Assembly: GCF_013393385.1 (NCBI RefSeq)
Contig: NZ_AP023239.1
Coordinates: 2,356,001 to 2,420,000 of the forward strand
Direction: 5' to 3'
DNA: 64,000 nucleotides
Source of the DNA: Paenibacillus sp. URB8-2
GTDB lineage: Bacteria; Bacillota; Bacilli; Paenibacillales; Paenibacillaceae
Shown here piece by piece: positions 1 to 64,000 of this stretch. Position 1 is the first letter of the stretch. Each line of letters starts with the position of its first letter. The notes under the pieces are model-generated. The model worked only from the letters and a program-made list of their open reading frames with translations. It did not search any database and was not told the DNA's origin. The translations under genes were made by a program, and so were the position numbers.

Positions 1-15
1 GAAAGGAGGCCGAAG

Positions 16-267
16 GTGAAACTGAAGAAGCTGCTGTCGCTGAAAAGCTGGTCCAAAGTGCTGAGAGGCACCTGGCAGTATATAATTTCTCCTCAGGTTG
101 CAATGGGGGACAAGCTGTTGTTCACGATTCCGGTCGCGCTGTACTGGGCGCTCCCCGATGTCATGCCCTTTATGCCGGTTGACGATATCGGCGTATCGAT
201 GCTGCTGATGGCTTGGTTTGTTTCCAGAATGGATCGCAAATACCCGTCACTGCACCGTGGGAAATAA
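16..267 (+). CDS. YkvA-like DUF1232 small membrane protein
   Basis: An 83-residue protein with a GTG start preceded by an AAAGGAGG ribosome binding site at the very edge of the window. The middle carries a hydrophobic stretch containing LPDVMPFMPVDDIG, close to the DUF1232 signature in which a DxxP/DD pattern sits between two short hydrophobic helices. Members of this family, such as B. subtilis YkvA, are small membrane-associated proteins of unknown function. The gene is complete, but its upstream context lies outside the window. The family call is from the motif; no function is proposed. Confidence 0.75.
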   Translation: MKLKKLLSLKSWSKVLRGTWQYIISPQVAMGDKLLFTIPVALYWALPDVMPFMPVDDIGVSMLLMAWFVSRMDRKYPSLHRGK

Positions 268-284
268 AATTTGAAGCTTGACGG

Positions 285-313
285 TTGCAATATACGGCTA
301 TTTTCCCTAAAAT
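285..313 (+). promoter_or_regulatory. Sigma-A type promoter for the HesB-like gene
   Basis: TTGCAA and TAAAAT are separated by exactly 17 bases, 46 bases before the ATG of the HesB-like gene. The -10 overlaps the right arm of a small inverted repeat (CTATTTT/AAAATAG). Confidence 0.5.
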
Positions 314-358
314 AGATTACTGAGTATTTAAATCCAGTTGTCAGGAGATGGACGGATC

Positions 359-661
359 ATGAAAGTCAAAATTACCCGCAACGCGGCTAAAGTCATAAAG
401 AAGCAAATAGATTTGGAAGAAAACAAGGATTTGAAGCTGCGGGTGCTGATTACCCACTCCCATGGCGACCATGCCCATTATGGTCTTGATTTGGACACGC
501 CTAAGGAGAATGACGAGATTATTCCAACGGATAAGGACATCGACGTTATTCTGGAGAAAGGCCAACCGCTGCTCGACGGCGTAAAGGTCGATTATCTGTA
601 TTTTCCGCAGGAAGGCTTTGTCATTACAAATCCTTCCCAGGGCAATCACGGCGACCATTAA
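359..661 (+). CDS. HesB/IscA-fold iron-sulfur biosynthesis-like protein
   Basis: A 100-residue protein starting at ATG 359 behind an AGGAG site; an in-frame TTG 21 bases upstream has no ribosome binding site. The opening resembles the HesB/YneR branch of the IscA fold: KITRNAAKVIKK, a long acidic middle and a C-terminal FVITNP segment. The three cysteines that bind iron or clusters in true A-type carriers are absent. In their place is a His-rich HSHGDHAHYGL segment, which might bind metal (inference). The family tie is therefore structural, and a cluster-carrier role is not supported. It is followed by a DUF1450 gene in the same direction. Confidence 0.75.
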   Translation: MKVKITRNAAKVIKKQIDLEENKDLKLRVLITHSHGDHAHYGLDLDTPKENDEIIPTDKDIDVILEKGQPLLDGVKVDYLYFPQEGFVITNPSQGNHGDH

Positions 662-712
662 TCCGGCCCATGGCAGGCTTGGACAGATCGGATCGCAAAG
701 AAGGGAACAGCA

Positions 713-952
713 ATGGCTAACGATATACGCATCTGCGACAAATGCAATCATATGAGCATCAAGAGCGTGCTTCCAAAGCTTCGCAAAATGGCGCCGGACG
801 CCGAGATCAAAATTGGCTGCAAGTCCTACTGCGGTCCGTGCGGCAAGCGTGCGTTCATTTATATTAACGGCCGCTATGTGAGCGCTCCGACCGAAGACGA
901 GGTATTGAAGAAAGCGGAGCCCTTCGTTAAGCACCCCGTTATAAAAGAGTAG
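713..952 (+). CDS. DUF1450 family protein (YuzB-like)
   Basis: A 79-residue protein with the DUF1450 layout known from B. subtilis YuzB: an N-terminal CxxC pair (CDKC, residues 8-11), a central GCKSYCGPCG cluster and a C-terminal region rich in charged residues. The five cysteines suggest a small metal- or disulfide-containing fold, but the family has no established function. It lies 51 bases after the HesB-like gene on the same strand and could share its transcript, which would end at the hairpin at 1008-1049. Confidence 0.85.
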   Translation: MANDIRICDKCNHMSIKSVLPKLRKMAPDAEIKIGCKSYCGPCGKRAFIYINGRYVSAPTEDEVLKKAEPFVKHPVIKE

Positions 953-1007
953 AATTATTATATAGATGGTGCGGGCTTCAACAGACTTTGAAGAACGCCG
1001 CATGGAT

Positions 1008-1049
1008 AAGGCCGTTTTCACAGATCAAGCTGCGAAAACGGCTTTTTAG
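1008..1049 (+). terminator. Rho-independent terminator after the DUF1450 gene
   Basis: AAGGCCGTTTTC and GAAAACGGCTTTTT form a stem of about 11 bp with a T-run, 56 bases after the stop codon. Confidence 0.8.
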
Positions 1050-1100
1050 TTTCGGGAACGATACAACAATACCGTTGCGCCTTGCAATCTCGGAACGTTT

Positions 1101-1128
1101 TTGATAGAAAAGTACAGCGTGATATAAT
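1101..1128 (+). promoter_or_regulatory. Sigma-A promoter for the aldo/keto reductase
   Basis: TTGATA and TATAAT with 16 bases between them (17 if TTTGAT is the -35), plus TGA directly before the -10, an extended -10 feature. The gene starts 50 bases downstream. Confidence 0.65.
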
Positions 1129-1177
1129 AGCCTTGTTGTATTGAAATCGAGCGTGTACATAGAAAGGAGTTAAACGA

Positions 1178-2002
1178 ATGAAGCAATTATCGGGTACCAC
1201 TTTGCTCAACAACGGCGTTGCCATGCCATACTTTGGTCTCGGAACGTATAAAGCGGAAGGCGATGCGGTGGAAAAGGCGGTTACGGCCGCGCTTGAACTG
1301 GGCTACAGGGCCATTGATACGGCCTCTCTGTACGGGAACGAGCATGAAGTGGGACGGGCCATTCGGACGAGCGGTCTGAAGAGAGAAGACGTGTTCGTCA
1401 CAACGAAGATATGGAATGACGATCAGGGCTATGACCGGGCGCTGGCTGCCTTTGAGAAGAGCCGGGAGGCGCTGGGACTTGATGTGATCGATTTATACCT
1501 GATTCATTGGCCGGGAGTGAACAAATACAAGGAAACGTGGCGCGCGCTTGAACGTCTGCACGAAGAAGGAAGCGTCCGCGCAATCGGCGTCAGCAATTTC
1601 CAGATTCATCATCTGGAGTCACTGATGAAAGACAGCAATACCGTTCCGGCAGTAAACCAGGTAGAGCTGCATCCCCGTCTGAGACAGCGGCAGCTGCATG
1701 ATTTCTGCTTGCTGAACAATATCCAGATTGAAGCCTGGGCGCCGCTTATGAAAGGACAGCTCCAGGATAACGGAACGTTGGCATCTATCGCGCGCATGCA
1801 TGGTAAATCGGTCTCCCAAGTCATCCTCCGTTGGGAACTGCAGCATGACATCGTCACGATTCCGAAATCCATAACGCCTTCCCGTATTAAGGAGAACAGC
1901 GAAATCTTCGATTTCAACCTGTCCCAGGAGGAAATGAACGCCATCGACACTCTGGATACCGGAGAACGCATCGGCAGACATCCGGACGAGCTGGAGTTCT
2001 GA
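1178..2002 (+). CDS. Aldo/keto reductase (AKR5-like)
   Basis: A 274-residue NADPH-dependent aldo/keto reductase; family members reduce aldehydes, ketones or sugars in the cytoplasm. The catalytic tetrad is intact: Asp47 and Tyr52 in AIDTASLYGNE, Lys77 in VTTKIW and His110 in LYLIHWP. The C-terminal IPKS cofactor-phosphate loop is also present (IPKSITPSRIKENS). The ATG lies eight bases behind AAAGGAG. Length fits the AKR5 group of bacterial diketo-gluconate/glyoxal reductases, but substrate cannot be read from sequence. It is monocistronic, with its own promoter and a following hairpin. Confidence 0.93.
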   Translation: MKQLSGTTLLNNGVAMPYFGLGTYKAEGDAVEKAVTAALELGYRAIDTASLYGNEHEVGRAIRTSGLKREDVFVTTKIWNDDQGYDRALAAFEKSREALGLDVIDLYLIHWPGVNKYKETWRALERLHEEGSVRAIGVSNFQIHHLESLMKDSNTVPAVNQVELHPRLRQRQLHDFCLLNNIQIEAWAPLMKGQLQDNGTLASIARMHGKSVSQVILRWELQHDIVTIPKSITPSRIKENSEIFDFNLSQEEMNAIDTLDTGERIGRHPDELEF

Positions 2003-2062
2003 GAAGTCGGCAGGTGGGACGGCATTAGAGAATATGAAACGACGGACTATTGCAAAAAGAAA

Positions 2063-2095
2063 CAGGCAGGCTGCGGGAAAACCGCAGCCTGCCTG
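2063..2095. terminator. Bidirectional hairpin between convergent genes
   Basis: CAGGCAGGCTGCGG pairs perfectly with CCGCAGCCTGCCTG around a GAAAA loop. It sits between the aldo/keto reductase and the RNA methyltransferase, which converge. The flanking T-run is weak on the plus strand; on the minus strand TTTCTTTTTG follows the stem. Confidence 0.65.
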
Positions 2096-2163
2096 TATTT
2101 CGTCAGACAAAATCAATGAACCGGCGATTATCTGCCGATCTCGTCCGGACGGGTTCGGTTTGA

Positions 2164-3321
2164 CTAAGTAGCATCCGTGTCCTTCCTCGGCGCTCTTGGA
2201 GGCAGTGGTCCGAGGTACTGATAATACTGGCACTCGATCCGTCCGTTATACAGCTTGCGCCGTTTGTCCGCCTTGCGGCCAAAGTGGTGCTCAAACTGCT
2301 TGGAAGGACTGATGGCGAAGAACGACCAGGTAGGCAGGTGCAGCATCATTTGCCCGAATTGGCGGGTGAGCTTCTCCACTTCCTTATCGTCGCTCAGCCG
2401 CTCCCCGTAGGGGGGATTGGTGATCATACAGCCGTATTCACCCTCCGGCCTTGCTTTGGAGGCGGGCATGACGGAGAAGGCGATTTCGCCAGACAGACCC
2501 GCGCTCTTCGCGGCGGCCTGTGCGATTTCGATCGCCTTCGGATCGATGTCGCTGCCGGCAAGCTGCAGCGGAGAGTCGTCGCGCACGGCGTCGAACGCTT
2601 CCTCGCGGGCGGTCTGCCACGCATCCTCTGGGATCGCCGGCCAATGCTCTGACGGAAAAGAGCGCCGGAGTCCGGGCGCGATATTCCAGGCCATCATGGC
2701 CGCTTCGATCAGAAACGTGCCCGAGCCGCAGCAGGGGTCGTACAGAGGGCGGCTGCCGTTCCAGCGGCTGAGCTTCAGCAGCGCGGCGGCCATGGTCTCT
2801 TTGATCGGCGCTTCCGTAATCAGCTTGCGGTAGCCCCGTTTATGCAGCGCGGGACCGGTTGTGTCCAGCGTAATCAGCGCGATGTCGTTCAGCAGCGTGA
2901 CCTCGATGACGTATCTCGGCCCGTTCTCGGAGAACCAGTCGGTGCGATAATACTGCTTCAGCTTTTCGACGACCGCTTTTTTGACGATGCCCTGCGCGGC
3001 CGGAACGCTGCTGAGCTGTGATTTGTGCGAGCGTCCCTCTACAGGGAATTCGCCATGCTCGGGAATCCAATCCTGCCAGGGAATTGCCTTGACGCCTTCG
3101 AACAGCTCGTCGAAGGTTTTGGCTGGAAATTGTCCCATGTTGATCAACACCCGGTCCGAGGTGCGCAGCCACAGGTTGCAGCGGCAAATGTCGATGACAT
3201 CCCCGCTGAAGTGAACGCGGCCGTTCTCGGTAGTCGTTTCATAACCCAATTCATTTAATTCGCGTGCGACGATAGCCTCCAATCCCATCGGGGCGGTGGC
3301 AATCAACTGCAATTTGCTCAA
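2164..3321 (-). CDS. THUMP-domain class I RNA methyltransferase (RlmL/YpsC-like)
   Basis: A 385-residue SAM-dependent methyltransferase for large rRNA guanines or a similar RNA target. An N-terminal THUMP region (about residues 1-160) is followed by a Rossmann methyltransferase domain. The domain carries the DPCCGSGTFLIEAA SAM motif and the catalytic NPPYGERL motif typical of N2-guanine methyltransferases. The TTG start at 3321 is chosen because GGAG lies nine bases upstream and homologues begin near KLQLIATAPMGLE. A longer open frame reaches 3408, but its first 29 residues look like untranslated leader. Exact target nucleotide is inferred from YpsC/RlmL relatives. Confidence 0.88.
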   Translation of the reverse strand: MSKLQLIATAPMGLEAIVARELNELGYETTTENGRVHFSGDVIDICRCNLWLRTSDRVLINMGQFPAKTFDELFEGVKAIPWQDWIPEHGEFPVEGRSHKSQLSSVPAAQGIVKKAVVEKLKQYYRTDWFSENGPRYVIEVTLLNDIALITLDTTGPALHKRGYRKLITEAPIKETMAAALLKLSRWNGSRPLYDPCCGSGTFLIEAAMMAWNIAPGLRRSFPSEHWPAIPEDAWQTAREEAFDAVRDDSPLQLAGSDIDPKAIEIAQAAAKSAGLSGEIAFSVMPASKARPEGEYGCMITNPPYGERLSDDKEVEKLTRQFGQMMLHLPTWSFFAISPSKQFEHHFGRKADKRRKLYNGRIECQYYQYLGPLPPRAPRKDTDAT

Positions 3322-3536
3322 GAATCTCAACTCCGTTGCTTGTAGGTATGTGCGTAATGCCGTTACAATCGAGAAGAAACATTTTGTCCGTAGGTATAGG
3401 TGCGGCACCCGTTTCTCGAAAATTTGTACTTTTCTAAGTATAGGCGAAGGAAGGACTCATCACAACGTCCCCTTTCGGCCGGGAATGCCGGATGCCAACT
3501 TCAAGATAAAGAAAGTGATGATAAAGGAGATCAGAC

Positions 3537-4184
3537 ATGCTTAATCAGGACCAATACTTTAATCAAGAACAATACAGCGAGCAGCTCTATGAGGAGGATG
3601 AACTTCTGCTGTCGGTAAAAGAAGCCATCCGGGAAAGCGGTATGCCCGAAGTGTCGATTGCTCCGGGTTACGGAAGGCTGCTGGGCATGCTCGTCTCGCT
3701 GTCCCGCTCGGCAAGTGTGCTCGAAATCGGAGCGCTCGGCGGCTACAGCGGCATTTGCCTGGCCAGGGGGCTGGCTCCGGGCGGAACGATGACCTCCCTG
3801 GAGCTGAAGCCGGAATATGCCGATATGGCGCGCCGCCATCTGGAGCGGGCGGGGTTCGGCGGCATTGCCGAATACCGCACGGGACCCGCTCTGGACAGTC
3901 TGGCAGGCCTCCAGGAAGAAGGCCGGACCTTTGATTTCTTTTTTATCGACGCCGACAAGGAGAATTATCCGAACTATTTGGAGTACGCGATCCGGCTGGC
4001 AAATCCGGGAGCGGTCATCGCCGGAGATAATATCTTCCTGCGCGGCCGCACGTTGAACGAGGGCAAGAACGGACCGGCGGTGCAAGCGATGCGCCGTTTC
4101 AACGAAATGATCGCAAGCGACAGCCGGCTGACCAGCACGCTGCTGCCCGCCTATGACGGGCTAGCTCTTGCGATGGTGAAATAA
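3537..4184 (+). CDS. O-methyltransferase (class I SAM, YrrM-like)
   Basis: A 215-residue soluble O-methyltransferase of the catechol-O-methyltransferase-like family. The SAM-binding motif VLEIGALGGYSGICLA is followed by the acidic-loop TSLELKPE and then FIDADKENY, whose Asp residues bind the divalent metal and substrate in this family; a further GDNIF metal-ligand motif follows. The ATG follows AAAGGAGAT. Length equals family norm. B. subtilis YrrM is the nearest familiar relative; substrate unknown. It is divergent from the RNA methyltransferase gene. Confidence 0.87.
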   Translation: MLNQDQYFNQEQYSEQLYEEDELLLSVKEAIRESGMPEVSIAPGYGRLLGMLVSLSRSASVLEIGALGGYSGICLARGLAPGGTMTSLELKPEYADMARRHLERAGFGGIAEYRTGPALDSLAGLQEEGRTFDFFFIDADKENYPNYLEYAIRLANPGAVIAGDNIFLRGRTLNEGKNGPAVQAMRRFNEMIASDSRLTSTLLPAYDGLALAMVK

Positions 4185-4214
4185 CAAGATCGGCCGGACG
4201 CCTTAAGCCGCATT

Positions 4215-5441
4215 TTAACGGAACAGCCTTATCGGGGTAGCCTTGTACAACATGAAGCGAACCCAAACCGTATTGAGCAGCAGCATGCAGCCGGAGACGA
4301 TGAACAGACCTTCGATGCCGATGTAGCCGGCCATGAAGCCGCCGATAAGCGAGCCTGCCATATTGCCGAGGGCCAGCGTGCTGCTGTTGAAGCCGAAGGC
4401 CCGGCTCTCCTTGCCGTCCGGCGTATAGGAACGAATCAAGGCGTTGACGCTCGGAAGCAGCCCGCCCATGAAGACGCCCATCAGAAATCGGACGAGAATG
4501 AGCTGCCAGACGCTGTCAACGAGCGCCTGCGGAATGAGGAACAGAGAAGCGCCGATCAGGGCGTAGGTCAGAATCCGGTGAGCGCCGACCTTGTCGCTCA
4601 GCTTGCCGAGGACCGGCGAGGCGATCATATTCGAGACTCCGGTTACAGCGCTGACGACCCCTGCCCAGAACGCGATGTTGACAGCGGTCCCATGCAGCCT
4701 CTCGACATAGAGCGGAAGAAGGGCCATCGGGCTGATCATGGCGAACTGAATCAGAAAGGTGACGGCGAACAGCGCCGGAAGCTGCGGAACCTTGATGAGA
4801 TCCTTAAGCCCTTCGAATGTGGATACCTGCGGCTTATGGGCGGCTTCCTCACGGTTGAAAGTCTCTTTGACGAGGAACAGGGCGAGCAGAGAAGCGATGA
4901 ACAGCAGCAAGCCGATCACGTAAAAAATCGGACGGAATCCGATCCAGTCCGCAAGCAGTCCGCCGATCAGCGGCCCGAGAATCGTTCCGGCAACGGAGCC
5001 GGACTGCATCAGACCCATGGCGAAGCCCATCCGGTGCTTCGGCGTCGTGCCGGAGACAAGCGAGATGGAGGCGGGATTGAAGCCGGAGATGGTGCCGTTG
5101 AGCAGCCTCAGAAGGAGCAGCTGCCAGGGCGTCTGCGCAAAGCCCATCATCGTGATGACGATCGCCATGCCGAAGCCGGAGCGAAGCAGCATGATTTTAC
5201 GGCCGTATTTGTCGGAAAGCGATCCCCACAGCGGCTGAAATAGAAACGAAGTCATAAAGTTGGCGGAAAAAATAATACCGGCCCAAATCCCGACGGCATC
5301 TCCCTGCACACCGAGGTCCTTGGCCAGATAGAGCGACAGAAACGGTGTAATCATTGTCATCCCGGCATTGACCAGAAATTGTCCGAACCAAAGCACATAG
5401 AGATTGATCTGCCAAGTCTCCCAAGTTTTCCATTTTTTCAA
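4215..5441 (-). CDS. MFS multidrug efflux transporter (MdtG/YttB-like)
   Basis: A 408-residue major facilitator with about 12 membrane segments. The family A-motif appears after helix 2 as GSLSDKYGRK and is repeated in the C-half as GKLSDKVGAH. The YVLWFGQFLVNAGMTMITPF opening matches DHA1 drug exporters of the MdtG type. TTG 5441 is favoured as start because AAAGGATG lies about 12 bases upstream; a TTG at 5462 would add seven residues with no ribosome binding site. Substrate is not predictable. It converges with the O-methyltransferase gene. Confidence 0.85.
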   Translation of the reverse strand: MKKWKTWETWQINLYVLWFGQFLVNAGMTMITPFLSLYLAKDLGVQGDAVGIWAGIIFSANFMTSFLFQPLWGSLSDKYGRKIMLLRSGFGMAIVITMMGFAQTPWQLLLLRLLNGTISGFNPASISLVSGTTPKHRMGFAMGLMQSGSVAGTILGPLIGGLLADWIGFRPIFYVIGLLLFIASLLALFLVKETFNREEAAHKPQVSTFEGLKDLIKVPQLPALFAVTFLIQFAMISPMALLPLYVERLHGTAVNIAFWAGVVSAVTGVSNMIASPVLGKLSDKVGAHRILTYALIGASLFLIPQALVDSVWQLILVRFLMGVFMGGLLPSVNALIRSYTPDGKESRAFGFNSSTLALGNMAGSLIGGFMAGYIGIEGLFIVSGCMLLLNTVWVRFMLYKATPIRLFR

Positions 5442-5539
5442 TGTGCTTTCACATCCTTTCAAAATTCAATGAGTTCACGAAGATGACATTCCAAAAGTAT
5501 ACCATATTTTTCTGTGCAACTTGAGACGGATTCCGCCCG

Positions 5540-5566
5540 TTGTCAAGGAATTGTCATGCCTTGTAA
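5540..5566 (+). promoter_or_regulatory. Phased TTGTNA direct repeats upstream of hemE
   Basis: TTGTCA at 5540, TTGTCA at 5551 and TTGTAA at 5561 are spaced by 11 and 10 bases, about one helical turn. The hemE promoter -35 (TTGTTA, 5577) is of the same form. This looks like a row of activator or repressor half-sites; the protein is unknown. Confidence 0.35.
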
Positions 5567-5576
5567 GGTGTGACGG

Positions 5577-5605
5577 TTGTTACATTCTTTTAAAAAGGGC
5601 ATAAT
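5577..5605 (+). promoter_or_regulatory. Sigma-A promoter of the hem operon
   Basis: TTGTTA and CATAAT with a 17-base spacer; hemE starts 57 bases downstream of the -10. Confidence 0.6.
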
Positions 5606-5661
5606 ATATTTTGAGAAAAATTTTATCTAAAAACATTCTAAAAACATATGGAGACTTTATC

Positions 5662-6729
5662 ATGACCTATAACGATACATTTATCCGCGCCTGCAGGAAG
5701 CAGGAGACGGAGCACGTCCCCGTATGGTATATGCGGCAGGCTGGCCGCTACGATCCCGAATACCGGAAGATCAAGGAAAAATATTCGCTGCTTGAAATCA
5801 GCAGACAGCCCGAATTGGCGGCGGAAATTACGATGATGCCGGTGCGAAAGCTGGGCGTTGACGCGGCCATTTTGTACTCCGACATCATGAATCCGGTGGC
5901 TTCCATCGGCGTCGAGTTCGACATTGTCAAAAATATCGGTCCTGTCATCGAACAGCCGATCCGAAGCGCTGCCGACGTGGAGCGGCTGCGGCCGGTGGAC
6001 GTGGAAGGCGATCTCGGCCATATTCTGGAAACGATCGCGATTCTGGACAAGGAGCTTCAGGTGCCGCTGATTACGTTTGCCGGCGCGCCCTTTACGATCG
6101 CCAGCTATCTGATTGAAGGCAGACCCTCCAAAAGCTATATCCGAACCAAAGAACTCATGTATGGCGAACCTCGCGTATGGGCGAAGCTGATGGACAAGCT
6201 CGGCGATATGGTCATCGCCTATTTGCGTGCTCATGTCCGCAGCGGAGGCAAGGCTTTCCAGCTGTTCGACAGCTGGGTCGGAGCTTTGTCGCCCCGGGAT
6301 TTCGAAATCTTCGTTCTACCGACGGTCTCCCGTATTTTTGCCGAATTATCCGATTTGGATGTGCCCAAAATTTATTTTCCGGGCGTGAGTTCGGGAGAAT
6401 TGCTGCCCACTCTTTCCGGACTTCAAGCGGATGTGATCGGACTAGACTGGCGGGTGTCGCTGGATGAAGGCCGCCGCAGAACCGGAGGCAAATTCGCGGT
6501 GCAGGGCAATCTTGATCCTTATATCCTGACCGCTCCGATGGAACTGATCAAGGAGCGCGCCAAAGCGCTTATTGACGAAGGCATCCGTGAGTCCGGCTAC
6601 GTGTTCAATCTCGGACACGGTCTGTTCCCCGAGGCGTCGCTGGAGAAGCTGAGTGAATTGACGGAGTTCATCCACGGCTATTCCAAGGAAGCGCTGGCGC
6701 TCCGGAAAGCCGCAAGACCGCGCTCTTAA
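5662..6729 (+). CDS. hemE: Uroporphyrinogen decarboxylase
   Basis: A 355-residue cytoplasmic enzyme that removes four acetate carboxyls from uroporphyrinogen III to give coproporphyrinogen III. The N-terminal signature PVWYMRQAGRYDPEY holds the substrate-binding arginines. SDIMNP supplies the catalytic aspartate, and a tyrosine and C-terminal LGHGLFPE segment complete the site. ATG 5662 is preferred (GGAG upstream, homologue-like length) over an in-frame start at 5611. It is the first gene of hemE-hemH-hemY. Confidence 0.97.
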   Translation: MTYNDTFIRACRKQETEHVPVWYMRQAGRYDPEYRKIKEKYSLLEISRQPELAAEITMMPVRKLGVDAAILYSDIMNPVASIGVEFDIVKNIGPVIEQPIRSAADVERLRPVDVEGDLGHILETIAILDKELQVPLITFAGAPFTIASYLIEGRPSKSYIRTKELMYGEPRVWAKLMDKLGDMVIAYLRAHVRSGGKAFQLFDSWVGALSPRDFEIFVLPTVSRIFAELSDLDVPKIYFPGVSSGELLPTLSGLQADVIGLDWRVSLDEGRRRTGGKFAVQGNLDPYILTAPMELIKERAKALIDEGIRESGYVFNLGHGLFPEASLEKLSELTEFIHGYSKEALALRKAARPRS

Positions 6730-6768
6730 ATATCCGCTCATCATTAATCGCTAAGAGGTGATCCATAC

Positions 6769-7725
6769 GTGACAACGAAAATCGGTGTACTCGTCATGTC
6801 ATACGGCACTCCCGAAAGCCTGGAGGGTGTTGAGTCTTATTACACGCATATCCGGCGCGGCAATCCGCCATCGGCTGAACAGCTGAAGGAACTGAAGGAC
6901 CGCTATGAAGCGATCGTAGGCGGCGTATTCCCTTTGCGAGAAAATACGGACCGTCAGACGGTGGCGCTTCAGGATGCGCTGAACCGGGATAATGAGGATA
7001 AAGATATCGAATATATTTGCTGCCAGGGGCTGAAGCACGCTCATCCGTTCATCGAGGACGGGGTGCATCGGCTGGCGGAGGGCGGAATCAAGCAGGCGGT
7101 AGGCATCGTGCTTGCGCCGCATTATTCCGCCATGAGCGTCGGAGGCTACATAAAGCGCGCCAAAGAACAAGCGGAGAGCCTTGGCATCCAAATGGTCTTT
7201 GTGGAAAGCTACCATCTTCATCCGCAGCTGATTGACGCTCTCAGCCGCCGCGTGTCGGCAAGGCTGGATCAGTATGAGGAAGCGGGAGCGAAACGGGAAG
7301 ACGTACGGGTGCTCTTCAGCGCCCACAGCCTGCCGGAACGGATTCTCGCCATGGGCGATCCGTACCGGGACCAGCTGCTGGAAACCTCGAAGGCGATTGC
7401 AGAACAGGCAGGCGTAACCTCTTGGCAGTTCACCTGGCAAAGCGCTGGAAGAACGGCAGAGCCGTGGCTCGGGCCGGATATTCTTGATACGCTCCGCGAG
7501 CTGAGCAAGGAACAGGTGGAATACGTGCTGTCCGCCCCGATCGGATTTGTATCCGACCATCTTGAGGTGCTGTACGATCTGGATATCGAAGCACAGGCCA
7601 TTGCGGCCGAGCTGGATATGCGCCTGCTGCGGATCGAATCGCTGAATAGCGACCCGGCCTATATAGCGGTGCTGAGCGACGTGGTGCGGACCCGGGCGGT
7701 CGAACTGAAGGCGGGACGCCAATGA
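6769..7725 (+). CDS. hemH: Ferrochelatase (coproporphyrin type)
   Basis: A 318-residue ferrochelatase that inserts Fe(II) into the porphyrin ring. In Firmicutes this enzyme (CpfC/HemH) acts on coproporphyrin III. The metal-site histidine is in FSAHSLPERI and the glutamate in DHLEVLYD. The monomeric size and lack of a C-terminal membrane anchor agree with the soluble Bacillus type. The GTG start has AAGAGGTGA upstream. Its stop overlaps the ATG of hemY, indicating translational coupling. Confidence 0.96.
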   Translation: MTTKIGVLVMSYGTPESLEGVESYYTHIRRGNPPSAEQLKELKDRYEAIVGGVFPLRENTDRQTVALQDALNRDNEDKDIEYICCQGLKHAHPFIEDGVHRLAEGGIKQAVGIVLAPHYSAMSVGGYIKRAKEQAESLGIQMVFVESYHLHPQLIDALSRRVSARLDQYEEAGAKREDVRVLFSAHSLPERILAMGDPYRDQLLETSKAIAEQAGVTSWQFTWQSAGRTAEPWLGPDILDTLRELSKEQVEYVLSAPIGFVSDHLEVLYDLDIEAQAIAAELDMRLLRIESLNSDPAYIAVLSDVVRTRAVELKAGRQ

Positions 7726-9203
7726 GCGGAACTTCACGCAAGGTCGTCATTATCGGCGGAGGTCTCAGCGGATTAAGCGCCGCTTTCTATGTCCGCAAAT
7801 ATTATAAGGAAGCGGGAGTTCAGCCGGAGATCGTGATCCTCGAGAAAGAGCGCAGCCTCGGAGGGAAAATCGAAACCCTGCACAAGGATGGCTTCGTTAT
7901 CGAAAAAGGACCCGATTCATTTCTGGCCCGCAAGAAGGAAATGAGCGACCTGGCGAAAGAATTGGAGATCGATCATGAGCTGGTGACGACGAATCCGAAC
8001 GCCAAAAAAACGTATATTTTGCAGCGGGGCAAGCTGCATCCAATGCCGGCCGGTCTTGTGCTGGGCATTCCGACGGATCTTAAGCCCTTTATAGGGACGA
8101 GGCTCATTTCCTTTCCCGGCAAGCTGCGGGCGCTGATGGATTTTGTTATTCCTCCCCGGCGGTCGGAGGAGGACGAGCCGCTTGGAGAGCTGATTGAGCG
8201 CCGTTTCGGCACTGAGGTGCTGGAGAACTTGACGGAGCCGCTGCTGGCCGGTATTTATGCGGCGGATATGCGCAAAATCAGCCTACAGGCGACCTTTCCG
8301 CAGTTCGGCGAGATGGAGCGGCAGTACGGCAGCTTGATTCGCGGCATGTTGACGGGCAGGAAGCCCCAGGAAACGCATACCGGCACGAAAAAGAGCATGT
8401 TCCTAACCTTCCGTCAGGGGCTGCAAAGCCTCGTCCACACGCTTGTGCATGAGCTGCATGATGTGGAGCAGCGCACGGAAGCCGCAGCTGTGGCCATTCA
8501 CGACCGGATTGCCGATACCTTCGCCGGAACGGCCGATATTAAGGAAGGCTCTCCGGGGTTGCCGGATTCTCCGCAGCCGCGATACGCGGTGGAACTGGGC
8601 ACCGGCGAGCGGCTGCCTGCGGACGACGTCTATATCACGGTGCCCAACTTCACGGCGGCCGAGCTGCTGCGGCCTCATGTCGATGTATCTGCGCTGGACG
8701 CGGTGAATTACGTGTCGGTCGCGAACGTGGTTATGGCCTTTTCCGGCGATGAGTTGGACGGCAATTTTGACGGCTCGGGCTTTCTCGTTTCCCGCAAGGA
8801 AGGGCGCAATATTACGGCCTGCACCTGGACTTCGGTGAAATGGCTGCATACAAGTCCAGAGGACAAAGTGCTGCTGCGCTGTTATGTGGGGCGTGCGGGG
8901 GACGAGCAGAACGTCCAGCTGCCGGACGCTGCGCTGGAAGAACTGGTCCGCAAGGATCTGCGCGAGGTTATGGGTGTTACGGCGGAGCCGCTGTTCACGG
9001 AAATTACGCGTCTGCCGGACTCAATGCCGCAGTATCCTGTCGGACATCCTTCGGCAATCGCCGGACTCCGGAGCGACCTGGGCGCCATTCTTCCGGGTGT
9101 GTATGTATTTGGCGCAGGGTATGACGGCATCGGCATGCCGGACTGCATCAAATTTGCGAAGTTGACGGCGAAGGCGGCAGCCGAAGGCCTTCAAGGGAAC
9201 TGA
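7722..9203 (+). CDS. hemY: Coproporphyrinogen III oxidase / protoporphyrinogen oxidase
   Basis: A 493-residue FAD-dependent oxidase. The dinucleotide-binding motif GGGLSGLSAA sits near residue 12, and the C-terminal FAD segment is VFGAGYDGIGMPDCI. In Firmicutes HemY (CgoX) oxidises coproporphyrinogen III to coproporphyrin III before iron insertion by HemH. The ATGA overlap with hemH gives a coupled operon. Relative to B. subtilis HemY (about 470 residues) there is a somewhat longer variable region around residues 250-290. A terminator follows directly. Confidence 0.95.
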   Translation: MSGTSRKVVIIGGGLSGLSAAFYVRKYYKEAGVQPEIVILEKERSLGGKIETLHKDGFVIEKGPDSFLARKKEMSDLAKELEIDHELVTTNPNAKKTYILQRGKLHPMPAGLVLGIPTDLKPFIGTRLISFPGKLRALMDFVIPPRRSEEDEPLGELIERRFGTEVLENLTEPLLAGIYAADMRKISLQATFPQFGEMERQYGSLIRGMLTGRKPQETHTGTKKSMFLTFRQGLQSLVHTLVHELHDVEQRTEAAAVAIHDRIADTFAGTADIKEGSPGLPDSPQPRYAVELGTGERLPADDVYITVPNFTAAELLRPHVDVSALDAVNYVSVANVVMAFSGDELDGNFDGSGFLVSRKEGRNITACTWTSVKWLHTSPEDKVLLRCYVGRAGDEQNVQLPDAALEELVRKDLREVMGVTAEPLFTEITRLPDSMPQYPVGHPSAIAGLRSDLGAILPGVYVFGAGYDGIGMPDCIKFAKLTAKAAAEGLQGN

Positions 9204-9241
9204 TTTTCATACTTTTATCATCGGAGCATGTTGTCGGAATG

Positions 9242-9285
9242 ACGGCGAAGCGAGGGTTAAGCCCGCGCTTCGCCGTTTATTTTTG
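9242..9285 (+). terminator. Terminator of the hem operon
   Basis: ACGGCGAAGCG and CGCTTCGCCGT form an 11-bp perfect stem followed by TTATTTTT. Confidence 0.85.
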
Positions 9286-9350
9286 CGGCTTTTGAGTGAA
9301 CGTCCGGCCTCTATAGGCCAGATTCCTGCTTTTCGGGGAGGATTGATAGA

Positions 9351-9361
9351 TATGATATAAT
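9351..9361 (+). promoter_or_regulatory. Extended -10 promoter for the CapA-like gene
   Basis: TGATATAAT forms an extended -10 (TGN-TATAAT). No good -35 is visible 17 bases upstream. The gene begins 36 bases downstream. Confidence 0.45.
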
Positions 9362-9397
9362 AGAGCGAGTTTAGCAGGAAAAGGAGCCCGAACACCA

Positions 9398-10810
9398 ATG
9401 TATTCCCCTAGATCCAGCAGAAAAAGGAACAAAACGACCAGAAAACAGAAAAGAAACCGCATCTGGTCATGGATCAACATCAGTCTGCTGTTGCTGATTA
9501 CGGTTATGCTATTTTATTTCTTCTACAACGGAGAGGGCCGCGGAAGCGTTCCTCCATCCGCAGCGGGGTTGGCTTCGCCTTCGCCAGAGGCATCGGTGGA
9601 AGCGGGAACCGGCTCCTCCGCGGAGCCTGGAGCCGCTGGCGGAGCGTCGGCCGCTCCATCCGTGGAGCCGCTGCGGTCCGCTTCGCCGGAAGCGGCTACT
9701 GGCGCCACGCCGTCGCCGTTACCCGAAGCAGGCGCGGGCAGCGCGGCGCCCTCGGCCTCGGCAAGCGCCGAAGCTTCCAGCCCGGCCCTTGACAGCAGCC
9801 CCGCTGCCGATGGATCCGGGGACCAGACAGTCGGGCTGCCTGCCGGACAGGAGGGAAGCGGAAGCACGGTGACGCTGAATTTTGCCGGAGACGTCATTTT
9901 TGCCGGCAAGGTCGGCGAGCTGCTGAAGCAGAAGGGCTACGATTATCCGTACGCCCGCCTGAACGGCCTGTTCCTGAAGGACGATCTGTCGGTCGTCAAT
10001 CTGGAAACGCCCGTCACTGTCCGGGGCGCTGAGGCGAACAAGACCTATGTGTTCAAGTCGACTCCAGAGGCTCTGGATGCGCTGAAGGCGGCTGGAGTGG
10101 ACGCCGTCAATCTGGCGAACAACCATACGCTGGATATGGGCGAGCAGGGACTCCGGGATACGCTGGATAATCTGGACGCTAGAGGCATTCCGTTCGTCGG
10201 AGCGGGCGTGGACGCCGCTCAGGCGTACTCGGCGCAATATTTTACCCGAAAAGGAATAACCGTCGCCCTGCTCGGCTTTACGCGGGTCATGCCCGAAGCG
10301 GGCTGGGCGGCCGGAGAAGGCAAGCCCGGTGTAGCCTCCGTTTACGACAGCGGTCCGGCGCTTAAGGCGATAGCCGAAGCCCGGAAGAAAGCGGATATTG
10401 TCGCCGTTGTCGTCCATTGGGGACAGGAACGGATGAATGAGCCGAATGCGGTTCAGCAGTCGCTGGGCAGGAGTTTTATCGACGCCGGGGCGGATATTGT
10501 CATCGGTGGACATCCCCATGTCCTTCAAGGTCTTGAGCCGTATAAAGGAAAGTGGATCGCCTACAGCACGGGCAACTTTATTTTTACAAGGTCAACCTCG
10601 AAGAGCACCTGGGAAACGGCGATATTTCAGGCCGAATGCAGCGTTAAAGGACAATGCTCGATGAAGTTATCGCCTGTCGACGCCGAACTGGGCCAGCCGG
10701 TGCCGATGAGCGCACCCGATGGGCAAAAGCTGCTGAAGCGGATAGAATCGCTGTCTGCCGGCAAAGTCAGGGTCGACGAAGAGGGCAGAGTAACGGACGC
10801 CAGGCGTTAA
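9398..10810 (+). CDS. CapA-family metallophosphatase-like exported protein
   Basis: A 470-residue protein with a very basic N-terminus (RKRNKTTRKQKR) and one membrane segment near residues 25-45. An Ala/Ser/Pro-rich linker of about 115 residues follows, then a CapA domain (PGA_cap, about 160-430). The domain shows NFAGDVIFAGKV, VVNLETPVT, LANNHTLDMG and VHWGQE plus IGGHPHVLQG, the metal-ligand pattern of the calcineurin-like CapA fold. CapA proteins take part in poly-gamma-glutamate export or anchoring. No capBC genes lie nearby, so this is probably a stand-alone cell-surface enzyme. The linker would span the wall. Confidence 0.88.
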   Translation: MYSPRSSRKRNKTTRKQKRNRIWSWINISLLLLITVMLFYFFYNGEGRGSVPPSAAGLASPSPEASVEAGTGSSAEPGAAGGASAAPSVEPLRSASPEAATGATPSPLPEAGAGSAAPSASASAEASSPALDSSPAADGSGDQTVGLPAGQEGSGSTVTLNFAGDVIFAGKVGELLKQKGYDYPYARLNGLFLKDDLSVVNLETPVTVRGAEANKTYVFKSTPEALDALKAAGVDAVNLANNHTLDMGEQGLRDTLDNLDARGIPFVGAGVDAAQAYSAQYFTRKGITVALLGFTRVMPEAGWAAGEGKPGVASVYDSGPALKAIAEARKKADIVAVVVHWGQERMNEPNAVQQSLGRSFIDAGADIVIGGHPHVLQGLEPYKGKWIAYSTGNFIFTRSTSKSTWETAIFQAECSVKGQCSMKLSPVDAELGQPVPMSAPDGQKLLKRIESLSAGKVRVDEEGRVTDARR

Positions 10811-10909
10811 CCGAATTAGCTGTTGACTACGTGCTGACCTTTGACAAGGAAGTAATCCGCTTTTTAGATTGATTGGAAACCATAAAGCAACTTATTCGTT
10901 AATCGGGGT

Positions 10910-10969
10910 CCCCGCAAAGATTCTGGGCAGGCTTCGAAGCCGGCTGGACCTTATGCGGGGCTATTTTTA
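10910..10969 (+). terminator. Terminator between CapA-like and GDPD genes
   Basis: CCCCGCA (10910) pairs with TGCGGGG (10954), followed by CTATTTTT. The internal palindrome GGCTTCGAAGCC makes a second helix. The downstream gene's GGGAGG site begins right after the T-run. Confidence 0.7.
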
Positions 10970-10984
10970 CGGGAGGGCTGCTCT

Positions 10985-11719
10985 ATGATGAACAACTTGT
11001 GCGTCGCCCATCGGGGGTTTTCCGGCAAGGCTCCGGAGAATACGTTTGCCGCAATCCGTATGGCGATGGAACTTCCGTATGTATCCTGGATTGAAATCGA
11101 TGTTCAGCTGACGAGAGACGGGGTTCCCGTTGTGATCCATGATTACAGTTTGGACCGCACCACCAACGGCCACGGCAAAGTGAAGGATATGGATTGGAGC
11201 CAGTTGCGGCGGCTCGACGCCGGAGGGTGGAAGAGCCGTATTTTCCGAGGCGAAAAGATTCCGTCGCTGGAGGAAGTGCTGGAGCTGTGCAAAGAACGGC
11301 TGCGGCTTAATATCGAGCTGAAGAATGCAGGCAACCTGTATCCCGGCATTGAAAAGACGGTCACAGACCTGCTCGCCTCCAAGGGGATGACAGGTGAGGT
11401 CGTGCTGACCTCTTTCGATCCCGGGACGCTGCGCAGATGCCAAGAAGCCGATCCCGCTGTCCGCCGGGGACTGATCTTTGATTCAAGGTGGGGCGATCCG
11501 GCCGGGCGTGTGCGGGACCTGAACTGTTCTTTTTTGTCCATCGGCTTTTCCCGTCTGTCTCCAGGATTGGCCCGATTTTTGTCGGCCCGCGGAGTGGAAA
11601 TCATGGCCTGGACGGTGAACAAAGCGAAGGAGATGCGTCGCCTTGCGGACATGCATTCTGATATAATGATATGTACGAACCGTCCGGATGTATGGGGCGA
11701 TACGTTTTTGGGAGTATGA
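10985..11719 (+). CDS. Glycerophosphodiester phosphodiesterase
   Basis: A 244-residue GDPD-family TIM-barrel enzyme that hydrolyses glycerophosphodiesters to glycerol 3-phosphate and an alcohol. Catalytic and metal residues appear in AHRGFSGKAPENT (HR and E-N), EIDVQLTRDGVPVVIHDYSLDRTTNG and LNIELKN; the C-terminal MAWTVNK motif is present. No signal peptide is visible, so it is likely cytosolic. The ATG at 10985 (a second one follows directly) lies after GGGAGG. It is close to the FAH-family gene, possibly one transcript. Confidence 0.93.
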   Translation: MMNNLCVAHRGFSGKAPENTFAAIRMAMELPYVSWIEIDVQLTRDGVPVVIHDYSLDRTTNGHGKVKDMDWSQLRRLDAGGWKSRIFRGEKIPSLEEVLELCKERLRLNIELKNAGNLYPGIEKTVTDLLASKGMTGEVVLTSFDPGTLRRCQEADPAVRRGLIFDSRWGDPAGRVRDLNCSFLSIGFSRLSPGLARFLSARGVEIMAWTVNKAKEMRRLADMHSDIMICTNRPDVWGDTFLGV

Positions 11720-11751
11720 ATGATAAACAAATCCAGTGGAAAGAGAGCTGA

Positions 11752-12381
11752 ATGTCAATGTGCGCTGCTGTAAAGACCTTATACTGTGTGGGACGAAACT
11801 ATAAACTCCATGCGGAGGAGCTCGGCAACCAAGTGCCGGCAGAACCGCTGATTTTTTTGAAGCCGTCCCATGCCGCCGTTCCTCTCGACAAAAAAACCAT
11901 TCAGCTGCCTCAGGGTTCTGGACAGGTGCATTATGAAGGGGAGCTTGTGCTGCGCATCGAGCGCGACTACGTTCCGGGCATCAGCGTGGAAGAGCTGGTG
12001 GATACCATGGCATTGGGGCTTGATTTCACGCTTCGGGACATCCATAACGATCTGCAAAAAAGAGGACTTCCCTGGACCCCAGCCAAAGGTTTCCGGAATG
12101 CTGCGCCTCTGAGCCCTTACATCGCTTTTCCTTCCAAGGAAGAACTGGAAAATACCGATTTTACGGTCCGCAAGAACGGGGAAGAAGTACAGCGAGGGAA
12201 TGTGAAGAACATGATCTTTTCGCTGCAGACGATTGTGGACTTTATCGGCACTCGCTACGGGCTGGGCAAAGGCGATGTGATCTTTACCGGGACGCCTGCA
12301 GGCGTCGGTCCAACCCTTCCGGGCGATACGTTCGAGCTGTATTGGGGCGATCGGCTGATGGGCACCTGCCTGATCGGCTAA
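11752..12381 (+). CDS. Fumarylacetoacetate hydrolase family protein
   Basis: A 209-residue FAH-family hydrolase or isomerase, close in length to the YcgM/FAHD1 group that acts on acylpyruvates or 2-oxo acids. Family features are CVGRNYKLHAEELGN, FLKPSHA, the metal ligands in HYEGELVLRI, and FTGTPAGVGP near the C-terminus. Two adjacent ATGs (11752 and 11758) could start it; AAGAGAGCTGA precedes the first. No catabolic genes flank it, so the substrate is open. Confidence 0.9.
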   Translation: MSMCAAVKTLYCVGRNYKLHAEELGNQVPAEPLIFLKPSHAAVPLDKKTIQLPQGSGQVHYEGELVLRIERDYVPGISVEELVDTMALGLDFTLRDIHNDLQKRGLPWTPAKGFRNAAPLSPYIAFPSKEELENTDFTVRKNGEEVQRGNVKNMIFSLQTIVDFIGTRYGLGKGDVIFTGTPAGVGPTLPGDTFELYWGDRLMGTCLIG

Positions 12382-12415
12382 TGGGATCTTGGGACATATT
12401 ACTGGAGCTGAAGCC

Positions 12416-13219
12416 ATGCAGTGGGTAATCGGCATCTTGGGCGCATTGTTTGTTGCCGGAGCCGCGTATATCAAGGGATCGCTGAGCCTCTCCGGCACGC
12501 TTGCCGCCGTGGTCATGGGCGCTATTTATTTTGGAGCGGGCAACGCTTTTTGGTTCGGGATACTGCTGCTGTTTTTCATCTCCTCCAGCCTGCTGTCGAA
12601 ACTCAGAGCCGAGCACAAGGAGGAGCTGGAACGGTCGTACGCGAAGACGGGCAGGCGGGACGCGGGCCAGGTATTCGCCAACGGCGGCCTCGGCATGCTG
12701 CTTGTTCTGCTGAACGCCTTTAATCCTCAGTCTGCGTGGGAACTGCTCTTCGTCGGCGTAATGGCGACGGTGACCGCAGATACCTGGGCGACAGAAATCG
12801 GCACCTTGAGCGGAAAGCCGCCGCGCTCGATATTGACCGGCAGAAAGCTTCCGACCGGGGCATCCGGCGGCGTTTCGCTTCCAGGCACACTTGCGGCAGC
12901 GGCGGGCGGCGTCATCATCGGCGCGGCTTCGTGGATTCTTCAGCAGCTGTCGGGAATGACAGGGCAGTCTTTCACTGCCTTGGCGGCAGCGGGCCTCTTC
13001 GGAGGATTCGTTGGCGCTTTTGCCGATTCCCTGCTTGGCGCAACGGTTCAGAAGATGAACCGCTGCACCGTATGCGGGCGCGAGGTGGAAAGCGAGGTCC
13101 ATTGTGGCATCCCTACCGTGCATGCCAGAGGCTGGCGGTGGATGAGCAACGATACCGTGAACGCGATCAGCTCAATCGCCGGTGGAGCTGTGGCGCTGCT
13201 GATCGGCAGGCTGATTTGA
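12416..13219 (+). CDS. DUF92 integral membrane protein
   Basis: A 267-residue polytopic membrane protein of the DUF92/TIGR00297 family, related to prenyl-alcohol-phosphate kinases such as VTE6. It contains the family signatures RDAGQVFANGG, VTADTWATEIGTLS and GGVSLPGTLA, with about six or seven hydrophobic segments. ATG 12416 has GGAG eight bases upstream; an in-frame TTG at 12389 has none. A short Cys-containing loop (CTVCGREVESEVHCG) lies near the C-terminus. Kinase activity is family inference. It starts 34 bases after the FAH-family gene. Confidence 0.85.
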   Translation: MQWVIGILGALFVAGAAYIKGSLSLSGTLAAVVMGAIYFGAGNAFWFGILLLFFISSSLLSKLRAEHKEELERSYAKTGRRDAGQVFANGGLGMLLVLLNAFNPQSAWELLFVGVMATVTADTWATEIGTLSGKPPRSILTGRKLPTGASGGVSLPGTLAAAAGGVIIGAASWILQQLSGMTGQSFTALAAAGLFGGFVGAFADSLLGATVQKMNRCTVCGREVESEVHCGIPTVHARGWRWMSNDTVNAISSIAGGAVALLIGRLI

Positions 13220-13258
13220 TTATCAGTTTCAAATATATAGGGAAGGCGAACAACAACC

Positions 13259-15199
13259 ATGAATATTATGACCGTGGAGCACCTTGTCAAAAGCTACGGA
13301 GAAAAAGTGCTGTTCCAGGACGCATCCTTTGGAATGGAAGACCGTGACAAGATCGGCGTCATCGGCGTGAACGGGACCGGCAAATCGACGCTTCTGCGGA
13401 TTATCGCCGGACTTGAAAGTCCCGACGAGGGGCAAATCGCCATCGGCAATGATGTGCGCGTACAATTTCTGGCGCAGAACCCGCCTTATAACCCTGAATA
13501 TACCGTGCTTCAGCAGGTATTCGCCGGGGACAATCCGGAGCTGGCCGTCATGCGGCGGTACATGGAGACGACGGCCCGGCTGGAAGCCGATCCGGGCAAT
13601 AACGAATTGGAGCAAGAGCTGATCCGCCAAGGTCAGGATATCGACGCCGCGGGAGTCTGGCATCTGGAGAGCGAAGCGAAAAGCGTGCTGTCCAAGCTTG
13701 GCATCCAGCAGTTCGACGCGAGCATGGAGTCGCTCTCCGGCGGACAGCGCAAGCGGGTCGCACTGGCGGCGGCCCTGATTACCCCGTCGGAGCTGCTCAT
13801 TCTGGACGAGCCCACCAACCATATCGACACATCCTCGGTCGCCTGGCTGGAGCAGTATTTGCAGAAGCGGCGCGGCGCGCTGCTGATGGTTACCCATGAC
13901 CGCTACTTTCTGGAGCGGGTGGCGGGTGTTATGCTGGAGCTGGATCAGGGACGGCTGTTCCGCTATGAAGCGAACTATTCCCGCTTCCTTGAACTGAAAG
14001 CCGAACGCGAAGAGCGGGAAGCCGCTTCCGAACAGAAACGGCAGAATCTGCTGCGCAGCGAGCTGGCCTGGATTCGGCGCGGCGCCAAGGCCCGGTCCAC
14101 GAAGCAGAAGGCGAGAATAGACCGCTTCGAGAAGCTGAAGGATCAGCAGGGCGTATCCTCCGGCAGCCAGCTGGAGATTTCCGCCGCCTCGACGAGATTG
14201 GGACGGAAAATACTCGAAATTGAGGATCTGACGATGTCCCGGAGCGGACGGACACTCATCAAGAACTTGAGCTATATCGCCGTTCCCCAGGATCGCGTAG
14301 GCATCGTCGGCCCGAACGGCAGCGGCAAATCGACGCTGCTGAACCTGATAGCAGGCAAGCTTCAGCCGGACAGCGGCGAGGTTGTGCTGGGTCCGACCGT
14401 GAAGCTGGGGTATTTTACCCAGGAGCATCAAGACATGGACGTTTCACTGCGGGTGATCGAGTACATCAAGGAAGAGGCGGAGGTCGTGCGTACGGCGGAC
14501 GGCACCGCCATTACCGCGGCCCAGATGCTGGAGAGGTTCCTCTTCCCGCCCGCAATGCAGTGGACGCCAATCTCGAAGCTGTCCGGCGGAGAGAAGAGAA
14601 GACTGTATCTTCTGCGCGTACTGATGAGCGCTCCCAATGTGCTGCTGCTGGACGAGCCGACCAATGATCTGGACATCGGCACACTTGCTATCTTGGAGGA
14701 CTATCTGGATGAATTTCCGGGAGTCGTCCTGACTGTCTCGCATGATCGGTTCTTCCTGGACCGGACGGTGGACAAGATCATCGCGTTTGAGGACGGGGGG
14801 ATCCGTGTTCATGTCGGCGATTACAGCGAGTATGAAGAGTGGCTGGCCAAGAACGCGCCGGCCCGCGGTTCAGCAGCCGTCGGGAAAGAGGATGCGGCGC
14901 CCAAACGGAGCGACAGCGGTCAATCTTCCCAAGGGAACAGCGCTCAGGCGCCGGCCCGGGAAAAGCTGAAATTTTCTTTCAAGGAACAGCGGGAGTATGA
15001 AGAGATCGACGGTCTCGTCGAGAAGGCCGAGCAGCGTTTAGGCTCCATTGCGGCGCAGATGGAAGCGGCTTTTGCCGATTCCGCGAAGCTGCAGGAATTG
15101 GTGGAAGAGCAGCGCGCGGCCGAGGCTGAACTTGAACGGCTGATGGAGCGCTGGACGTACTTGAACGAACTGGCGGAGAAGATCGCAAACAAATCGTAA
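13259..15199 (+). CDS. ABC-F ATPase, Uup/YfmR type
   Basis: A 646-residue duplicated ATPase without membrane segments. Each half has a Walker A (GVNGTGKST and GPNGSGKST), an ABC signature (LSGGQRKRV and LSGGEKRRL) and a Walker B followed by EPTNH or EPTND. The linker between them is charged and helical (P-site tRNA interaction motif). The C-terminal 90 residues form a coiled coil as in Uup/YfmR. ABC-F proteins act on ribosomes stalled or slow at particular sequences. The coiled coil and no antibiotic cluster favour a housekeeping translation factor over a resistance protein. Confidence 0.92.
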   Translation: MNIMTVEHLVKSYGEKVLFQDASFGMEDRDKIGVIGVNGTGKSTLLRIIAGLESPDEGQIAIGNDVRVQFLAQNPPYNPEYTVLQQVFAGDNPELAVMRRYMETTARLEADPGNNELEQELIRQGQDIDAAGVWHLESEAKSVLSKLGIQQFDASMESLSGGQRKRVALAAALITPSELLILDEPTNHIDTSSVAWLEQYLQKRRGALLMVTHDRYFLERVAGVMLELDQGRLFRYEANYSRFLELKAEREEREAASEQKRQNLLRSELAWIRRGAKARSTKQKARIDRFEKLKDQQGVSSGSQLEISAASTRLGRKILEIEDLTMSRSGRTLIKNLSYIAVPQDRVGIVGPNGSGKSTLLNLIAGKLQPDSGEVVLGPTVKLGYFTQEHQDMDVSLRVIEYIKEEAEVVRTADGTAITAAQMLERFLFPPAMQWTPISKLSGGEKRRLYLLRVLMSAPNVLLLDEPTNDLDIGTLAILEDYLDEFPGVVLTVSHDRFFLDRTVDKIIAFEDGGIRVHVGDYSEYEEWLAKNAPARGSAAVGKEDAAPKRSDSGQSSQGNSAQAPAREKLKFSFKEQREYEEIDGLVEKAEQRLGSIAAQMEAAFADSAKLQELVEEQRAAEAELERLMERWTYLNELAEKIANKS

Positions 15200-15235
15200 C
15201 GGGTCCGTTCGCGCAATAACGAAGGAGGCGGATTT

Positions 15236-15811
15236 ATGCGATCGATGCTTGACGATGCGGTTCGGTTGCGCGAAGAAGGGCGGGCTGAAGCGGCGAAGGA
15301 TAAGCTTCTCCTGCTGCTTCAGCAATATGAAAGCATCATGGCTGCCGGACACAATCCGTCCATTCGGCAAGCTCTTTACGAAGCCGAAACCGGAGCGGAG
15401 AAAGCAATGAACGGACAGGACCCGTTCTACGCCGAATTGCTCTATCAAATCGCCTGGACACATGATGTACTGGGATTGGAGAGCGCCGCCGTTCCTTTTT
15501 ATGAACAAAGCTTGTCTGCCGGGTTGGCCGATAAATGGAGACCTGGCGCTCTTTTGGGACTGGGCAGTACATATCGAACGCTTGGCCAATACGAACAATC
15601 GGAGAATGTGCTGAGGCAGGCGATCGAAAATTATCCGGAGCACAAAGAATTTCAGGTGTTCTATGCGATGACGCTGTACAATTTGCGGCAAAATGACCAG
15701 GCAATGGGAATCCTGCTGCATTTGCTTGCAGATACATCAAGCGATCCAGGTATTACCGAATATGCCCGTGCCATTAACTTCTATGCCGATAAACTCGACT
15801 TGATCTGGTAA
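15236..15811 (+). CDS. Tetratricopeptide-repeat protein
   Basis: A 191-residue all-helical protein with at least three TPR-like helix pairs: YAELLYQIAWTHDVLG, GALLGLGSTYRTLGQYEQSE and FQVFYAMTLYNLRQNDQA. There is no signal peptide or enzyme domain, so it is likely a cytoplasmic protein-binding scaffold. The ATG follows GAAGGAGGCGG. It begins 36 bases after the ABC-F gene on the same strand and may share its transcript. Its partner is unknown. Confidence 0.8.
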   Translation: MRSMLDDAVRLREEGRAEAAKDKLLLLLQQYESIMAAGHNPSIRQALYEAETGAEKAMNGQDPFYAELLYQIAWTHDVLGLESAAVPFYEQSLSAGLADKWRPGALLGLGSTYRTLGQYEQSENVLRQAIENYPEHKEFQVFYAMTLYNLRQNDQAMGILLHLLADTSSDPGITEYARAINFYADKLDLIW

Positions 15812-15873
15812 GAGAGGAATAATGGAAGCGGCGGATAAAGAAAATACGATAACTTAAAGATGGGGTGAGTGCA

Positions 15874-17058
15874 TTGACAAAGTATGATTTTGACCGTGTC
15901 CTGGACCGTAGCAATACGCATTCCTACAAATGGGATCAGGCGGAAAAACTGTTCGGTAACAAAGATATTTTGCCGCTGTGGGTGGCGGATATGGACTTCG
16001 AGAGTCCTCCGGCCGTAAAAGAAACGCTGGTTCGCCGCGCCGAGCACGGCATTTACGGATACTGCGTCCCCAGCAGCTCGTACATAGAGTCGATTGTCGG
16101 ATGGTTCCGCCGCCGACATGATTGGGAGATATCCAAGGATTGGATCGCCCAATCGCCCGGTATCGTGACTACACTCAGCCTTGCGGTCGAGCTGTTCAGC
16201 GAGCCGGGAGCCGAGGTTATTTTGCAATCGCCGGTATATTATCCATTCTATGATGTCATCAAAATGAACGGCCGCAAAGTTGCAGACAATCCGCTCGTGC
16301 TGCGAAACGGACGCTATGAGATGGACTATGAGCAGCTGGAGGGGCTGATGAAGGGCGGCGCCAAGCTGCTGCTGCTGTGCAGCCCGCATAATCCCGGAGG
16401 ACGGGTATGGGAACGCGAGGAGCTGCTGCGGCTTGGGGAGTTATGTCTGCAGTATGGAGTCACCGTCGTTTCCGACGAAATCCACTGCGATCTGGCGCTG
16501 CCCGGGTACAAGCATATTCCGTTCGCTTCGCTGTCCAAGGAACTGTCGGACATTACGCTGATGGCGCTGGCTCCAACGAAAACCTTCAATTTGCCCGGCA
16601 TTCATTCCTCTTTTATCGTGGCGTCGAGCCCGGAAATCAAGCGGAAATTTGAGACGCGGATCAAAGCGCTCAGTCTGCACATGGCCAGCTTTTTCGCCCA
16701 GGATGCGGTTGAAGCGGCCTATAACGAAGGCGCTGAGTGGGTCGACGAGCTGATCTCCTACATCAACGGCAACATCGACTACGCTACCTCGTATCTCGCA
16801 GAGCACCTGCCACAAGTAAAAGTCATGAAACCCGAGGCTACCTACCTGCTGTGGATCGACTGCCGGGCGCTGGGCCTTAACGGAGCAGGACTCAAAAAGC
16901 TGATGTATCAAGAAGCCGGCGTTGCCTTCAATGAAGGGTCGGTATACGGAAGCGAAGGGGAAGGTTATCTGCGGATCAATGTGGCCTGCCCGAGGTCGAT
17001 TTTGGAGACTGCTCTGGAGCGTTTCTGCGCTGCGGCGGCAGCTTATCCCGTCAAATAA
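15874..17058 (+). CDS. patB: PatB/MalY-type cystathionine beta-lyase (C-S lyase)
   Basis: A 394-residue PLP enzyme of fold type I. The whole length follows B. subtilis PatB: LPLWVADMDF near the N-terminus, HGIYGYCVPS, CSPHNPGGRVW, VVSDEIHCDL and the PLP-lysine segment APTKTFNLPGI. PatB/MalY cleave cystathionine or cysteine conjugates to a thiol, pyruvate and ammonia and link to methionine/cysteine metabolism. TTG 15874 is chosen because GATGGGGTG lies upstream; an in-frame GTG at 15865 would add three residues. A terminator follows. Confidence 0.9.
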   Translation: MTKYDFDRVLDRSNTHSYKWDQAEKLFGNKDILPLWVADMDFESPPAVKETLVRRAEHGIYGYCVPSSSYIESIVGWFRRRHDWEISKDWIAQSPGIVTTLSLAVELFSEPGAEVILQSPVYYPFYDVIKMNGRKVADNPLVLRNGRYEMDYEQLEGLMKGGAKLLLLCSPHNPGGRVWEREELLRLGELCLQYGVTVVSDEIHCDLALPGYKHIPFASLSKELSDITLMALAPTKTFNLPGIHSSFIVASSPEIKRKFETRIKALSLHMASFFAQDAVEAAYNEGAEWVDELISYINGNIDYATSYLAEHLPQVKVMKPEATYLLWIDCRALGLNGAGLKKLMYQEAGVAFNEGSVYGSEGEGYLRINVACPRSILETALERFCAAAAAYPVK

Positions 17059-17083
17059 TTTGAGATCCGTTCAAAAAGTAATA

Positions 17084-17120
17084 AGCCTGCACATCCCTAC
17101 GGGGGTATGCAGGTTTTTTT
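17084..17120 (+). terminator. Terminator of the patB-like gene
   Basis: CCTGCA-CA-TCCC pairs with GGGG-TA-TGCAGG around a TACG tetraloop region, followed by seven T residues. The aldo/keto reductase remnant begins inside the T-run. Confidence 0.85.
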
Positions 17121-17613
17121 ATTAACCACGCTGAGTTTGTTTGAACGAGGAGCGCAGGAAGAAGTGCTGCCATGGTGCCAGCAGGAAAAGGTGACGACCT
17201 TTCTGTACAGCAACCTGTACCGCGGTTTGCTCTCCGGTTCAATGATGCTGGACCGGCAGTTTAAGGGTGTCGATATGCGCGGCGGGATGGACCCGAAATT
17301 CCAGGAGCCCAGATTCGGTCAGTATTTGGCGGCGGTCGACCAACTGACCCGGCTGGTCCGGGAAAAATACGGCAGATCGATGATCGAGTTGGCCGTTCGA
17401 TGGGTGCTCGATCAACCGGGCACCGGAATCGCTCTCCGGGGGGCGCGGCATCCGGAGCAGCTCGAGACGCCGGGAAAAATCGACGGCTGGCATCTGACGG
17501 ATGAAGATATGCAGGAAATCGATCAAATTCTCCGGCAGACGATTTCTGAACCGATCGGTCCGGATTTCATGGCGCCTTCGACAATAAAACAGATGAAGGC
17601 GATGGCACGTTGA
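17107..17613 (+). pseudogene. Aldo/keto reductase remnant, 5' half missing
   Basis: The open frame encodes only the C-terminal half of a roughly 320-residue aldo/keto reductase. It opens in the strand-6 region (SLFERGAQEEVLPWCQQ), continues through YRGLLSG, ELAVRWVLDQPG and GARHPEQL, and ends normally. The catalytic Asp-Tyr-Lys-His half is absent. The frame begins inside the T-run of the preceding terminator, without a promoter or ribosome binding site. It therefore looks like a decayed gene whose 5' part was deleted when the patB-like gene and its terminator came to lie next to it. A functional short protein is unlikely. Confidence 0.8.
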
Positions 17614-17649
17614 GTGAGTCGAGTCAATGACAGGAAATAACCGCGCAAA

Positions 17650-17682
17650 AAGCCGGCGCCCGGAAAACCCGGACGCCGGCTT
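17650..17682 (-). terminator. Terminator of the M42 peptidase gene
   Basis: AGCCGGCG-CCCGG and CCCGG-A-CGCCGGCT form a long GC-rich stem with an AAAA loop. On the minus strand it is followed by TTTTTG. Confidence 0.75.
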
Positions 17683-17741
17683 GCTGGAGTTCAATTAAAT
17701 TCCGCTATACCGCAGCCTTCAGCAGTCTCTAAGGATTTCTT

Positions 17742-18794
17742 TCAGTTCGCTCCCACATAAGCCGCAAGCAGCTTGGCCGTATTGAATACGGCCTGCTTGT
17801 GCGTACGCTCCATGGAGTGGGATGCATGAACACCGGGGCCAATCAGCGCGGCCCGGATATTGGCGCCGCCATGAAGCGCCGCGGAGGCGTCGGAACCGTA
17901 ATGCGGATAAATATCGACCGCATGAGGGATGCCGAGGCCCTGAGCCAGCTCGATCAGCCGTCCGGTCATCGTATAATCGTACGGGCCGGTGGAATCCTTG
18001 GCGCAGATGGATACATCGGTCTCCTTGCAGCTCAAATCGTCGCCCAGGACGCCCATATCGACGGCGATCAGCTCGCTGATTTCGCCGGGAATCCAGGACG
18101 CGCCGTGGCCGACCTCTTCATAATTGGAGATCAGCAGAGACAGGTTGTAGAGCGGCTTCCAGCCTTCGCGCTTGATGCTTTCCAGCAGGCCGAGCAGGGC
18201 GGCGACGCTCGCTTTATCGTCCAGATGGCGCGACTTGATATAACCGCTTGGCGTGAACACGGGCCGGGCGTCAAACGAGATGAAATCGCCCACGGCGATT
18301 CCCAGCTTCAGCACATCTTCCTTGCCTGAGACCACTTCGTCAATGCGGACCTCCATATTTTCTTCCACGCGCTTAATATCACGGGCATCGGCGGGGTAGG
18401 CGTGGGCGGAAGGACGCGTCGACAGAATCGTTCCGGTATAGGTCTTTCCGCTGCGCGTGTGAATAACGCAGTATTCATTTTCGATGCTGTACATCGTGAA
18501 GCCGCCGACGGTGGTCAGTCGCAGAGTGCCGTCCGGACGGATGGAACGGACCATCGCCCCGAGTGTATCGACATGGGCGCTCAGTCCGACGGTGCGGGAA
18601 GGATCAAGACCGTCTACACTCAGGATAAGTCCGCCTTTTTCGTTCCAGGACATGTTTACGTCAAGCGCCGCAGCCTCCTCGGCGACGAGCTTCAGAACGG
18701 CATGGGTGAAGCCGCTTGGGCTCGGCGTTTCCAGCAGTTTTTTCAGAGTGTTCAGAATGTAATCTTCATTGGGCTGAATCGTAAGGATTGGCAA
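17742..18794 (-). CDS. M42 family aminopeptidase (FrvX-like)
   Basis: A 350-residue di-metal aminopeptidase or endoglucanase-like peptidase of family M42, cytosolic and usually forming tetrahedral dodecamers. Metal ligands and catalytic residues are visible in LSAHVDTLGAMV, RHLDDKASVAALL, NYEEVGHGAS and DMGV, with a final GPGVHASHSMERTH. The TTG start lies seven bases behind AGGAGG. It probably trims peptides for amino-acid recycling. The LapA-like gene lies 21 bases upstream on the same strand and could share its transcript. Confidence 0.92.
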   Translation of the reverse strand: MPILTIQPNEDYILNTLKKLLETPSPSGFTHAVLKLVAEEAAALDVNMSWNEKGGLILSVDGLDPSRTVGLSAHVDTLGAMVRSIRPDGTLRLTTVGGFTMYSIENEYCVIHTRSGKTYTGTILSTRPSAHAYPADARDIKRVEENMEVRIDEVVSGKEDVLKLGIAVGDFISFDARPVFTPSGYIKSRHLDDKASVAALLGLLESIKREGWKPLYNLSLLISNYEEVGHGASWIPGEISELIAVDMGVLGDDLSCKETDVSICAKDSTGPYDYTMTGRLIELAQGLGIPHAVDIYPHYGSDASAALHGGANIRAALIGPGVHASHSMERTHKQAVFNTAKLLAAYVGAN

Positions 18795-18815
18795 AGGGGG
18801 TCCTCCTGTCTATTA

Positions 18816-19148
18816 TCAATTAAACGTGGTCGTTCCTTCGGAAAGGGGGCTGTCGGGTACCGTAACCGCTGTGTTTGCCGCTTCAAGGCCGGCAATTCTT
18901 TCCTGCGCCTGCGCCAGCTCGGCAGTCAGCGATTTGATCTTTCTCTGCTGCTTGTACTGGCGGAAAATACCGTACGAGCCCACAATTACCCCGCCGATCA
19001 GCGCGCAGCTGAGTATAACCAGAATCAAGGGGAGCGATACGATGCTGAAACCGAAGTTCACCTGAACCGGATCTACGTTAATGACGGCAAAAAGGGCAAT
19101 CAGCAGCGCAAAAATCAGGCCGAAAATTATAGACCATTGCATTCTCAT
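18816..19148 (-). CDS. LapA-like (DUF1049) membrane protein
   Basis: A 110-residue protein with two N-terminal membrane segments (about residues 5-25 and 40-62). A cytoplasmic coiled-coil tail (QYKQQRKIKSLTAELAQAQERI) follows. The VNVDPVQVNFGF loop between the helices is characteristic of the LapA/DUF1049 family. The ATG at 19148 follows GAGGAAG; upstream codons to 19274 have no start context. Distant E. coli LapA helps assemble lipopolysaccharide, which a Firmicute lacks, so the role here is unknown. Confidence 0.82.
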   Translation of the reverse strand: MRMQWSIIFGLIFALLIALFAVINVDPVQVNFGFSIVSLPLILVILSCALIGGVIVGSYGIFRQYKQQRKIKSLTAELAQAQERIAGLEAANTAVTVPDSPLSEGTTTFN

Positions 19149-19204
19149 AATAAACTTCCTCCTCGGGCAATTTGCGAACCACCGATCTAGGGGCCGCTTT
19201 ACAT

Positions 19205-19237
19205 TATAAAATCCCTTACCCCAAAAAGGGGCAAGGG
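19205..19237 (-). terminator. Terminator of pepF
   Basis: CCCTTaCCCC and GGGGcAAGGG form a stem around an AAAAA loop. On the minus strand it is followed by ATTTTAT. Confidence 0.65.
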
Positions 19238-19279
19238 ACGACATGGACTTGCAACCGAAAACGCCTTGGGGCACACGTT

Positions 19280-21070
19280 TTACTTAGTTAACTGTTCCAT
19301 CTGTTCGATCACATTCTCGAATACGCTCATAGCTTCGCGGATTGGCTGAGGCGAAGACATGTCAACGCCCGCTTTTTTCAGAATATTGATCGAATAGTCA
19401 CTGCCGCCGCTCTTCAAGAAACCGAGATATCGGTCAACCGCCGGTTTGCCTTCCTCCAGAATCTGTTTGGAGAAGCTGGTGGCCGCCGAGAAGCCCGTCG
19501 CATATTTATAGACATAGAAGCTGTTATAGAAATGCGGAATCCGCGCCCATTCCATCTCGATGTCCTTATCCACGACCATGTCCTTGCCATAATATTTGAG
19601 GTTCAGATCATAGTAGATGGCGGACAAATCCTGCGGAGTGAGCGATTCTCCCTGCTCGGCACGTTCGTGAACGATTTTTTCGAACTCGGCGAACATCGTC
19701 TGCCGGAACACCGTTGTGCGGAATTGATCCGCGTAATAGGTAAGCAGATACATTTTTTCCTTCTTATCCGTCGATTTTTCCAGCAAATAATGCATCAGCA
19801 GCGCTTCGTTTGTTGTGGAAGCCACCTCTGCAAGGAAGATCGTATATTGGGCGTCACGGTATTTCAGCGTATTATCCGAATAGTACGAGTGAAGGGCGTG
19901 CCCCATTTCATGCGCCAGCGTGAACATGCTGTTCAGGTTGTCGTTATGGTTCAGCAGCACATACGGATGCGTGCCGTAGGCTCCCCAGCTGTAAGCTCCT
20001 GTGCGCTTGTTCTCGTTCTCGTATACGTCGATCCAGCTGTTGTCGTAGCCTTCCTGGAGCGCCTTCAAATAATCCTCGCCAAGCGGCTTGAGGCCATCCT
20101 TCGTGATTTTTTTGGCTTCGGCAAAAGGAATATCCATCTTGTATTCGTCCACCAGCGGCGCGAACAGGTCGTACATATGGAGCTCATCCACGCCGAGCAG
20201 TTTCTGGCGCAGCTTCATATAACGGTGCATCAGCGGCAGACTCTCGTGGATCGTATCGATGAGATTCGTGTAGACCTCTTTGGAAATATTGTCGCCGAAC
20301 AGCGACATTTCCAGCACGGAAGGATATTTCCGCACTCGCGAATAAAAGACGTTCTTGTTCACGTTGGCGCTCAGTGTTGCGGCGATCGTGTTCTTTTGCT
20401 TGGCATACGTTTCGTAAACCGCTGTAAAGGCGTTCTTGCGGACTTCCCGGTTCGGGCTCTCAAGGAACTTTATGTAGCTGCCGTGGGTCAGTTCGACTTC
20501 CTTGCCGGATTCGTCCTTGATTTTCGGGAATTTAAGATCGGCGTTGTTCAGCATGCCAAAAATATTTTGCGGCGCCTGGGACAGCGTGCCGACCTGCGCG
20601 AGCAGCGCTTCTTCCGCTTTGGACAGGACATGGGCCTTTTGGCGCTTCATTTCGGTCAGCGTGAATGTGTACTCCGACAGCGCCGGATCGGCGATGAACT
20701 CGTCAAGCTTCTCCACGGGCAGCGCCAGGATTTCCGGCGTCACATAGGAGAGGGCTTCCCCAGCGTCCACACTGAGCTTCTTCGCTTTCTGGGACAGCGC
20801 CTGGTAGACCGGATTGGCGGTATCTTCATCCTGGCGCATATGGGCGTATACATACAGACGCTCGGTCTTGAGCGACAATTCGTCGTCCAGTTCAAAACAT
20901 TCTTTCAGCGCGGAAGCAGTGCTCAATTTGCCCTGGAATTTGGAGGCTTCCTCAATCAACTGCTTCGTTTGATCATAAGTTTTGTCCCATTCCTGCTGTG
21001 AAGCGAACATATCTTCAAGCTTCCAGCGGTTCTCGACAGGCACTTCGTTTCTCTTCAATAATTGTTCCAT
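19280..21070 (-). CDS. pepF: Oligoendopeptidase F
   Basis: A 596-residue M3-family zinc metalloendopeptidase that degrades oligopeptides. The zinc site HEMGH is in TLAHEMGHALHSYY and the third ligand in ASTTNEALL. Residues 1-120 form the helical N-lobe typical of PepF. ATG 21070 has a perfect AAGGAGG six bases upstream and matches the usual start of cytoplasmic PepF (LLKRNEVPVENRWKLEDMF). The same frame stays open to an ATG at 21196, also with AAGGAGG eight bases upstream. That start would add 42 residues resembling a signal peptide (see findings). Confidence 0.93.
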   Translation of the reverse strand: MEQLLKRNEVPVENRWKLEDMFASQQEWDKTYDQTKQLIEEASKFQGKLSTASALKECFELDDELSLKTERLYVYAHMRQDEDTANPVYQALSQKAKKLSVDAGEALSYVTPEILALPVEKLDEFIADPALSEYTFTLTEMKRQKAHVLSKAEEALLAQVGTLSQAPQNIFGMLNNADLKFPKIKDESGKEVELTHGSYIKFLESPNREVRKNAFTAVYETYAKQKNTIAATLSANVNKNVFYSRVRKYPSVLEMSLFGDNISKEVYTNLIDTIHESLPLMHRYMKLRQKLLGVDELHMYDLFAPLVDEYKMDIPFAEAKKITKDGLKPLGEDYLKALQEGYDNSWIDVYENENKRTGAYSWGAYGTHPYVLLNHNDNLNSMFTLAHEMGHALHSYYSDNTLKYRDAQYTIFLAEVASTTNEALLMHYLLEKSTDKKEKMYLLTYYADQFRTTVFRQTMFAEFEKIVHERAEQGESLTPQDLSAIYYDLNLKYYGKDMVVDKDIEMEWARIPHFYNSFYVYKYATGFSAATSFSKQILEEGKPAVDRYLGFLKSGGSDYSINILKKAGVDMSSPQPIREAMSVFENVIEQMEQLTK

Positions 21071-21299
21071 GGGAATCCTCCTTAATAGATGGGATGATGA
21101 TTGCGCGGGCTGCCGTCCGGCCGCGGCGGAGGACAAGACCCCCTGCAGCAGGCCAAGCGCGAGCAGCAGTGAAAGAGATCGGGCGGCGAATGGCATGGCT
21201 GCGGCCTCCTTAAACTAAAGGTCCGCCTAGTATTCCCCGGCAATCCATAATTATGAATCTATTTCTGCGCTGTTTGCCAACCGTGAACTCGTTAAAGTG

Positions 21300-21470
21300 T
21301 CAGGTCAGCAAGTCAATGATGACGAAAACAAACGCCAGCGCAATCATAATAACCGTGATAAGCGCCATGCTCCTTCTCATTTTGGGGGCAAGGCGGTCCT
21401 TGCCCATAATCAGCACGGCTCCCAGACACAGGACGGCGACGACATAAATTGCAAGACTCTCGTTGTTCAC
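21300..21470 (-). CDS. Small two-helix membrane protein
   Basis: A 56-residue protein with two hydrophobic segments (about 6-22 and 35-55) separated by a basic loop, GKDRLAPKMRRS. The GTG start is three bases downstream of the previous gene's stop, with CAGGTG as a weak ribosome binding site, so translational coupling is likely. The in-frame coding sequence has no gaps and ends in a hydrophobic helix, unlike a random frame. Family and function are not recognised; the open frame is too short for most ORF callers. Confidence 0.6.
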   Translation of the reverse strand: MNNESLAIYVVAVLCLGAVLIMGKDRLAPKMRRSMALITVIMIALAFVFVIIDLLT

Positions 21471-21473
21471 CAA

Positions 21474-21707
21474 TTACACCTGCTTGAACGCTTCAATGAT
21501 GCGATTATACTCTTCCTGATTATCTTTATAGGATTCCTTGTTGAACCGGTTATTCACCCACTGCATCATGGCAGGACGGCTCATGAAAGTGTGCGTTTCT
21601 TCGCCCCATTGGTCCGATATTTCCCGGAGAATGATATAGCGGCCCTGGACTTCAACAGTCATCATATTCCATTTGTCCGTTTTGTATATTTCGTGTTTTT
21701 TGATCAT
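21474..21707 (-). CDS. Conserved hypothetical 77-residue protein
   Basis: A 77-residue soluble protein starting at ATG 21707 after GGGTGGG; the longer open frame upstream to 21806 overlaps the cold-shock promoter and is unlikely to be translated. Visible traits are a beta-rich N-half (VEVQGRYIILREI) and an amphipathic C-half with RPAMMQWVNNRF and EEYNRIIEAFKQV. No family is recognised. It is the first gene of a two-gene unit with the small membrane protein at 21300 and diverges from the cold-shock gene. Confidence 0.65.
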   Translation of the reverse strand: MIKKHEIYKTDKWNMMTVEVQGRYIILREISDQWGEETHTFMSRPAMMQWVNNRFNKESYKDNQEEYNRIIEAFKQV

Positions 21708-21800
21708 AGTAGTCCCACCCTGGCGATATTTGGTTTTGGGTAAATGATAACGCACCGGGGAAGGGAAAAGCAAATAATTCACGCTCAAGTAAAAGATGGA

Positions 21801-21829
21801 TTGCATTGCCCGGAAGAGTAAAGTATAAT
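21801..21829 (+). promoter_or_regulatory. Sigma-A promoter of the cold-shock gene
   Basis: TTGCAT and TATAAT with a 17-base spacer. The start codon is 46 bases past the -10. Confidence 0.75.
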
Positions 21830-21838
21830 GTAGATATT

Positions 21839-21852
21839 CGCCATATATGGCG
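21839..21852 (+). promoter_or_regulatory. 14-bp palindrome in the cold-shock gene leader
   Basis: CGCCATATATGGCG is fully self-complementary and begins just about the transcription start, 22 bases ahead of the start codon. It could be an operator or a short leader helix close to the AGGAGG site. Confidence 0.35.
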
Positions 21853-21874
21853 GTATTTTTAGGAGGTTGTTCAC

Positions 21875-22072
21875 TTGAAAGGTACAGTAAAATGGTTTAA
21901 CGCAGAAAAAGGCTACGGTTTCATCCAAGTTGAGGGCGGCGAAGACGTATTCGTTCATTTTTCCGCAATCCAAGGAGATGGCTTCAAGACTTTGGAAGAA
22001 GGTCAAGCTGTTGAATTCGATATCACTGAAGGCAATCGTGGAGCCCAAGCTGCTAACGTAACTAAACTGTAA
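21875..22072 (+). CDS. csp: Cold-shock protein (CspA/CspB family)
   Basis: A 65-residue single cold-shock domain that binds single-stranded RNA and DNA and acts as an RNA chaperone. RNP1 is KGYGFIQV (residues 12-19) and RNP2 is VFVHF (25-29); KWFN near the N-terminus supplies further aromatic contacts. TTG start eight bases behind AGGAGG. Length and sequence match B. subtilis Csp proteins. A 14-bp palindrome lies in the leader, and the gene has its own strong promoter and terminator. Confidence 0.97.
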
Positions 22073-22162
22073 TACAAAGCGGAAGGGATTAACTCTTCGC
22101 TCTGAATATACTTGATATGGTAAGCTTTTATTAAGGCGCTATCCAACAACGTATAACTCAAG

Positions 22163-22193
22163 ACACAGTTCTCGAATGGGAGCTGTGTTTTTT
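22163..22193 (+). terminator. Terminator of the cold-shock gene
   Basis: ACACAG-TTCTC pairs with GGAG-CTGTGT, followed by TTTTTT. It lies about 90 bases after the stop. Confidence 0.75.
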
Positions 22194-22220
22194 ATTGCTT
22201 CTAGAGTTTGATAGAAATAT

Positions 22221-22265
22221 AAAAATCAGGGCACCGCCAGTCTCTTGAAGGAGACAGCGGGGCCC
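22221..22265 (-). terminator. Terminator of the nitroreductase gene
   Basis: GGGCaCCGC..GTCTC and GAGACaGCGGgGCCC form a long interrupted stem. A TGATTTTTAT run follows on the minus strand and CCCTTTTG on the plus strand. Confidence 0.75.
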
Positions 22266-22290
22266 TTTTGTGTCCTGCGTTTTGCGGGAT

Positions 22291-22938
22291 TTACTCGACA
22301 ATGGTCAAAATCTCATCGATCTCTTTGCGCGCAATCATTTTTGGCTGAACGACGGGATGTCCAAGCGCAACGGCCATATTGATCTGACGGTCCTCGGGAA
22401 TGTTCAAGTATTCTCTAAGATCCTGTTCCGCCAGCAGTACGGGTCCGGTCATCGGGCAGGTAGCAAGCCCTTTGGCGTGTGCGGCGAGCATCAGATTTTG
22501 AACGGACAGGCAGCTGCTCTTGATTCCTTCCTCTGCCCAGATCTCCGGACTGCCGAACTCGAGCGGGTCAAAGATACGTTCCCGGAATTTTGAAGTGTAG
22601 GGGGTGGCCAGGCAAATAATCATCGCCGGAGCGCTCCCGAAAGCAGTCGCGTAGGGGCCGAACGACTTCACCATCAGCTTGGCCTCCCGTGCCAGTCCGC
22701 GGGTTTCCGCCGCAGCCGCAATTTCGCCCAGCCGTTTCCAGGTAAAGGCTTCGATCGTTTTAATTTTGTCGCGGTTCATCACGGCGATAAATTCCCAGGT
22801 CTGCGAGTTGGTGTCGCTGGGAGCAAAGCGGGCGCAGTCGATAATATCCCTTACGTCTTCCGGAAGTACGTCTTCTTCGCTGAAATCCCGGATACTGCGG
22901 CGGGACTGAGCCAACTGCTTGAAATCGTCAAAAGTCAT
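22291..22938 (-). CDS. Nitroreductase family protein
   Basis: A 215-residue FMN-dependent NAD(P)H oxidoreductase. The N-terminal RRSIRDFSEEDV segment binds FMN phosphate, ARFAPSDTNSQTWEF is the conserved flavin/dimer segment, and the C-terminal NMAVALGHP is typical of the group. It would act as a cytosolic homodimer on nitro- or quinone-type compounds; substrate not predictable. The ATG is preceded by GGAAGGGG. It is a single gene with its own terminator. Confidence 0.9.
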   Translation of the reverse strand: MTFDDFKQLAQSRRSIRDFSEEDVLPEDVRDIIDCARFAPSDTNSQTWEFIAVMNRDKIKTIEAFTWKRLGEIAAAAETRGLAREAKLMVKSFGPYATAFGSAPAMIICLATPYTSKFRERIFDPLEFGSPEIWAEEGIKSSCLSVQNLMLAAHAKGLATCPMTGPVLLAEQDLREYLNIPEDRQINMAVALGHPVVQPKMIARKEIDEILTIVE

Positions 22939-23009
22939 TGCGGAATGCCCCTTCCAATATTGTTACCAGGTACTAACACCTGCTGCTTAGTCTATTATAA
23001 CGTAACTTC

Positions 23010-24305
23010 TTACAGGTGAGAAGCATCGGCAGGGGTATGTGAAGCAGGCGCTTCCGGACGCTTCGCCCGGCCGAGCCGTTTCCATGGAACAAGCGCGGAC
23101 TCGCTGTCCGAATCAACCCAATATTTTGCAAAAAAACCGGCACAGGCAACGATAGAGAGCAGCATCGCTATCCGATAGAACGGCGCAAGTCCCGCTTCCT
23201 GAAAAATAATCCCTCCAAACGTTCCGCTGAGCAGTCCAGATACGCTCGACCAGATGACGGTGAAGATAGCCATTCCCGTCGCCCGCAGATGATCCGGAAT
23301 AATGCGCGTAATATAGCGGACGGCTGTTACATAAAAGACTCCGAACGTGATGCTGTGCATCAGTTGAATGGCAATCATTCCGCCCGGATCGTGAACGGAC
23401 GACATGAGCAGAAACCGGACGGCGTACATCAAGCTGGCCAAAGCGAGCAGAGGCAGCTCCTTGAAACGGTCTCCGTATTTTCCCAGCAGAAACAATACCG
23501 GAATCTCGCTTAGGGCTGAAAACAGCAGCGCCCAGCCAATCAGTTCCGCCCCGGCTCCGAGCTGCTTCATGCTTACCGTCAGAAAAGCCTCATTCATCCG
23601 GTGCCCCAGGGCAAGCACAAATACACAGCCGAAGAACCAGAGAACTTCCCTTTTAAAGAGAATCTGTCTTAAGCCGTCCGATTTGACGCCGGTCGGCGGT
23701 GCGTCTTCCATTGCGGATTTATTTGTTGTCCGGTTCTGTTTCTCCGGTTTCGTATCCTGAAGCATCCATGCAGTAAACAGAGACATTATAATGATAATGA
23801 TACATAGATATACGCTCCACGACGTGCCGAGCGCTCGAAGCAGATAGCCGATTGATAGGGCAAAGAAAGCGTACCCTATCGAACCGAACACGCGTATCGA
23901 AATAAAATTCCGGCCCCGCCGCTCCGCGATTTTGATAGCCATTGTATCCGACAGCGGAAAAACCGGGTAATAGAAGAAATAAAAGAAGGACAAAATAACC
24001 ATAACCGAAGAAAATTCGGACGCTTGGGACAGCAGCACTGCTGTGGCGAGCTGGCCGCCAAGCAGGATGACCATAATTTTTCGAATGGTACCGAGCCGGT
24101 CGCTGATCATACTCCAGAACAGGTTGGAGAGAATTGAGATAAGCGGGCCGAGAGAATATAAATAGCCGACCTGAGCGCTGCTGAATCCCAAATGGCTGTA
24201 AAAGAGCGGGAAATAGGATACGGCAAGTACGCTGGTTCCGTAAATGGTGAACATAAACGAACGCAGCCAGTTCTGATCGGTGAAACTTCCGTCTCTTTGC
24301 TTCAT
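23010..24305 (-). CDS. MFS transporter (MFS_1-like, YwbF type)
   Basis: A 431-residue transporter with about 12 membrane segments. The opening FMFTIYGTSVLAVSYFPLF and the WSMISDRLGTIRK loop after helix 2 resemble the HcaT/YwbF-like branch of the major facilitators. Start ATG 24305 follows GGGAGG; a TTG/ATG frame to 24350 lacks a site. The last 30 residues form a charged cytoplasmic tail. Substrate unknown; the group contains nucleoside, sugar and phenylpropionate carriers. It diverges from the ytpB-like gene. Confidence 0.83.
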   Translation of the reverse strand: MKQRDGSFTDQNWLRSFMFTIYGTSVLAVSYFPLFYSHLGFSSAQVGYLYSLGPLISILSNLFWSMISDRLGTIRKIMVILLGGQLATAVLLSQASEFSSVMVILSFFYFFYYPVFPLSDTMAIKIAERRGRNFISIRVFGSIGYAFFALSIGYLLRALGTSWSVYLCIIIIIMSLFTAWMLQDTKPEKQNRTTNKSAMEDAPPTGVKSDGLRQILFKREVLWFFGCVFVLALGHRMNEAFLTVSMKQLGAGAELIGWALLFSALSEIPVLFLLGKYGDRFKELPLLALASLMYAVRFLLMSSVHDPGGMIAIQLMHSITFGVFYVTAVRYITRIIPDHLRATGMAIFTVIWSSVSGLLSGTFGGIIFQEAGLAPFYRIAMLLSIVACAGFFAKYWVDSDSESALVPWKRLGRAKRPEAPASHTPADASHL

Positions 24306-24486
24306 AGCTGCATTCCTCCCGATACTTGGCATAAGGACGGATGCACGCATAAGCTGACGGTTAAATTCATGTAAGCACTCCTCTGAAGATGAAATACGGA
24401 TAGTATATCATAAAGTAATGATAGATTATGTAGTTAATTTGCCTTATCCATGAAAATTCATGGAAGTATCCGAGTGATTTTCTTGT

Positions 24487-24515
24487 TTGTACAAACGTTT
24501 GGATCATATTATAAT
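24487..24515 (+). promoter_or_regulatory. Sigma-A promoter of the ytpB-like gene
   Basis: TTGTAC and TATAAT with a 17-base spacer, 29 bases before the GTG start. Confidence 0.7.
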
Positions 24516-24544
24516 AATTATGATTTGGATAAGGAGACAACAAT

Positions 24545-25642
24545 GTGGAGGCACCGTCATTGAGTGAATTTGAGCAAGGCCGTTCCCTGAGTCCGCGCGG
24601 CCCGATTGGATTAATGAGCAGGGTCTACAAGTACGTGCTGCCAGAGGTAAGGAACTGCCTTAATGTCTGGCGCAAGGATGCGGAAGGGATTCCCGATCCC
24701 GAGCTTCGGAAGCAAGCGCTCGCAAGTATCGAAACGAAACAGTTTCATTGCGAAGGCGGAGGCATTTACGCCGCGGGCAATTTGCCGATGAGGCATATCC
24801 TCATCCCGCTGATTGTCGCCTATCAGACGATAAGCGATTATTTGGACAATCTGTGCGACCGCAGCACTTCTATGAACGCCGAAGACTTCAGGCTGCTGCA
24901 CCAATCAATGCTGGATGCGATTACACCGGGAGCTGAACCGGTTAATTATTACGCGCTCCGCAGCGAACAAGATGATGGCGGATATTTGCACCGGCTGGTC
25001 CGCACTTGCCAGGAAATGATCTCAAGGCTTCCCGGATACGCGTCCGCGGCCCCGGAGATTTCTGAACTGGCCGGATTATATACGGATCTTCAGGTCTATA
25101 AGCATATTCGTCCCGATTTAAGGGAAGCTGCGCTTAAGGAATGGTGGGAGAAGAAGCGAAGCAGGGCGCCGCAATTATATTGGAATGAATTTGCGGCGGC
25201 GACAGGATCGACGTTGGGTGTTTTTATGTTGTTTTTGGCTTCCTGTGACTCCAGGCTGAGCAAGCCGGACGCTTCATTGATTCGAGCCGGGTATTTCCCT
25301 CATTTATGCTGTCTGCATATAATGCTGGATTATCTGATCGATCAGGATGAGGACCGCGCCGGCGGCGATCTCAATTTCTGCAATTACTACGACAATACGG
25401 ATACCATGCTGAATCGGATTGCTTCAATCGTGGAGTGGGCACGAAAAGATGTTCGGAACATACCTGAGACTCCCCTGCACCGCATGGTCATCGAGGGGCT
25501 GCTGGCATTGTATTTATCCGATCCGAAAGTCAGCGAACAGCGGGAGGTTCGCTCTGTCTCTAGAAGGCTGATGAAGAGAAGTCCTCTTACCAGACTGTTT
25601 TTCTTTGTCAACAGCCGGTGGATACGCAAGCATTTGTATTAG
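24545..25642 (+). CDS. ytpB: Tetraprenyl-beta-curcumene synthase (DUF2600)
   Basis: A 365-residue class IB terpene synthase. In B. subtilis YtpB cyclises all-trans heptaprenyl diphosphate to the C35 terpene tetraprenyl-beta-curcumene. Close matches to YtpB include GLMSRVYKYVLPEV, PDPELRKQALASIETK, FHCEGGGIYA and YQTISDYLDNLCDRST; the last carries the DYLDN/D-rich metal site. A second acidic site is DYLIDQDEDRAGG. The GTG start follows AAGGAG. No squalene-hopene-type cyclase or prenyl diphosphate synthase gene is adjacent. Confidence 0.9.
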   Translation: MEAPSLSEFEQGRSLSPRGPIGLMSRVYKYVLPEVRNCLNVWRKDAEGIPDPELRKQALASIETKQFHCEGGGIYAAGNLPMRHILIPLIVAYQTISDYLDNLCDRSTSMNAEDFRLLHQSMLDAITPGAEPVNYYALRSEQDDGGYLHRLVRTCQEMISRLPGYASAAPEISELAGLYTDLQVYKHIRPDLREAALKEWWEKKRSRAPQLYWNEFAAATGSTLGVFMLFLASCDSRLSKPDASLIRAGYFPHLCCLHIMLDYLIDQDEDRAGGDLNFCNYYDNTDTMLNRIASIVEWARKDVRNIPETPLHRMVIEGLLALYLSDPKVSEQREVRSVSRRLMKRSPLTRLFFFVNSRWIRKHLY

Positions 25643-25666
25643 CATTCTAAGGAGGAAACCATTCGT

Positions 25667-26638
25667 ATGGCAGAAGTAAAGAAAATCGCAGTTTTGACAA
25701 GTGGCGGAGATTCGCAAGGCATGAACGCCGCTGTCCGCGCAGTAGTGCGCAGCGCTCTTTTTTTCGGAGTTGAGGTATTCGGTATTCAACGCGGCTATCA
25801 AGGGCTTCTGAACCGGGATATTTTCCCGATGGATATCCGCAGCGTAGGCGACATTATCCAGCGGGGAGGCACGATCCTGCAATCCGCGCGATGTCTGGAG
25901 TTTATCCAGCCGGAGGGACAACAGAAGGGTGCCGAAATTTTGCGTGAATACGGAATTGACGGCCTTGTCGTAATCGGCGGCGACGGTTCCTACAACGGTG
26001 CCAACAAACTGAGCAAGCTCGGCATCAAGACGATGGGGCTGCCAGGTACGATCGACAACGATATCTCTTTCACCGACTATACCATCGGCTTTGATACGGC
26101 TGTCAGCATAGTCGTTGACGCCATCAACAAGCTGCGCGACACGATGTCTTCCCATGAACGTTCTTCCGTGGTCGAAGTCATGGGACGCCATTGCGGCGAT
26201 ATTGCCCTGCATGCGGGACTGGCTTCCGGAGCGGAGACGATTCTGATACCGGAAATGCCATTCGAACTTGACGAGGTTGCCGACCGTATGCGGGAGAACT
26301 TTGCCAAAGGCAAACGCCACAGTATCGTTATTGTGGCCGAGGGCGTAGGTAAGGGTGAAGACATCGCCCAGGCGCTCAAGGACCGCCACGCATCGATCGA
26401 TGCGCGCGTAACGGTGCTCGGCCATATTCAGCGCGGCGGCAGCCCGACTCCCGCCGACCGTAACCTGGCCAGCCGGCTCGGCGATTTCGCCGTACGCAAG
26501 CTGATCGAAGGCGAATCAGGTAAAGCATGCGGCATCATCAACGGCGAGCTTACCCTTACGGATATCGATAAGGTTGTCAATACGAAGAAGGATTTCGACC
26601 TTGAGCTGTACAACCTTGCTTCGCGTCTCTCCCAGTAA
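25667..26638 (+). CDS. pfkA: ATP-dependent 6-phosphofructokinase
   Basis: A 323-residue group I PFK converting fructose 6-phosphate to fructose 1,6-bisphosphate. GGDGS (ATP loop) and the catalytic PGTIDND segment with Gly rather than Lys mark the ATP-using type. MGRHCGDIAL and HIQRGGSP bind the sugar phosphate. The N-terminal GGDSQGMN differs from the usual GGDSPGMN. It lies 25 bases after the ytpB-like gene behind AAGGAGG, so co-transcription is possible. pyk and accA, its usual neighbours in Bacillus, are absent, so this may be a second copy (inference). Confidence 0.93.
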   Translation: MAEVKKIAVLTSGGDSQGMNAAVRAVVRSALFFGVEVFGIQRGYQGLLNRDIFPMDIRSVGDIIQRGGTILQSARCLEFIQPEGQQKGAEILREYGIDGLVVIGGDGSYNGANKLSKLGIKTMGLPGTIDNDISFTDYTIGFDTAVSIVVDAINKLRDTMSSHERSSVVEVMGRHCGDIALHAGLASGAETILIPEMPFELDEVADRMRENFAKGKRHSIVIVAEGVGKGEDIAQALKDRHASIDARVTVLGHIQRGGSPTPADRNLASRLGDFAVRKLIEGESGKACGIINGELTLTDIDKVVNTKKDFDLELYNLASRLSQ

Positions 26639-26652
26639 TAATATACGGACAG

Positions 26653-26683
26653 GCCCTGCGTGTAATGCGCAGGGCTTTTTTTT
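26653..26683 (+). terminator. Terminator of pfkA
   Basis: GCCCTGCG and CGCAGGGC form an 8-bp GC-rich stem followed by eight T residues. Confidence 0.9.
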
Positions 26684-26810
26684 GTGGCAATAAAGCCGGC
26701 TTCTATCGCCGGACAGGGTAATCAAGGAAGCGGTAGACTGCTGGTCAAAAGTCGTTGTTACCCTGTGTTGACGCTTAATGCCGCCAAGCGTGCATCCGCA
26801 GCGGAATGCA

Positions 26811-26858
26811 AAATACCGCCTCTTTCGCAGATGTTCTGCGGAAGAGGCGGTATTTTTT
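26811..26858. terminator. Long bidirectional hairpin between pfkA and the MATE gene
   Basis: AAATACCGCCTCTT (26811) pairs fully with AAGAGGCGGTATTT, and the inner CGCAGA/TCTGCG arms continue the helix to a three-base loop, giving about 20 bp. T-runs flank it on both strands. It is the likely terminator of the minus-strand MATE gene and a backup for pfkA. Confidence 0.8.
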
Positions 26859-26909
26859 GTGCGGCATCGAAAGCATTGAGATGCACTTTATAGAAGCGGC
26901 ATAAGGGAA

Positions 26910-28283
26910 TCAACCTTCCGCTTTAGATGCGGTGTACTCGGCCGTAAAGCGGCGCTGAACCTTGACCAGCCGCGACAGCAGCAGAACCGCGCCGATGGCA
27001 AGACCGGTAATCAAGCCGATCCAGTAGCCGTACGCGCCCAGATCCGTATATTCGGCCAAAACATAGCCGACGGGAAGGCCGATAATCCAGTAAGCGATAA
27101 AGCAAATAATAAAGGCTGGATTTACGTCCTTGTAACCGCGCAGAACGCCTTGGATAGGCGTAGCGATGGCGTCGGATATCTGGAAAAAAATCGCAAAAAT
27201 CAGAAAATGCCGGATTAGCCCGATCACTTCCGGATCGGTGGAGTATAAGCCGGCCACATGCCTGCCGGCAAAGAGAAGCACCATCGCAGTCGCCAGCGAC
27301 ATGGCGGCGGCTGAGCTTATCCCAAGAACACTGTATTGGCGTGCATCCTTCAACCTGCCCGATCCCGCCTCGAAACCGACCAGAATGGTTAGACTCATGC
27401 AGATGCTGAGCGGAATCATGTACAGTGTGGAAGCGAAGTTGATCGCGGCCTGATGGGCGGCAATCGTCATCGTATCGAATCGGCTCATCAGCAGAGTAAC
27501 CGTGGAGAAGACGGCCGTTTCAAAAAAAATGGAGAAGCCTATTGGGACTCCGATTACGAGCTGCTCCTTGATGACTGCCGGAGAGAGCGAATGGAATTTA
27601 CGGAGAATCCGCAAGCTTTTGAAGGGCTCCGCCCGGTAGATAAATAGAAGAGCAACACTAAAAATAACCCAGTAAGTGATCGCCGAAGCCACTCCGGCTC
27701 CGACACCGCCCAGGCGGGGGAATCCAAAGTTTCCGAAGATCAGCAGGTAGTTCAGTCCGACATTGACGGGCAGGGCAATCAGAGTAATAAACATGGACAC
27801 CCGGGTTTGTCCGGTCGCATCAATGCAGCTTCGAAGCACCGTATATCCGAACAACGGAATTATGCCGAAGGAGATGGCGGCCAGAAAGCGAAAGGCGATG
27901 GTGCGTACTGCGGGTTCAAGGCTCATAAAATTGAGGATTGGCCCCAAAGACAGCGCTCCAAGCACCAGCACGAGAGCCGATACGATAAGCGACAGCCAGA
28001 TGCCCTGCATGACTTTGTAGGCGACTTCGCCTTCGCGTTTTTTGCCTATCAGCTGCGAGACGATCGGAGTGAGGCCGATTAATATACCGTTCAGTCCGGT
28101 TTGGACGGGAATCCACAGGCTGGTTCCGATAGCGACCCCGGCCAGATCGGCGGTGCCGAATTTGCCGGACATGTTCATATCGAAGAACGCAATTGCCGAG
28201 AGGGCAATTTGAGTGACAAGAATGGGAAATAATATATGGAGGAACTGGATTGACTTCTGGCCTAATGATGTCGTTGGTTTCAT
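26910..28283 (-). CDS. MATE family efflux transporter (NorM-like)
   Basis: A 457-residue polytopic protein with 12 predicted membrane segments in two six-helix halves. The N-half motif GVAIGTSLWIPVQTGLNGILIGLTP and the VGFEAGSGRLKDAR loop match the MATE family, which exports cationic compounds using sodium or proton gradients. The ATG follows AAAGAGG. The hairpin at 26811-26858 would terminate it. No regulator is adjacent; substrate unknown. Confidence 0.92.
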   Translation of the reverse strand: MKPTTSLGQKSIQFLHILFPILVTQIALSAIAFFDMNMSGKFGTADLAGVAIGTSLWIPVQTGLNGILIGLTPIVSQLIGKKREGEVAYKVMQGIWLSLIVSALVLVLGALSLGPILNFMSLEPAVRTIAFRFLAAISFGIIPLFGYTVLRSCIDATGQTRVSMFITLIALPVNVGLNYLLIFGNFGFPRLGGVGAGVASAITYWVIFSVALLFIYRAEPFKSLRILRKFHSLSPAVIKEQLVIGVPIGFSIFFETAVFSTVTLLMSRFDTMTIAAHQAAINFASTLYMIPLSICMSLTILVGFEAGSGRLKDARQYSVLGISSAAAMSLATAMVLLFAGRHVAGLYSTDPEVIGLIRHFLIFAIFFQISDAIATPIQGVLRGYKDVNPAFIICFIAYWIIGLPVGYVLAEYTDLGAYGYWIGLITGLAIGAVLLLSRLVKVQRRFTAEYTASKAEG

Positions 28284-28365
28284 GAAAGTTTGCCTCTTTA
28301 TCTAATAGTTTGCAAAATGGTTAGCATGAACGGGCATGCGGCGCTTCGAGCGCGTTTTTCCAGCA

Positions 28366-28389
28366 AAGAACCCGGCCTCGGAGCCGGGT
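28366..28389 (-). terminator. Terminator of the DUF4015 gene
   Basis: ACCCGGC and GCCGGGT form a 7-bp stem around CTCGGA; TTCTTTG follows on the minus strand. Confidence 0.75.
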
Positions 28390-28444
28390 CCTCACTTAGC
28401 TGTATTCGGTATAGTTGAATGAAGCCGGATAAGTTCAGTATACG

Positions 28445-29704
28445 TTATTTCTCGTAGTCGACGCCCGATGTATAACGGTTGCTGGCGTTCCATAACAGGA
28501 ATTCATCGACGTTCTGCTCTTTCAGAGCGCGGATCTGGTCTTCCACCTGCAGCTTGCCGTATTTGATATAATGCCCGCCGCCGAGCCAACTGGCGGTGAA
28601 ATCCTGAATCCAGGGACGGATCACCGGTTTATAGCTTCCAAGCGGGTTCAGCTTCTTATGGGTGTCAACCATCGAGCCTTTTATAGTTGCATAAGGATTT
28701 TTGTCCGGATCTTTAACGTCAAACCAGCCGGTGGAATAATGGCTCGGGTAAACCATGGGACTGATGACATCTACGTTTTTGGAAATCTTTACAAAGTCCT
28801 GACCGATTCCCTCGGCTGCCGGAACCGATGCGGCATAACCGAAGATATCGACAGATACGCGCACGCCGAGCGGATTCAGCTCCTGCTTCGCATATTTGAC
28901 GAAGTCCGAAACGATTTGAACCCGGCTTTTACCGGCGACTTTGGTATATTTCAGCGAATCCGCGCGCTTTTCAAAACCTTCGGGGAAGCGAACGTAGTCG
29001 AACTGGACTTCCTTAAAACCGAGCTTGACGGCTTCTTTGGCAATTTCGACATTGTATTTCCATACGTTCTCATTGTAAGGATTGACGAAGCTGTCACCGC
29101 CTTTGTTATGCCATACGGAGCCGTCGCTCTTTACGAAGGACAATTCCGGATGTTTCTTCGCGAGGACGGAATCCTTGAAGACAACGATGCGAGCGATGGG
29201 ATAAACTTCATGTTTCTTGAGCCGCTCCATCAGCTTGCCTATATCCCGGATGAACGGCTGCGGCTTGCCCATTTGCTGCAGTTCGGCGTTATCCGTCTTG
29301 TAGGTAATATAACCGGCGTCGTCCTTGATATCGATTACCATTGCGTTCAGTTCCGTTTGATCAATCAAATTCATGAGCGTATCCATCCGCGAGCCGCCTG
29401 CGCTGTACGCTGTGACGTAAACTCCCTTGACTTTGGGAGCGTCCGGCTGAGGATCGGCCATTGGCGGCGCGCCATCGGCTGATGCGGTTGCACCGGGCAA
29501 AGCGGATGGAGCCGGAGTAGCTGTGCCGGCGGCTGTTCCGGTGCCGGAGGATGACTCCGGAGCCTCTGTAGTACCGTTCTGATTCGAGACGATGGCCGTG
29601 TTGGCGGCGGATTGAAGCACAGAGGCTACGTCAGCATCTGCCTGAACATTTTGAACGCCTACGCTTCCCAGGGCCATCATTAATATAGCCCAAGTGATGT
29701 TCAT
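28445..29704 (-). CDS. Putative exported glycoside hydrolase (DUF4015)
   Basis: A 419-residue secreted or surface protein. A hydrophobic start (ITWAILMMALGSVGV, no strong basic n-region) is followed by a Ser/Thr/Ala/Pro-rich linker to about residue 90. The DUF4015 TIM-barrel domain then runs to the C-terminus. Barrel motifs are KGVYVTAYSAG, NAMVIDIKDDAG, VQFDYVRFPEG, VSVDIFGYA and DVISPMVYPSHY, with acidic residues at the strand ends expected of a retaining-type glycosidase. Polysaccharide substrate is not known for this family. Start ATG follows AGGGGAGAAAAC. Confidence 0.87.
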   Translation of the reverse strand: MNITWAILMMALGSVGVQNVQADADVASVLQSAANTAIVSNQNGTTEAPESSSGTGTAAGTATPAPSALPGATASADGAPPMADPQPDAPKVKGVYVTAYSAGGSRMDTLMNLIDQTELNAMVIDIKDDAGYITYKTDNAELQQMGKPQPFIRDIGKLMERLKKHEVYPIARIVVFKDSVLAKKHPELSFVKSDGSVWHNKGGDSFVNPYNENVWKYNVEIAKEAVKLGFKEVQFDYVRFPEGFEKRADSLKYTKVAGKSRVQIVSDFVKYAKQELNPLGVRVSVDIFGYAASVPAAEGIGQDFVKISKNVDVISPMVYPSHYSTGWFDVKDPDKNPYATIKGSMVDTHKKLNPLGSYKPVIRPWIQDFTASWLGGGHYIKYGKLQVEDQIRALKEQNVDEFLLWNASNRYTSGVDYEK

Positions 29705-29840
29705 TGTTTTCTCCCCTTTTATGTACGTTAGCTTAAATTATATAAGAACGATAAATGTTAAAAAGAACAGGTTTGTAACAATAGTAGAACATTTATCTTT
29801 TCCTTTTGTTTATAAACAAAGACAGTGTGATTATAACGGT

Positions 29841-29892
29841 AAAATAAAAAGTAAATGCCGCCTGAACCGGTAAAACGCCGGTCCAAGCGGCA
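29841..29892 (-). terminator. Terminator of the 64-residue protein gene
   Basis: TGCCGC..ACCGG and CCGGT..GCGGCA form a two-part stem. On the minus strand it is followed by ATTTACTTTTTATTTT. Confidence 0.7.
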
Positions 29893-29911
29893 ATCTAAAA
29901 CCTTGTAATTC

Positions 29912-30106
29912 TTATTGAAGATACGCAGAATCCTGATGCTCGCAAATGCTGTACTGAATGATGTCCATCGCATCAGCAGAGTCCAAAATGCTCAGCCCGT
30001 CCCGCAGAACGATCATGGAATCGAGTTCGTCCTGCTTGAGAAACGGCATCATATCTGGATACCACTTCATGACAATTGCTGACAGTTTTACCGTTTCCAT
30101 TTCCAC
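29912..30106 (-). CDS. Small acidic protein of unknown function
   Basis: A 64-residue soluble protein, acidic, rich in Met, Asp and Ile (MKWYPDMMPFLKQDELDSM, LDSADAMDIIQYSI). GTG 30106 is preferred because AAAGG lies about eight to nine bases upstream; GTG 30115 and ATG 30100 are alternatives. A clear rho-independent terminator just after its stop argues that it is expressed as a single gene. No family is recognised, and a role cannot be proposed. Confidence 0.5.
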   Translation of the reverse strand: MEMETVKLSAIVMKWYPDMMPFLKQDELDSMIVLRDGLSILDSADAMDIIQYSICEHQDSAYLQ

Positions 30107-30276
30107 AGTAATCACCCTTTCCTTTTTCGAATGTTACTGAACTTGCATTCAGGTTTCACCCAGAAAAACGACAAGTGCCTGGAAAAGAGGGCAAAGAAGA
30201 ATCTTCATGAGCATTGTATTGACTTCTGCGCATCATTAATATATCACAATTTTAAAGTAAGTGCATCCTTTAACAA

Positions 30277-31098
30277 TCATCTTTTGCGGAAAGAGCCCAG
30301 GATGCCAACGGTTTCCAAAATATTGACAAAAGCCTGCGGATCGCTTTCTTTGATTATCCGTTTGAGCTCGGCCAGCTCGTATCGGGTCGTTACAGTCATA
30401 AGCATATCCTTTTCCGTGTGGGAATACGCGCCTTCGGTCTTGATTTTGGTTACGCCTCTTTGGAGACCGAGCAGATGCTGAAGCATTTCGTCCGTCCGGT
30501 TCGTTACTATAAATACGGTCACTTTGATATGGCTAACATGGATGAGATCGACCACCCGGCCGGTTACATACATGGAGGCCATGGAGGCCAACGCGATATT
30601 CCAGTTGTTCTCAAGATAACCCGCGGCGAGGATGACGAGCGCATTCAGGGAAACGAGTACGTTGCCGATCGGAAAATCTCTGTGCCGGCTGATAATCGAT
30701 CCCAGAATGTCGAAACCGCCGGACGAACCGCCGACACGGAACGAAATCCCGCAGCCGATTCCGACGAGCACTCCGCCGAATACGGAAGCGAGCAGCATGT
30801 CCGAGACGAGCGGTTTGACGGGAATCATTTCAATGAGCCATGTCGCGGCGGCGACCGACGCGATGCTGAAAACGATGAAGCGCCGGCCGAGCTGAAACCA
30901 TCCGGCGATCAGGAGCGGAATGTTGAACAGCAGATACAGCGGACTGACGCCCAGCGGTGTAAAGTAGCTTGCCAGCATGGAGAGGCCGGAAACACCCCCG
31001 CTCAACAGACGGTGGGGAATCAGGAACAAATTGAAGCCAGCGGCAATCAGCCCGGAGCCGAATACGACGGCAAGAAGGTTTAAGCAGTATCTAAGCAA
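30277..31098 (-). CDS. YitT family membrane protein (DUF161/DUF2179)
   Basis: A 273-residue protein with five or six membrane segments (to about residue 180), including GLIAAGFNLFLIPHRLLSGG and GGVLVGIGCGISFRVGGSSGGFD. A cytoplasmic C-terminal DUF2179 domain of about 80 residues follows. This is the standard YitT architecture; YitT proteins are widespread in Firmicutes and unassigned. TTG 31098 is favoured because AGGTGA lies five bases upstream; GTG 31107 would add three residues. It diverges from cshA. Confidence 0.88.
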   Translation of the reverse strand: MLRYCLNLLAVVFGSGLIAAGFNLFLIPHRLLSGGVSGLSMLASYFTPLGVSPLYLLFNIPLLIAGWFQLGRRFIVFSIASVAAATWLIEMIPVKPLVSDMLLASVFGGVLVGIGCGISFRVGGSSGGFDILGSIISRHRDFPIGNVLVSLNALVILAAGYLENNWNIALASMASMYVTGRVVDLIHVSHIKVTVFIVTNRTDEMLQHLLGLQRGVTKIKTEGAYSHTEKDMLMTVTTRYELAELKRIIKESDPQAFVNILETVGILGSFRKR

Positions 31099-31158
31099 GC
31101 AAATCACCTACCGAAGTATAATGTAAAAAAGTATGCAAACGATGTAAAAACGAATGAA

Positions 31159-31178
31159 AGGAATACGCTGGTATTCCT
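31159..31178 (+). promoter_or_regulatory. Perfect inverted repeat upstream of cshA
   Basis: AGGAATAC-GCTG-GTATTCCT is a perfect 8-bp inverted repeat with a four-base centre. It covers the position where the -35 of the cshA promoter would lie and sits 61 bases ahead of the divergent yitT-like start. It could be an operator for either gene or a small hairpin. Confidence 0.45.
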
Positions 31179-31189
31179 CTTCGAGTTTG

Positions 31190-31198
31190 TGATATAAT
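31190..31198 (+). promoter_or_regulatory. Extended -10 promoter of cshA with long leader
   Basis: TGATATAAT is an extended -10; no consensus -35 is visible. Transcription from here gives a leader of about 230 bases before the helicase start, with no other gene in 31108-31431. Long leaders are common for cold-induced helicase genes (family knowledge). Confidence 0.5.
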
Positions 31199-31431
31199 GT
31201 ATAGGATATTCTTGAGTAGAGCGTTACAATGAACTTTTTGCATTGTTTCGAATGTGAAGCTACTGTTGTTCGGGCCAATTGGAGCACCTGATGAAAGGAC
31301 GGCCTGCCGTCCCCTTACGCGAAACCATGCAGAGTTTTCGGCATGATTGGACACCATATAAATGTTTGCCGCTACTTAAGAATACAGACAAGCATGTGGA
31401 ATGTCCACTGTATAGAAGGAGCATGAATAAT

Positions 31432-33060
31432 TTGAAAACATTTGCAGAATTTGACTTGGAACCAAAAGTGTTGCAAGCCATCACAGAGTTGGGATTTGAA
31501 GAGGCGACCCCGATTCAATCGCAGTCGATCCCAATCGCGATGACAGGAAGAGACCTGATCGGACAAGCTCAGACCGGTACCGGGAAAACGGCAGCCTTTG
31601 GAATTCCTCTTATCTCTAAAATTTCCCGTGACGAAGAAAAAATCGCGGCGTTGATTATGACACCGACCCGTGAACTTGCCATTCAGGTGGCGGAAGAAAT
31701 CGGCAAGCTCACCCGCTTCAAGGGGCTTCGTTCCCTGCCGATTTATGGCGGACAAGACATCGGCCGTCAGATCCGCGGTCTCAAAAAGAAACCGCAGATC
31801 ATTATCGGTACGCCCGGCCGTCTGCTTGATCACATCAACCGCAAGACGATCCGTCTGGACGACGTACAGACCGTCGTGCTTGATGAAGCGGACGAAATGC
31901 TGGATATGGGCTTCATGGAGGATATTCAGTCCATCCTGAAGCTGGTTCCGGAAGAACGGCAGACGATGCTCTTCTCGGCCACGATGCCTCCGAACATCCA
32001 GCGTCTTGCCCAGCAGTTCCTGAAGAACCCCGAGCATGTATCCGTCATTCCGAAGCAGGTCAGCGCGCCGCTGATCGACCAGGCTTACATCGAGGTTCCG
32101 GAGCGCCAGAAGTTCGAAGCGCTCAGCCGTCTGATCGACATGGAATCGCCTGAGCTTGCGATTGTGTTCGGCCGTACGAAGCGCCGGGTTGACGAACTGT
32201 CGGAAGCTTTGCAAAAACGCGGTTATTCCGCAGACGGCCTGCACGGCGACTTGTCGCAGAACCAGCGCGACGCGGTTATGCGTAAATTCCGGGACGGCAG
32301 CATCGACGTACTGGTCGCTACCGACGTTGCGGCCCGCGGTCTTGACGTGTCGGGCGTAACGCATGTCATCAACTTTGACCTTCCGCAGGACCCGGAGAGC
32401 TATGTTCACCGGATCGGCCGTACCGGACGGGCCGGCAAAGAAGGCTCGGCTTGGTCGTTCGTGACTCCGCGTGAGATCGATCACCTTCGTCTGATTGAAC
32501 GTGTAACCCGTCACCGCATTACGCGTAAACCGCTGCCGACGATGGCCGAAGCGATTGAAGGCAAGCAGCGCGTTACAGCCGAACGCCTGATGGACACGAT
32601 GGAGAACGGTGATCTGAACGAGTACAAGGGCATCGCCATCCAGTTGCTTGAGCAGTACGATTCCGTTCAACTGCTGACTGCGGCAATCAAGCTGCTTACC
32701 GGAGAGAAGAAGGATTCCGAAGTCCAACTGACACCGGAAGAGCCGATCCGCGTCAAACGCCGCGGCGGCAAGAACGACATCCGCAGCGGCCGCAAGCCTA
32801 GCGGCGGTTACGGCGGTAACCGTGGCGGCTACGGCGGCGGCGGTGGCGGTGGCGGTGGCTACCGTGGCAACCGCGATGGCGGCAGCCGCGGCGGTTACAG
32901 CAGCGGCGGTGCTGGCGGCGCTGGCGGAGGCTACAAAGGCAACCGTGACGGTAACACCAGCCGCGAAGGCTCAAGCTACCGCGGGGGGGAACGCAAGTCC
33001 CAACGTCCGGGAGACGGCGAGCGCCGCACGGCAAAACGTGAGGACTCTTTCGACATTTAA
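31432..33060 (+). CDS. cshA: DEAD-box RNA helicase CshA-like
   Basis: A 542-residue ATP-dependent RNA helicase. The Q-motif (GFEEATPIQ), Walker [13 protein letters not shown] box ([13 protein letters not shown]), SAT and the [10 protein letters not shown] arginine-finger motif are all intact. The C-terminal part after about residue 455 is a Gly/Arg/Ser-rich tail typical of RNA-binding DEAD proteins. CshA works in mRNA turnover and cold adaptation in Firmicutes. TTG 31432 is preferred because AAGGAG is 10 bases upstream; ATG 31423 is only one base from that site. It has its own promoter and terminator. Confidence 0.92.
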
Positions 33061-33092
33061 GTCCGGACCGGGGTTGACAAGCCCTGGCGGCT

Positions 33093-33131
33093 AAGAAGAC
33101 GGTGCGCATTGTTGCGCACCGTCTTCTTTTT
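33093..33131 (+). terminator. Terminator of cshA
   Basis: AAGAAGACGGTGCGCA and TGCGCACCGTCTTCTT form a 15-16-bp perfect stem followed by a T-rich run. Confidence 0.9.
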
Positions 33132-33256
33132 AATTTATAAGAATTAAACGAACATAGTACGAGTGATGATTACATCTGAACTTGGGCTATGGAAATGGCC
33201 CGATAAAATAAGGTATAGTTAAGGTACGCAGTAGCGAAGAGACAGGAGGAAATAAA

Positions 33257-34090
33257 GTGGAGTTTAAAGGAGCAATGGGCGGGCTGTACCGCATTACGGA
33301 GTGGATTTCACGCATTGCGTTCAGCAATGTGCTGTGGACGATATGTTCGTCTCCGTTCTTATTTTTTATCGTTATGAAGTTCTTATTGATGGCGACGGGC
33401 CAAGGGGGAGTAAGCGAGCAGGTCACATTAAACTGGGGGCTTGCCATATCGGCTCCGTTTACTGTTTTTCCGGCAACGTCGGCGCTGTTCACGGTTGTCC
33501 GCAAGTGGGTGATGGGCAATACGGATGTCAGCACGTTCAAGACTTTTTTTAAAGGGTATAAAGAGAACTACCTTAAGAGCATGCTCGGCGGCTTGATCTA
33601 TACGCTGCTGTTCTTCGTGATGTATTTCGATGTGACGATTTATATGACGCGGATGCCCGATTTTAAAATCGTCGGGATTTTGATGCTTGTTCTGATGATT
33701 GTGCTGATGGTATCGATGTTTAACTTCTTCTCCGTTGTGGTTCACTATCAGATGACCTTCAAGCAAGTAATGAGCAATTCCATTCTGCTGACCATCGCCC
33801 GTCCGATCCGGGTGTTTACAACTTTGGTGGCAGGTGTCTTGCTCGCCTTTATCGGATTGAAATATCCTGCGCTTTATTTTGTTTGTATTCCTTCGCTGAT
33901 TGCAATGGTCGCTTTCTTTAATTTTTATGCTACCTACAACAAGCTGCAGCTTCAGGCAGAGCAAAAGAAACAGCGGGAAGAGGAAGCTCTCGAGGCTGAA
34001 AACGGCGAAGAAACGGAAGATTCGGACCGGCTATCGGACAAAGTCGACTTAACCAATGAGGCGCAGGATGAAGAGCGTACCCGTCCTTAA
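33257..34090 (+). CDS. YesL-like DUF624 membrane protein
   Basis: A 277-residue protein with about five membrane segments and the DUF624 opening (YRITEWISRIAFSNVLWTI) plus TVFPATSALFTVVRKW. The C-terminal 45 residues form a strongly acidic cytoplasmic tail (QREEEALEAENGEETEDSD). DUF624 proteins often sit beside sugar or polysaccharide utilisation genes; here no such genes are close. GTG start after AGGAGG. Function unknown. Confidence 0.83.
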   Translation: MEFKGAMGGLYRITEWISRIAFSNVLWTICSSPFLFFIVMKFLLMATGQGGVSEQVTLNWGLAISAPFTVFPATSALFTVVRKWVMGNTDVSTFKTFFKGYKENYLKSMLGGLIYTLLFFVMYFDVTIYMTRMPDFKIVGILMLVLMIVLMVSMFNFFSVVVHYQMTFKQVMSNSILLTIARPIRVFTTLVAGVLLAFIGLKYPALYFVCIPSLIAMVAFFNFYATYNKLQLQAEQKKQREEEALEAENGEETEDSDRLSDKVDLTNEAQDEERTRP

Positions 34091-34169
34091 TTCAGGACAT
34101 TGGGCGGAGGCTAGTACTCCATTCGGTTAACGCAAAATATTCTCTATGTAAAATAAAGCGCATACAAGG

Positions 34170-34198
34170 TTTACTTTTTCGTTAAAACGCAATATAAT
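34170..34198 (+). promoter_or_regulatory. Sigma-A promoter of the 6S RNA gene
   Basis: TTTACT and TATAAT with a 17-base spacer; the expected start is about 34205. Confidence 0.7.
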
Positions 34199-34204
34199 AA
34201 GGCT

Positions 34205-34396
34205 AAATCCTGCGATGTACGTTATCGGCTGCTCGTTGTTTTGAACCAATGATAATGTCTTGGGAGATCTATATGAAGCGCAGCTGAAAGGCCCTGTCTA
34301 TATGACATGGGGACTTCAAAAACGCAACTGCGGTCACCCACCTGCTATTGCAGGTTCAGAAGACACTGTAGCCGGACGGCATAGGCGGGTTTTTCC
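34205..34396 (+). ncRNA. ssrS: Probable 6S RNA
   Basis: A transcript of about 190 bases with no credible coding frame. It shows the features of Firmicute 6S RNA: a GGCTGC..TTTTGAACCAATGATAATG 5' side of the central region and an apical hairpin CCCTGTC/GACATGGG. A 3'-side hairpin ACCTGC-TATT-GCAGGT and complementary ends (AAATCC near the 5' end, GGGTTT near the 3' end) complete it. 6S RNA binds sigma-A RNA polymerase by imitating an open promoter. Identification is from recalled consensus and length, not a covariance search. Confidence 0.7.
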
Positions 34397-34410
34397 TTTA
34401 ATCATTTACG

Positions 34411-34455
34411 AAGGCGCCATTTACCCTAACGGGAGAAGGGCGCTTTCTTTTTTTG
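34411..34455 (+). terminator. Terminator downstream of the 6S RNA
   Basis: AAGGCGCC pairs with GGGCGCTTT over a 20-base loop, followed by CTTTTTTT. Confidence 0.6.
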
Positions 34456-34549
34456 TCGAAATGCAGTGGGAGAAACAAGCATTTTACTTTTGTTCCGGGA
34501 GCAACAGTGATACACTTGAAATAGTGAACTTGGGATATGAGGAGGAAGT

Positions 34550-34942
34550 ATGTTGTCTTTAAAAAGAAACTTGGTAGGCTTGTTCCGCAGTCATGAAGGA
34601 ACGAGCGACCGTGCCAAAGAACCTGCTCTGAAAACGCGGTATTACAACCTCACCAAAGAAAAAGGATGGGAGGAAGTGTCATCCACACTGAAGAAAATTC
34701 CAGGCTTTAAAGTATTGCATGAGGTTCAATCCGTAGGTGAAATCACCCTGGAGAAAAAAACGCCTTTCGGCCGGACGCTGGATATTACCGTTTCCGTGCT
34801 GAATACGTCGCCGACACGCTGCGCGGTCGATATTTATTCGGCATCCCGGGGCTCGCTCGGCGATTTGGGAGCCAACTATCGCGTCATTCAACGACTGTAC
34901 GAGTCGATGGACAAGAAGATCGGCAAATTTAAACTCGATTGA
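34550..34942 (+). CDS. Small DUF1499-like protein
   Basis: A 130-residue soluble protein. The C-terminal part ASRGSLGDLGANYRVIQRLYESMDKKI resembles the conserved end of DUF1499 proteins (an SR..GxxDxGxNxxRI pattern), and the middle is beta-rich (LDITVSVLNTSPTRCAVDIYS). ATG 34550 has GAGGAGGAAG directly upstream. No partner gene is adjacent. The family tie is weak and based on motif alone; function unknown. Confidence 0.65.
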   Translation: MLSLKRNLVGLFRSHEGTSDRAKEPALKTRYYNLTKEKGWEEVSSTLKKIPGFKVLHEVQSVGEITLEKKTPFGRTLDITVSVLNTSPTRCAVDIYSASRGSLGDLGANYRVIQRLYESMDKKIGKFKLD

Positions 34943-35054
34943 ATCCTTTTCCGGTATTTACCTTAAGCAAGCGTGCATTGTATGCGCTTATATTATGGAT
35001 GAAGCGAATTTCCCCCGGGCTGACGGTGGAGGAAATCGTCTTGTTTTTGCTGTG

Positions 35055-35096
35055 AAAAAGCGGAAGAAGGTTGATCAGCCTTCTTCCGCTTTTTTA
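35055..35096. terminator. Bidirectional terminator between DUF1499-like gene and tpx
   Basis: AAAAAGCGGAAGAAGG and CCTTCTTCCGCTTTTT form a perfect 16-bp stem around an eight-base loop; T-runs on both strands serve the two convergent genes. Confidence 0.9.
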
Positions 35097-35121
35097 AACA
35101 TGGATGTCTATTTTCTGCAGA

Positions 35122-35640
35122 TTACAGCAAGCTCTTGACCGCGTCGATCGCAGCTTCGTAATTCGGGTGTTCAGCCATTTCGTTTAGATATTCCACATAA
35201 GTAATCTTGTTGTCTTTATCTAGAACGAAAATGGATCGCATGTCCAGTTTGAATTCTTTGATCAATACGCCGTAGGCCTCGCCGAAGCCGTTCGTTTTGT
35301 AATCTGAGAGGGTAATGACGCGGTCGATGCCCGCGGCGCCGCACCAGCGCGCCTGTGCGAACGGGAGATCGGCGCTGACCGTCAGAATGACGACACCGTC
35401 GCCCAGTTCAGCAGCTTCGCTGTTAAATCGTCGGGTCTGCGCGTCGCAAACGCCAGTATCAAGGGAAGGAACAACGCTGATCAGCTTTATTTTTCCACTG
35501 AAGTCCTTTAGTGTGGCTTCCTCGAGCAGATTTTTGCTGAGGACAAAATCGGGAGCCGAATCTCCTACTTGGAGCTGCGGCCCTACAAGAGTGATCGGAC
35601 TTCCTTTAAAGGTGGCTACGCCAGTTCTTTCTTGAGACAC
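35122..35640 (-). CDS. tpx: Thiol peroxidase (atypical 2-Cys peroxiredoxin)
   Basis: A 172-residue cytosolic peroxidase that reduces peroxides, preferably organic hydroperoxides, using thioredoxin. The peroxidatic cysteine is Cys65 in [11 protein letters not shown]; the resolving cysteine is Cys100 in ARWCGAAG, the 35-residue spacing typical of Tpx. The N-terminal beta hairpin ([14 protein letters not shown]) also fits. ATG start behind AGGAGGAAT. Single gene; a possible minus-strand -10 (TATAAT, plus-strand 35690-35695) lies 50 bases upstream. Confidence 0.96.
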
Positions 35641-35766
35641 TGATTATTCCTCCTTAAATTGGAAAATTGGATTGTTGCTGTTCCAATAAATTATAATCTT
35701 TTTAATGAGACCATGTCCAACCGGGGACGTACATAGAAGAAGTAAGAAGGAGAAGGAGGGTGAGCC

Positions 35767-36396
35767 ATGATATTCATTCGGTATGAGAACTGGAAGAGCT
35801 ATCTTAAGTTTTATCCCGTTACCAGCCTGATCCTTGTCGCCAATATCGTAATGTTTCTGGTGCTTACGTTGAATGGGGGTTCGACCAATCCCTATACGCT
35901 GCTGCGATTCGGAGGGATAGTGGACTCCGGACCGCAAAAATGGGAGCTGTGGCGGTTGGTTGCCTCTATCTTTCTTCATAACGGATTTACCCACCTGTTG
36001 TTCAACAGCTTTGCGCTCCTGGTGTTTGCGCCGCCGCTGGAACGGCTAATGGGCTGGTGGCGTTACGCGCTGCTGTATGTAATGGGCGGTGTTGTCGGCA
36101 ATATTCTGTCCTTGGGAGCATGGGGAGGCGGTCCGCAGGATGTGGTGACCGTTTCGGTCGGTGCCTCAGGGGCGATCTTTGCCGTGTATGGCGCGTTTCT
36201 GTATATTGCCCTACTGCAGAGGTCCATGATGGACGAAGGCTCGCGCAAGACGCTTTACGTTCTGCTGGCGTTGGGGGTTATTATGTCCTTCACTAGGCAA
36301 AATGTGGATTGGATCGCACATATAGGCGGGTTGATCGGCGGATTTTTTCTCTACGGCCTCAGTATTCGTGTCTTTCCCAGCAGGCGGCAGCGATGA
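35767..36396 (+). CDS. Rhomboid intramembrane serine protease
   Basis: A 209-residue membrane protease with six helices. Ser134 in VGASGAIFAV and His185 in DWIAHIGGLIGG form the catalytic dyad; HNGFTHLLFNSFALLVF is the conserved L1/helix-2 region. It cleaves substrates within or near membrane helices. The ATG follows AAGGAGGG. The next gene, a LysR regulator, follows on the same strand after 48 bases. Substrates unknown. Confidence 0.92.
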   Translation: MIFIRYENWKSYLKFYPVTSLILVANIVMFLVLTLNGGSTNPYTLLRFGGIVDSGPQKWELWRLVASIFLHNGFTHLLFNSFALLVFAPPLERLMGWWRYALLYVMGGVVGNILSLGAWGGGPQDVVTVSVGASGAIFAVYGAFLYIALLQRSMMDEGSRKTLYVLLALGVIMSFTRQNVDWIAHIGGLIGGFFLYGLSIRVFPSRRQR

Positions 36397-36444
36397 CAAA
36401 GACAACCACGATAGAAAGAAGCGTAAGACGGAGGCGAATGCGGC

Positions 36445-37359
36445 GTGGAGCTTAGACAACTGCAGTACTTCTTGAAGGTTGCCCAAAAAGAGCATGTCAC
36501 CCGAGCGGCAGAGGAGCTGCATGTGGCGCAGTCCGCGGTCAGCCGGCAGATTCGTCTGTTGGAGCAGGAGCTGGGTGTTGATTTGTTCATGCAAAAAGGA
36601 AGGAATTTGCAGCTGACTCCGGTAGGCCAGCTGTTTTGCAAGCGGGTAGAATCGATTCTTAAGGATCTGGACCGTTCCGTGGCCGAAATCCATGAATTTC
36701 TGGACCCGGAACGGGGAGAAATCCGGATCGGCTTTCCTCACAGCATGGGAACGCATCTGATTCCGGCCATCGTTGCGGAGTTCAGGCAGCATTACCCGCA
36801 TGTTAAGTTCCGGTTCAAGCAGGGGACCTATCCCTCCTTAATCAAGGATGTGCTCTCGGGTGAGGTGGATCTGGCTTTCATATCGCCCTGCCCGGACAGC
36901 GACGATCAATTGACCGGAGATGTGGTGATGACCGAAGAGCTGTTCGCCATCCTTCCTCAGAATCATCCGCTTGCCGAGGAGAAGGTTATAAGGCTAGAGC
37001 AGCTCAAGGAAGAACAGTTCGTACTGTTCAGTCCGGGCTACTCGCTGCGCCCTATCGTATGGCAGGCCTGTCTGAAAGCGGGCTTTACACCGCAGCTTGC
37101 GTTCGAGGGCGGAGAGACGGATACGATACGCGGTCTGGTCGCCGCGGGAATGGGGGTAAGCCTGCTGCCGGAAATGGCGCTGTTCCAGACAAGCTCGCTT
37201 CAGCCGGCTCAGGTGAAAGTGGTGGAGCCCACGGTTACCCGCACAATCGGGCTCATTCACCGTTCCGACGGCAAGCTGCCGCTCGTCGCCCGCTCGTTCA
37301 GAGCTTTTCTGCTGACTTATTTCAGAGTACGGCAAAATAATACCCCGGTCGGCTCCTAG
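36445..37359 (+). CDS. LysR-family regulator, GltC-like
   Basis: A 304-residue transcription factor with an N-terminal winged helix (MELRQLQYFLKVAQKEHVTRAAEELHVAQSAVSRQIRLLE in part) and a C-terminal effector domain. Similarity to B. subtilis GltC extends through DPERGEIRIGFPHS, YPHVKFRFKQGTYPSL and IRGLVAAGMGVSLLPE. GltC activates glutamate synthase genes, but no gltAB is within this window, so the target is not known. The GTG start follows GGAGG. The terminator hairpin overlaps its stop codon. Confidence 0.88.
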   Translation: MELRQLQYFLKVAQKEHVTRAAEELHVAQSAVSRQIRLLEQELGVDLFMQKGRNLQLTPVGQLFCKRVESILKDLDRSVAEIHEFLDPERGEIRIGFPHSMGTHLIPAIVAEFRQHYPHVKFRFKQGTYPSLIKDVLSGEVDLAFISPCPDSDDQLTGDVVMTEELFAILPQNHPLAEEKVIRLEQLKEEQFVLFSPGYSLRPIVWQACLKAGFTPQLAFEGGETDTIRGLVAAGMGVSLLPEMALFQTSSLQPAQVKVVEPTVTRTIGLIHRSDGKLPLVARSFRAFLLTYFRVRQNNTPVGS

Positions 37360-37374
37360 AGCCTACCGGGGTTT
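37343..37374 (+). terminator. Terminator overlapping the LysR gene stop
   Basis: CCCCGGT-C-GGCTC and GAGCC-T-ACCGGGG form the stem, with the TAG stop codon lying in the three-base loop and arm. TTTG follows. Confidence 0.7.
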
Positions 37375-37416
37375 GCTATTTGCTATGTTTCACAAAGGTT
37401 ATTAGCGGTTTGAGGG

Positions 37417-38085
37417 TCAGTCTCGGTTGCTGTTGTAAACCATAATCAAGCGGAGCAGTTCGAGCACGGAAACTAGAGCGGCGGCAACGTAGGTCAGCGC
37501 TGCGGCATTAAGCACTTTGGCGACTCCGCGTTCCTCTTCATTCCGGATAAAGCCTTCCTCGACCATAACTTGGCGGGCGCGGTTACTCGCATTGAATTCC
37601 ACCGGCAGCGTCACAAGCTGGAATGCGACGGCCGCCGAGAAGAAGATGATGCCTAGCCCGATCAAGTTCAAAGAACTGAACAGGAAGCCGGCCAGCAGCA
37701 TGAACGGAGCGACGCCAGAAGCGAAATTTACAACTGGGAACATCCGGTGGCGCAGCACCAGCATCGGATAGTGAACCTTATGCTGGATAGCGTGGCCCAC
37801 CTCGTGACAGGCTACGGAGACCGCCGAGATGGAACGTTCGTAATATACTGGCTCAGACAAGCGGACAACCCTGTGAATCGGGTCATAGTGGTCGGTGAGG
37901 GCGCCCCGGACGGGTTCGATCGGAACATCCCCGAGACCGTTCGAATCAAGCATACGTCTCGCGGCATCGTAACCGGTCATTCCGCTCAGGTTCGCAACCT
38001 GTGACCATTTGTTGAACGTTCCTTTTACCCTGAACTGCGCCCATAACGAGAAAAGAAAGGCTACTATTATTAATAGGTACATCAT
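37417..38085 (-). CDS. Membrane zinc metallopeptidase YugP-like
   Basis: A 222-residue membrane protein with a zinc site HEVGHAIQH flanked by hydrophobic helices at the N-terminus, centre and C-terminus. The SGMTGYDAARRMLDSNGL segment is the standard YugP N-domain. The family (PF04298) is conserved in Firmicutes, uncharacterised, and probably a membrane protease. ATG 38085 is preferred (GGAGG seven bases upstream); ATG 38091 is only one or two bases from it. The MerR gene lies 30 bases upstream on the same strand. Confidence 0.88.
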   Translation of the reverse strand: MMYLLIIVAFLFSLWAQFRVKGTFNKWSQVANLSGMTGYDAARRMLDSNGLGDVPIEPVRGALTDHYDPIHRVVRLSEPVYYERSISAVSVACHEVGHAIQHKVHYPMLVLRHRMFPVVNFASGVAPFMLLAGFLFSSLNLIGLGIIFFSAAVAFQLVTLPVEFNASNRARQVMVEEGFIRNEEERGVAKVLNAAALTYVAAALVSVLELLRLIMVYNSNRD

Positions 38086-38115
38086 GTTCATTCCTCCACT
38101 TTTTGATCAGTTGAT

Positions 38116-38547
38116 TTACATTGGAGGCCCTTGCGCCAGCAGAATGCGGATCGCTTCGATGCAGGCGGCCCCTTGCGGGATCAAATGGGCCAGCGCCCGT
38201 TTGGCCTGTCCCGGCTTCAACTGGCTCAGCGCCGGTTCAAGCGCCTTGACCTCGCGCTGAAGCTGCTGCATATGGGCCTCAAGCTCCGCCAGCTTGCCGG
38301 ATACATCGACGTCGGCTGTCGCCGCGTTCCACTTGGCTATTATGGACTTAATTTCTTCCAATGTATATTTTTCTTGTTTCAATTGATTAATACGTTCCAG
38401 GATACCCAAGGTTTCATGGCTGTACAGCCGGTAATTTTTCATACTCCTTGTTTCCGGATGGATTAGTCCGAGCTTGGTATAATAATCGATGGTACGCTCG
38501 CTGATACGAGCCGCCTTAGCCAGTTCGCCGATCCGATACAGGTTCAT
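38116..38547 (-). CDS. MerR-family transcriptional regulator
   Basis: A 143-residue regulator. Residues 1-70 form the MerR winged helix (YRIGELAKAARISERTIDYYTKLGLI, with the YRLYSHETL wing). A dimerisation coiled coil (LAELEAHMQQLQREVKALEPAL) and a short tail with a single Cys follow. The HTH is followed by QEKYTLEEIKSII, as in YfmP-like drug-response regulators; an effector domain is absent. It diverges from amtB but is not GlnR (see rejected items). ATG 38547 is the only in-frame ATG at the family start; its ribosome binding site is weak. Confidence 0.85.
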   Translation of the reverse strand: MNLYRIGELAKAARISERTIDYYTKLGLIHPETRSMKNYRLYSHETLGILERINQLKQEKYTLEEIKSIIAKWNAATADVDVSGKLAELEAHMQQLQREVKALEPALSQLKPGQAKRALAHLIPQGAACIEAIRILLAQGPPM

Positions 38548-38749
38548 ATCCCCATGCCGTTCACCTCGCAGTCGTATATTATTTAGGCCATGGCAGGAAA
38601 AAGGCCTGCTTTCTTGATGTATGATAATGATATCAACCGCAAACCGTACAGTCAAACGTCATACTTTCATAAAGTATATGTGTTAAACTTTTCATTGATG
38701 CTGCTAAATATTTACTGAAAATTTATTTCTCTTTTCGTGAAAAATACTC

Positions 38750-38779
38750 TTGTCAACTTTGATTCGTTTTGCTTATAAT
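38750..38779 (+). promoter_or_regulatory. Sigma-A promoter of amtB
   Basis: TTGTCA and TATAAT with an 18-base spacer; predicted start about 38786. Confidence 0.65.
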
Positions 38780-38800
38780 GACATTAAGAGTTTCATGCTT

Positions 38801-38817
38801 TGTTAGAATATATTACA
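38801..38817 (+). promoter_or_regulatory. GlnR/TnrA box in the amtB leader
   Basis: TGTTAGAATATATTACA fits the GlnR/TnrA consensus TGTNAN7TNACA at every defined position. It lies about 15-30 bases downstream of the predicted transcription start and ends 17 bases before the amtB ATG. That position suits repression in nitrogen excess, as known for GlnR. If a further upstream promoter is used, the same site could serve activation. Confidence 0.75.
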
Positions 38818-38834
38818 TAGGGGAGTGGGGAGTA

Positions 38835-40220
38835 ATGAAGAGAAAGTGGTTATGTTTTGTGTTAGCGATGCTAACATTAACGATTTACCCGGTTAGCGCT
38901 TTTGCCGCTGACGGTCCTACGGCTCCGGACCTGCAAATCGGTCTGGACACAGCATTTACTTATTTGGCTTTTATCCTGGTATTCTTTATGCAAGCTGGCT
39001 TTGCCATGCTTGAAGCGGGTTCCGTTCGAATGAAGAACGCGGGCCACGTTGCCGGTAAGACCGTTCTGACGCTTGCGATTGCAAGCATTTGCTTCTGGGC
39101 TCTCGGCTTTGGCCTTGGCTTCGGCAACGGCAACAGTTTCTTCGGCACGTCGGGCTTTGGATACGGCGGTGATTCGATGGCTTCTTCCTTTGAATCGCTG
39201 GCATTCTCCGACGTAACCTTGAATGTGAAATTCCTGTTCCAAATGGCGTTTGCGGCTGTTTCGCTTGCCATCGTCTCCGGTGGTATGGCTGAACGCGCGA
39301 AGCTGAGCGTATACATTATCTTCGGTATCCTTTTCTCCATCTTTATTTATCCGGTTGTTGCTCACTGGGTATGGGGCGGCGGCTGGTTGGCAACGATGGG
39401 CATGCAGGATTATGCAGGTTCGACAGTAGTCCATCTGACGGGTGCAACGGCTGCGGTAGTAGCAACGATCTTGCTGAAACCTCGTCTTGGCAAGTTCAAC
39501 AAAGAAGGCAAGCCGGTTATTATTCCGGGGCATAACCAAGTATTCACGGTTCTCGGCGTTATCATTCTGTGGTTCGGCTGGTTCGGATTCAACCCCGGCA
39601 GCGCACTGAGCCCGATGGGCGGATTCTTCGGATATGTAGCCTTGACCACCAATATTGCAGCGGCAGCCGGTGGTCTTGCGGCTCTGGTAGCTTCCTGGCT
39701 GTACTTCGGCAAGTCCGACATTCCTGCAATGCTGAATGGCGTTTTGGCCGCTCTCGTAGCCATTACCGGCGCCTGCGCCTTTGTTGAACCTTGGGCAGCC
39801 TTTGTTATCGGTGTCGTTGCCGGCGCCTTTACATTCATGACTTCGCAATGGCTGGAACGCGCGGGTCTTGACGATCCGATCTACGCGTTCTCCGTACACG
39901 GCATCGCCGGTATGTGGGGTGCGGTATCCACTGGCTTGTTCGCGACTCCTGAGCTTGTTGAAACCGTAGGTATCGGTAAAGCCGGTCTGTTCTATGGCGG
40001 CGGCGTACACCAGTTGGGCGTTCAGGTTCTGGGCGTAATCGGAACTTTTGCCTTCGTTGCCATCCTGTCCTTTGTCTTCCTGTATATCATGAAGCTGGTA
40101 AGCGGCATTCGCGTTACGGAAGAAGAAGAATTGATGGGTCTGGATATCAGCGAACATGGTACTTACGGATATCCTGAGCAAATGAAGCTGATTTCGGAAT
40201 CCGAGACCTCGAAACGCTAA
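38835..40220 (+). CDS. amtB: Ammonium transporter
   Basis: A 461-residue Amt/Rh-family channel with an N-terminal signal peptide (MKRKWLCFVLAMLTLTIYPV to AFAAD) and 11 membrane segments. Family features are AGFAMLEAGSVRMKN, the twin-His pore (VVHLTGAT and FSVHGIAGMWG) and GFNPGSAL. It conducts ammonia/ammonium and in B. subtilis (NrgA) is induced on nitrogen limitation. ATG 38835 is behind GGGGAG. No glnB/glnK follows, unlike most amtB loci; instead a DUF294 gene begins 38 bases after its stop. Confidence 0.95.
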   Translation: MKRKWLCFVLAMLTLTIYPVSAFAADGPTAPDLQIGLDTAFTYLAFILVFFMQAGFAMLEAGSVRMKNAGHVAGKTVLTLAIASICFWALGFGLGFGNGNSFFGTSGFGYGGDSMASSFESLAFSDVTLNVKFLFQMAFAAVSLAIVSGGMAERAKLSVYIIFGILFSIFIYPVVAHWVWGGGWLATMGMQDYAGSTVVHLTGATAAVVATILLKPRLGKFNKEGKPVIIPGHNQVFTVLGVIILWFGWFGFNPGSALSPMGGFFGYVALTTNIAAAAGGLAALVASWLYFGKSDIPAMLNGVLAALVAITGACAFVEPWAAFVIGVVAGAFTFMTSQWLERAGLDDPIYAFSVHGIAGMWGAVSTGLFATPELVETVGIGKAGLFYGGGVHQLGVQVLGVIGTFAFVAILSFVFLYIMKLVSGIRVTEEEELMGLDISEHGTYGYPEQMKLISESETSKR

Positions 40221-40258
40221 TCATATTACGAATTACGAACATTTGGGAGGCGGACCGA

Positions 40259-41338
40259 GTGACACCGATGGAGTCTGACGATTGGGACTATAAAGCAATT
40301 TATAAGTCCATCGTAACTTCCGGTTCGCCGCAGGAGCTTAAGACAAGGCGTGTCGCCTGTCAAAGCAATCTCCTCAAACAGTTGAATGTTATCCCGATAG
40401 AGGAATGGATGCTGCGCGTCAATGCGATGCACGATGCTATTGCAGAAGCGGCAGTTGCTTTATCCGAGGCGCAGATGATTGAGGCGGGCCATGGCCCGCC
40501 TCCCTGCGCTTATTCCTTTATTGTTTTCGGCAGCGCGGGAAGAAAAGAAACGACGTTGTGGAGCGATCAGGATAACGGGCTGATTATTGAAGGGGAACCG
40601 GAGGAAGCGAAGGAGAAGTATTTTGAAGAATTCGGGATCAGGCTTTCCTTACTGCTGGCTGATACCGGATATGAGAAATGCGAAGGCAAGGTCATGGTTT
40701 CCGAGCCGATGTGGCGGAAGACTCTGATTGAGTGGAAGGAACAGCTGACGGGCTGGAGAACCCAGTTTGAATGGGAACCTATTCGATATCTTATTATCTG
40801 TTCCGATATGCGTCATATCGCGGGAGACCGCAGTCTCTCCGAGCAGTGGCTGGATTTTTATCATGAAGGATTCGTCGATAATCCCAAGCTTTGGACGGCT
40901 GTTCTTCGCAATACTGTCCGTCACAAAGCCACGCTTAATCTGCTAGGGCAGGTGCTTACCGAACGATTCGGGGATCATGCGGGCGGATTTGACGTTAAAT
41001 ACGGGCTGTATATTCCATTGGTTAACGGTGTAAGATACTTTTCTTTACAGCGTGGAATTCGCGAGACCTCGACATTGGAAAGACTAGAGGCGCTGAGTAA
41101 GGAATTCAATCATTTGCCGGAAGGTGTGCGGAGCGCGTTCCTGACAGCGCTAAAGATGAGGGTCAACACTCCCTATTCGGTTCAAGACGGTCTTTTGTCA
41201 AGCAGCGATTTTGCATCTGAAAATGAACTGAGGAACAGGCGGCTGATGTCAGAGCTGCGAGATAGCCTACTGCTTGTGAGACGCATACATCGCGTCCTGC
41301 AGCGCCAGCTCCGGTCAGCGGAAAGGAGACAGCTATGA
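40259..41338 (+). CDS. DUF294 nucleotidyltransferase-like protein
   Basis: A 359-residue protein. Residues 85-115 carry the nucleotidyltransferase-fold motif FGSAGRKETTLWSDQDNGLI (Gly91-Ser92 with Asp103 and Asp105), as in GlnD/PII-uridylyltransferase relatives. The helical C-terminal part matches the DUF294 substrate-binding domain. CBS and cyclic-nucleotide domains that usually precede DUF294 are missing. The GTG start follows GGGAGG. It lies between amtB and an exonuclease gene with which it overlaps by four bases. Nucleotidyl transfer to a nitrogen-signal protein is a hypothesis. Confidence 0.85.
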   Translation: MTPMESDDWDYKAIYKSIVTSGSPQELKTRRVACQSNLLKQLNVIPIEEWMLRVNAMHDAIAEAAVALSEAQMIEAGHGPPPCAYSFIVFGSAGRKETTLWSDQDNGLIIEGEPEEAKEKYFEEFGIRLSLLLADTGYEKCEGKVMVSEPMWRKTLIEWKEQLTGWRTQFEWEPIRYLIICSDMRHIAGDRSLSEQWLDFYHEGFVDNPKLWTAVLRNTVRHKATLNLLGQVLTERFGDHAGGFDVKYGLYIPLVNGVRYFSLQRGIRETSTLERLEALSKEFNHLPEGVRSAFLTALKMRVNTPYSVQDGLLSSSDFASENELRNRRLMSELRDSLLLVRRIHRVLQRQLRSAERRQL

Positions 41339-42084
41339 AGGAGCCGAACAAAGGCGGCGGGTTCTGGAACAACCTAAGACACGGCGGAATGCCGTCTGCG
41401 ATCGCTTCGATTCGTGGCGGAGAAACCGCGCAGCAGACCGCGCAGCAAATGGCTTTTATCCGCTCTCTGATGCGGGAGAAACGCCGTCCGGAGGTGCTGC
41501 ATACACCCTTGTCCGAGCTTGAAACGGTTGTGTTCGATTTGGAGACGACGGGGTTTTCAAGCCAGCATGGGGATGAAATTCTGTCTTTTGGAGCCATAAA
41601 AGTTGTCGGAGAGGAAATCAAGGAGGAAGAATGCTTTCACACACTAGTGAATTGCAGTACCTCCATTCCTGCAAACATTACCGAGCTGACAGGAATAACC
41701 GAAGAAATGTGCAAAACGGCGCCTTCGCTGATGGACGGACTTCATAATTTCATGTCTTTTGTGGGCAAAAGAGTGCTGATCGCTCACGCGAGCGCTCACG
41801 ACAAAGCTTTCCTAAATGCGGCGCTCTGGAAAACGTCAAAGGTCCAGCTTACCCACCGTGTGCTGGATACGATGATGCTAGCGCGCTGGCTAGAGCCAAC
41901 CCGAAGCAACTACACGCTAGACGAGCTGCTGGCGGTTCATGGCATACCGATTCACGGAAGGCATAACGCGCTTGAAGACGCCAAGATGACGGCAAGGCTC
42001 TGGGTGGCTTATCTGCGTGAAATCGCCCAGCACAAGAAGGTAGAGACATTGGGAGAGTTATATGCCTACTTGAGCAGAAGCTGA
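41335..42084 (+). CDS. DEDDh 3'-5' exonuclease (DnaQ/PolC-epsilon type)
   Basis: A 249-residue protein with a 60-residue N-terminal tail and an exonuclease domain. Exo I is VFDLETTGF (Asp68, Glu70), Exo II lies around LIAHASAHDKAF, and Exo III is HNALEDAKMTARL with the DEDDh histidine. It would remove 3' nucleotides from DNA or RNA. ATG overlaps the DUF294 stop (ATGA), so translation is coupled. The DUF294 plus exonuclease pair also occurs elsewhere near acetate-metabolism genes (recalled knowledge). Confidence 0.9.
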   Translation: MKEPNKGGGFWNNLRHGGMPSAIASIRGGETAQQTAQQMAFIRSLMREKRRPEVLHTPLSELETVVFDLETTGFSSQHGDEILSFGAIKVVGEEIKEEECFHTLVNCSTSIPANITELTGITEEMCKTAPSLMDGLHNFMSFVGKRVLIAHASAHDKAFLNAALWKTSKVQLTHRVLDTMMLARWLEPTRSNYTLDELLAVHGIPIHGRHNALEDAKMTARLWVAYLREIAQHKKVETLGELYAYLSRS

Positions 42085-42542
42085 ATCCGGGACTGAATCA
42101 GGGAGAAGGATAGCGCTCCGTCTCCGATTCTGGTGCGTTGGATATTGTACCCGTTCAAATGAAAGGGATGCTCGGGTTCTGAACCGGGAGCTCCAATCAA
42201 ATATACCGCAAAATGGTCGTCCAGTCCGCTCAGTCCGTCGAAATCGGCCGGAGAAGGCTGGGGGAGCGTCCGCGGATGGGAGTGGAACAGGCCAACTGGA
42301 GGCGGCGTCAAATATAGCGCCGAAATCCAGTCGGCCGGATGGGGAACGAAAGTATGCAGCGGGTCAGGCGCTACGTTGCGCATGGGCACATAGGTGTCGA
42401 TGAGCATGCCGCCCGCTGCGGCAGCACCCAGCAGGAAGCCGCACGCTTCATGCGGAAGAGCGGATGCCAAATGCTTCCCCAGCGCTTGGTATACGGAAGG
42501 TTTCAGCCATATGGGCGGGACTTTTCCCTGGATTGTTGTCAT
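42066..42542 (-). CDS. JAMM/MPN+ metallopeptidase-like protein (M67)
   Basis: A 158-residue protein of the Mov34/MPN/PAD-1 superfamily. The zinc-site pattern is present: an upstream Glu in LPHEACGFLLG, then GLFHSHP and PSPADFDGL (HxHx7Sx2D). Bacterial members remove small protein tags or thiocarboxylate carriers. No ThiS-like or ubiquitin-like carrier gene is nearby, so the substrate is unknown. Its C-terminal codons overlap the convergent exonuclease gene by 19 bases. ATG start behind GAGAGGGGTG. Confidence 0.85.
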   Translation of the reverse strand: MTTIQGKVPPIWLKPSVYQALGKHLASALPHEACGFLLGAAAAGGMLIDTYVPMRNVAPDPLHTFVPHPADWISALYLTPPPVGLFHSHPRTLPQPSPADFDGLSGLDDHFAVYLIGAPGSEPEHPFHLNGYNIQRTRIGDGALSFSLIQSRIQLLLK

Positions 42543-42758
42543 TGTTCACCCCTCTCTCTTCATTGGGTTTCGTCCTGGACGAAATCCTCTTTTTTTGTCC
42601 GGATTCCGGATTCAAGTAAAGTAATCTTATTCATCGCATGGTTTGTTTAAAAATACACGTAGCTCTCGACTTGTTTAATTCCACCTTGGCGGTTTGAAAC
42701 TTGCCGGGTCGGGGGTACAATAGGAGTTAACCACTCCACTTGCAAAGGATAAGCCGCG

Positions 42759-43367
42759 ATGAAGATAGCAAACCGTAGAAACCTGATGATTGCCGTTATA
42801 GCGCTAATTGTGGCATCCGTAACGATGATGTCGCTGCACCTCGGGAAGAAGAATGAAACCGCCTTTCAGCAGAAAGAGGCGCTGCCGGCAACCCAGGTGA
42901 CTCTTCCGGCAATCGCTACGGCTTTGCCGACCGAGAGCGGGCCCAAGGTCGGTCTTCTTGCGCCTTCCTTTACCATTCAGGGTGAGGATGGCACCACTTA
43001 TGCCGTCGGGGGAGCAAGGAATAAGGCTGTCCTGCTAAACTTCTGGGCTTCCTGGTGCGATCCCTGTCAGAAAGAAGCGCCCGAGTTGAACAAAATAGCT
43101 GAAAAATACAAAGGTACGCTCGATATTTACGGCATTAACGTCACCAGCTACGATTATAAAGCCAATGCCCAGCGTTTTGTCAAGAAATACAATCTGGCCT
43201 TTCCTGTAATGTTCGACCTCAAGGGCGAGGCTTACGCCAAATATAATGGAACCGTATTCCCTACCAATGTGCTGATTGACCGAAACGGCGTGGTTGCCGA
43301 GATCATTCTCGGAGGACTGACGGCGGAGCAGATGGATGAGAAGCTGAAGAAGCTGGTGCAGCAGTAA
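42759..43367 (+). CDS. TlpA/ResA-like membrane-anchored thioredoxin
   Basis: A 202-residue thiol-disulfide oxidoreductase. One N-terminal membrane segment (about residues 8-25) anchors it with the catalytic domain outside. The active site is NFWASWCDPCQKEAP (CxxC), and the cis-Pro lies in GTVFPTNVLI. ResA-type proteins reduce cytochrome c apoproteins or other extracytoplasmic thiols; no cytochrome-maturation genes are adjacent here. ATG start behind AAAGGAT. Length is close to ResA. Confidence 0.9.
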   Translation: MKIANRRNLMIAVIALIVASVTMMSLHLGKKNETAFQQKEALPATQVTLPAIATALPTESGPKVGLLAPSFTIQGEDGTTYAVGGARNKAVLLNFWASWCDPCQKEAPELNKIAEKYKGTLDIYGINVTSYDYKANAQRFVKKYNLAFPVMFDLKGEAYAKYNGTVFPTNVLIDRNGVVAEIILGGLTAEQMDEKLKKLVQQ

Positions 43368-43387
43368 GACTTATAAGATTAGCAAAG

Positions 43388-43434
43388 AAAAAGAGCCGTT
43401 CCCGCGCCGGAAAGCATAGGGGAACGGCTCTTTT
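43388..43434. terminator. Bidirectional terminator between tlpA-like gene and cimA
   Basis: AAAAGAGCCGTTCCC and GGGAACGGCTCTTTT form a 15-bp stem; the two genes converge. Confidence 0.85.
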
Positions 43435-43483
43435 GCCGGATTCAGCTTAATATTTTGAAGTTGACAGGACGAACCGGTTGTAC

Positions 43484-45103
43484 TCAATGATTGACTAGCC
43501 CGCACTGGCCAAGATCCAGCAGATCGGTTGTCTCCGGTGACATTTGACCCAGCAGGGCGTAGCGCATACTGTCGACCAGCGCTTCCCAGCTTGCCTCGAT
43601 GATGTTGGCGGATACGCCGACTGTGCTCCAGGTGTCCGTGTAATTTTTAGATTCGATAAGAACCCGAACCTTCGCGGCGGTCTGATCCTTTTCGTCGAGA
43701 ACCCGCACCTTGTAATCGGACAGATGCATTTCCTTGAGCTGCGGGAAGTGGGCCAGAAGCGCCTTGCGAAGCGCATTGTCGAGAGCGTTGACAGGACCGT
43801 TGCCTTCTCCGGCGGTATACAGCGTTTCGTTTCCTACTTTCAGCTTGACGAATGCTTCCGAGACAACAGGTTTTCCAGCGGATTTCTCAACAAGCATTTT
43901 GAATGACTCGAAGGTGAACAGCTCGTTCATTTCGCCCGTCGCTTCACGAAGCAGCAGTTCCAGCGAAGCGTCGGCGCCTTCGAACTGGTAGCCTTGATGC
44001 TCCAGATCCTTGATCTTGTCGATTACTTTCCGCGCCTGCTCGCTGCTTGGGTCGAGATTCAGGCCCATCTCCTGAGCCTTGGACAGCACATTGCTCTGAC
44101 CGGCCAGTTCGGAGACAAGCACGCGCTGCTTGTTGCCAACCAGTTCGGGAGAAATATGCTCATACGTGCGGGAATCGCGCAGGATGGCCGAGACGTGAAT
44201 ACCGCCTTTATGCGCAAACGCCGCGCTTCCCACATAAGGCTGGTTCACCGGCATGTTGACGTTAGCGACCTCACTCACGTAACGGGCCGTATTCGTTAGC
44301 TGCGGCAGAGAATCGCCTGGGATGCAATTGTAACCCATCTTGAGCTGCAGCGTCGGGATGATGGAACAGAGGTTGGCGTTCCCGCAGCGTTCGCCATACC
44401 CGTTGATCGTTCCCTGCACCTGGCGGGCACCAGCCTCAATTGCGCTGAGCGCGTTGGCTACGGCAAGCTCGCAGTCGTTGTGGGTATGGATACCCAGCGG
44501 CGCTCCGGGGAGCCTAAGGCCCAAAGAGGAGACGATGTCCCGGATCTCATGCGGTAGCGTTCCACCGTTCGTATCGCACATAACGAGCCAATCCGCCCCG
44601 GCTTCGCGAGCCCGCGACATAACCGCGGCGGCGTAATCGGGATTATTCTTGTATCCGTCGAAGAAGTGCTCGGCGTCGAAAATGACTTCAAGCCCTTTGC
44701 TTTTTAAATAAGCGATGGAATCGCCGATCATGGCGAGATTTTCCTCAAGGGTAGTTTGCAGCGCAGTATGCACGTGGAAATCCCATGATTTGCCGACAAG
44801 CGTGGCCGCGGGTACGCCTGCAGCCAGTATACGCTGAAGATTATCGTCTTGATCCGCTTGGGAGTTTTTGCGGCGCGTACTGCCGAATGCGGTAATTTTG
44901 GCGTGCAAATGAAGATCTTTTACTCTTTTGAAAAATTCAATATCCTTCATATTGCTTCCAGGAATGCCACCTTCAATATAGTGCACACCCAGATCGTCGA
45001 GTTTCTTGGCGATTTTCAGCTTGTCGTCCGCCGACAGACTGATACCTTCGCCTTGGGTGCCGTCGCGCAGCGTTGTATCGAAGATGGAGATGGACTTTGG
45101 CAT
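43484..45103 (-). CDS. cimA: Citramalate synthase
   Basis: A 539-residue DRE-TIM acyltransferase of the LeuA/CimA family. The N-terminal barrel has IFDTTLRDGTQGEGISL and the metal ligands in HTHNDCELAVANAL; the C-terminal 200 residues form the LeuA-type regulatory/dimer domain. It condenses acetyl-CoA with pyruvate to citramalate, the first step of a threonine-independent isoleucine route. The size and GEGISL motif fit TIGR00977-type enzymes. ATG 45103 follows AGGAGG. Two tandem leader elements precede it. Confidence 0.9.
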   Translation of the reverse strand: MPKSISIFDTTLRDGTQGEGISLSADDKLKIAKKLDDLGVHYIEGGIPGSNMKDIEFFKRVKDLHLHAKITAFGSTRRKNSQADQDDNLQRILAAGVPAATLVGKSWDFHVHTALQTTLEENLAMIGDSIAYLKSKGLEVIFDAEHFFDGYKNNPDYAAAVMSRAREAGADWLVMCDTNGGTLPHEIRDIVSSLGLRLPGAPLGIHTHNDCELAVANALSAIEAGARQVQGTINGYGERCGNANLCSIIPTLQLKMGYNCIPGDSLPQLTNTARYVSEVANVNMPVNQPYVGSAAFAHKGGIHVSAILRDSRTYEHISPELVGNKQRVLVSELAGQSNVLSKAQEMGLNLDPSSEQARKVIDKIKDLEHQGYQFEGADASLELLLREATGEMNELFTFESFKMLVEKSAGKPVVSEAFVKLKVGNETLYTAGEGNGPVNALDNALRKALLAHFPQLKEMHLSDYKVRVLDEKDQTAAKVRVLIESKNYTDTWSTVGVSANIIEASWEALVDSMRYALLGQMSPETTDLLDLGQCGLVNH

Positions 45104-45119
45104 GTGCGTCCTCCTAAAA

Positions 45120-45180
45120 GTTTTGATAGCATAGTCTACTTGAGCCGCTTCGCAAAACTGGCATCGGAAGCGTGAACTTA
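45120..45180 (-). repeat. Leader element copy B (proximal, cimA)
   Basis: A 61-base unit read on the minus strand. It starts TAAGTTCACGCTTCCGATGC, then AGTTTTGC, a 24-base centre with TATGCT, and ends CAAAAC just before TTTTAGGAGG. The AGTTTTG/CAAAACT arms can pair. It is about 93 percent identical to the next unit upstream. Confidence 0.85.
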
Positions 45181-45242
45181 GTTTTGATAGCATAGTCTAC
45201 TTGAGCCCGCTTCGCAAAACTGGCTTCGAAAGCGTGAACTTA
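45181..45242 (-). repeat. Leader element copy A (distal, cimA)
   Basis: A 62-base tandem copy of the unit at 45120-45180, differing at only a few bases and one single-base insertion in the centre. The same AGTTTTG/CAAAACT arms are kept. It lies within the leader predicted from the promoter at 45261-45288. Confidence 0.85.
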
Positions 45243-45260
45243 GCGGGAATGAATTTTTAT

Positions 45261-45288
45261 ATTATAGCATTTTTGCGCGGGAATGTAA
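45261..45288 (-). promoter_or_regulatory. Sigma-A promoter of cimA
   Basis: On the minus strand, TTACAT (-35) and TATAAT (-10) with a 16-base spacer. Transcription from about 45254 gives a leader of 150 bases containing both repeat copies. Confidence 0.55.
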
Positions 45289-45488
45289 CAGAGAACCTAC
45301 ACAATTATAATACATTTCCAGCGAAAAAAGAGCGGGAAATTCCGGCGGGGTACGCTTAAGGGCGCGGTCAGCTAAAGCGTCTCGTCCATTGGCTCTCCGG
45401 ATTGACCTGCTGAGCGGGGAGCGTTATGCTAAAAATCAGGTGGGGAATAGGCGCATCAGCAGTATTAGATGAAGGAAGAGGGACGAGC

Positions 45489-46784
45489 ATGAGCGAAAAT
45501 GTGGACCGGTATTATCCCGCAATCGGCCGGGTCATTTTGCATGTGGATATGAATGCGTTCTACTGCTCCGTCCATGAGGCGGAGAATCCGGAAGCTTATA
45601 GAGGCAGACCGACCGCCGTAGCCGGAAGCATGGAGCTTCGCAAAGGAATTATCGTCACCTGCTCGTATCCGGCAAGACGGCGGGGCATATCGACAGGCAT
45701 GCAGGTGCAGAAAGCCTTGAGGATATGCCCCGAGCTGATTGTCATTAAACCCGATTTTCATCTCTACCGACGCTATTCCGCCGCATTCATGCAAATCGCC
45801 TACAACTATACGCCGATGCTGGAGGCGGTATCCATCGACGAGTGCTACCTCGATATAACCGGATCGCGCCAGTTCGGCACACCGCCGGAGATCGCCGAGA
45901 CGATCCAGCGCAGAATTATGGAGGAACTTGGACTGCCATGTTCAATCGGAATCGCGCCCAACAAGCTGCTGGCCAAGATGGCCTCGGATCTCAAGAAGCC
46001 GAGCGGCATTTCGATTCTAAGGCTGAGGGATGTGCCGAAACTGCTGTGGAACAAGCCGTGCGGCGAGATGTTCGGGATCGGCGGCAAGACGGCGGAGAAG
46101 CTGACGAAGCTGGGTATCTACAGCATCGGACAGCTGGCTGCAGCGGATGAAGGGATGCTGACGGACGTCTTTGGCGTTATGGGTTCCTGGCTCAAACGCG
46201 CTTCGAACGGCATCGACGACTCTCTCGTAAATCCGGAGCGTGAGCAGAGCAAGTCGATTGGACACACGACGACGCTTCCCGGCGACATCGAAGGGCTTGC
46301 CGAAGCGCGGCCGGTTCTGCTCGCCTTAAGCGACCAGGTGGCAAGAAGGCTGCGGCGGCAGAAGCTTGTTGCAAGCGGCGTTCAGCTTACCGTGCGAACA
46401 CCGGATATGAAGACCATCACCCGCTCGAGGCAGCTGGAAGTTCCGACCGAGACGGCAGAGGAAATATATAAAGCGGCCTGCGGGCTGTTCCAAAAGCATT
46501 GGAACGAGGAGAAGCCAATCCGGCTGCTCGGAGTGACGCTGCACGGCTTGACTCCGAAGGAGGAGTCCGCCATTCAGCTTGATCTGTTCGATTACGAGCG
46601 ACAGCCGAAAAAGGAATCGCTGAACAAGGTGATGGATATGCTGCGCAACAAATTCGGCGAGAATGCTGTGCTGACGGCCGGGATGCTGGGCGACTCGCAT
46701 ACCGCTCTGCTGCGGAACCATCAGGCGCGCGGAACCTCGCTGCAAAAGGATCAGCTGCGGCGGCCGTCTCAGAATGAAGAGTGA
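45489..46784 (+). CDS. dinB: DNA polymerase IV (Y family)
   Basis: A 431-residue translesion polymerase. Palm residues appear in HVDMNAFYCSVHE and SIDECYLDITGS; the thumb (GIGGKTAEKL) and little-finger domain follow. A beta-clamp-binding motif QLDLF is at about residues 363-367, and a basic C-terminal tail follows. It is closest to B. subtilis PolY1/YqjH. Start ATG 45489 is behind AGGAAGAGGGA; an upstream frame to 45426 lacks a good site. No LexA box (CGAACN4GTTCG) was found upstream. Confidence 0.93.
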   Translation: MSENVDRYYPAIGRVILHVDMNAFYCSVHEAENPEAYRGRPTAVAGSMELRKGIIVTCSYPARRRGISTGMQVQKALRICPELIVIKPDFHLYRRYSAAFMQIAYNYTPMLEAVSIDECYLDITGSRQFGTPPEIAETIQRRIMEELGLPCSIGIAPNKLLAKMASDLKKPSGISILRLRDVPKLLWNKPCGEMFGIGGKTAEKLTKLGIYSIGQLAAADEGMLTDVFGVMGSWLKRASNGIDDSLVNPEREQSKSIGHTTTLPGDIEGLAEARPVLLALSDQVARRLRRQKLVASGVQLTVRTPDMKTITRSRQLEVPTETAEEIYKAACGLFQKHWNEEKPIRLLGVTLHGLTPKEESAIQLDLFDYERQPKKESLNKVMDMLRNKFGENAVLTAGMLGDSHTALLRNHQARGTSLQKDQLRRPSQNEE

Positions 46785-46825
46785 CGGAATTCATGGCGGA
46801 AATCACAAAAGCGTGGGAATACGGA

Positions 46826-46854
46826 TTGAAATTGCCGTCTTTTTATATTAATAT
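46826..46854 (+). promoter_or_regulatory. Sigma-A promoter of the ferredoxin gene
   Basis: TTGAAA and TAATAT with a 17-base spacer, about 100 bases before the start codon. Confidence 0.45.
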
Positions 46855-46928
46855 GACAAGAAGAAACGACAACTCGTCCACAAGGAACGACAATCGTTAT
46901 TATTACAGCCTGCCTTGAGCGGAGCTGA

Positions 46929-47195
<267 letters not shown>

Positions 47196-47235
47196 CTTTT
47201 TCGCCGTTTCATGGATTGAGCTAATTCAGCTCATT

Positions 47236-47283
47236 AAGAGACATCCCGTTTCACAGATTTTATCGTGAACGGGGTGTCTTTTT
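47236..47283 (+). terminator. Terminator of fer
   Basis: AGACATCCCGTTTCAC and GTGAACGGGGTGTCT pair with one wobble, followed by TTTTT. Confidence 0.85.
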
Positions 47284-47345
47284 GCCGTTCTCGGTCCGAT
47301 ATATAGTATAAACGTTGAGCCTGTTCCAACTATACGGAGGTAATG

Positions 47346-48803
47346 ATGAAAAATTCGCAGTACCTCAAGCAGTATGTGCAGAAGCATCCTGAAAATAAAA
47401 TGGCGTGGTATTTGCTGGGGAAAGAATATAAGAAGAACGGGCAGGAAGGGAAGGCAAACTATTGCTTTAATCAGGCTGGAGGCGTGTATGAAGCCTTTGA
47501 ACAGAGCAAGGTGCCGGGAGATATGCTCCGTGAGTACGAGGAAGGGCTGCTCCGGACGGCCCGTGAGCGGGAGCGGCGGACAGGCGTGACACGCAAGCTG
47601 CTGCTGGCCTTGTCGCTGTTCCTGCTTGTTCTGATGCCTGCTGCGGCCATAGCGCCGGGTAAAGATTTGGGAGTGCCGGCCGAAAAACCTTACGCGGTTC
47701 AGTCTGCTGACTTGTCCGCACTTTCCGAAGGGCAAGCCGGCCGTGGGAAGCGCGGCGGATCAGAACCAACGGCGATTAATAAAGTTCTGTTCACTGCCAG
47801 AGAGGCGGGAAACGGGCCGTCAGCGCGCGATCTGGCCGGAATACTCGGAAGCGGAGGCGGCAAGGCTCATGCTTTGACTGCCGTGCTGGGCATGAAGCGC
47901 TCGGGGAAATGGCTCCTCTGGAAAGAGCGGCTTCCCGTGGCATATACAGTGGATCGGGGGGAGAACGGACGAACGACGATCCAGTCCTACGATGCAGCAG
48001 CCTGCGCCTGCAAGCCGCCGGATGCTGGGACCCTCGCGGAGCGCGCCGCCGGATGGCAGGAGCGTCAGGAGCAGCTGGCAGCTCTCTGGAGCGCGCTGGC
48101 CGGCTTCCGCGCGGCCAAGGGAAGGCTTCCGGAATCGCTCTCCGAGCTGGCTGGAGATTTTCCGGGTAATTGGCTGGCCGGGACGACGCCGCTGATGGAG
48201 CGTGCGTTCGGGCCGCTGAAAGCGATAGCGGCGGAACGGAGCCGGAAGGGGGCGCAAGGCGCTGCGGCTGGGTCGACGGCGCCGGACCAGGATGCGGAAG
48301 CCTCAGCAGGGGCAGCAGCATCGGCAGGAGAAGGCGGAATGGAGATGCCGTTCCTGTCCCAGCCGCTCGCCATTCTCATCGACAAACAAAAACACCGCCT
48401 GGCGGTGACCAGCGGCGGAATTATCGTACGAAGCTATGAAGTAGGTCTTGGAGGAAGCCGGACGCCGGAAGGCCGCTTCGTTTTTACCGACAAGGTCGTG
48501 AATCCGAACGGACATGACAATGGGGAATTCGGCAGTAGGGGCATGCAGCTGTCAGACACCAACTATGCGATCCACGGAACCAATGAACCGGAAAGCGTTG
48601 GCCAAGACGAATCTATGGGCTGCATTCGAATGAAGCGGGACGATATTGAGGAGTTGTTCAATCTTGTTCCCAAAGGAACAAGATTGCAGATCGTCAAGGG
48701 GGGTCTTCTGCCAGACGAAACGCTGAGTTCAAAGAAACCTTTCACCCTAAACGCCGCCGGGAACCAGTCCAACCCCCGTAAAGAGTACCATTGGCTGAAT
48801 TAA
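47346..48803 (+). CDS. L,D-transpeptidase (YkuD) with cytoplasmic TPR-like N-domain
   Basis: A 485-residue membrane protein. Residues 1-78 are helical and TPR-like (MAWYLLGKEYKKNGQEGKA), followed by a membrane segment (about 84-103), a linker of about 230 residues and a YkuD domain from about 332. The catalytic site is IHGTNEP..SMGCIRM with Cys in the SxGCxR motif. It forms 3-3 peptidoglycan cross-links or anchors proteins in the wall. The second of two adjacent ATGs is used because GGAGG is five bases upstream. Confidence 0.88.
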   Translation: MKNSQYLKQYVQKHPENKMAWYLLGKEYKKNGQEGKANYCFNQAGGVYEAFEQSKVPGDMLREYEEGLLRTARERERRTGVTRKLLLALSLFLLVLMPAAAIAPGKDLGVPAEKPYAVQSADLSALSEGQAGRGKRGGSEPTAINKVLFTAREAGNGPSARDLAGILGSGGGKAHALTAVLGMKRSGKWLLWKERLPVAYTVDRGENGRTTIQSYDAAACACKPPDAGTLAERAAGWQERQEQLAALWSALAGFRAAKGRLPESLSELAGDFPGNWLAGTTPLMERAFGPLKAIAAERSRKGAQGAAAGSTAPDQDAEASAGAAASAGEGGMEMPFLSQPLAILIDKQKHRLAVTSGGIIVRSYEVGLGGSRTPEGRFVFTDKVVNPNGHDNGEFGSRGMQLSDTNYAIHGTNEPESVGQDESMGCIRMKRDDIEELFNLVPKGTRLQIVKGGLLPDETLSSKKPFTLNAAGNQSNPRKEYHWLN

Positions 48804-48937
48804 CTGCCTGTTACGATAAAGAGGACGATGAAAACAAGCACAAGCAGCGCAATACTAACGCCGACCCAGACAATCGCTTTGCGGTTGACCTCTTCTTTTT
48901 TCTGATGCATCGTAGGCGGTTTGCGTTTGGCTGACAT
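48800..48937 (-). CDS. 45-residue single-span membrane protein
   Basis: A 45-residue protein with a basic N-terminus (SAKRKPP..HQKKEEVNRK) and one hydrophobic segment (about residues 22-43). ATG 48937 lies eight bases behind AAGGAAGG. Its stop overlaps the convergent L,D-transpeptidase gene by four bases. Small basic-plus-one-helix proteins are common in Firmicutes and often unassigned. No family was recognised with confidence. Confidence 0.6.
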   Translation of the reverse strand: MSAKRKPPTMHQKKEEVNRKAIVWVGVSIALLVLVFIVLFIVTGS

Positions 48938-48986
48938 AGGGATCGACCTTCCTTTTCTCTTATCGTTAATTCCAAGTACCCTTACA

Positions 48987-49003
48987 TTGTAATGCGTTTA
49001 CAA
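48987..49003 (+). promoter_or_regulatory. Inverted repeat upstream of pyrD
   Basis: TTGTAA-TGCGT-TTACAA is a perfect 6-bp inverted repeat with a five-base centre between the small membrane-protein gene and pyrD. A possible operator; the binding protein is unknown. Confidence 0.3.
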
Positions 49004-49120
49004 AAAAAATACTATACTCCTTGTCCATGACGGTCTCCTCGGGCTGAGGCGAAAACTTTTCTTTTCTCGCGGAAAAGGCTAAAATCATTATGAAACCTTA
49101 TGCCTGAAGGAGCGAGAACG

Positions 49121-50218
49121 GTGCTATATCGAAATATTGCTAAACCTTTTTTCTTCAAAATGGACCCGGAAGCAGCGCACCATCTCGTCATCGGGGGACT
49201 GGAAAGAGCGGCCGCCCTGCCGGGAGGACGCTCTGCTCTGCGTCTGATGTACGGCGTCCCGGAGACGCCGGAGCTGGCTGTCGACCTGTTCGGTCTTCAT
49301 TTTCATACACCTGTAGGACTTGCGGCAGGATTGGATAAGAACGCCCAGGCGGTTCCCGGAATTTCGTCAATCGGCTTCGGCTTCATGGAGGTCGGCACGG
49401 TGACGCCGAAGGGACAGCCGGGAAACGAGCAGCCGCGGCTGTTCCGGCTTCCGTCCGATGAAGCGCTCATCAACCGGATGGGCTTCAATAACGAAGGCGC
49501 GGAAGCTATGGCGCGGCGTCTGAAGTCGGAAACCGGACGGAGTATTCCGGTGGCGGTGAATATTGGCCGGAACAAGACTACCGGAAACGAAGCCGCGCAC
49601 GAGGATTACCGGAAGTGCATTCGTACGCTGTATCCGTACGGTGATTTTTTTGTAGTCAATATCAGCTCGCCGAATACGCCTGATTTGCGCAGCCTCCAGC
49701 ACGGAAGCGAGTTGACCCATCTGCTCTCCGAGGTTAAGGAAGAGATGGAGCTTCAGCGCAAGGCAAGCGGCGTCAAGAAGAGCATACTTGTCAAAATCGC
49801 CCCCGATGTCAGCGCATCCGAACTTGAATATATGGTGCACGCGCTGACAGAAACGGGAATGGATGGTATCATAGCTACCAACACGACGGTTCGCCGTGAG
49901 GGACTCACCCATGAAAGAGCATCGGAGACCGGAGGACTCAGCGGAAAGCCGCTGCGGGACAGATCGACGGAGGTTATTTCCGCGATCTACCGCCAAACGA
50001 ACGGAAAGCTGCCGATTATCGGATCAGGCGGCATTTTCACCCCGCAGGACGCCTATGACAAGATTCGGGCGGGCGCAAGCCTGGTCGAAATTTATACGGC
50101 GCTGATCTACGAAGGACCTGAGGTGAACCGCAGGCTGCACGCCGGACTGCGGAATCTTCTGCGGCGGGACGGGTTCCGGCATATCTCCGAGGCGGTGGGC
50201 GCGGACGTCCAAATATAA
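49121..50218 (+). CDS. pyrD: Dihydroorotate dehydrogenase, class 2 (quinone-linked)
   Basis: A 365-residue FMN enzyme oxidising dihydroorotate to orotate in pyrimidine synthesis. The N-terminal amphipathic segment (FFFKMDPEAAHHLVIGGL) and the NISSPNTPDLRSLQ loop with catalytic Ser mark class 2 enzymes, which donate electrons to membrane quinones. B. subtilis instead uses the class 1B PyrD/PyrK pair in the pyr operon. GTG 49121 is favoured with GGAG eight bases upstream; an ATG at 49100 lacks a site. A hairpin terminator follows. Confidence 0.94.
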   Translation: MLYRNIAKPFFFKMDPEAAHHLVIGGLERAAALPGGRSALRLMYGVPETPELAVDLFGLHFHTPVGLAAGLDKNAQAVPGISSIGFGFMEVGTVTPKGQPGNEQPRLFRLPSDEALINRMGFNNEGAEAMARRLKSETGRSIPVAVNIGRNKTTGNEAAHEDYRKCIRTLYPYGDFFVVNISSPNTPDLRSLQHGSELTHLLSEVKEEMELQRKASGVKKSILVKIAPDVSASELEYMVHALTETGMDGIIATNTTVRREGLTHERASETGGLSGKPLRDRSTEVISAIYRQTNGKLPIIGSGGIFTPQDAYDKIRAGASLVEIYTALIYEGPEVNRRLHAGLRNLLRRDGFRHISEAVGADVQI

Positions 50219-50267
50219 GCAAAGGTAAGCTTTGAACGCTTATCCTTGGGAACTTATATTTCTAGAG

Positions 50268-50308
50268 AAACGGGTGCAGTCCTTAAAGAGGCTGCACGGC
50301 CGTTTCTT
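50268..50308 (+). terminator. Terminator of pyrD
   Basis: AAACGG-GTGCAG and CTGCAC-gg-CCGTTT form a two-part stem, followed by CTTCTT (weak T-run). Confidence 0.55.
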
Positions 50309-50346
50309 CTTGGCAGGAGCGGCGACGAGAGACAGGAGGAAGGACG

Positions 50347-51159
50347 ATGGACGGCAGGGATTGGGGCACTTTTTTGCTTCCTTATGAACAGACAGTGGAA
50401 GAACTTAAGGTCAAATTCAAAACGATGCGCGCGGAGCTTAAAAAGCGCGAGGAATATACGCCGATCGAATTCGTAACCGGCCGGGTGAAGCGGCTCTCCA
50501 GCATTCTGGAAAAGGCTAAGCGCCTGAATGTGCGGATGGAGGATCTGGAGCAGGGGATTGAGGATATCGCGGGTATACGAATAATGTGCCAATTCGTGGA
50601 GGATATCCGGCGTGTGGCGGAATTTGTCCGCGCTCGCAAAGATCTGGAAGTGGTATATGAGAAAGACTATATTACCAATTACAAAGAGAGCGGCTACCGC
50701 AGCTTCCATATGATCATCAGATATCCGGTGCAGACGGCCCTCGGGCAAAAGATCGTGCTGGCCGAAATTCAGATCCGCACCTTGGCGATGAATTTCTGGG
50801 CGACTATCGAGCACTCTCTGAACTATAAATACCGGGAAAGCCTGCCGGATGAAATCAGGCTGCGCCTGAAGACGGCAGCGGAGGCCGCGTCGATATTGGA
50901 CTCTGAGATGTCCAGCATCCGGGAAGAGATCCTGGAAGCGCAGAAGACGTTTGAGGAAAATTCCAATACGACGACCCAGGTGCTTCATGCGATACATCAA
51001 TTGTATTTCTACCATCTTGTCAATGAAGCGATCCGCAGCCAGGAAGAGTTCAACGAAATTTGGCAGCGCCAGGACATGGAAGCGATGAAGGAACTGCTCC
51101 TGCGGGTTCGCGCGATGATTTCGCAGGCGAAGAAAGGCGATTTGCCGGATGGCTTATGA
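50347..51159 (+). CDS. relQ: Small alarmone synthetase RelQ/SasB
   Basis: A 270-residue synthetase-only member of the RelA/SpoT family. It transfers pyrophosphate from ATP to GDP or GTP to make (p)ppGpp. Conserved sequences follow B. subtilis SasB (YjbM): PIEFVTGRVK, EDIAGIRIMCQF, YKESGYRSFH and EIQIRTLAMNFWATIEHSLNYKY. No hydrolase or ACT domain is present. It is about 50 residues longer at the C-terminus than SasB, with a helical tail. ATG after AGGAGGAAGG. The DUF309 gene overlaps it by 11 bases. Confidence 0.94.
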   Translation: MDGRDWGTFLLPYEQTVEELKVKFKTMRAELKKREEYTPIEFVTGRVKRLSSILEKAKRLNVRMEDLEQGIEDIAGIRIMCQFVEDIRRVAEFVRARKDLEVVYEKDYITNYKESGYRSFHMIIRYPVQTALGQKIVLAEIQIRTLAMNFWATIEHSLNYKYRESLPDEIRLRLKTAAEAASILDSEMSSIREEILEAQKTFEENSNTTTQVLHAIHQLYFYHLVNEAIRSQEEFNEIWQRQDMEAMKELLLRVRAMISQAKKGDLPDGL

Positions 51160-51598
51160 TCGGTTGTATGTCGCATATCTGGTCTATTTCAACCGGGATC
51201 GCGATTTTTTTGAATGCCATGAGGTTCTGGAGGAACTATGGCTCTCCAAGGAACGCGATCCGCTGTATAAAGCGCTGCTTCAGGTTGCTGTGGGACTGTA
51301 TCATTTCCGTAACGGCAACGTTCGCGGTGCGTTAATTATGTTGGAGGGCGCAGCGGCGAGACTCCGGCATTACCCGGATACGACGCTCGGCATTCATCTC
51401 GCCAAGCTGGTCCGCGAGACGGAAAGGTATGTCCGGCAGTTGAAGGAGTACGACAAGAAGCCGTTTCCTTATTACGATTTGACCATCGATATCGTGGATG
51501 GGGAGCTGGCGGTGGCGGTCCGTGCCGCCTCTCCCGGCATCAAGCCGAATATCCCTCAGCGGCGGGAGCCCCGCAGACAGCAGTCCTGCCGCCACTGA
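51149..51598 (+). CDS. DUF309 protein
   Basis: A 149-residue helical protein with the DUF309 signature FFECHEVLEELWLSKERD and YKALLQVAVGLYHFRNGN. The His-Glu pair in ECHEVLEELW is conserved. The family is uncharacterised and widespread in Firmicutes and Archaea. It overlaps relQ by 11 bases, so translation is coupled. The last 25 residues are basic (QRREPRRQQSCRH). Confidence 0.88.
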   Translation: MAYDRLYVAYLVYFNRDRDFFECHEVLEELWLSKERDPLYKALLQVAVGLYHFRNGNVRGALIMLEGAAARLRHYPDTTLGIHLAKLVRETERYVRQLKEYDKKPFPYYDLTIDIVDGELAVAVRAASPGIKPNIPQRREPRRQQSCRH

Positions 51599-51699
51599 TT
51601 AGGCAGGACTTAATAATTTACGGCACAGGGACACCCTCAAGGGGGTGTTCCTTGAGCTATTCAACCCTTTTGCTAAAGGGATTATCGGGAGGATGCAGC

Positions 51700-53223
51700 A
51701 TGGCGGTACAACTTCCGCACTCCTTCTCCGAGCGGATGAAGGACCTGCTGGGACGGGAGTACGAAGCGTTTGCGGAGACGTATGGGGAGATTCCTCATAC
51801 AGGTGTCCGAGTCAATACATTAAAGATTCCGGTGGAAGCGCTGCGACGGATTATGCCGTTTGGCATAGAGCCGATTCCCTGGTGCCCCACCGGGTTTTAT
51901 ACCCCAGAGGGAGCGAGACCCGGCAAGCACCCTTACTATCACGCCGGTCTTTATTATATTCAGGAGCCGAGTGCCATGGCGCCCGTAGAGCTGCTTGGCG
52001 TCCTGCCGGGCGACCGCGTACTGGATCTGTGCGCCGCTCCCGGCGGAAAGTCCACACAGATCGCCGCCAAGCTGCAGGGACGGGGAATGCTGGTCAGCAA
52101 TGACCTGCATTCCGAACGGACCAAGGCTCTGGCTAAGAACCTGGAACTTTGCGGCGCGAGGAACGCGGTCGTCCTGAACGAGAGCCCGGAGAGAATCGCC
52201 GCGGCGTTCCCCGGGTTTTTCGACCGCATCCTGATTGATGCCCCATGCTCCGGCGAAGGCATGTTCCGCAAGGATGAGGATATGGTGCGGCAGTGGGACG
52301 AGAGCACGCCGGCCAAATACGCCGGCATGCAGCGCGAGATTCTGCAGGCGGCGGCGCGCGCGCTGAAGCCGGGCGGCACATTGGTCTACTCGACCTGTAC
52401 TTTTTCGCCGGAGGAGAATGAAGGCGGCATCACCGAGTTTTTGGCCGGGCATCCGCAGTTTTCGGTCGTTCCGGTCGGAGGAACAGGCTCCTTTGCCCCA
52501 GGATTCCAGCCGCTTCCGGATACGGCGCGTTTGTGGCCCCACAAGGTAAAGGGTGAGGGACATTTTATTGCCGTCTTAAGGCAAGAAGCAACGGCTGGAG
52601 AGAATACCGCCGGAACGCGGTCCGGCGACCCGTCTTTGCCGGCCGCTCCGCGCCGGGAGATCGGCGGCCGGACAGCCGTCCCCCGCAAGGACAAGACTCC
52701 TGAAAGCCGTGTCGACAACCGCAGCGGCCGATCTTCCGGCAGGAACGGAAGCCGGGGACGGAGCGTGGCCGTTACGTCGGTGGGTGACATTATGGCAGCG
52801 TATGCGGAGTTTACCCGGGAACAGCTGGGCTGGCAGCCGGAAGGCTTCCCCATACTGTTCGGGGAGCATTTGTACATGTCTCCGCTGTCGCGTGAAGCGC
52901 TGGACGGCCTGAAAACGGTGCGTCCCGGCTGGTACATGGGACAGGTCCGGAACGGACGTTTTATTCCAGGCCATCCCCTGGCGACGGCGCTTGCTCCGCA
53001 TGAAAGCCGGCGAAGCGTGACGCTTGCCGGAGAAGGGGCGGAAGCGGTTTCCTATCTAAAGGGGGAGACTTTGTCGATTCCGTCGGACCGTCTGAGACTT
53101 GCCCCGGGTGCAGCACCAAAGGGCTACGTACTCGTCTGCATCGACGAATACAGCGTTGGCTGGGCGAAATGGCAGGACGGCATCCTCAAGAATGAATATC
53201 CCGCAGGCTGGAGGTGGACATAG
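51700..53223 (+). CDS. RsmF-like rRNA cytosine-C5 methyltransferase (paralog 1)
   Basis: A 507-residue NOL1/NOP2/sun-family methyltransferase for cytosine in rRNA. The SAM motif is LDLCAAPGGKSTQIA, catalytic cysteines appear in DAPCSGEGMFRKD and YSTCTFSPEEN, and residues 380-507 form the RsmF C-domain. A low-complexity basic linker (RNRSGRSSGRNGSRGRS-like, rich in Arg, Ser and Gly) connects them. ATG 51700 is behind GGGAGG. It is followed without a gap by the pseudouridine synthase gene. A paralog lies 2 kb away on the other strand. Confidence 0.9.
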   Translation: MAVQLPHSFSERMKDLLGREYEAFAETYGEIPHTGVRVNTLKIPVEALRRIMPFGIEPIPWCPTGFYTPEGARPGKHPYYHAGLYYIQEPSAMAPVELLGVLPGDRVLDLCAAPGGKSTQIAAKLQGRGMLVSNDLHSERTKALAKNLELCGARNAVVLNESPERIAAAFPGFFDRILIDAPCSGEGMFRKDEDMVRQWDESTPAKYAGMQREILQAAARALKPGGTLVYSTCTFSPEENEGGITEFLAGHPQFSVVPVGGTGSFAPGFQPLPDTARLWPHKVKGEGHFIAVLRQEATAGENTAGTRSGDPSLPAAPRREIGGRTAVPRKDKTPESRVDNRSGRSSGRNGSRGRSVAVTSVGDIMAAYAEFTREQLGWQPEGFPILFGEHLYMSPLSREALDGLKTVRPGWYMGQVRNGRFIPGHPLATALAPHESRRSVTLAGEGAEAVSYLKGETLSIPSDRLRLAPGAAPKGYVLVCIDEYSVGWAKWQDGILKNEYPAGWRWT

Positions 53224-53982
53224 ATGGCAAAGACGAAAGGCGGCGAAGGTAAAAAGCAGCGGCTTGACAAGGTGCTGTCCCATGTCGGCTTCGGCTCGCG
53301 CAGCGAGCTGCGGAAGCAGGCGAAGCAGGGGCTCATTACGGTAAATGGCGCGGTCGTTAAAGACAGCGGCGCGCATGTCGATCCCTACGTCGACAAGATC
53401 GAAGTGGCTGGCGAGGCGGTCCTTTACCGGGAGCATATTTATCTCATGATGAACAAGCCGCCGGGCGTGCTGTCGGCAACGGAGGACAAACGGGACCGGA
53501 CCGTACTGGATCTGCTGGAAGAGCGCTATGCGATGTTCGAGCCTTTTCCGGTAGGGCGACTGGATAAGGACACGGTGGGATTGCTGCTGCTCACGAGTGA
53601 CGGCAAGCTTGCCCATGAGCTGCTGTCGCCGCGCAAGCATGTGCCGAAGACGTATGAGGCTGTTGTGGAAGGCGATGTCGGTCCGGAAGACGTGGCGGCT
53701 TTTGCGGAGGGAGTGAAGCTGGACGACGGTTATATGACCCTCCCCGCGCAGCTGGTCATTCTTAGCAGAGATCGCGGAAAACAAGTCATTTCGCGAATTT
53801 CCCTGACGATAACTGAAGGTAAGTTTCACCAGGTGAAACGAATGTTTCAGGCTGTCGGGAAAAAGGTCGTCTTTTTAAAAAGAGTCTCGATGGGCAATTT
53901 GTCTCTGGACGAGAGCCTGGCCGAAGGAGCCTGCCGGGAGCTGACCGAGGCGGAGCTAAAGCTGCTTGGCGCGGAAATTTAA
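53224..53982 (+). CDS. RsuA-family pseudouridine synthase
   Basis: A 252-residue enzyme with an N-terminal S4 domain (QRLDKVLSHVGFGSRSELRK) and the RsuA/RluB-type catalytic domain. The catalytic aspartate is in PVGRLDKDTVGLLLLT; MNKPPGVLSAT and GKFHQVKRMF are family motifs. It isomerises a uridine in small-subunit rRNA; the exact position is inferred from RsuA. The ATG directly follows the stop of the methyltransferase gene, giving a two-gene rRNA-modification unit. Confidence 0.92.
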   Translation: MAKTKGGEGKKQRLDKVLSHVGFGSRSELRKQAKQGLITVNGAVVKDSGAHVDPYVDKIEVAGEAVLYREHIYLMMNKPPGVLSATEDKRDRTVLDLLEERYAMFEPFPVGRLDKDTVGLLLLTSDGKLAHELLSPRKHVPKTYEAVVEGDVGPEDVAAFAEGVKLDDGYMTLPAQLVILSRDRGKQVISRISLTITEGKFHQVKRMFQAVGKKVVFLKRVSMGNLSLDESLAEGACRELTEAELKLLGAEI

Positions 53983-54059
53983 CATTCATGGCAACATACC
54001 GTGAAGATGCTATTTTATAATAAAAAGACAGATAAAAAGAATTTCAAGGATGGTGGAGA

Positions 54060-54860
54060 ATGAAATACAAGCTGATAGCGCTTGATGTCGACGGTACGCT
54101 GCTGAACGACGATCACTCTTTAAGCCCCGAGAACAAGGAGGCCGTTGCGGAGGTCACCAGACAGGGAGGCCGGGTCGTTCTTTGTACGGGAAGAAACCCG
54201 AAGAACGCCCTTCCGCTTATGGAGGAAATGGGACTGACCGGTTATGTACTTGCAGACAACGGCGCCGTCACTGTGCGGGTGGAGGATCAGAAGGTCATTC
54301 ATCAATACGCCATGGACGGGCGAGGACTGGATCCATATATTCAGTATTGCCGCGAGCGCGATATCCATTTTGACGTAAATACCGCTTTTGAGCTTTACGT
54401 GGACAATGTTGAGCATTTGACAAAAGAAGCCCATTTTATGTATGAGCATCTCCAGCTTGTTCCCGCGTCGCTTCCGGCTTGGGAGGAGTTCCGCGAACCA
54501 ATTGTGAAGTTCACCGTGTTCTCCACAGCGGAAATCATGGACGAAGCCCAGCGGGATTGGAGCACATGGATGCAGTCGTTCAATATTCAGCGCAGCGGAG
54601 AGTTTTTCATCGATTTAATGCACCCCGAGGCATCCAAAGGCAATGCTCTAAAGCAGTTGGCCAAGCAGCTTGGCATCCATCAGGAGGAAGTGCTGTCGAT
54701 TGGCAATTATTATAACGATATTTCGATGCTTTCCTTCGCTGGCTTGGGAGTCGCTATGGACAATTCCCCGCTGGAAGTCAAAGCGGCGGCTGACGTGGTC
54801 ACCGGCACCAACAACGAGAACGGAGTATCCAAGGCGCTCATCAAATACTGTTTGTCTTAA
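54060..54860 (+). CDS. Cof-type HAD-IIB phosphatase
   Basis: A 266-residue HAD phosphatase of the Cof/IIB group, usually acting on sugar phosphates or phosphorylated cofactors. Motif I is LDVDGTLLNDDH, motif II VLCTGR, motif III KGNALKQL and motif IV IGNYYNDISML. The IIB cap lies between motifs II and III. ATG behind GGTGGAG. Single gene ending at a hairpin at 54952. Substrate unknown. Confidence 0.93.
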   Translation: MKYKLIALDVDGTLLNDDHSLSPENKEAVAEVTRQGGRVVLCTGRNPKNALPLMEEMGLTGYVLADNGAVTVRVEDQKVIHQYAMDGRGLDPYIQYCRERDIHFDVNTAFELYVDNVEHLTKEAHFMYEHLQLVPASLPAWEEFREPIVKFTVFSTAEIMDEAQRDWSTWMQSFNIQRSGEFFIDLMHPEASKGNALKQLAKQLGIHQEEVLSIGNYYNDISMLSFAGLGVAMDNSPLEVKAAADVVTGTNNENGVSKALIKYCLS

Positions 54861-54951
54861 ACCGGAAGGGAAATGGGCATCGCCGGTAGATTTCAATCTC
54901 GGGTGTAAAAAAGCAGGTAATTAAACAATTTGCTTATGGATAATCGTTCAT

Positions 54952-54992
54952 AAAAGAGTGCTCTTTAGCCGCGGCCAAGAGCACTCTTTTGT
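54952..54992. terminator. Bidirectional terminator between HAD and YjcZ-like genes
   Basis: AAAAGAGTGCTCTT and AAGAGCACTCTTTT form a 14-bp stem around a 12-base loop. Confidence 0.85.
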
Positions 54993-55018
54993 TATCCAAG
55001 CGTATAATATAAGGTAAA

Positions 55019-55111
55019 CTAAATGAACAACGAGCGGGAAATAATGACGAGCAGAATGAACAGAACCAAAATGGCTCCGGTCGAAGTGAAGCCTCCGTAA
55101 GCTGGGCCCAT
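55019..55111 (-). CDS. YjcZ-family sporulation-type small membrane protein
   Basis: A 30-residue peptide: a Gly/Tyr-rich start (GPAYGGFTSTG) followed by a single hydrophobic helix (AILVLFILLVIISRS) and a short end. This is the YjcZ layout found in many Bacillus and Paenibacillus spore-former genomes. The ATG is seven bases behind AAAGGAGG. The hairpin at 54952 terminates it. A role in sporulation is family inference. Confidence 0.75.
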   Translation of the reverse strand: MGPAYGGFTSTGAILVLFILLVIISRSLFI

Positions 55112-55249
55112 GCGGATTCCTCCTTTAAAGGGACTGTCTCCCCGCTGCCGCCTTATACCGCCTCGGCTTCATGGGATAGAACCATCGTATGTAGGAAGGG
55201 CCTCTGCCGCTCCGGTCAGCCGCCCAGCGGATTTAATATGGGCGGGCTT

Positions 55250-56653
55250 CTACGGAAGGCGCAGTCCTTTCGGGTAATGGTTCTTGAGCTGGCCGGCGCT
55301 TGCTTTGCCCCAGCCTAGCGGCAGGCGATCCACAGTGACCAGCGTCCAGCCTTGCAGGTTATCCGGCACGGCCAGGCTCTCGCCCCGCAGCCAGCTTCTT
55401 GTCTCGGGGCTGTCCGGGTCCAGATCGAACACGCGAGCGGCCTGCTCCGGACGAAGTGCCATGGCGAGCGCATGCGCCGGTTCTAACCGGTTTTTCTTCA
55501 AATGAGCCAGATGAAGGCCGGCGCGCGGAATGCGCAGTCCTTGGAGAAGTTCCGTAGAACAGGATGCGCCAAATGAAGAAGGCAGCAGGTAGAGGGAATC
55601 TCCGAACAGAATGGGAATTCCATCCGGCCGGAATCTCGGGGTTTCCACTGCAGCCCATTCCAGGAACTGCCGGAATGCGGCCTGCGCGGAGGCTTCCGGT
55701 TGTCCGGCGGTTCGGCCTTTGCCCGCCCGGCCTCTGCGTTTGACGGAACCCTGAGCGGAGATGACGGCAGAAGGCTTATCCAAGTCCAAGGCCCCGCCTT
55801 TGGCCAGCAGCGCCACAAAATGTCCTTCGCCTTTTTCGAGATGCGGCCACAGCCGTTTAGTCGCGAGCAGCTCCATATCAGGATAATTTGCCGTAAGCCG
55901 CGATACGAGTTCTTCATTCTCTTTCGTGTTAAACGTACAGGTTGAATAGACCAGCCGGCCGCCCGGCTTCAGCATCGTGTAGGCGTCCTGAACAATGTCC
56001 CACTGCCTCGAGGCGCAGAGTTCCACATGCTCCGGCGACCATTCGCCGACGGCGCCCGGGTCCTTGCGGAACATTCCTTCCCCGGAGCAAGGGGCGTCAA
56101 GCATAATCCGGTCAAAGGCTTCCGGGAAGCGGCGCGCCAGCTCGCCAGGGTGTGCGCTGGTAACGAGGGCATTCATGATACCTGACCGCTCCACATTTTC
56201 CGCCAGTATTTTGGCCCGTTCGGGGTGGATTTCGTTCGATACGAGCAGGCCGTGTCCTTCCATCAGGGAAGCGATATGGGTCGTCTTGCCCCCGGGAGCG
56301 GCGGCGAGATCGAGCACCGTCTCACCGGGGCGCGGGTCGAGCAATACGGCGGCGGACATTGCCGACGGCTCCTGGATATAATATAATCCGGCCTCATGGT
56401 AAGGATGGCGGCCCGGGCGCGCAGGATCCTCATAATAATAACCTTCTGAGCACCAGGGTATGGGCTGAAGGCCGAATAGACTCATAGCTTTTTCCGCAGC
56501 GTTTCGTTCCGATTCCGTGCCGGTTTTTAACCTGTTCAGCCTTAGGCCTTGGGTCCTCGGCGCTGTGTATGTACCCAGAAAGGCGTCCGTTTCGTTTCCC
56601 AGCATCTCTTTGATCCTGGCTGTAAAAGCGGCGGGCAGCATTTCCTTATTCAT
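55250..56653 (-). CDS. RsmF-like rRNA cytosine-C5 methyltransferase (paralog 2)
   Basis: A 467-residue NOL1/NOP2/sun-family methyltransferase with LDLAAAPGGKTTHIA, DAPCSGEGMFRKD and YSTCTFNTKEN. It parallels the protein at 51700-53223 in order and motifs, including PIPWCSEGYYYEDPARPG versus PIPWCPTGFYTPEGARPG. Its linker is shorter and less basic. The C-terminal RsmF domain (about 330-467) is present. ATG behind AGGAGATTG. The pair probably modify different cytosines (inference). Confidence 0.9.
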   Translation of the reverse strand: MNKEMLPAAFTARIKEMLGNETDAFLGTYTAPRTQGLRLNRLKTGTESERNAAEKAMSLFGLQPIPWCSEGYYYEDPARPGRHPYHEAGLYYIQEPSAMSAAVLLDPRPGETVLDLAAAPGGKTTHIASLMEGHGLLVSNEIHPERAKILAENVERSGIMNALVTSAHPGELARRFPEAFDRIMLDAPCSGEGMFRKDPGAVGEWSPEHVELCASRQWDIVQDAYTMLKPGGRLVYSTCTFNTKENEELVSRLTANYPDMELLATKRLWPHLEKGEGHFVALLAKGGALDLDKPSAVISAQGSVKRRGRAGKGRTAGQPEASAQAAFRQFLEWAAVETPRFRPDGIPILFGDSLYLLPSSFGASCSTELLQGLRIPRAGLHLAHLKKNRLEPAHALAMALRPEQAARVFDLDPDSPETRSWLRGESLAVPDNLQGWTLVTVDRLPLGWGKASAGQLKNHYPKGLRLP

Positions 56654-56875
56654 TGTTGCAATCTCCTTTGTTCATTTTAATCAAGTTGGATAAAGCCTTG
56701 CGGCGCAAGGCCAAACGGCCCCACCCGTCGGACGATGACGGTTTTGTGTGTTGCCGTTTCAGACGTATGCCGATAAAATCTAAGTAGGAACTTTAACAGT
56801 GTCTATGTACATATGCTCAACTATAACATAATTGCCATGCAAGGCCGTTTTTTGAAGGATAAGAATTTATAGGCT

Positions 56876-56971
56876 CACCCGCTTATAAAATGTTCTTCTA
56901 TTTCTGCGGGAAACGGCACCATCCCTGAAGGGGCGGGTGAAGTTGTTTCTTCCGGTAAAGGAAGGCGCAAC
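56876..56971 (+). promoter_or_regulatory. Structured leader of the glycosyltransferase gene, unidentified
   Basis: CACCCGC (56876) can pair with GCGGGTG (56933) over a 50-base interval, while CCCGC (56878) can instead pair with GCGGG (56906). A CCC-TGAA-GGG hairpin sits inside. A second domain, GTTG..CTTCC/GGAAG..CAAC (56942-56971), follows, 38 bases before the start codon. Mutually exclusive stems suggest a switch. No known riboswitch class could be assigned. Nothing else is seen in 56654-56875. Confidence 0.4.
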
Positions 56972-57008
56972 CGTTTCATCTTAGGCAATAGAAAAGGGGA
57001 CTTACTAT

Positions 57009-58145
57009 ATGAATTTGCTGCAAGCGCTCTTCTTTCCGCCGGAGCAGCCCGGCGGTGTATCCTCCATGATTCCGTATTTGCAGGAACGTTTTCGATCTAG
57101 CCGCTGGGAGATGGAGCTCTTCTGGCTGCCCAAGCGTATCCGCGGTAAAGGCAGCGACGAAATCGTCTTTGAAACTTTCGATTGGACACCGTACGGCGAG
57201 AGCCCTATCGTACAAAAATACATCCAAACCTACCGGGATTATTTATGGTGGACGAAGCTGCGCCTGAACAAACGGTACGATCTGATTCATGCGCATCATC
57301 CCATAGCCGGCATGGCGATGAAGAAAGTGTTTCCAGATGTGCCTCTCGTTCAGACGTTCCATTCCAGCTACGAACGCGAGCTGATCCTGAACGGAAAAAT
57401 TGCCGAGGATGGGCTTGAACATCAGTTCCTGACTTTGATTTACCGGGAACTGGAGTACGTGAGCGACCGGCTGATGACCGTGTCACAGTCCTTTGCGGAT
57501 TATATGTCCCATTATACAAAGGACCCGTCCCGCATCCAAATCATCCCGAACGGATTTGACGAAAAACGGTTTAAGCCGGTGGCTCATGAAAATGATGTCC
57601 CACAGTTGGTAACCGTTACCCGTCTCGTTCCGGCAAAAGGGATCGATGTGCTCTTCAAAGCCTGCGCCGAACTGAAGAAACGCGGACACGAATACGTGCT
57701 GCATATTATCGGCGACGGCCCGTTCCGCGCCGAACTGGAAAATCTCGCGAGATCGCTTGGAATATACAATGAAACGATTTTTTACGGGTACACGCTGCAT
57801 CCTGAAGAATTTATGCCGTTCTTCGATATTTTCGTGTTGCCTTCCCGCGCGGAAGCATTCGGCTCCGTATTTGCGGAGGCTGCGCTGAGCTGTCTGGCGC
57901 TCGTCGGAACGGACGTCGGAGGCATTCCCGAGCAAATTGAGGACGGCGTTAACGGTCTGCTCGTCAAGCCCGACGATGTAGGCGCTCTGGCGGATGCGCT
58001 TGAGAAGGTAATCACAGATCCCGCTTACCGCTACGAGCTGTCCCGGTCGGCGTGGGAAAAAGCCAAAAATCTGTACTCGCTGACCCGCATCGCCAATGAA
58101 CTGAAGAAGACGTATCTGCAGCTCCAAACCGATAGTAAAGGGTGA
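57009..58145 (+). CDS. Glycosyltransferase family 4
   Basis: A 378-residue GT-B fold glycosyltransferase. The N-terminal QPGGVSSMI and VQTFHSSYERE mark the acceptor side. VTRLVPAKGIDVLF and PSRAEAFGSVFAEA, with the E(x7)E nucleotide-sugar motif, mark the donor side. It would transfer a sugar from a nucleotide donor to a lipid or polymer on the cytoplasmic face. No other cell-wall genes are adjacent. ATG behind AAAAGGGGA. Its end overlaps an alternative GTG start of the YhaO-like gene. Confidence 0.9.
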   Translation: MNLLQALFFPPEQPGGVSSMIPYLQERFRSSRWEMELFWLPKRIRGKGSDEIVFETFDWTPYGESPIVQKYIQTYRDYLWWTKLRLNKRYDLIHAHHPIAGMAMKKVFPDVPLVQTFHSSYERELILNGKIAEDGLEHQFLTLIYRELEYVSDRLMTVSQSFADYMSHYTKDPSRIQIIPNGFDEKRFKPVAHENDVPQLVTVTRLVPAKGIDVLFKACAELKKRGHEYVLHIIGDGPFRAELENLARSLGIYNETIFYGYTLHPEEFMPFFDIFVLPSRAEAFGSVFAEAALSCLALVGTDVGGIPEQIEDGVNGLLVKPDDVGALADALEKVITDPAYRYELSRSAWEKAKNLYSLTRIANELKKTYLQLQTDSKG

Positions 58146-58150
58146 ACCGG

Positions 58151-59497
58151 ATGGTTCCGTTTCGTTTTGTGCATGCCGCGGATTTGCATCTGGATAGCCG
58201 GTTCGCCGGCTTGTCGCATATCCCGGTACCCGTTAGAGACTACCTGCGCGAAGCCGCATTCGCCGCCCTCGGGCGGCTTGTTGCCGTGGCGGCCGAGGAA
58301 GAGGCCGATTTCGTCGTCATCAGCGGCGACGTCTACGATTCCGCCGATTCTTCGCTTCAGAGCCAGTTGCGTTTTCATGAAGCGCTGCTGGAGCTCTCCC
58401 GCAACGGAATTGCCGTCTTCCTCATTCACGGCAATCACGACCCGCTGGACGGTCCGCGTCTTCATATGGAGCTTCCGGACGGCGTTACGGTATTCGGCGC
58501 CGACACGCCGGGGCAGGTGACGGTGGTGCGCCGCAGTGACGGACGGGAAGCGGCGGTCGTCAGCGGATTATCCTACCCCACATCCAAAGTGACGGAGAAT
58601 ACGTCGCTGCGGTATCGGCGGAAAGAGGGCAGCGGGCTGTTCCATATCGCGCTTCTGCACGCCAATGTCGATGGCGATCCGGCCCATGAGACTTACTCTC
58701 CCTGTACACGCAGGGATTTGATTGACTCCGGCTTCGACTATTGGGCTCTCGGTCATATTCATAAGCGCCGGATTCTTCATGAGCGTCCTTATATCGTATA
58801 TCCGGGAAATATCCAGGGACGCAGCGTTAAAGAGACCGGACCAAAGGGCTGCTACGTTGTGGATGTGGACGGCAGCGGCATCGCCGGCCTGCGCTTCCGG
58901 GAGCTGGATGAAGTCCGCTTTCTGATTCGGGATATTTCAATTGACGGAATGGTCCGGGAAACGGAATGGATCGAGGCGGTTGAGCAGTCGGTCGAGGAAA
59001 TTCGGGCCTTGCATCCGGAGATGATGTCCGTCGTGCGTTTCCGTATCATCGGCCGAGGCGTGGTTCACCGCGTTCTGGCTGAAAAAGGAGCTTCGGGAGA
59101 TCTGCTGGACGAGCTGCGTCGGCGTGAAGCATTAAGGGCGGAACAAGGGCTGTTCCGCGGGCTCGTCTGGACCGAAGGCTTCTCCCTGGAATCCGGAACG
59201 GAGGTCGACCGTGAACGCCTGCTTGCGGAGGACAGCTTTCTCGGCGAAATGATGCGAATGGCGGCAGAAAGCGCCGAAGACGGCAAAGCTCTGGACGAGC
59301 TTGCCCGGCCGGCGCTGGCGCCGCTTGCGGAGAACCGTGAGCTAAGACGGCTGCTTGCCGAAGTCGGGGAGGACGACATGCGCGCCTGGCTGATGCGGGC
59401 GGCCGAAACGGCCGTGACGCTGCTGAGCGATGTTATGGAACCGGAAGAAGAGAGCCATCCATTCCTTGAAAGCCGGAACCGGCAAGGAGGTCGGTAA
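58151..59497 (+). CDS. YhaO/SbcD-like DNA repair metallophosphoesterase
   Basis: A 448-residue calcineurin-like nuclease. Metal ligands are in HAADLHLDSRF, ISGDVYDSAD and LIHGNHDPLD, with a further GHIHKR. It parallels B. subtilis YhaO, the SbcD-like partner of the ATPase YhaN encoded next. ATG 58151 is preferred with AAAGGG upstream; GTG 58142 overlaps the previous stop. The C-terminal 130 residues are helical (partner-binding region, inference). Confidence 0.88.
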   Translation: MVPFRFVHAADLHLDSRFAGLSHIPVPVRDYLREAAFAALGRLVAVAAEEEADFVVISGDVYDSADSSLQSQLRFHEALLELSRNGIAVFLIHGNHDPLDGPRLHMELPDGVTVFGADTPGQVTVVRRSDGREAAVVSGLSYPTSKVTENTSLRYRRKEGSGLFHIALLHANVDGDPAHETYSPCTRRDLIDSGFDYWALGHIHKRRILHERPYIVYPGNIQGRSVKETGPKGCYVVDVDGSGIAGLRFRELDEVRFLIRDISIDGMVRETEWIEAVEQSVEEIRALHPEMMSVVRFRIIGRGVVHRVLAEKGASGDLLDELRRREALRAEQGLFRGLVWTEGFSLESGTEVDRERLLAEDSFLGEMMRMAAESAEDGKALDELARPALAPLAENRELRRLLAEVGEDDMRAWLMRAAETAVTLLSDVMEPEEESHPFLESRNRQGGR

Positions 59498-59498
59498 G

Positions 59499-62400
59499 AT
59501 GAGAATACAGCGGCTTGAAATCGGCGGCTTTGGCCGTCTTCACAGCAGGGAACTGGAGCTTGCGTCGGGACTCACGGTATTGTACGGTCCCAATGAGGCG
59601 GGTAAATCCACGCTGCTGCAGTTTATCCGCGCCATGCTGTTCGGCATTCCCGGCCGGAACTACCCTGCGGAAAGACTTGAGCCTGTACATGGCGGCCTGC
59701 ACGGCGGCATCTTGACCGCCCGGGACGCCAAGGGAAACGCCTGGAGCATCCGGCGGTACTCCGGAGGTGCGGAGGGCGGCAAGGGCGACAGGCTTAAGAT
59801 TACGGTAAGCGGCATCAACGGCACCGTAGAGGAGCTCGGACAGGACGAGCTGGAGAAAATGCTGCTGGGCGGTGTGTCCCGAACGATGTTCAGACAGCTC
59901 TTTGCGGTGTCGCTGGACGAGCTTCAGGAACTGGGGACCCTGCAATCCGAAGAGATGAACAGCTATTTGTTTCACGCCGGCATCGGTGGCGGCGGGGATA
60001 TTCTAAGGGCGGAGCGGCGTCTTCAGCAGGAGGCGGAGAAGCTCTACAAGCCGCGGGGCAAGACGCAGGAGGCGGCCAAGATTCTCCAGTCAATCGAAAA
60101 GCTGGAGAGGCAGATAACGGAAAGCCGTTCCTATCTCCCTCGCTACAACGAGAATACCGCAGCGATGCAGGCTGCGGAAATCGAGCTGGAAGAGCTGGAG
60201 AACCGCCGCCGGGAGGAAGGCGCCCGGCTGGAGCGTCTGACCAAGGCGCTCGACATTCGCGAGCTTTGGCTGAAATGGGAAGCCGCACGCCAGGAACTGC
60301 GGGAACTGCCGGATCTCCCGTATTTTCCAGAGGATGTTCCGGAACGCTGGAAGGATTTTCAGACACGGACCGGAAATGCCGAGCAGGCGGTGGCCCGTGC
60401 CGAGCGAATCGCCTCGGAGCTGAGGGAGGAGCTGACCAGGACGGTCCCCGACCGGCGGCTGGAAGCGCAGGGCCCCCGGCTGGAGCGGCTTCTCCGTGCA
60501 CAGGGCGGATATGAGAACCGGAAGACGGAACTGCGGCGGCTGGAAGAGGAGCAGAAGTCGCTGCGGGAGCATTTGCGGCGCATTCTGCGCGGCATCCATC
60601 CCGGCTGGAGCGCCGCGGAGCTCGCGGATTTCGCCGGAGCCGCCGCAGACCGCGAAGCGGCGCGCCGCTTTTGCCGCCTCATTTGCCGCCTACGACCGGC
60701 AAATGGAGAGCCTCGCCGCCGGGCGGCAGGCGCTGCGCGTACGCCTTGCCGCGGCGCAGGCGGCGCTGCAGCAGGCCGAGCGGTCGCTCGCGCGGGAGCA
60801 GCAGGAAGCCGCCGCCTCCTTTGCGGCGCTGCGGCCCATGAGCCCGCGCGAGACGGCGCGGCTGTGGGACGAGCTGCAACACGCCGCGGAGCGCTGGCGC
60901 GAGGCCCAACTGCAGCAGCCGCCGGGCGAAGCGGCGGGCTCCGGCGGCCGCACCGCCTGGCCGCTGCTGGCGCTGGCGGCCGCGCTGACCGCGCTGCTGC
61001 CGGCGGCGCTGTGGCTGACCGGAGCGCCGCCGGTCAGCGCCTGGATCGCGTTCGGCGTGCTGGCCGCCGCCGATCTGGCCCTGCTCGCCGGCGGGCGCGG
61101 CGGGCGCCGGCAGCGTGGAGCCCCGCCCGTCAGCGGCGGGGCGGAGGCCGCAGCCGAGATGCTGCGGCTGCGGCGGCTGCTGCTCGCCGAGCAGCAGCCG
61201 CCGTCCAGCCCGGATGCGGGCGGGCTGGAGGCCGGCATGAAGGAGCTGCGGCGGCTGATGGACGCCTGGACGGCATGGCGCCAGCGCTCCGAGCGGCTGG
61301 CCGGCGAGCGGGACCTTCGCCGGACGGAGGCCGAGGCGATGGCCGGCCAGGAGCAGGCGCTGGTCCGCGAGATGGACGCGGCGGAAGAAGACTTCCGCGG
61401 AACATCGGCTCGCTTCGAGGAATGGCTACGCCGCCGGAGCCTGCCGGAGGATTTGTCTCCGGAAGGGCTGCCCGACATTTTCGCTCTGGCGGAGCAGGGG
61501 AATGATCTGCTGCGCCGGGAGGACGGGCTTCAGCAGCGCATTTCCGAGCTGAAGCGGGAGATCGAAGCGTTTGAGGAGGAATGCAGGGTCTTGATGGCGG
61601 AAGCGGGAGAGGCTGTAGATGAAACGGCCTCAGCTGCCGAAGAAACCGTGCCAGGAAAGAAGATGGCTTCCTCCAGCGCTTCCTCCGCACTTACCGCCTC
61701 CTCGGCCGTAAGACGGCCCGATGATCCGCCCACTTTGCCGGCCGGCGTTCCGCAACCGGATCACACATTGCCCGTAGAGCCGCCTGCGGGCGTTTCGCCT
61801 GCCGGTGTATTGTCATCAGCTCCCGCTCCTGTGCCTCTTTCGTCTTCCCCTATCCGCTGGCTGGAAGACCGGGCCGCCGCATGGGAGATGCTGAAGGCGG
61901 CGCTCCTGCACCGGAAAGACGTGATGTCCCGGCTGCGCGGGACGGAGGAGGAGCTGGAAGAGTACACACGTGAACGGGAAACGCTGCGTCAGATGGGTGA
62001 CCATCTGCTGAGCGAAGGCGGGGCGGAGAATGGCGAAGATCTGCTTCGCCGCGCCGCGGCCGTTACAAGGCGCCGGGAACTGGAGCGGTCGCTCCGGCAC
62101 TGGGAACTGGCTATGTTCGGTGGCAGGGACGGAGAAGAAAGACAGGGGCTTTTGGAGCTGCTGGAGCAAAGGGATGCTTACGCGCTGGAAGAAGAGAAGA
62201 GGCGGATGGAAGTAAGCCTGGCCGAACTGGAGGAGAGAAGAAGCGGGCTGCTTCAGCTTCGGGGCAGATTGCTGCAGGAGAGGGAGAACCTGAAAAAGAG
62301 CTGCCGGGAGGATACCGCGCTTCAGCAGTTGGAGGAGCAGAAGGCTGCGCTGCGGAGTATCGCGGAGCAGTATGCCGTGTCCGCGCTCGCCGCGGAATTA

Positions 62401-62829
62401 ATCGGCCGGACGAGGCGCATTTACGAGCGCGAGAAGCAGCCGCAGGTTCTGACCCTGGCTTCCTCGTACTTCGAGAGGTTGACTGAAGGGGAATATCGGC
62501 GGGTCGTGATGACTTTGGGGAAGAAAGAACTGAAAGCCGAGCACCGGAAGACGGGGCTGCTGGACAGCGGATTGCTGAGCCGGGGAACGGCAGAGCAGCT
62601 ATATCTGTCCCTGCGGCTGGCGCTTGCGGGAACGATGGACCGTCAGGACCCGCTGCCTTTGCTATTCGACGATCTGTTCGTCAATTTCGATGAGAGACGT
62701 CTGCATGCGGCGCTTTCTCTGCTTGGCAATCTGTCGTCTTCACGCCAGGTCGTTATGCTGACCTGCCACAGGCATGTAGCGGAAGCCGCCGCCAGACTGG
62801 TGCCTGAGGCCTCCGTTATTTCCGTGTAG
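59499..62829 (+). pseudogene. YhaN/SbcC-like AAA ATPase with a +1 frameshift
   Basis: The N-terminal ATPase half starts at ATG 59499 (AAGGAGG upstream) with LYGPNEAGKST (residues 29-38). It continues in frame to about 60670, where the coding moves one base forward at TTTT (60669-60672) and runs to 62829. The second part holds a coiled-coil arm, two membrane helices (TAWPLLALAAALTALLPAAL and the next) as in B. subtilis YhaN, and the C-terminal LSRGTAEQLYLSLRLAL signature with Walker B LPLLFDDLFVNFDE. Joined, it is about 1109 residues, against about 960 for YhaN. The shift may be a mutation, a sequencing error or programmed. Confidence 0.8.
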
Positions 62830-63925
62830 ACCGTGGAACCGATTTGGGGGAGGGGATTGTTGTCGATTTTGTAAAGGCGATTGCTTTGCCTGGCGGAACC
62901 ATGGGTGTAAGGATCAATCTGACCGCCCAGACAAGCGACAACGCGCCGAACATGGGATAGAACAGCCCCAGCAGCGAGCTGAAACCGAATTGGCTGAAGA
63001 CATAGCAGGTCAGCATCACCAAGGCGGTAATGACGGAGTGTGAGATCGGCAGGCGCTGCGCCAGTTGAAGCGTGACGCCGTAAATGTCAGCCACAAAGGT
63101 GCTGAAAATTTCCAGAAAGATCAGCAGCAGATACACAAGCTGAACCAGCGTTCCGAGCCGGAAGGCGATGCTGCCCATCGGAATCTCGAACTGGAGGATG
63201 CCCGGCATGTGCGCGCTCATCGCAAAATGAGCCGCCATCAGCATAAAACCGATGCCCAGACCGCCGATAATACCGCCGAAGGCAAGTGTCCGATCGTTCT
63301 TGGTATGACGCGCCATAGGGACGAGGACGGCCTGCGCCATACCCAGATTGAACGCCGTATACAGAAAAGGCGACAGCCAGGCCGCAATTGCGCTGCGTTC
63401 AGTAACAAGCGACATGAAGCGGTGCGCCTCCGGATGTTCAAGCGTGTTGAAAATGATGATGAGCGAAAGAGTCAGCATCAGGGGAACGACAACGCTGTTC
63501 ATCTGCATAATGCCGGTAATGCCCCGTTTCAGCAGAAGATAAGAGCCGACCAATGTCACCAGTAGCCCGGTTTGATAATGAAGTCCGAGATGCTCCTCAA
63601 AAATGGCTCCCGCACCCGCCAGCATAATGCTGTTGACTCCGATCAGGATGAGCAGCGTGAACAGGCTGATAATGGCACCCGTGCTTTTTCCGAACAGGTG
63701 GCGGTTGAAATCTTCATACGATTCGGCCCCGATCCGGCGGGCGAGAATCATCATTTTGGTGCCGAGCCAGATGAAGACCCCTGTGGAGAGGATAATGGTC
63801 AATGCAGCCCAGCGGCCATACTGCGTGAAGAACTGGAGAATTTCCTGGCCGGTGGCGAACCCGGCTCCCACTATGGTGCCTATATAAGTAAAGGCGATTT
63901 GCAGCGTGCGGAGCGTCTGTCTCAT
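62816..63925 (-). CDS. YkvI-family membrane transporter-like protein
   Basis: A 369-residue protein with about ten membrane segments. The opening FTYIGTIVGAGFATGQEILQF is the YkvI signature, related to the amino-acid/polyamine and GerAB-type transporters. B. subtilis YkvI is uncharacterised. ATG 63925 follows AGGAGG, whose leader contains the repeat element seen before cimA. Its C-terminal codons overlap the convergent ATPase gene by 14 bases. Confidence 0.88.
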   Translation of the reverse strand: MRQTLRTLQIAFTYIGTIVGAGFATGQEILQFFTQYGRWAALTIILSTGVFIWLGTKMMILARRIGAESYEDFNRHLFGKSTGAIISLFTLLILIGVNSIMLAGAGAIFEEHLGLHYQTGLLVTLVGSYLLLKRGITGIMQMNSVVVPLMLTLSLIIIFNTLEHPEAHRFMSLVTERSAIAAWLSPFLYTAFNLGMAQAVLVPMARHTKNDRTLAFGGIIGGLGIGFMLMAAHFAMSAHMPGILQFEIPMGSIAFRLGTLVQLVYLLLIFLEIFSTFVADIYGVTLQLAQRLPISHSVITALVMLTCYVFSQFGFSSLLGLFYPMFGALSLVWAVRLILTPMVPPGKAIAFTKSTTIPSPKSVPRSTRK

Positions 63926-63950
63926 GGCTCTCCTCCTAAAAGTTTTGCAA

Positions 63951-64000
63951 GCATAAACCGCGTTGATCATTCTTCGGCAAAACTGGCATCGAAAGCGTGT
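63951..64000 (-). repeat. Leader element copy C (before the ykvI-like gene)
   Basis: Read on the minus strand: ACGCTTTCGATGCCAGTTTTGC, a centre ending TATGCT, then GCAAAAC followed by TTTTAGGAGG. It is the same element as before cimA with the arms and both flanks kept and the centre changed; it runs off the window edge. Confidence 0.8.

Follow-up and report, generated by a model that had tools for sequence, protein, structure and literature searches.

On the minus strand of the window, by which we mean the whole 64,000-nt stretch of DNA that was analysed, two units, each about 62 nt long, fill the leader of cimA downstream of a promoter-like site (Table 1). Both follow the same order, with the motif GCTTNCGANGC, then the arm AGTTTTG and, beyond a centre of some 27 nt, the arm CAAAACT, and the TATAAT of the promoter-like site keeps its position in most of the 30 cimA leaders compared. 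Two adjacent copies had been described at this place in an earlier reading made from the letters of the DNA (the sequence-only reading), and both are indeed present on the minus strand, the proximal one running into TTTTAGGAGG. The third copy that was placed before a ykvI-like membrane protein gene, named so in the same reading, is also real, but its position had been mis-described: the stem spans 63941-63984, and the unit is the last of a tandem pair that crosses the end of the window, the second copy lying just past it (genome 2420002-2420062). This unit is built as those of cimA and sits directly on the SD. Clear units were seen in 5 of the 30 ykvI-like leaders compared, and the product of the gene matched neither an NCBIfam model (1e-10) nor a Pfam model (1e-5). 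A 22-base core gave three matches in the window with up to three mismatches, against none in 100 shuffles.

Table 1. Features in the window, numbered from its first letter
Feature	Position	Strand	Details
Promoter-like site of cimA	45261..45289	-	GTTACA 45284-45289, 17 nt, TATAAT 45261-45266; TG before TATAAT
Distal cimA unit	45177..45235	-	motif GCTTTCGAAGC 45223-45233; 5' arm AGTTTTG 45215-45221; 3' arm CAAAACT 45180-45186; stem-to-stem span 45180-45221
SD-proximal cimA unit	45110..45173	-	motif GCTTCCGATGC 45161-45171; 5' arm AGTTTTG 45153-45159; 3' arm CAAAACT 45119-45125; stem-to-stem span 45119-45159
SD AGGAGG of cimA	45110..45115	-	6 nt ahead of ATG
cimA, citramalate synthase	43484..45103	-	ATG 45103-45101; TIGR00977, 769 bits, cut-off 450
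SD-proximal unit of the ykvI-like gene	63932..63998	-	motif GCTTTCGATGC 63986-63996; 5' arm AGTTTTG 63978-63984; 3' arm CAAAACT 63941-63947; SD AGGAGG 63932-63937
ykvI-like membrane protein gene	62816..63925	-	ATG 63925-63923
6S RNA	34204..34395	+	91 bits

Anatomy of the unit

One unit consists of the conserved motif AUGCUUNCGAAGC, possibly folded as a small hairpin, followed by a main hairpin. The stem of the latter has 7-9 bp, mostly A-U, with AGUUUUG/CAAAACU or compensated versions of it, and the loop belongs to one of two classes, about 3-9 nt or about 24-33 nt. Some 3 nt separate the last unit of an array from the SD of the gene that follows. Fully complementary 7-nt arms follow 87% of the 270 distinct strict motifs, compared to 9% with shuffled tails, in a set drawn from loci chosen for the element. 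The arms are dominated by AGTTTTG/CAAAACT or by that stem read one base off, and the pair counts of one regular expression that fixes most arm positions were not taken as proof. The earlier claim that these arms are kept while the centre differs holds between the loci of this genome; at the cimA orthologues of other species the arms are often imperfect. TATGCT was considered as a promoter and ruled out, as it is not conserved between loci.

The letters of the motif are conserved beyond pairing (G98 C99 T100 T100, then C98 G100), and CGAAG recurs inside the long loop at 81-97% per position. No convincing Watson-Crick covariation was found inside the long loop, which is weak evidence given the alignment slack at the arms.

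Copies in this genome and spread among genomes

Over the 5.58-Mb genome the arm pattern gave 28 rows at 24 distinct places, with 0 in the reversed control. A covariance model (R1) built from 16 SD-proximal units of this genome matched it 46 times at E up to 1, seeds included, and a motif pattern without the SD letters gave 35 matches (at most one mismatch) in 21 clusters; two-mismatch matches were left uncounted, as the reversed control also matched there (7 in all). Nineteen of the 21 clusters directly precede the SD and start codon of a gene, and the two exceptions are part of another dispersed repeat with a related core. Thus, the further copies at start codons for which the sequence-only reading had proposed to search were found. 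The element-bearing genes include galU, cdd, apt, sdhB, trxA, topA, a fabH-like gene and dnaK (topA and dnaK judged from partial pieces), genes for Coat F, YlbF, PfkB, tubulin-like, cupredoxin, hydrolase and FAD-oxidoreductase proteins and, by eye, rpmJ and atpG; they are functionally mixed, without a common pathway.

Across genomes, R1 at E 0.01 matched 43 of 60, namely every one of the 37 from the genus, this genome among them, and 6 of the 23 others. Order-wide, 113 of 198 genomes matched at E 1e-6; they fall into three families, of which one has a single genome with one match. In the phylum sample, where strict filters were used and few candidates were scored per genome, 4 of 299 matched at E 1e-4, all from the own family. 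Copy number within the genus ranges from 2 to 86 per genome (lower bounds). A pattern scan of named genomes gave at least 120 stretches, and 77 among the 80 listed are titled Paenibacillus. With a pattern that itself contains the SD, a start codon follows 4-12 nt on in 79 of the 81 SD-joined copies in those 80 loci; the remaining two are one without downstream sequence and one without a start in range. The suggestion that 5'-leader elements associated with ribosome-binding sites form a family is supported across the genus. Recurrent genes among the 80 loci included, by eye, serA (four), a trxB-like gene (three), and ylbF, hslU, prmA and bactofilin (two each).

The set of element-bearing genes is not constant. 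From 18 such genes recovered for this genome, 17 were common to genome G013, 10 to G033, 4 to G035 and none to G017, all lower bounds because 28 of 83 loci, which the expression did not fit, gave no protein; rpmJ, unrecovered for the own genome in this count, has units in G017 by eye. Sharing drops with distance, and the genes turn over between species.

An RNA helix at atpG

The atpA-atpG spacer was compared in the 30 best-scoring of 59 matching genomes, and all of these 30 leaders have the element in some form. A hairpin stands immediately before the SD in 29 of them, one of which (L386) has a degenerate motif, and the remaining leader (L385), with a motif-less hairpin further upstream, was left out of the alignment. 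In the 29 sequences the main helix of nine pairs is paired in 100% of cells, and four of the nine pairs show two-sided change. With the small hairpin counted in, the named structure as a whole pairs in 97.9% of cells, compared to 16-61% for slid versions of it. None of 500 shuffles reached the covariation score, the paired percentage or the two-sided counts, and 65 reached the number of pair types. Between the stem and AGGTGG every one of the 29 rows has a 3-nt linker, although its letters differ. The small hairpin GCUUNCGAAGC is paired in 93% of cells without two-sided change, and RNAalifold pairs GCU with an upstream AGC in its place. Among the 16 units of the own genome two pairs change on both sides, a number reached by 39 of 500 shuffles (the score by 6), and covariation from these units alone gives modest support. 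The stem is a selected RNA helix, and the compensatory changes at atpG support the RNA helix that the sequence-only reading had suggested, beside a DNA site, from the conservation of the arms. The letters of the atpG stem are of their own kind, mostly AGCTTTGRC/GYCAAAGCT, and the number of units differs between species.

Folding predictions for single sequences spoke against a stable hairpin. The mean predicted probability of the main helix was 0.34 in 54 long-loop units and 0.70 in 16 short-loop units, and when six units were folded singly, two had a z-score below -2 and four were not clearly more stable than shuffles. The SD had a mean unpaired probability of 0.41, against 0.36 with dinucleotide-shuffled upstream sequence, the native value being higher in 47 of 78 cases. 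According to these predictions the SD is not specially hidden and the effect on its accessibility is small.

Constraint, loss and arrays

The own genome was compared with two relatives in 17 and 10 orthologous leaders. The 5' and 3' arms diverged by 1.7 and 0.8% in one comparison and by 1.4 and 1.4% in the other, while divergence was 3.8 and 7.3% in the motif, 11.7 and 22.2% in the loop and 6.9 and 16.2% at third codon positions. A pair of leaders entered these figures only if the element was recognised on both sides, a choice that works in favour of conserved arms.

For cimA, leaders were compared in the best-scoring 30 genomes out of 60 with a match; automatic unit counts at cimA and atpG missed and mis-assigned units, and from that count only the cimA leader lengths were used. 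The distance from the -10 box to the ATG is 36-39 nt in seven leaders (no unit), 48-68 nt in three (remnants at most) and at least 99 nt in 20. In four of the seven unit-less leaders AAAAACTTTTAGGAGG is retained and looks like a scar left by loss, and the stem AGTTTTG/CAAAACT beside the SD is imperfect in 9 of the 20 unit-bearing ones. With 10 of 30 leaders lacking a full unit and these imperfect stems, the function of the element at cimA is therefore dispensable or weak. Gain and precise loss both fit the cimA and ykvI-like leaders with and without units, and the scars speak for loss.

The 65 arrays found by regular expression (lower bounds) hold one unit in 36 cases, two in 24, three in 4 and four in 1, and the largest array in the leaders compared, at atpG, has five. 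Neighbouring units have a median identity of 0.96 (35 pairs), units of different loci 0.75 (2080 pairs). Most of 40 single units carry upstream an AAAAC-like remnant of an earlier 3' arm, and arrays thus seem to shrink, with the SD-proximal unit persisting. As for traits of mobility, no transposase, defined ends or proven insertion was identified.

Discussion

The position, conservation and helix of the module are established, and we infer that the helix acts in cis on the mRNA. The reading that we prefer, with a probability of roughly 0.45, is a hairpin module next to the SD that serves as an insulator of the SD or as a stabiliser of the mRNA. The helix would fold beside the SD without covering it and would keep upstream sequence from pairing with it, and the structured 5' edge next to a bound ribosome could slow 5'-to-3' decay of the mRNA or of an operon segment. 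In this way the helix may set the expression level of the adjoining gene. Distal copies would be mostly products of tandem duplication, which may add to the effect. We do not place this reading higher because the folding predictions are weak. Further points against it are the small effect on SD accessibility, the imperfect stems and frequent loss of copies at cimA, and the modest covariation of the own-genome units. The cimA units sit between a promoter-like site and the SD, as would be expected for a 5' mRNA stabiliser with its hairpin near the transcript start and the SD, but operon-internal cases such as atpG do not fit a hairpin near the transcript start. The element lies between the T-box and serA in all three serA loci scanned and between a cobalamin riboswitch and metE, and as a T-box or riboswitch is already present, sensing is done elsewhere in these four leaders.

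The conserved sequence of the motif and of part of the loop is needless for a plain insulator and argues against it. These letters make a bound factor the strongest rival: the hairpin and the GCUUNCGAAGC motif could be a binding site for an RNA-binding protein or a small RNA, making up a post-transcriptional regulon that spans the lineage and takes in tens of housekeeping genes. We regard this as possible but unlikely. Motif letters kept beyond pairing, CGAAG in the long loop without Watson-Crick covariation and the likewise kept stem letters are what such a site would predict, whereas the genes share no pathway, the loops vary from about 3 to 33 nt and the number of copies differs as widely within one genus as given above. 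Taken further, and just as doubtful, the module could belong to an order-restricted post-transcriptional system in which a tandem-multiplied hairpin-plus-motif module, recognised by a factor, governs tens of unrelated genes in each genome at the level of translation or stability, with lineages gaining and losing modules beside the SD.

The near-identity inside arrays, the turnover of element-bearing genes between species, the repeated loss and decay at cimA with its scars, the remnants upstream of most single units and the second dispersed repeat with a related core would all suit a dispersed repeat that is functionless for most host genes, spreads through copying and tandem duplication, and stays wherever it does no harm. 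We consider this rather improbable, as it does not account for the strict SD adjacency, the compensated helix at atpG, the constrained arms (among pairs with both elements recognised) or the presence in some form in every atpG leader of the best 30 of 59.

An on/off switch was suggested by RNAalifold, which on the 16 own-genome units pairs CUUYC of the motif with GGAGG of the SD, as does the cimA unit folded alone; the SD would then be freed when the motif folds as GCUUNCGAAGC. This explanation was weakened by variation at the key base and by the accessibility of the SD, and we find it improbable. In 16% of units an A as the middle base breaks the pairing, the mean predicted SD-motif pairing is 0.16 in long-loop and 0.14 in short-loop units, the SD is no less accessible than with shuffled upstream sequence and is not paired above chance as in an SD-sequestering switch or RNA thermometer, and distal copies retain the motif without an adjoining SD. 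A transcription attenuator or DNA operator, to which a short T run after the hairpin and the odd palindrome of the motif in DNA could point, is very improbable, as a consensus scan for stems of at least three G-C pairs with a T run after them gave no terminator-like site in window 44900-45500 around the cimA leader or on the gene's strand at atpG, the base of the stem is A-U, elements lie inside the atpA-atpG spacer, and the compensatory changes point to RNA.

Compared to known systems, the element resembles the leaders in Rfam (T-box, riboswitches) as a structured RNA in the 5' leader, but it is a simple unit, has no shared gene pathway and coexists with a T-box or cobalamin riboswitch. None of the Rfam 15 covariance models overlaps an element, in the window at the gathering threshold, at 8 loci at E up to 1 or at 18 loci at the gathering threshold. 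FourU and ROSE are SD-sequestering thermometers or switches, which have a hairpin beside the SD and U-rich letters in common with the Paenibacillus element, in which the SD lies outside the conserved helix. Bacillus stabilisers of the aprE type are single leaders, whereas here one motif-bearing module is found in tandem, is spread over many genes and also stands inside operons. Judging from the part of the source used here, such stabilisers at the 5' end of Bacillus mRNAs, the leader of aprE and others like it (PMC3997798), are among the closest analogues.

The other is BOX of Streptococcus pneumoniae, which in the sections of the paper drawn on here (PMC3049150) is dispersed and transcribed, has a variable number of tandem inner modules and folds as RNA, and of which one copy lies between T-boxes. 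A variable number of tandem inner modules is found here as well. In contrast, the BOX described there has boxA and boxC ends around boxB; the Paenibacillus units are without such end modules, none being seen by eye in the leaders compared, where units stand head to tail beside promoter-side sequence and SD. In the same sections pneumococcal repeats are over-represented between convergent genes, whereas the Paenibacillus element lies right before the SD, with 19 of 21 clusters preceding a gene. As far as is known, and within what these two sources cover in the parts used, neither aprE-type stabilisers nor BOX have a tandem module that adjoins the SD strictly and does so at many genes. Searches of the openly available literature for the element, for Paenibacillus leader data and for analogues turned up no paper describing it (subscription papers and preprints lay outside). 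A study of Paenibacillus riograndensis leaders, as far as its portion used here goes, compared 209 long leaders with Rfam (PMC5670726), and could not name the element because the comparison relied on Rfam, which has no matching model.

The element may be an unrecognised way of setting the amount of protein per gene. It places a structured leader element before galU, topA, dnaK, atpG, serA and others in a large and much used genus. Because units at cimA number none, one, two or more between the same promoter and SD, its leaders form a natural series with which to ask how an SD-proximal hairpin alters expression, and the units might be used as genetic parts.

Some other repeated sequences were seen in this genome. 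The second dispersed repeat, about 100 nt long (genome 27217-27316, 3948849-3948950, 4022212-4022312, 4520830-4520926 and 4522566-4522669), has a related core, the motif with a hairpin of the AGTTTTCC/GGAAAACT type, flanked by CCTCCTAAATC-like and CCCCAAGGGC...GCCCTCTGGACACCCG-like sequence, and the SD-start arrangement was not seen at its five places. GCTTTCGCATCCAGTTTT, two mismatches off the motif pattern, recurs identically at six genome places (e.g. 1333486 and 3450534) and looks like a different multi-copy sequence. The spacer between 16S and 23S rRNA has, at genome 134800-136400 and 4987000-4988600, a short unit-like sequence made up of the motif and the hairpin AGCTTTGC/GCAAAGCT, the former spacer also containing 5S rRNA and two tRNAs in the order 16S-5S-tRNA-tRNA-23S.
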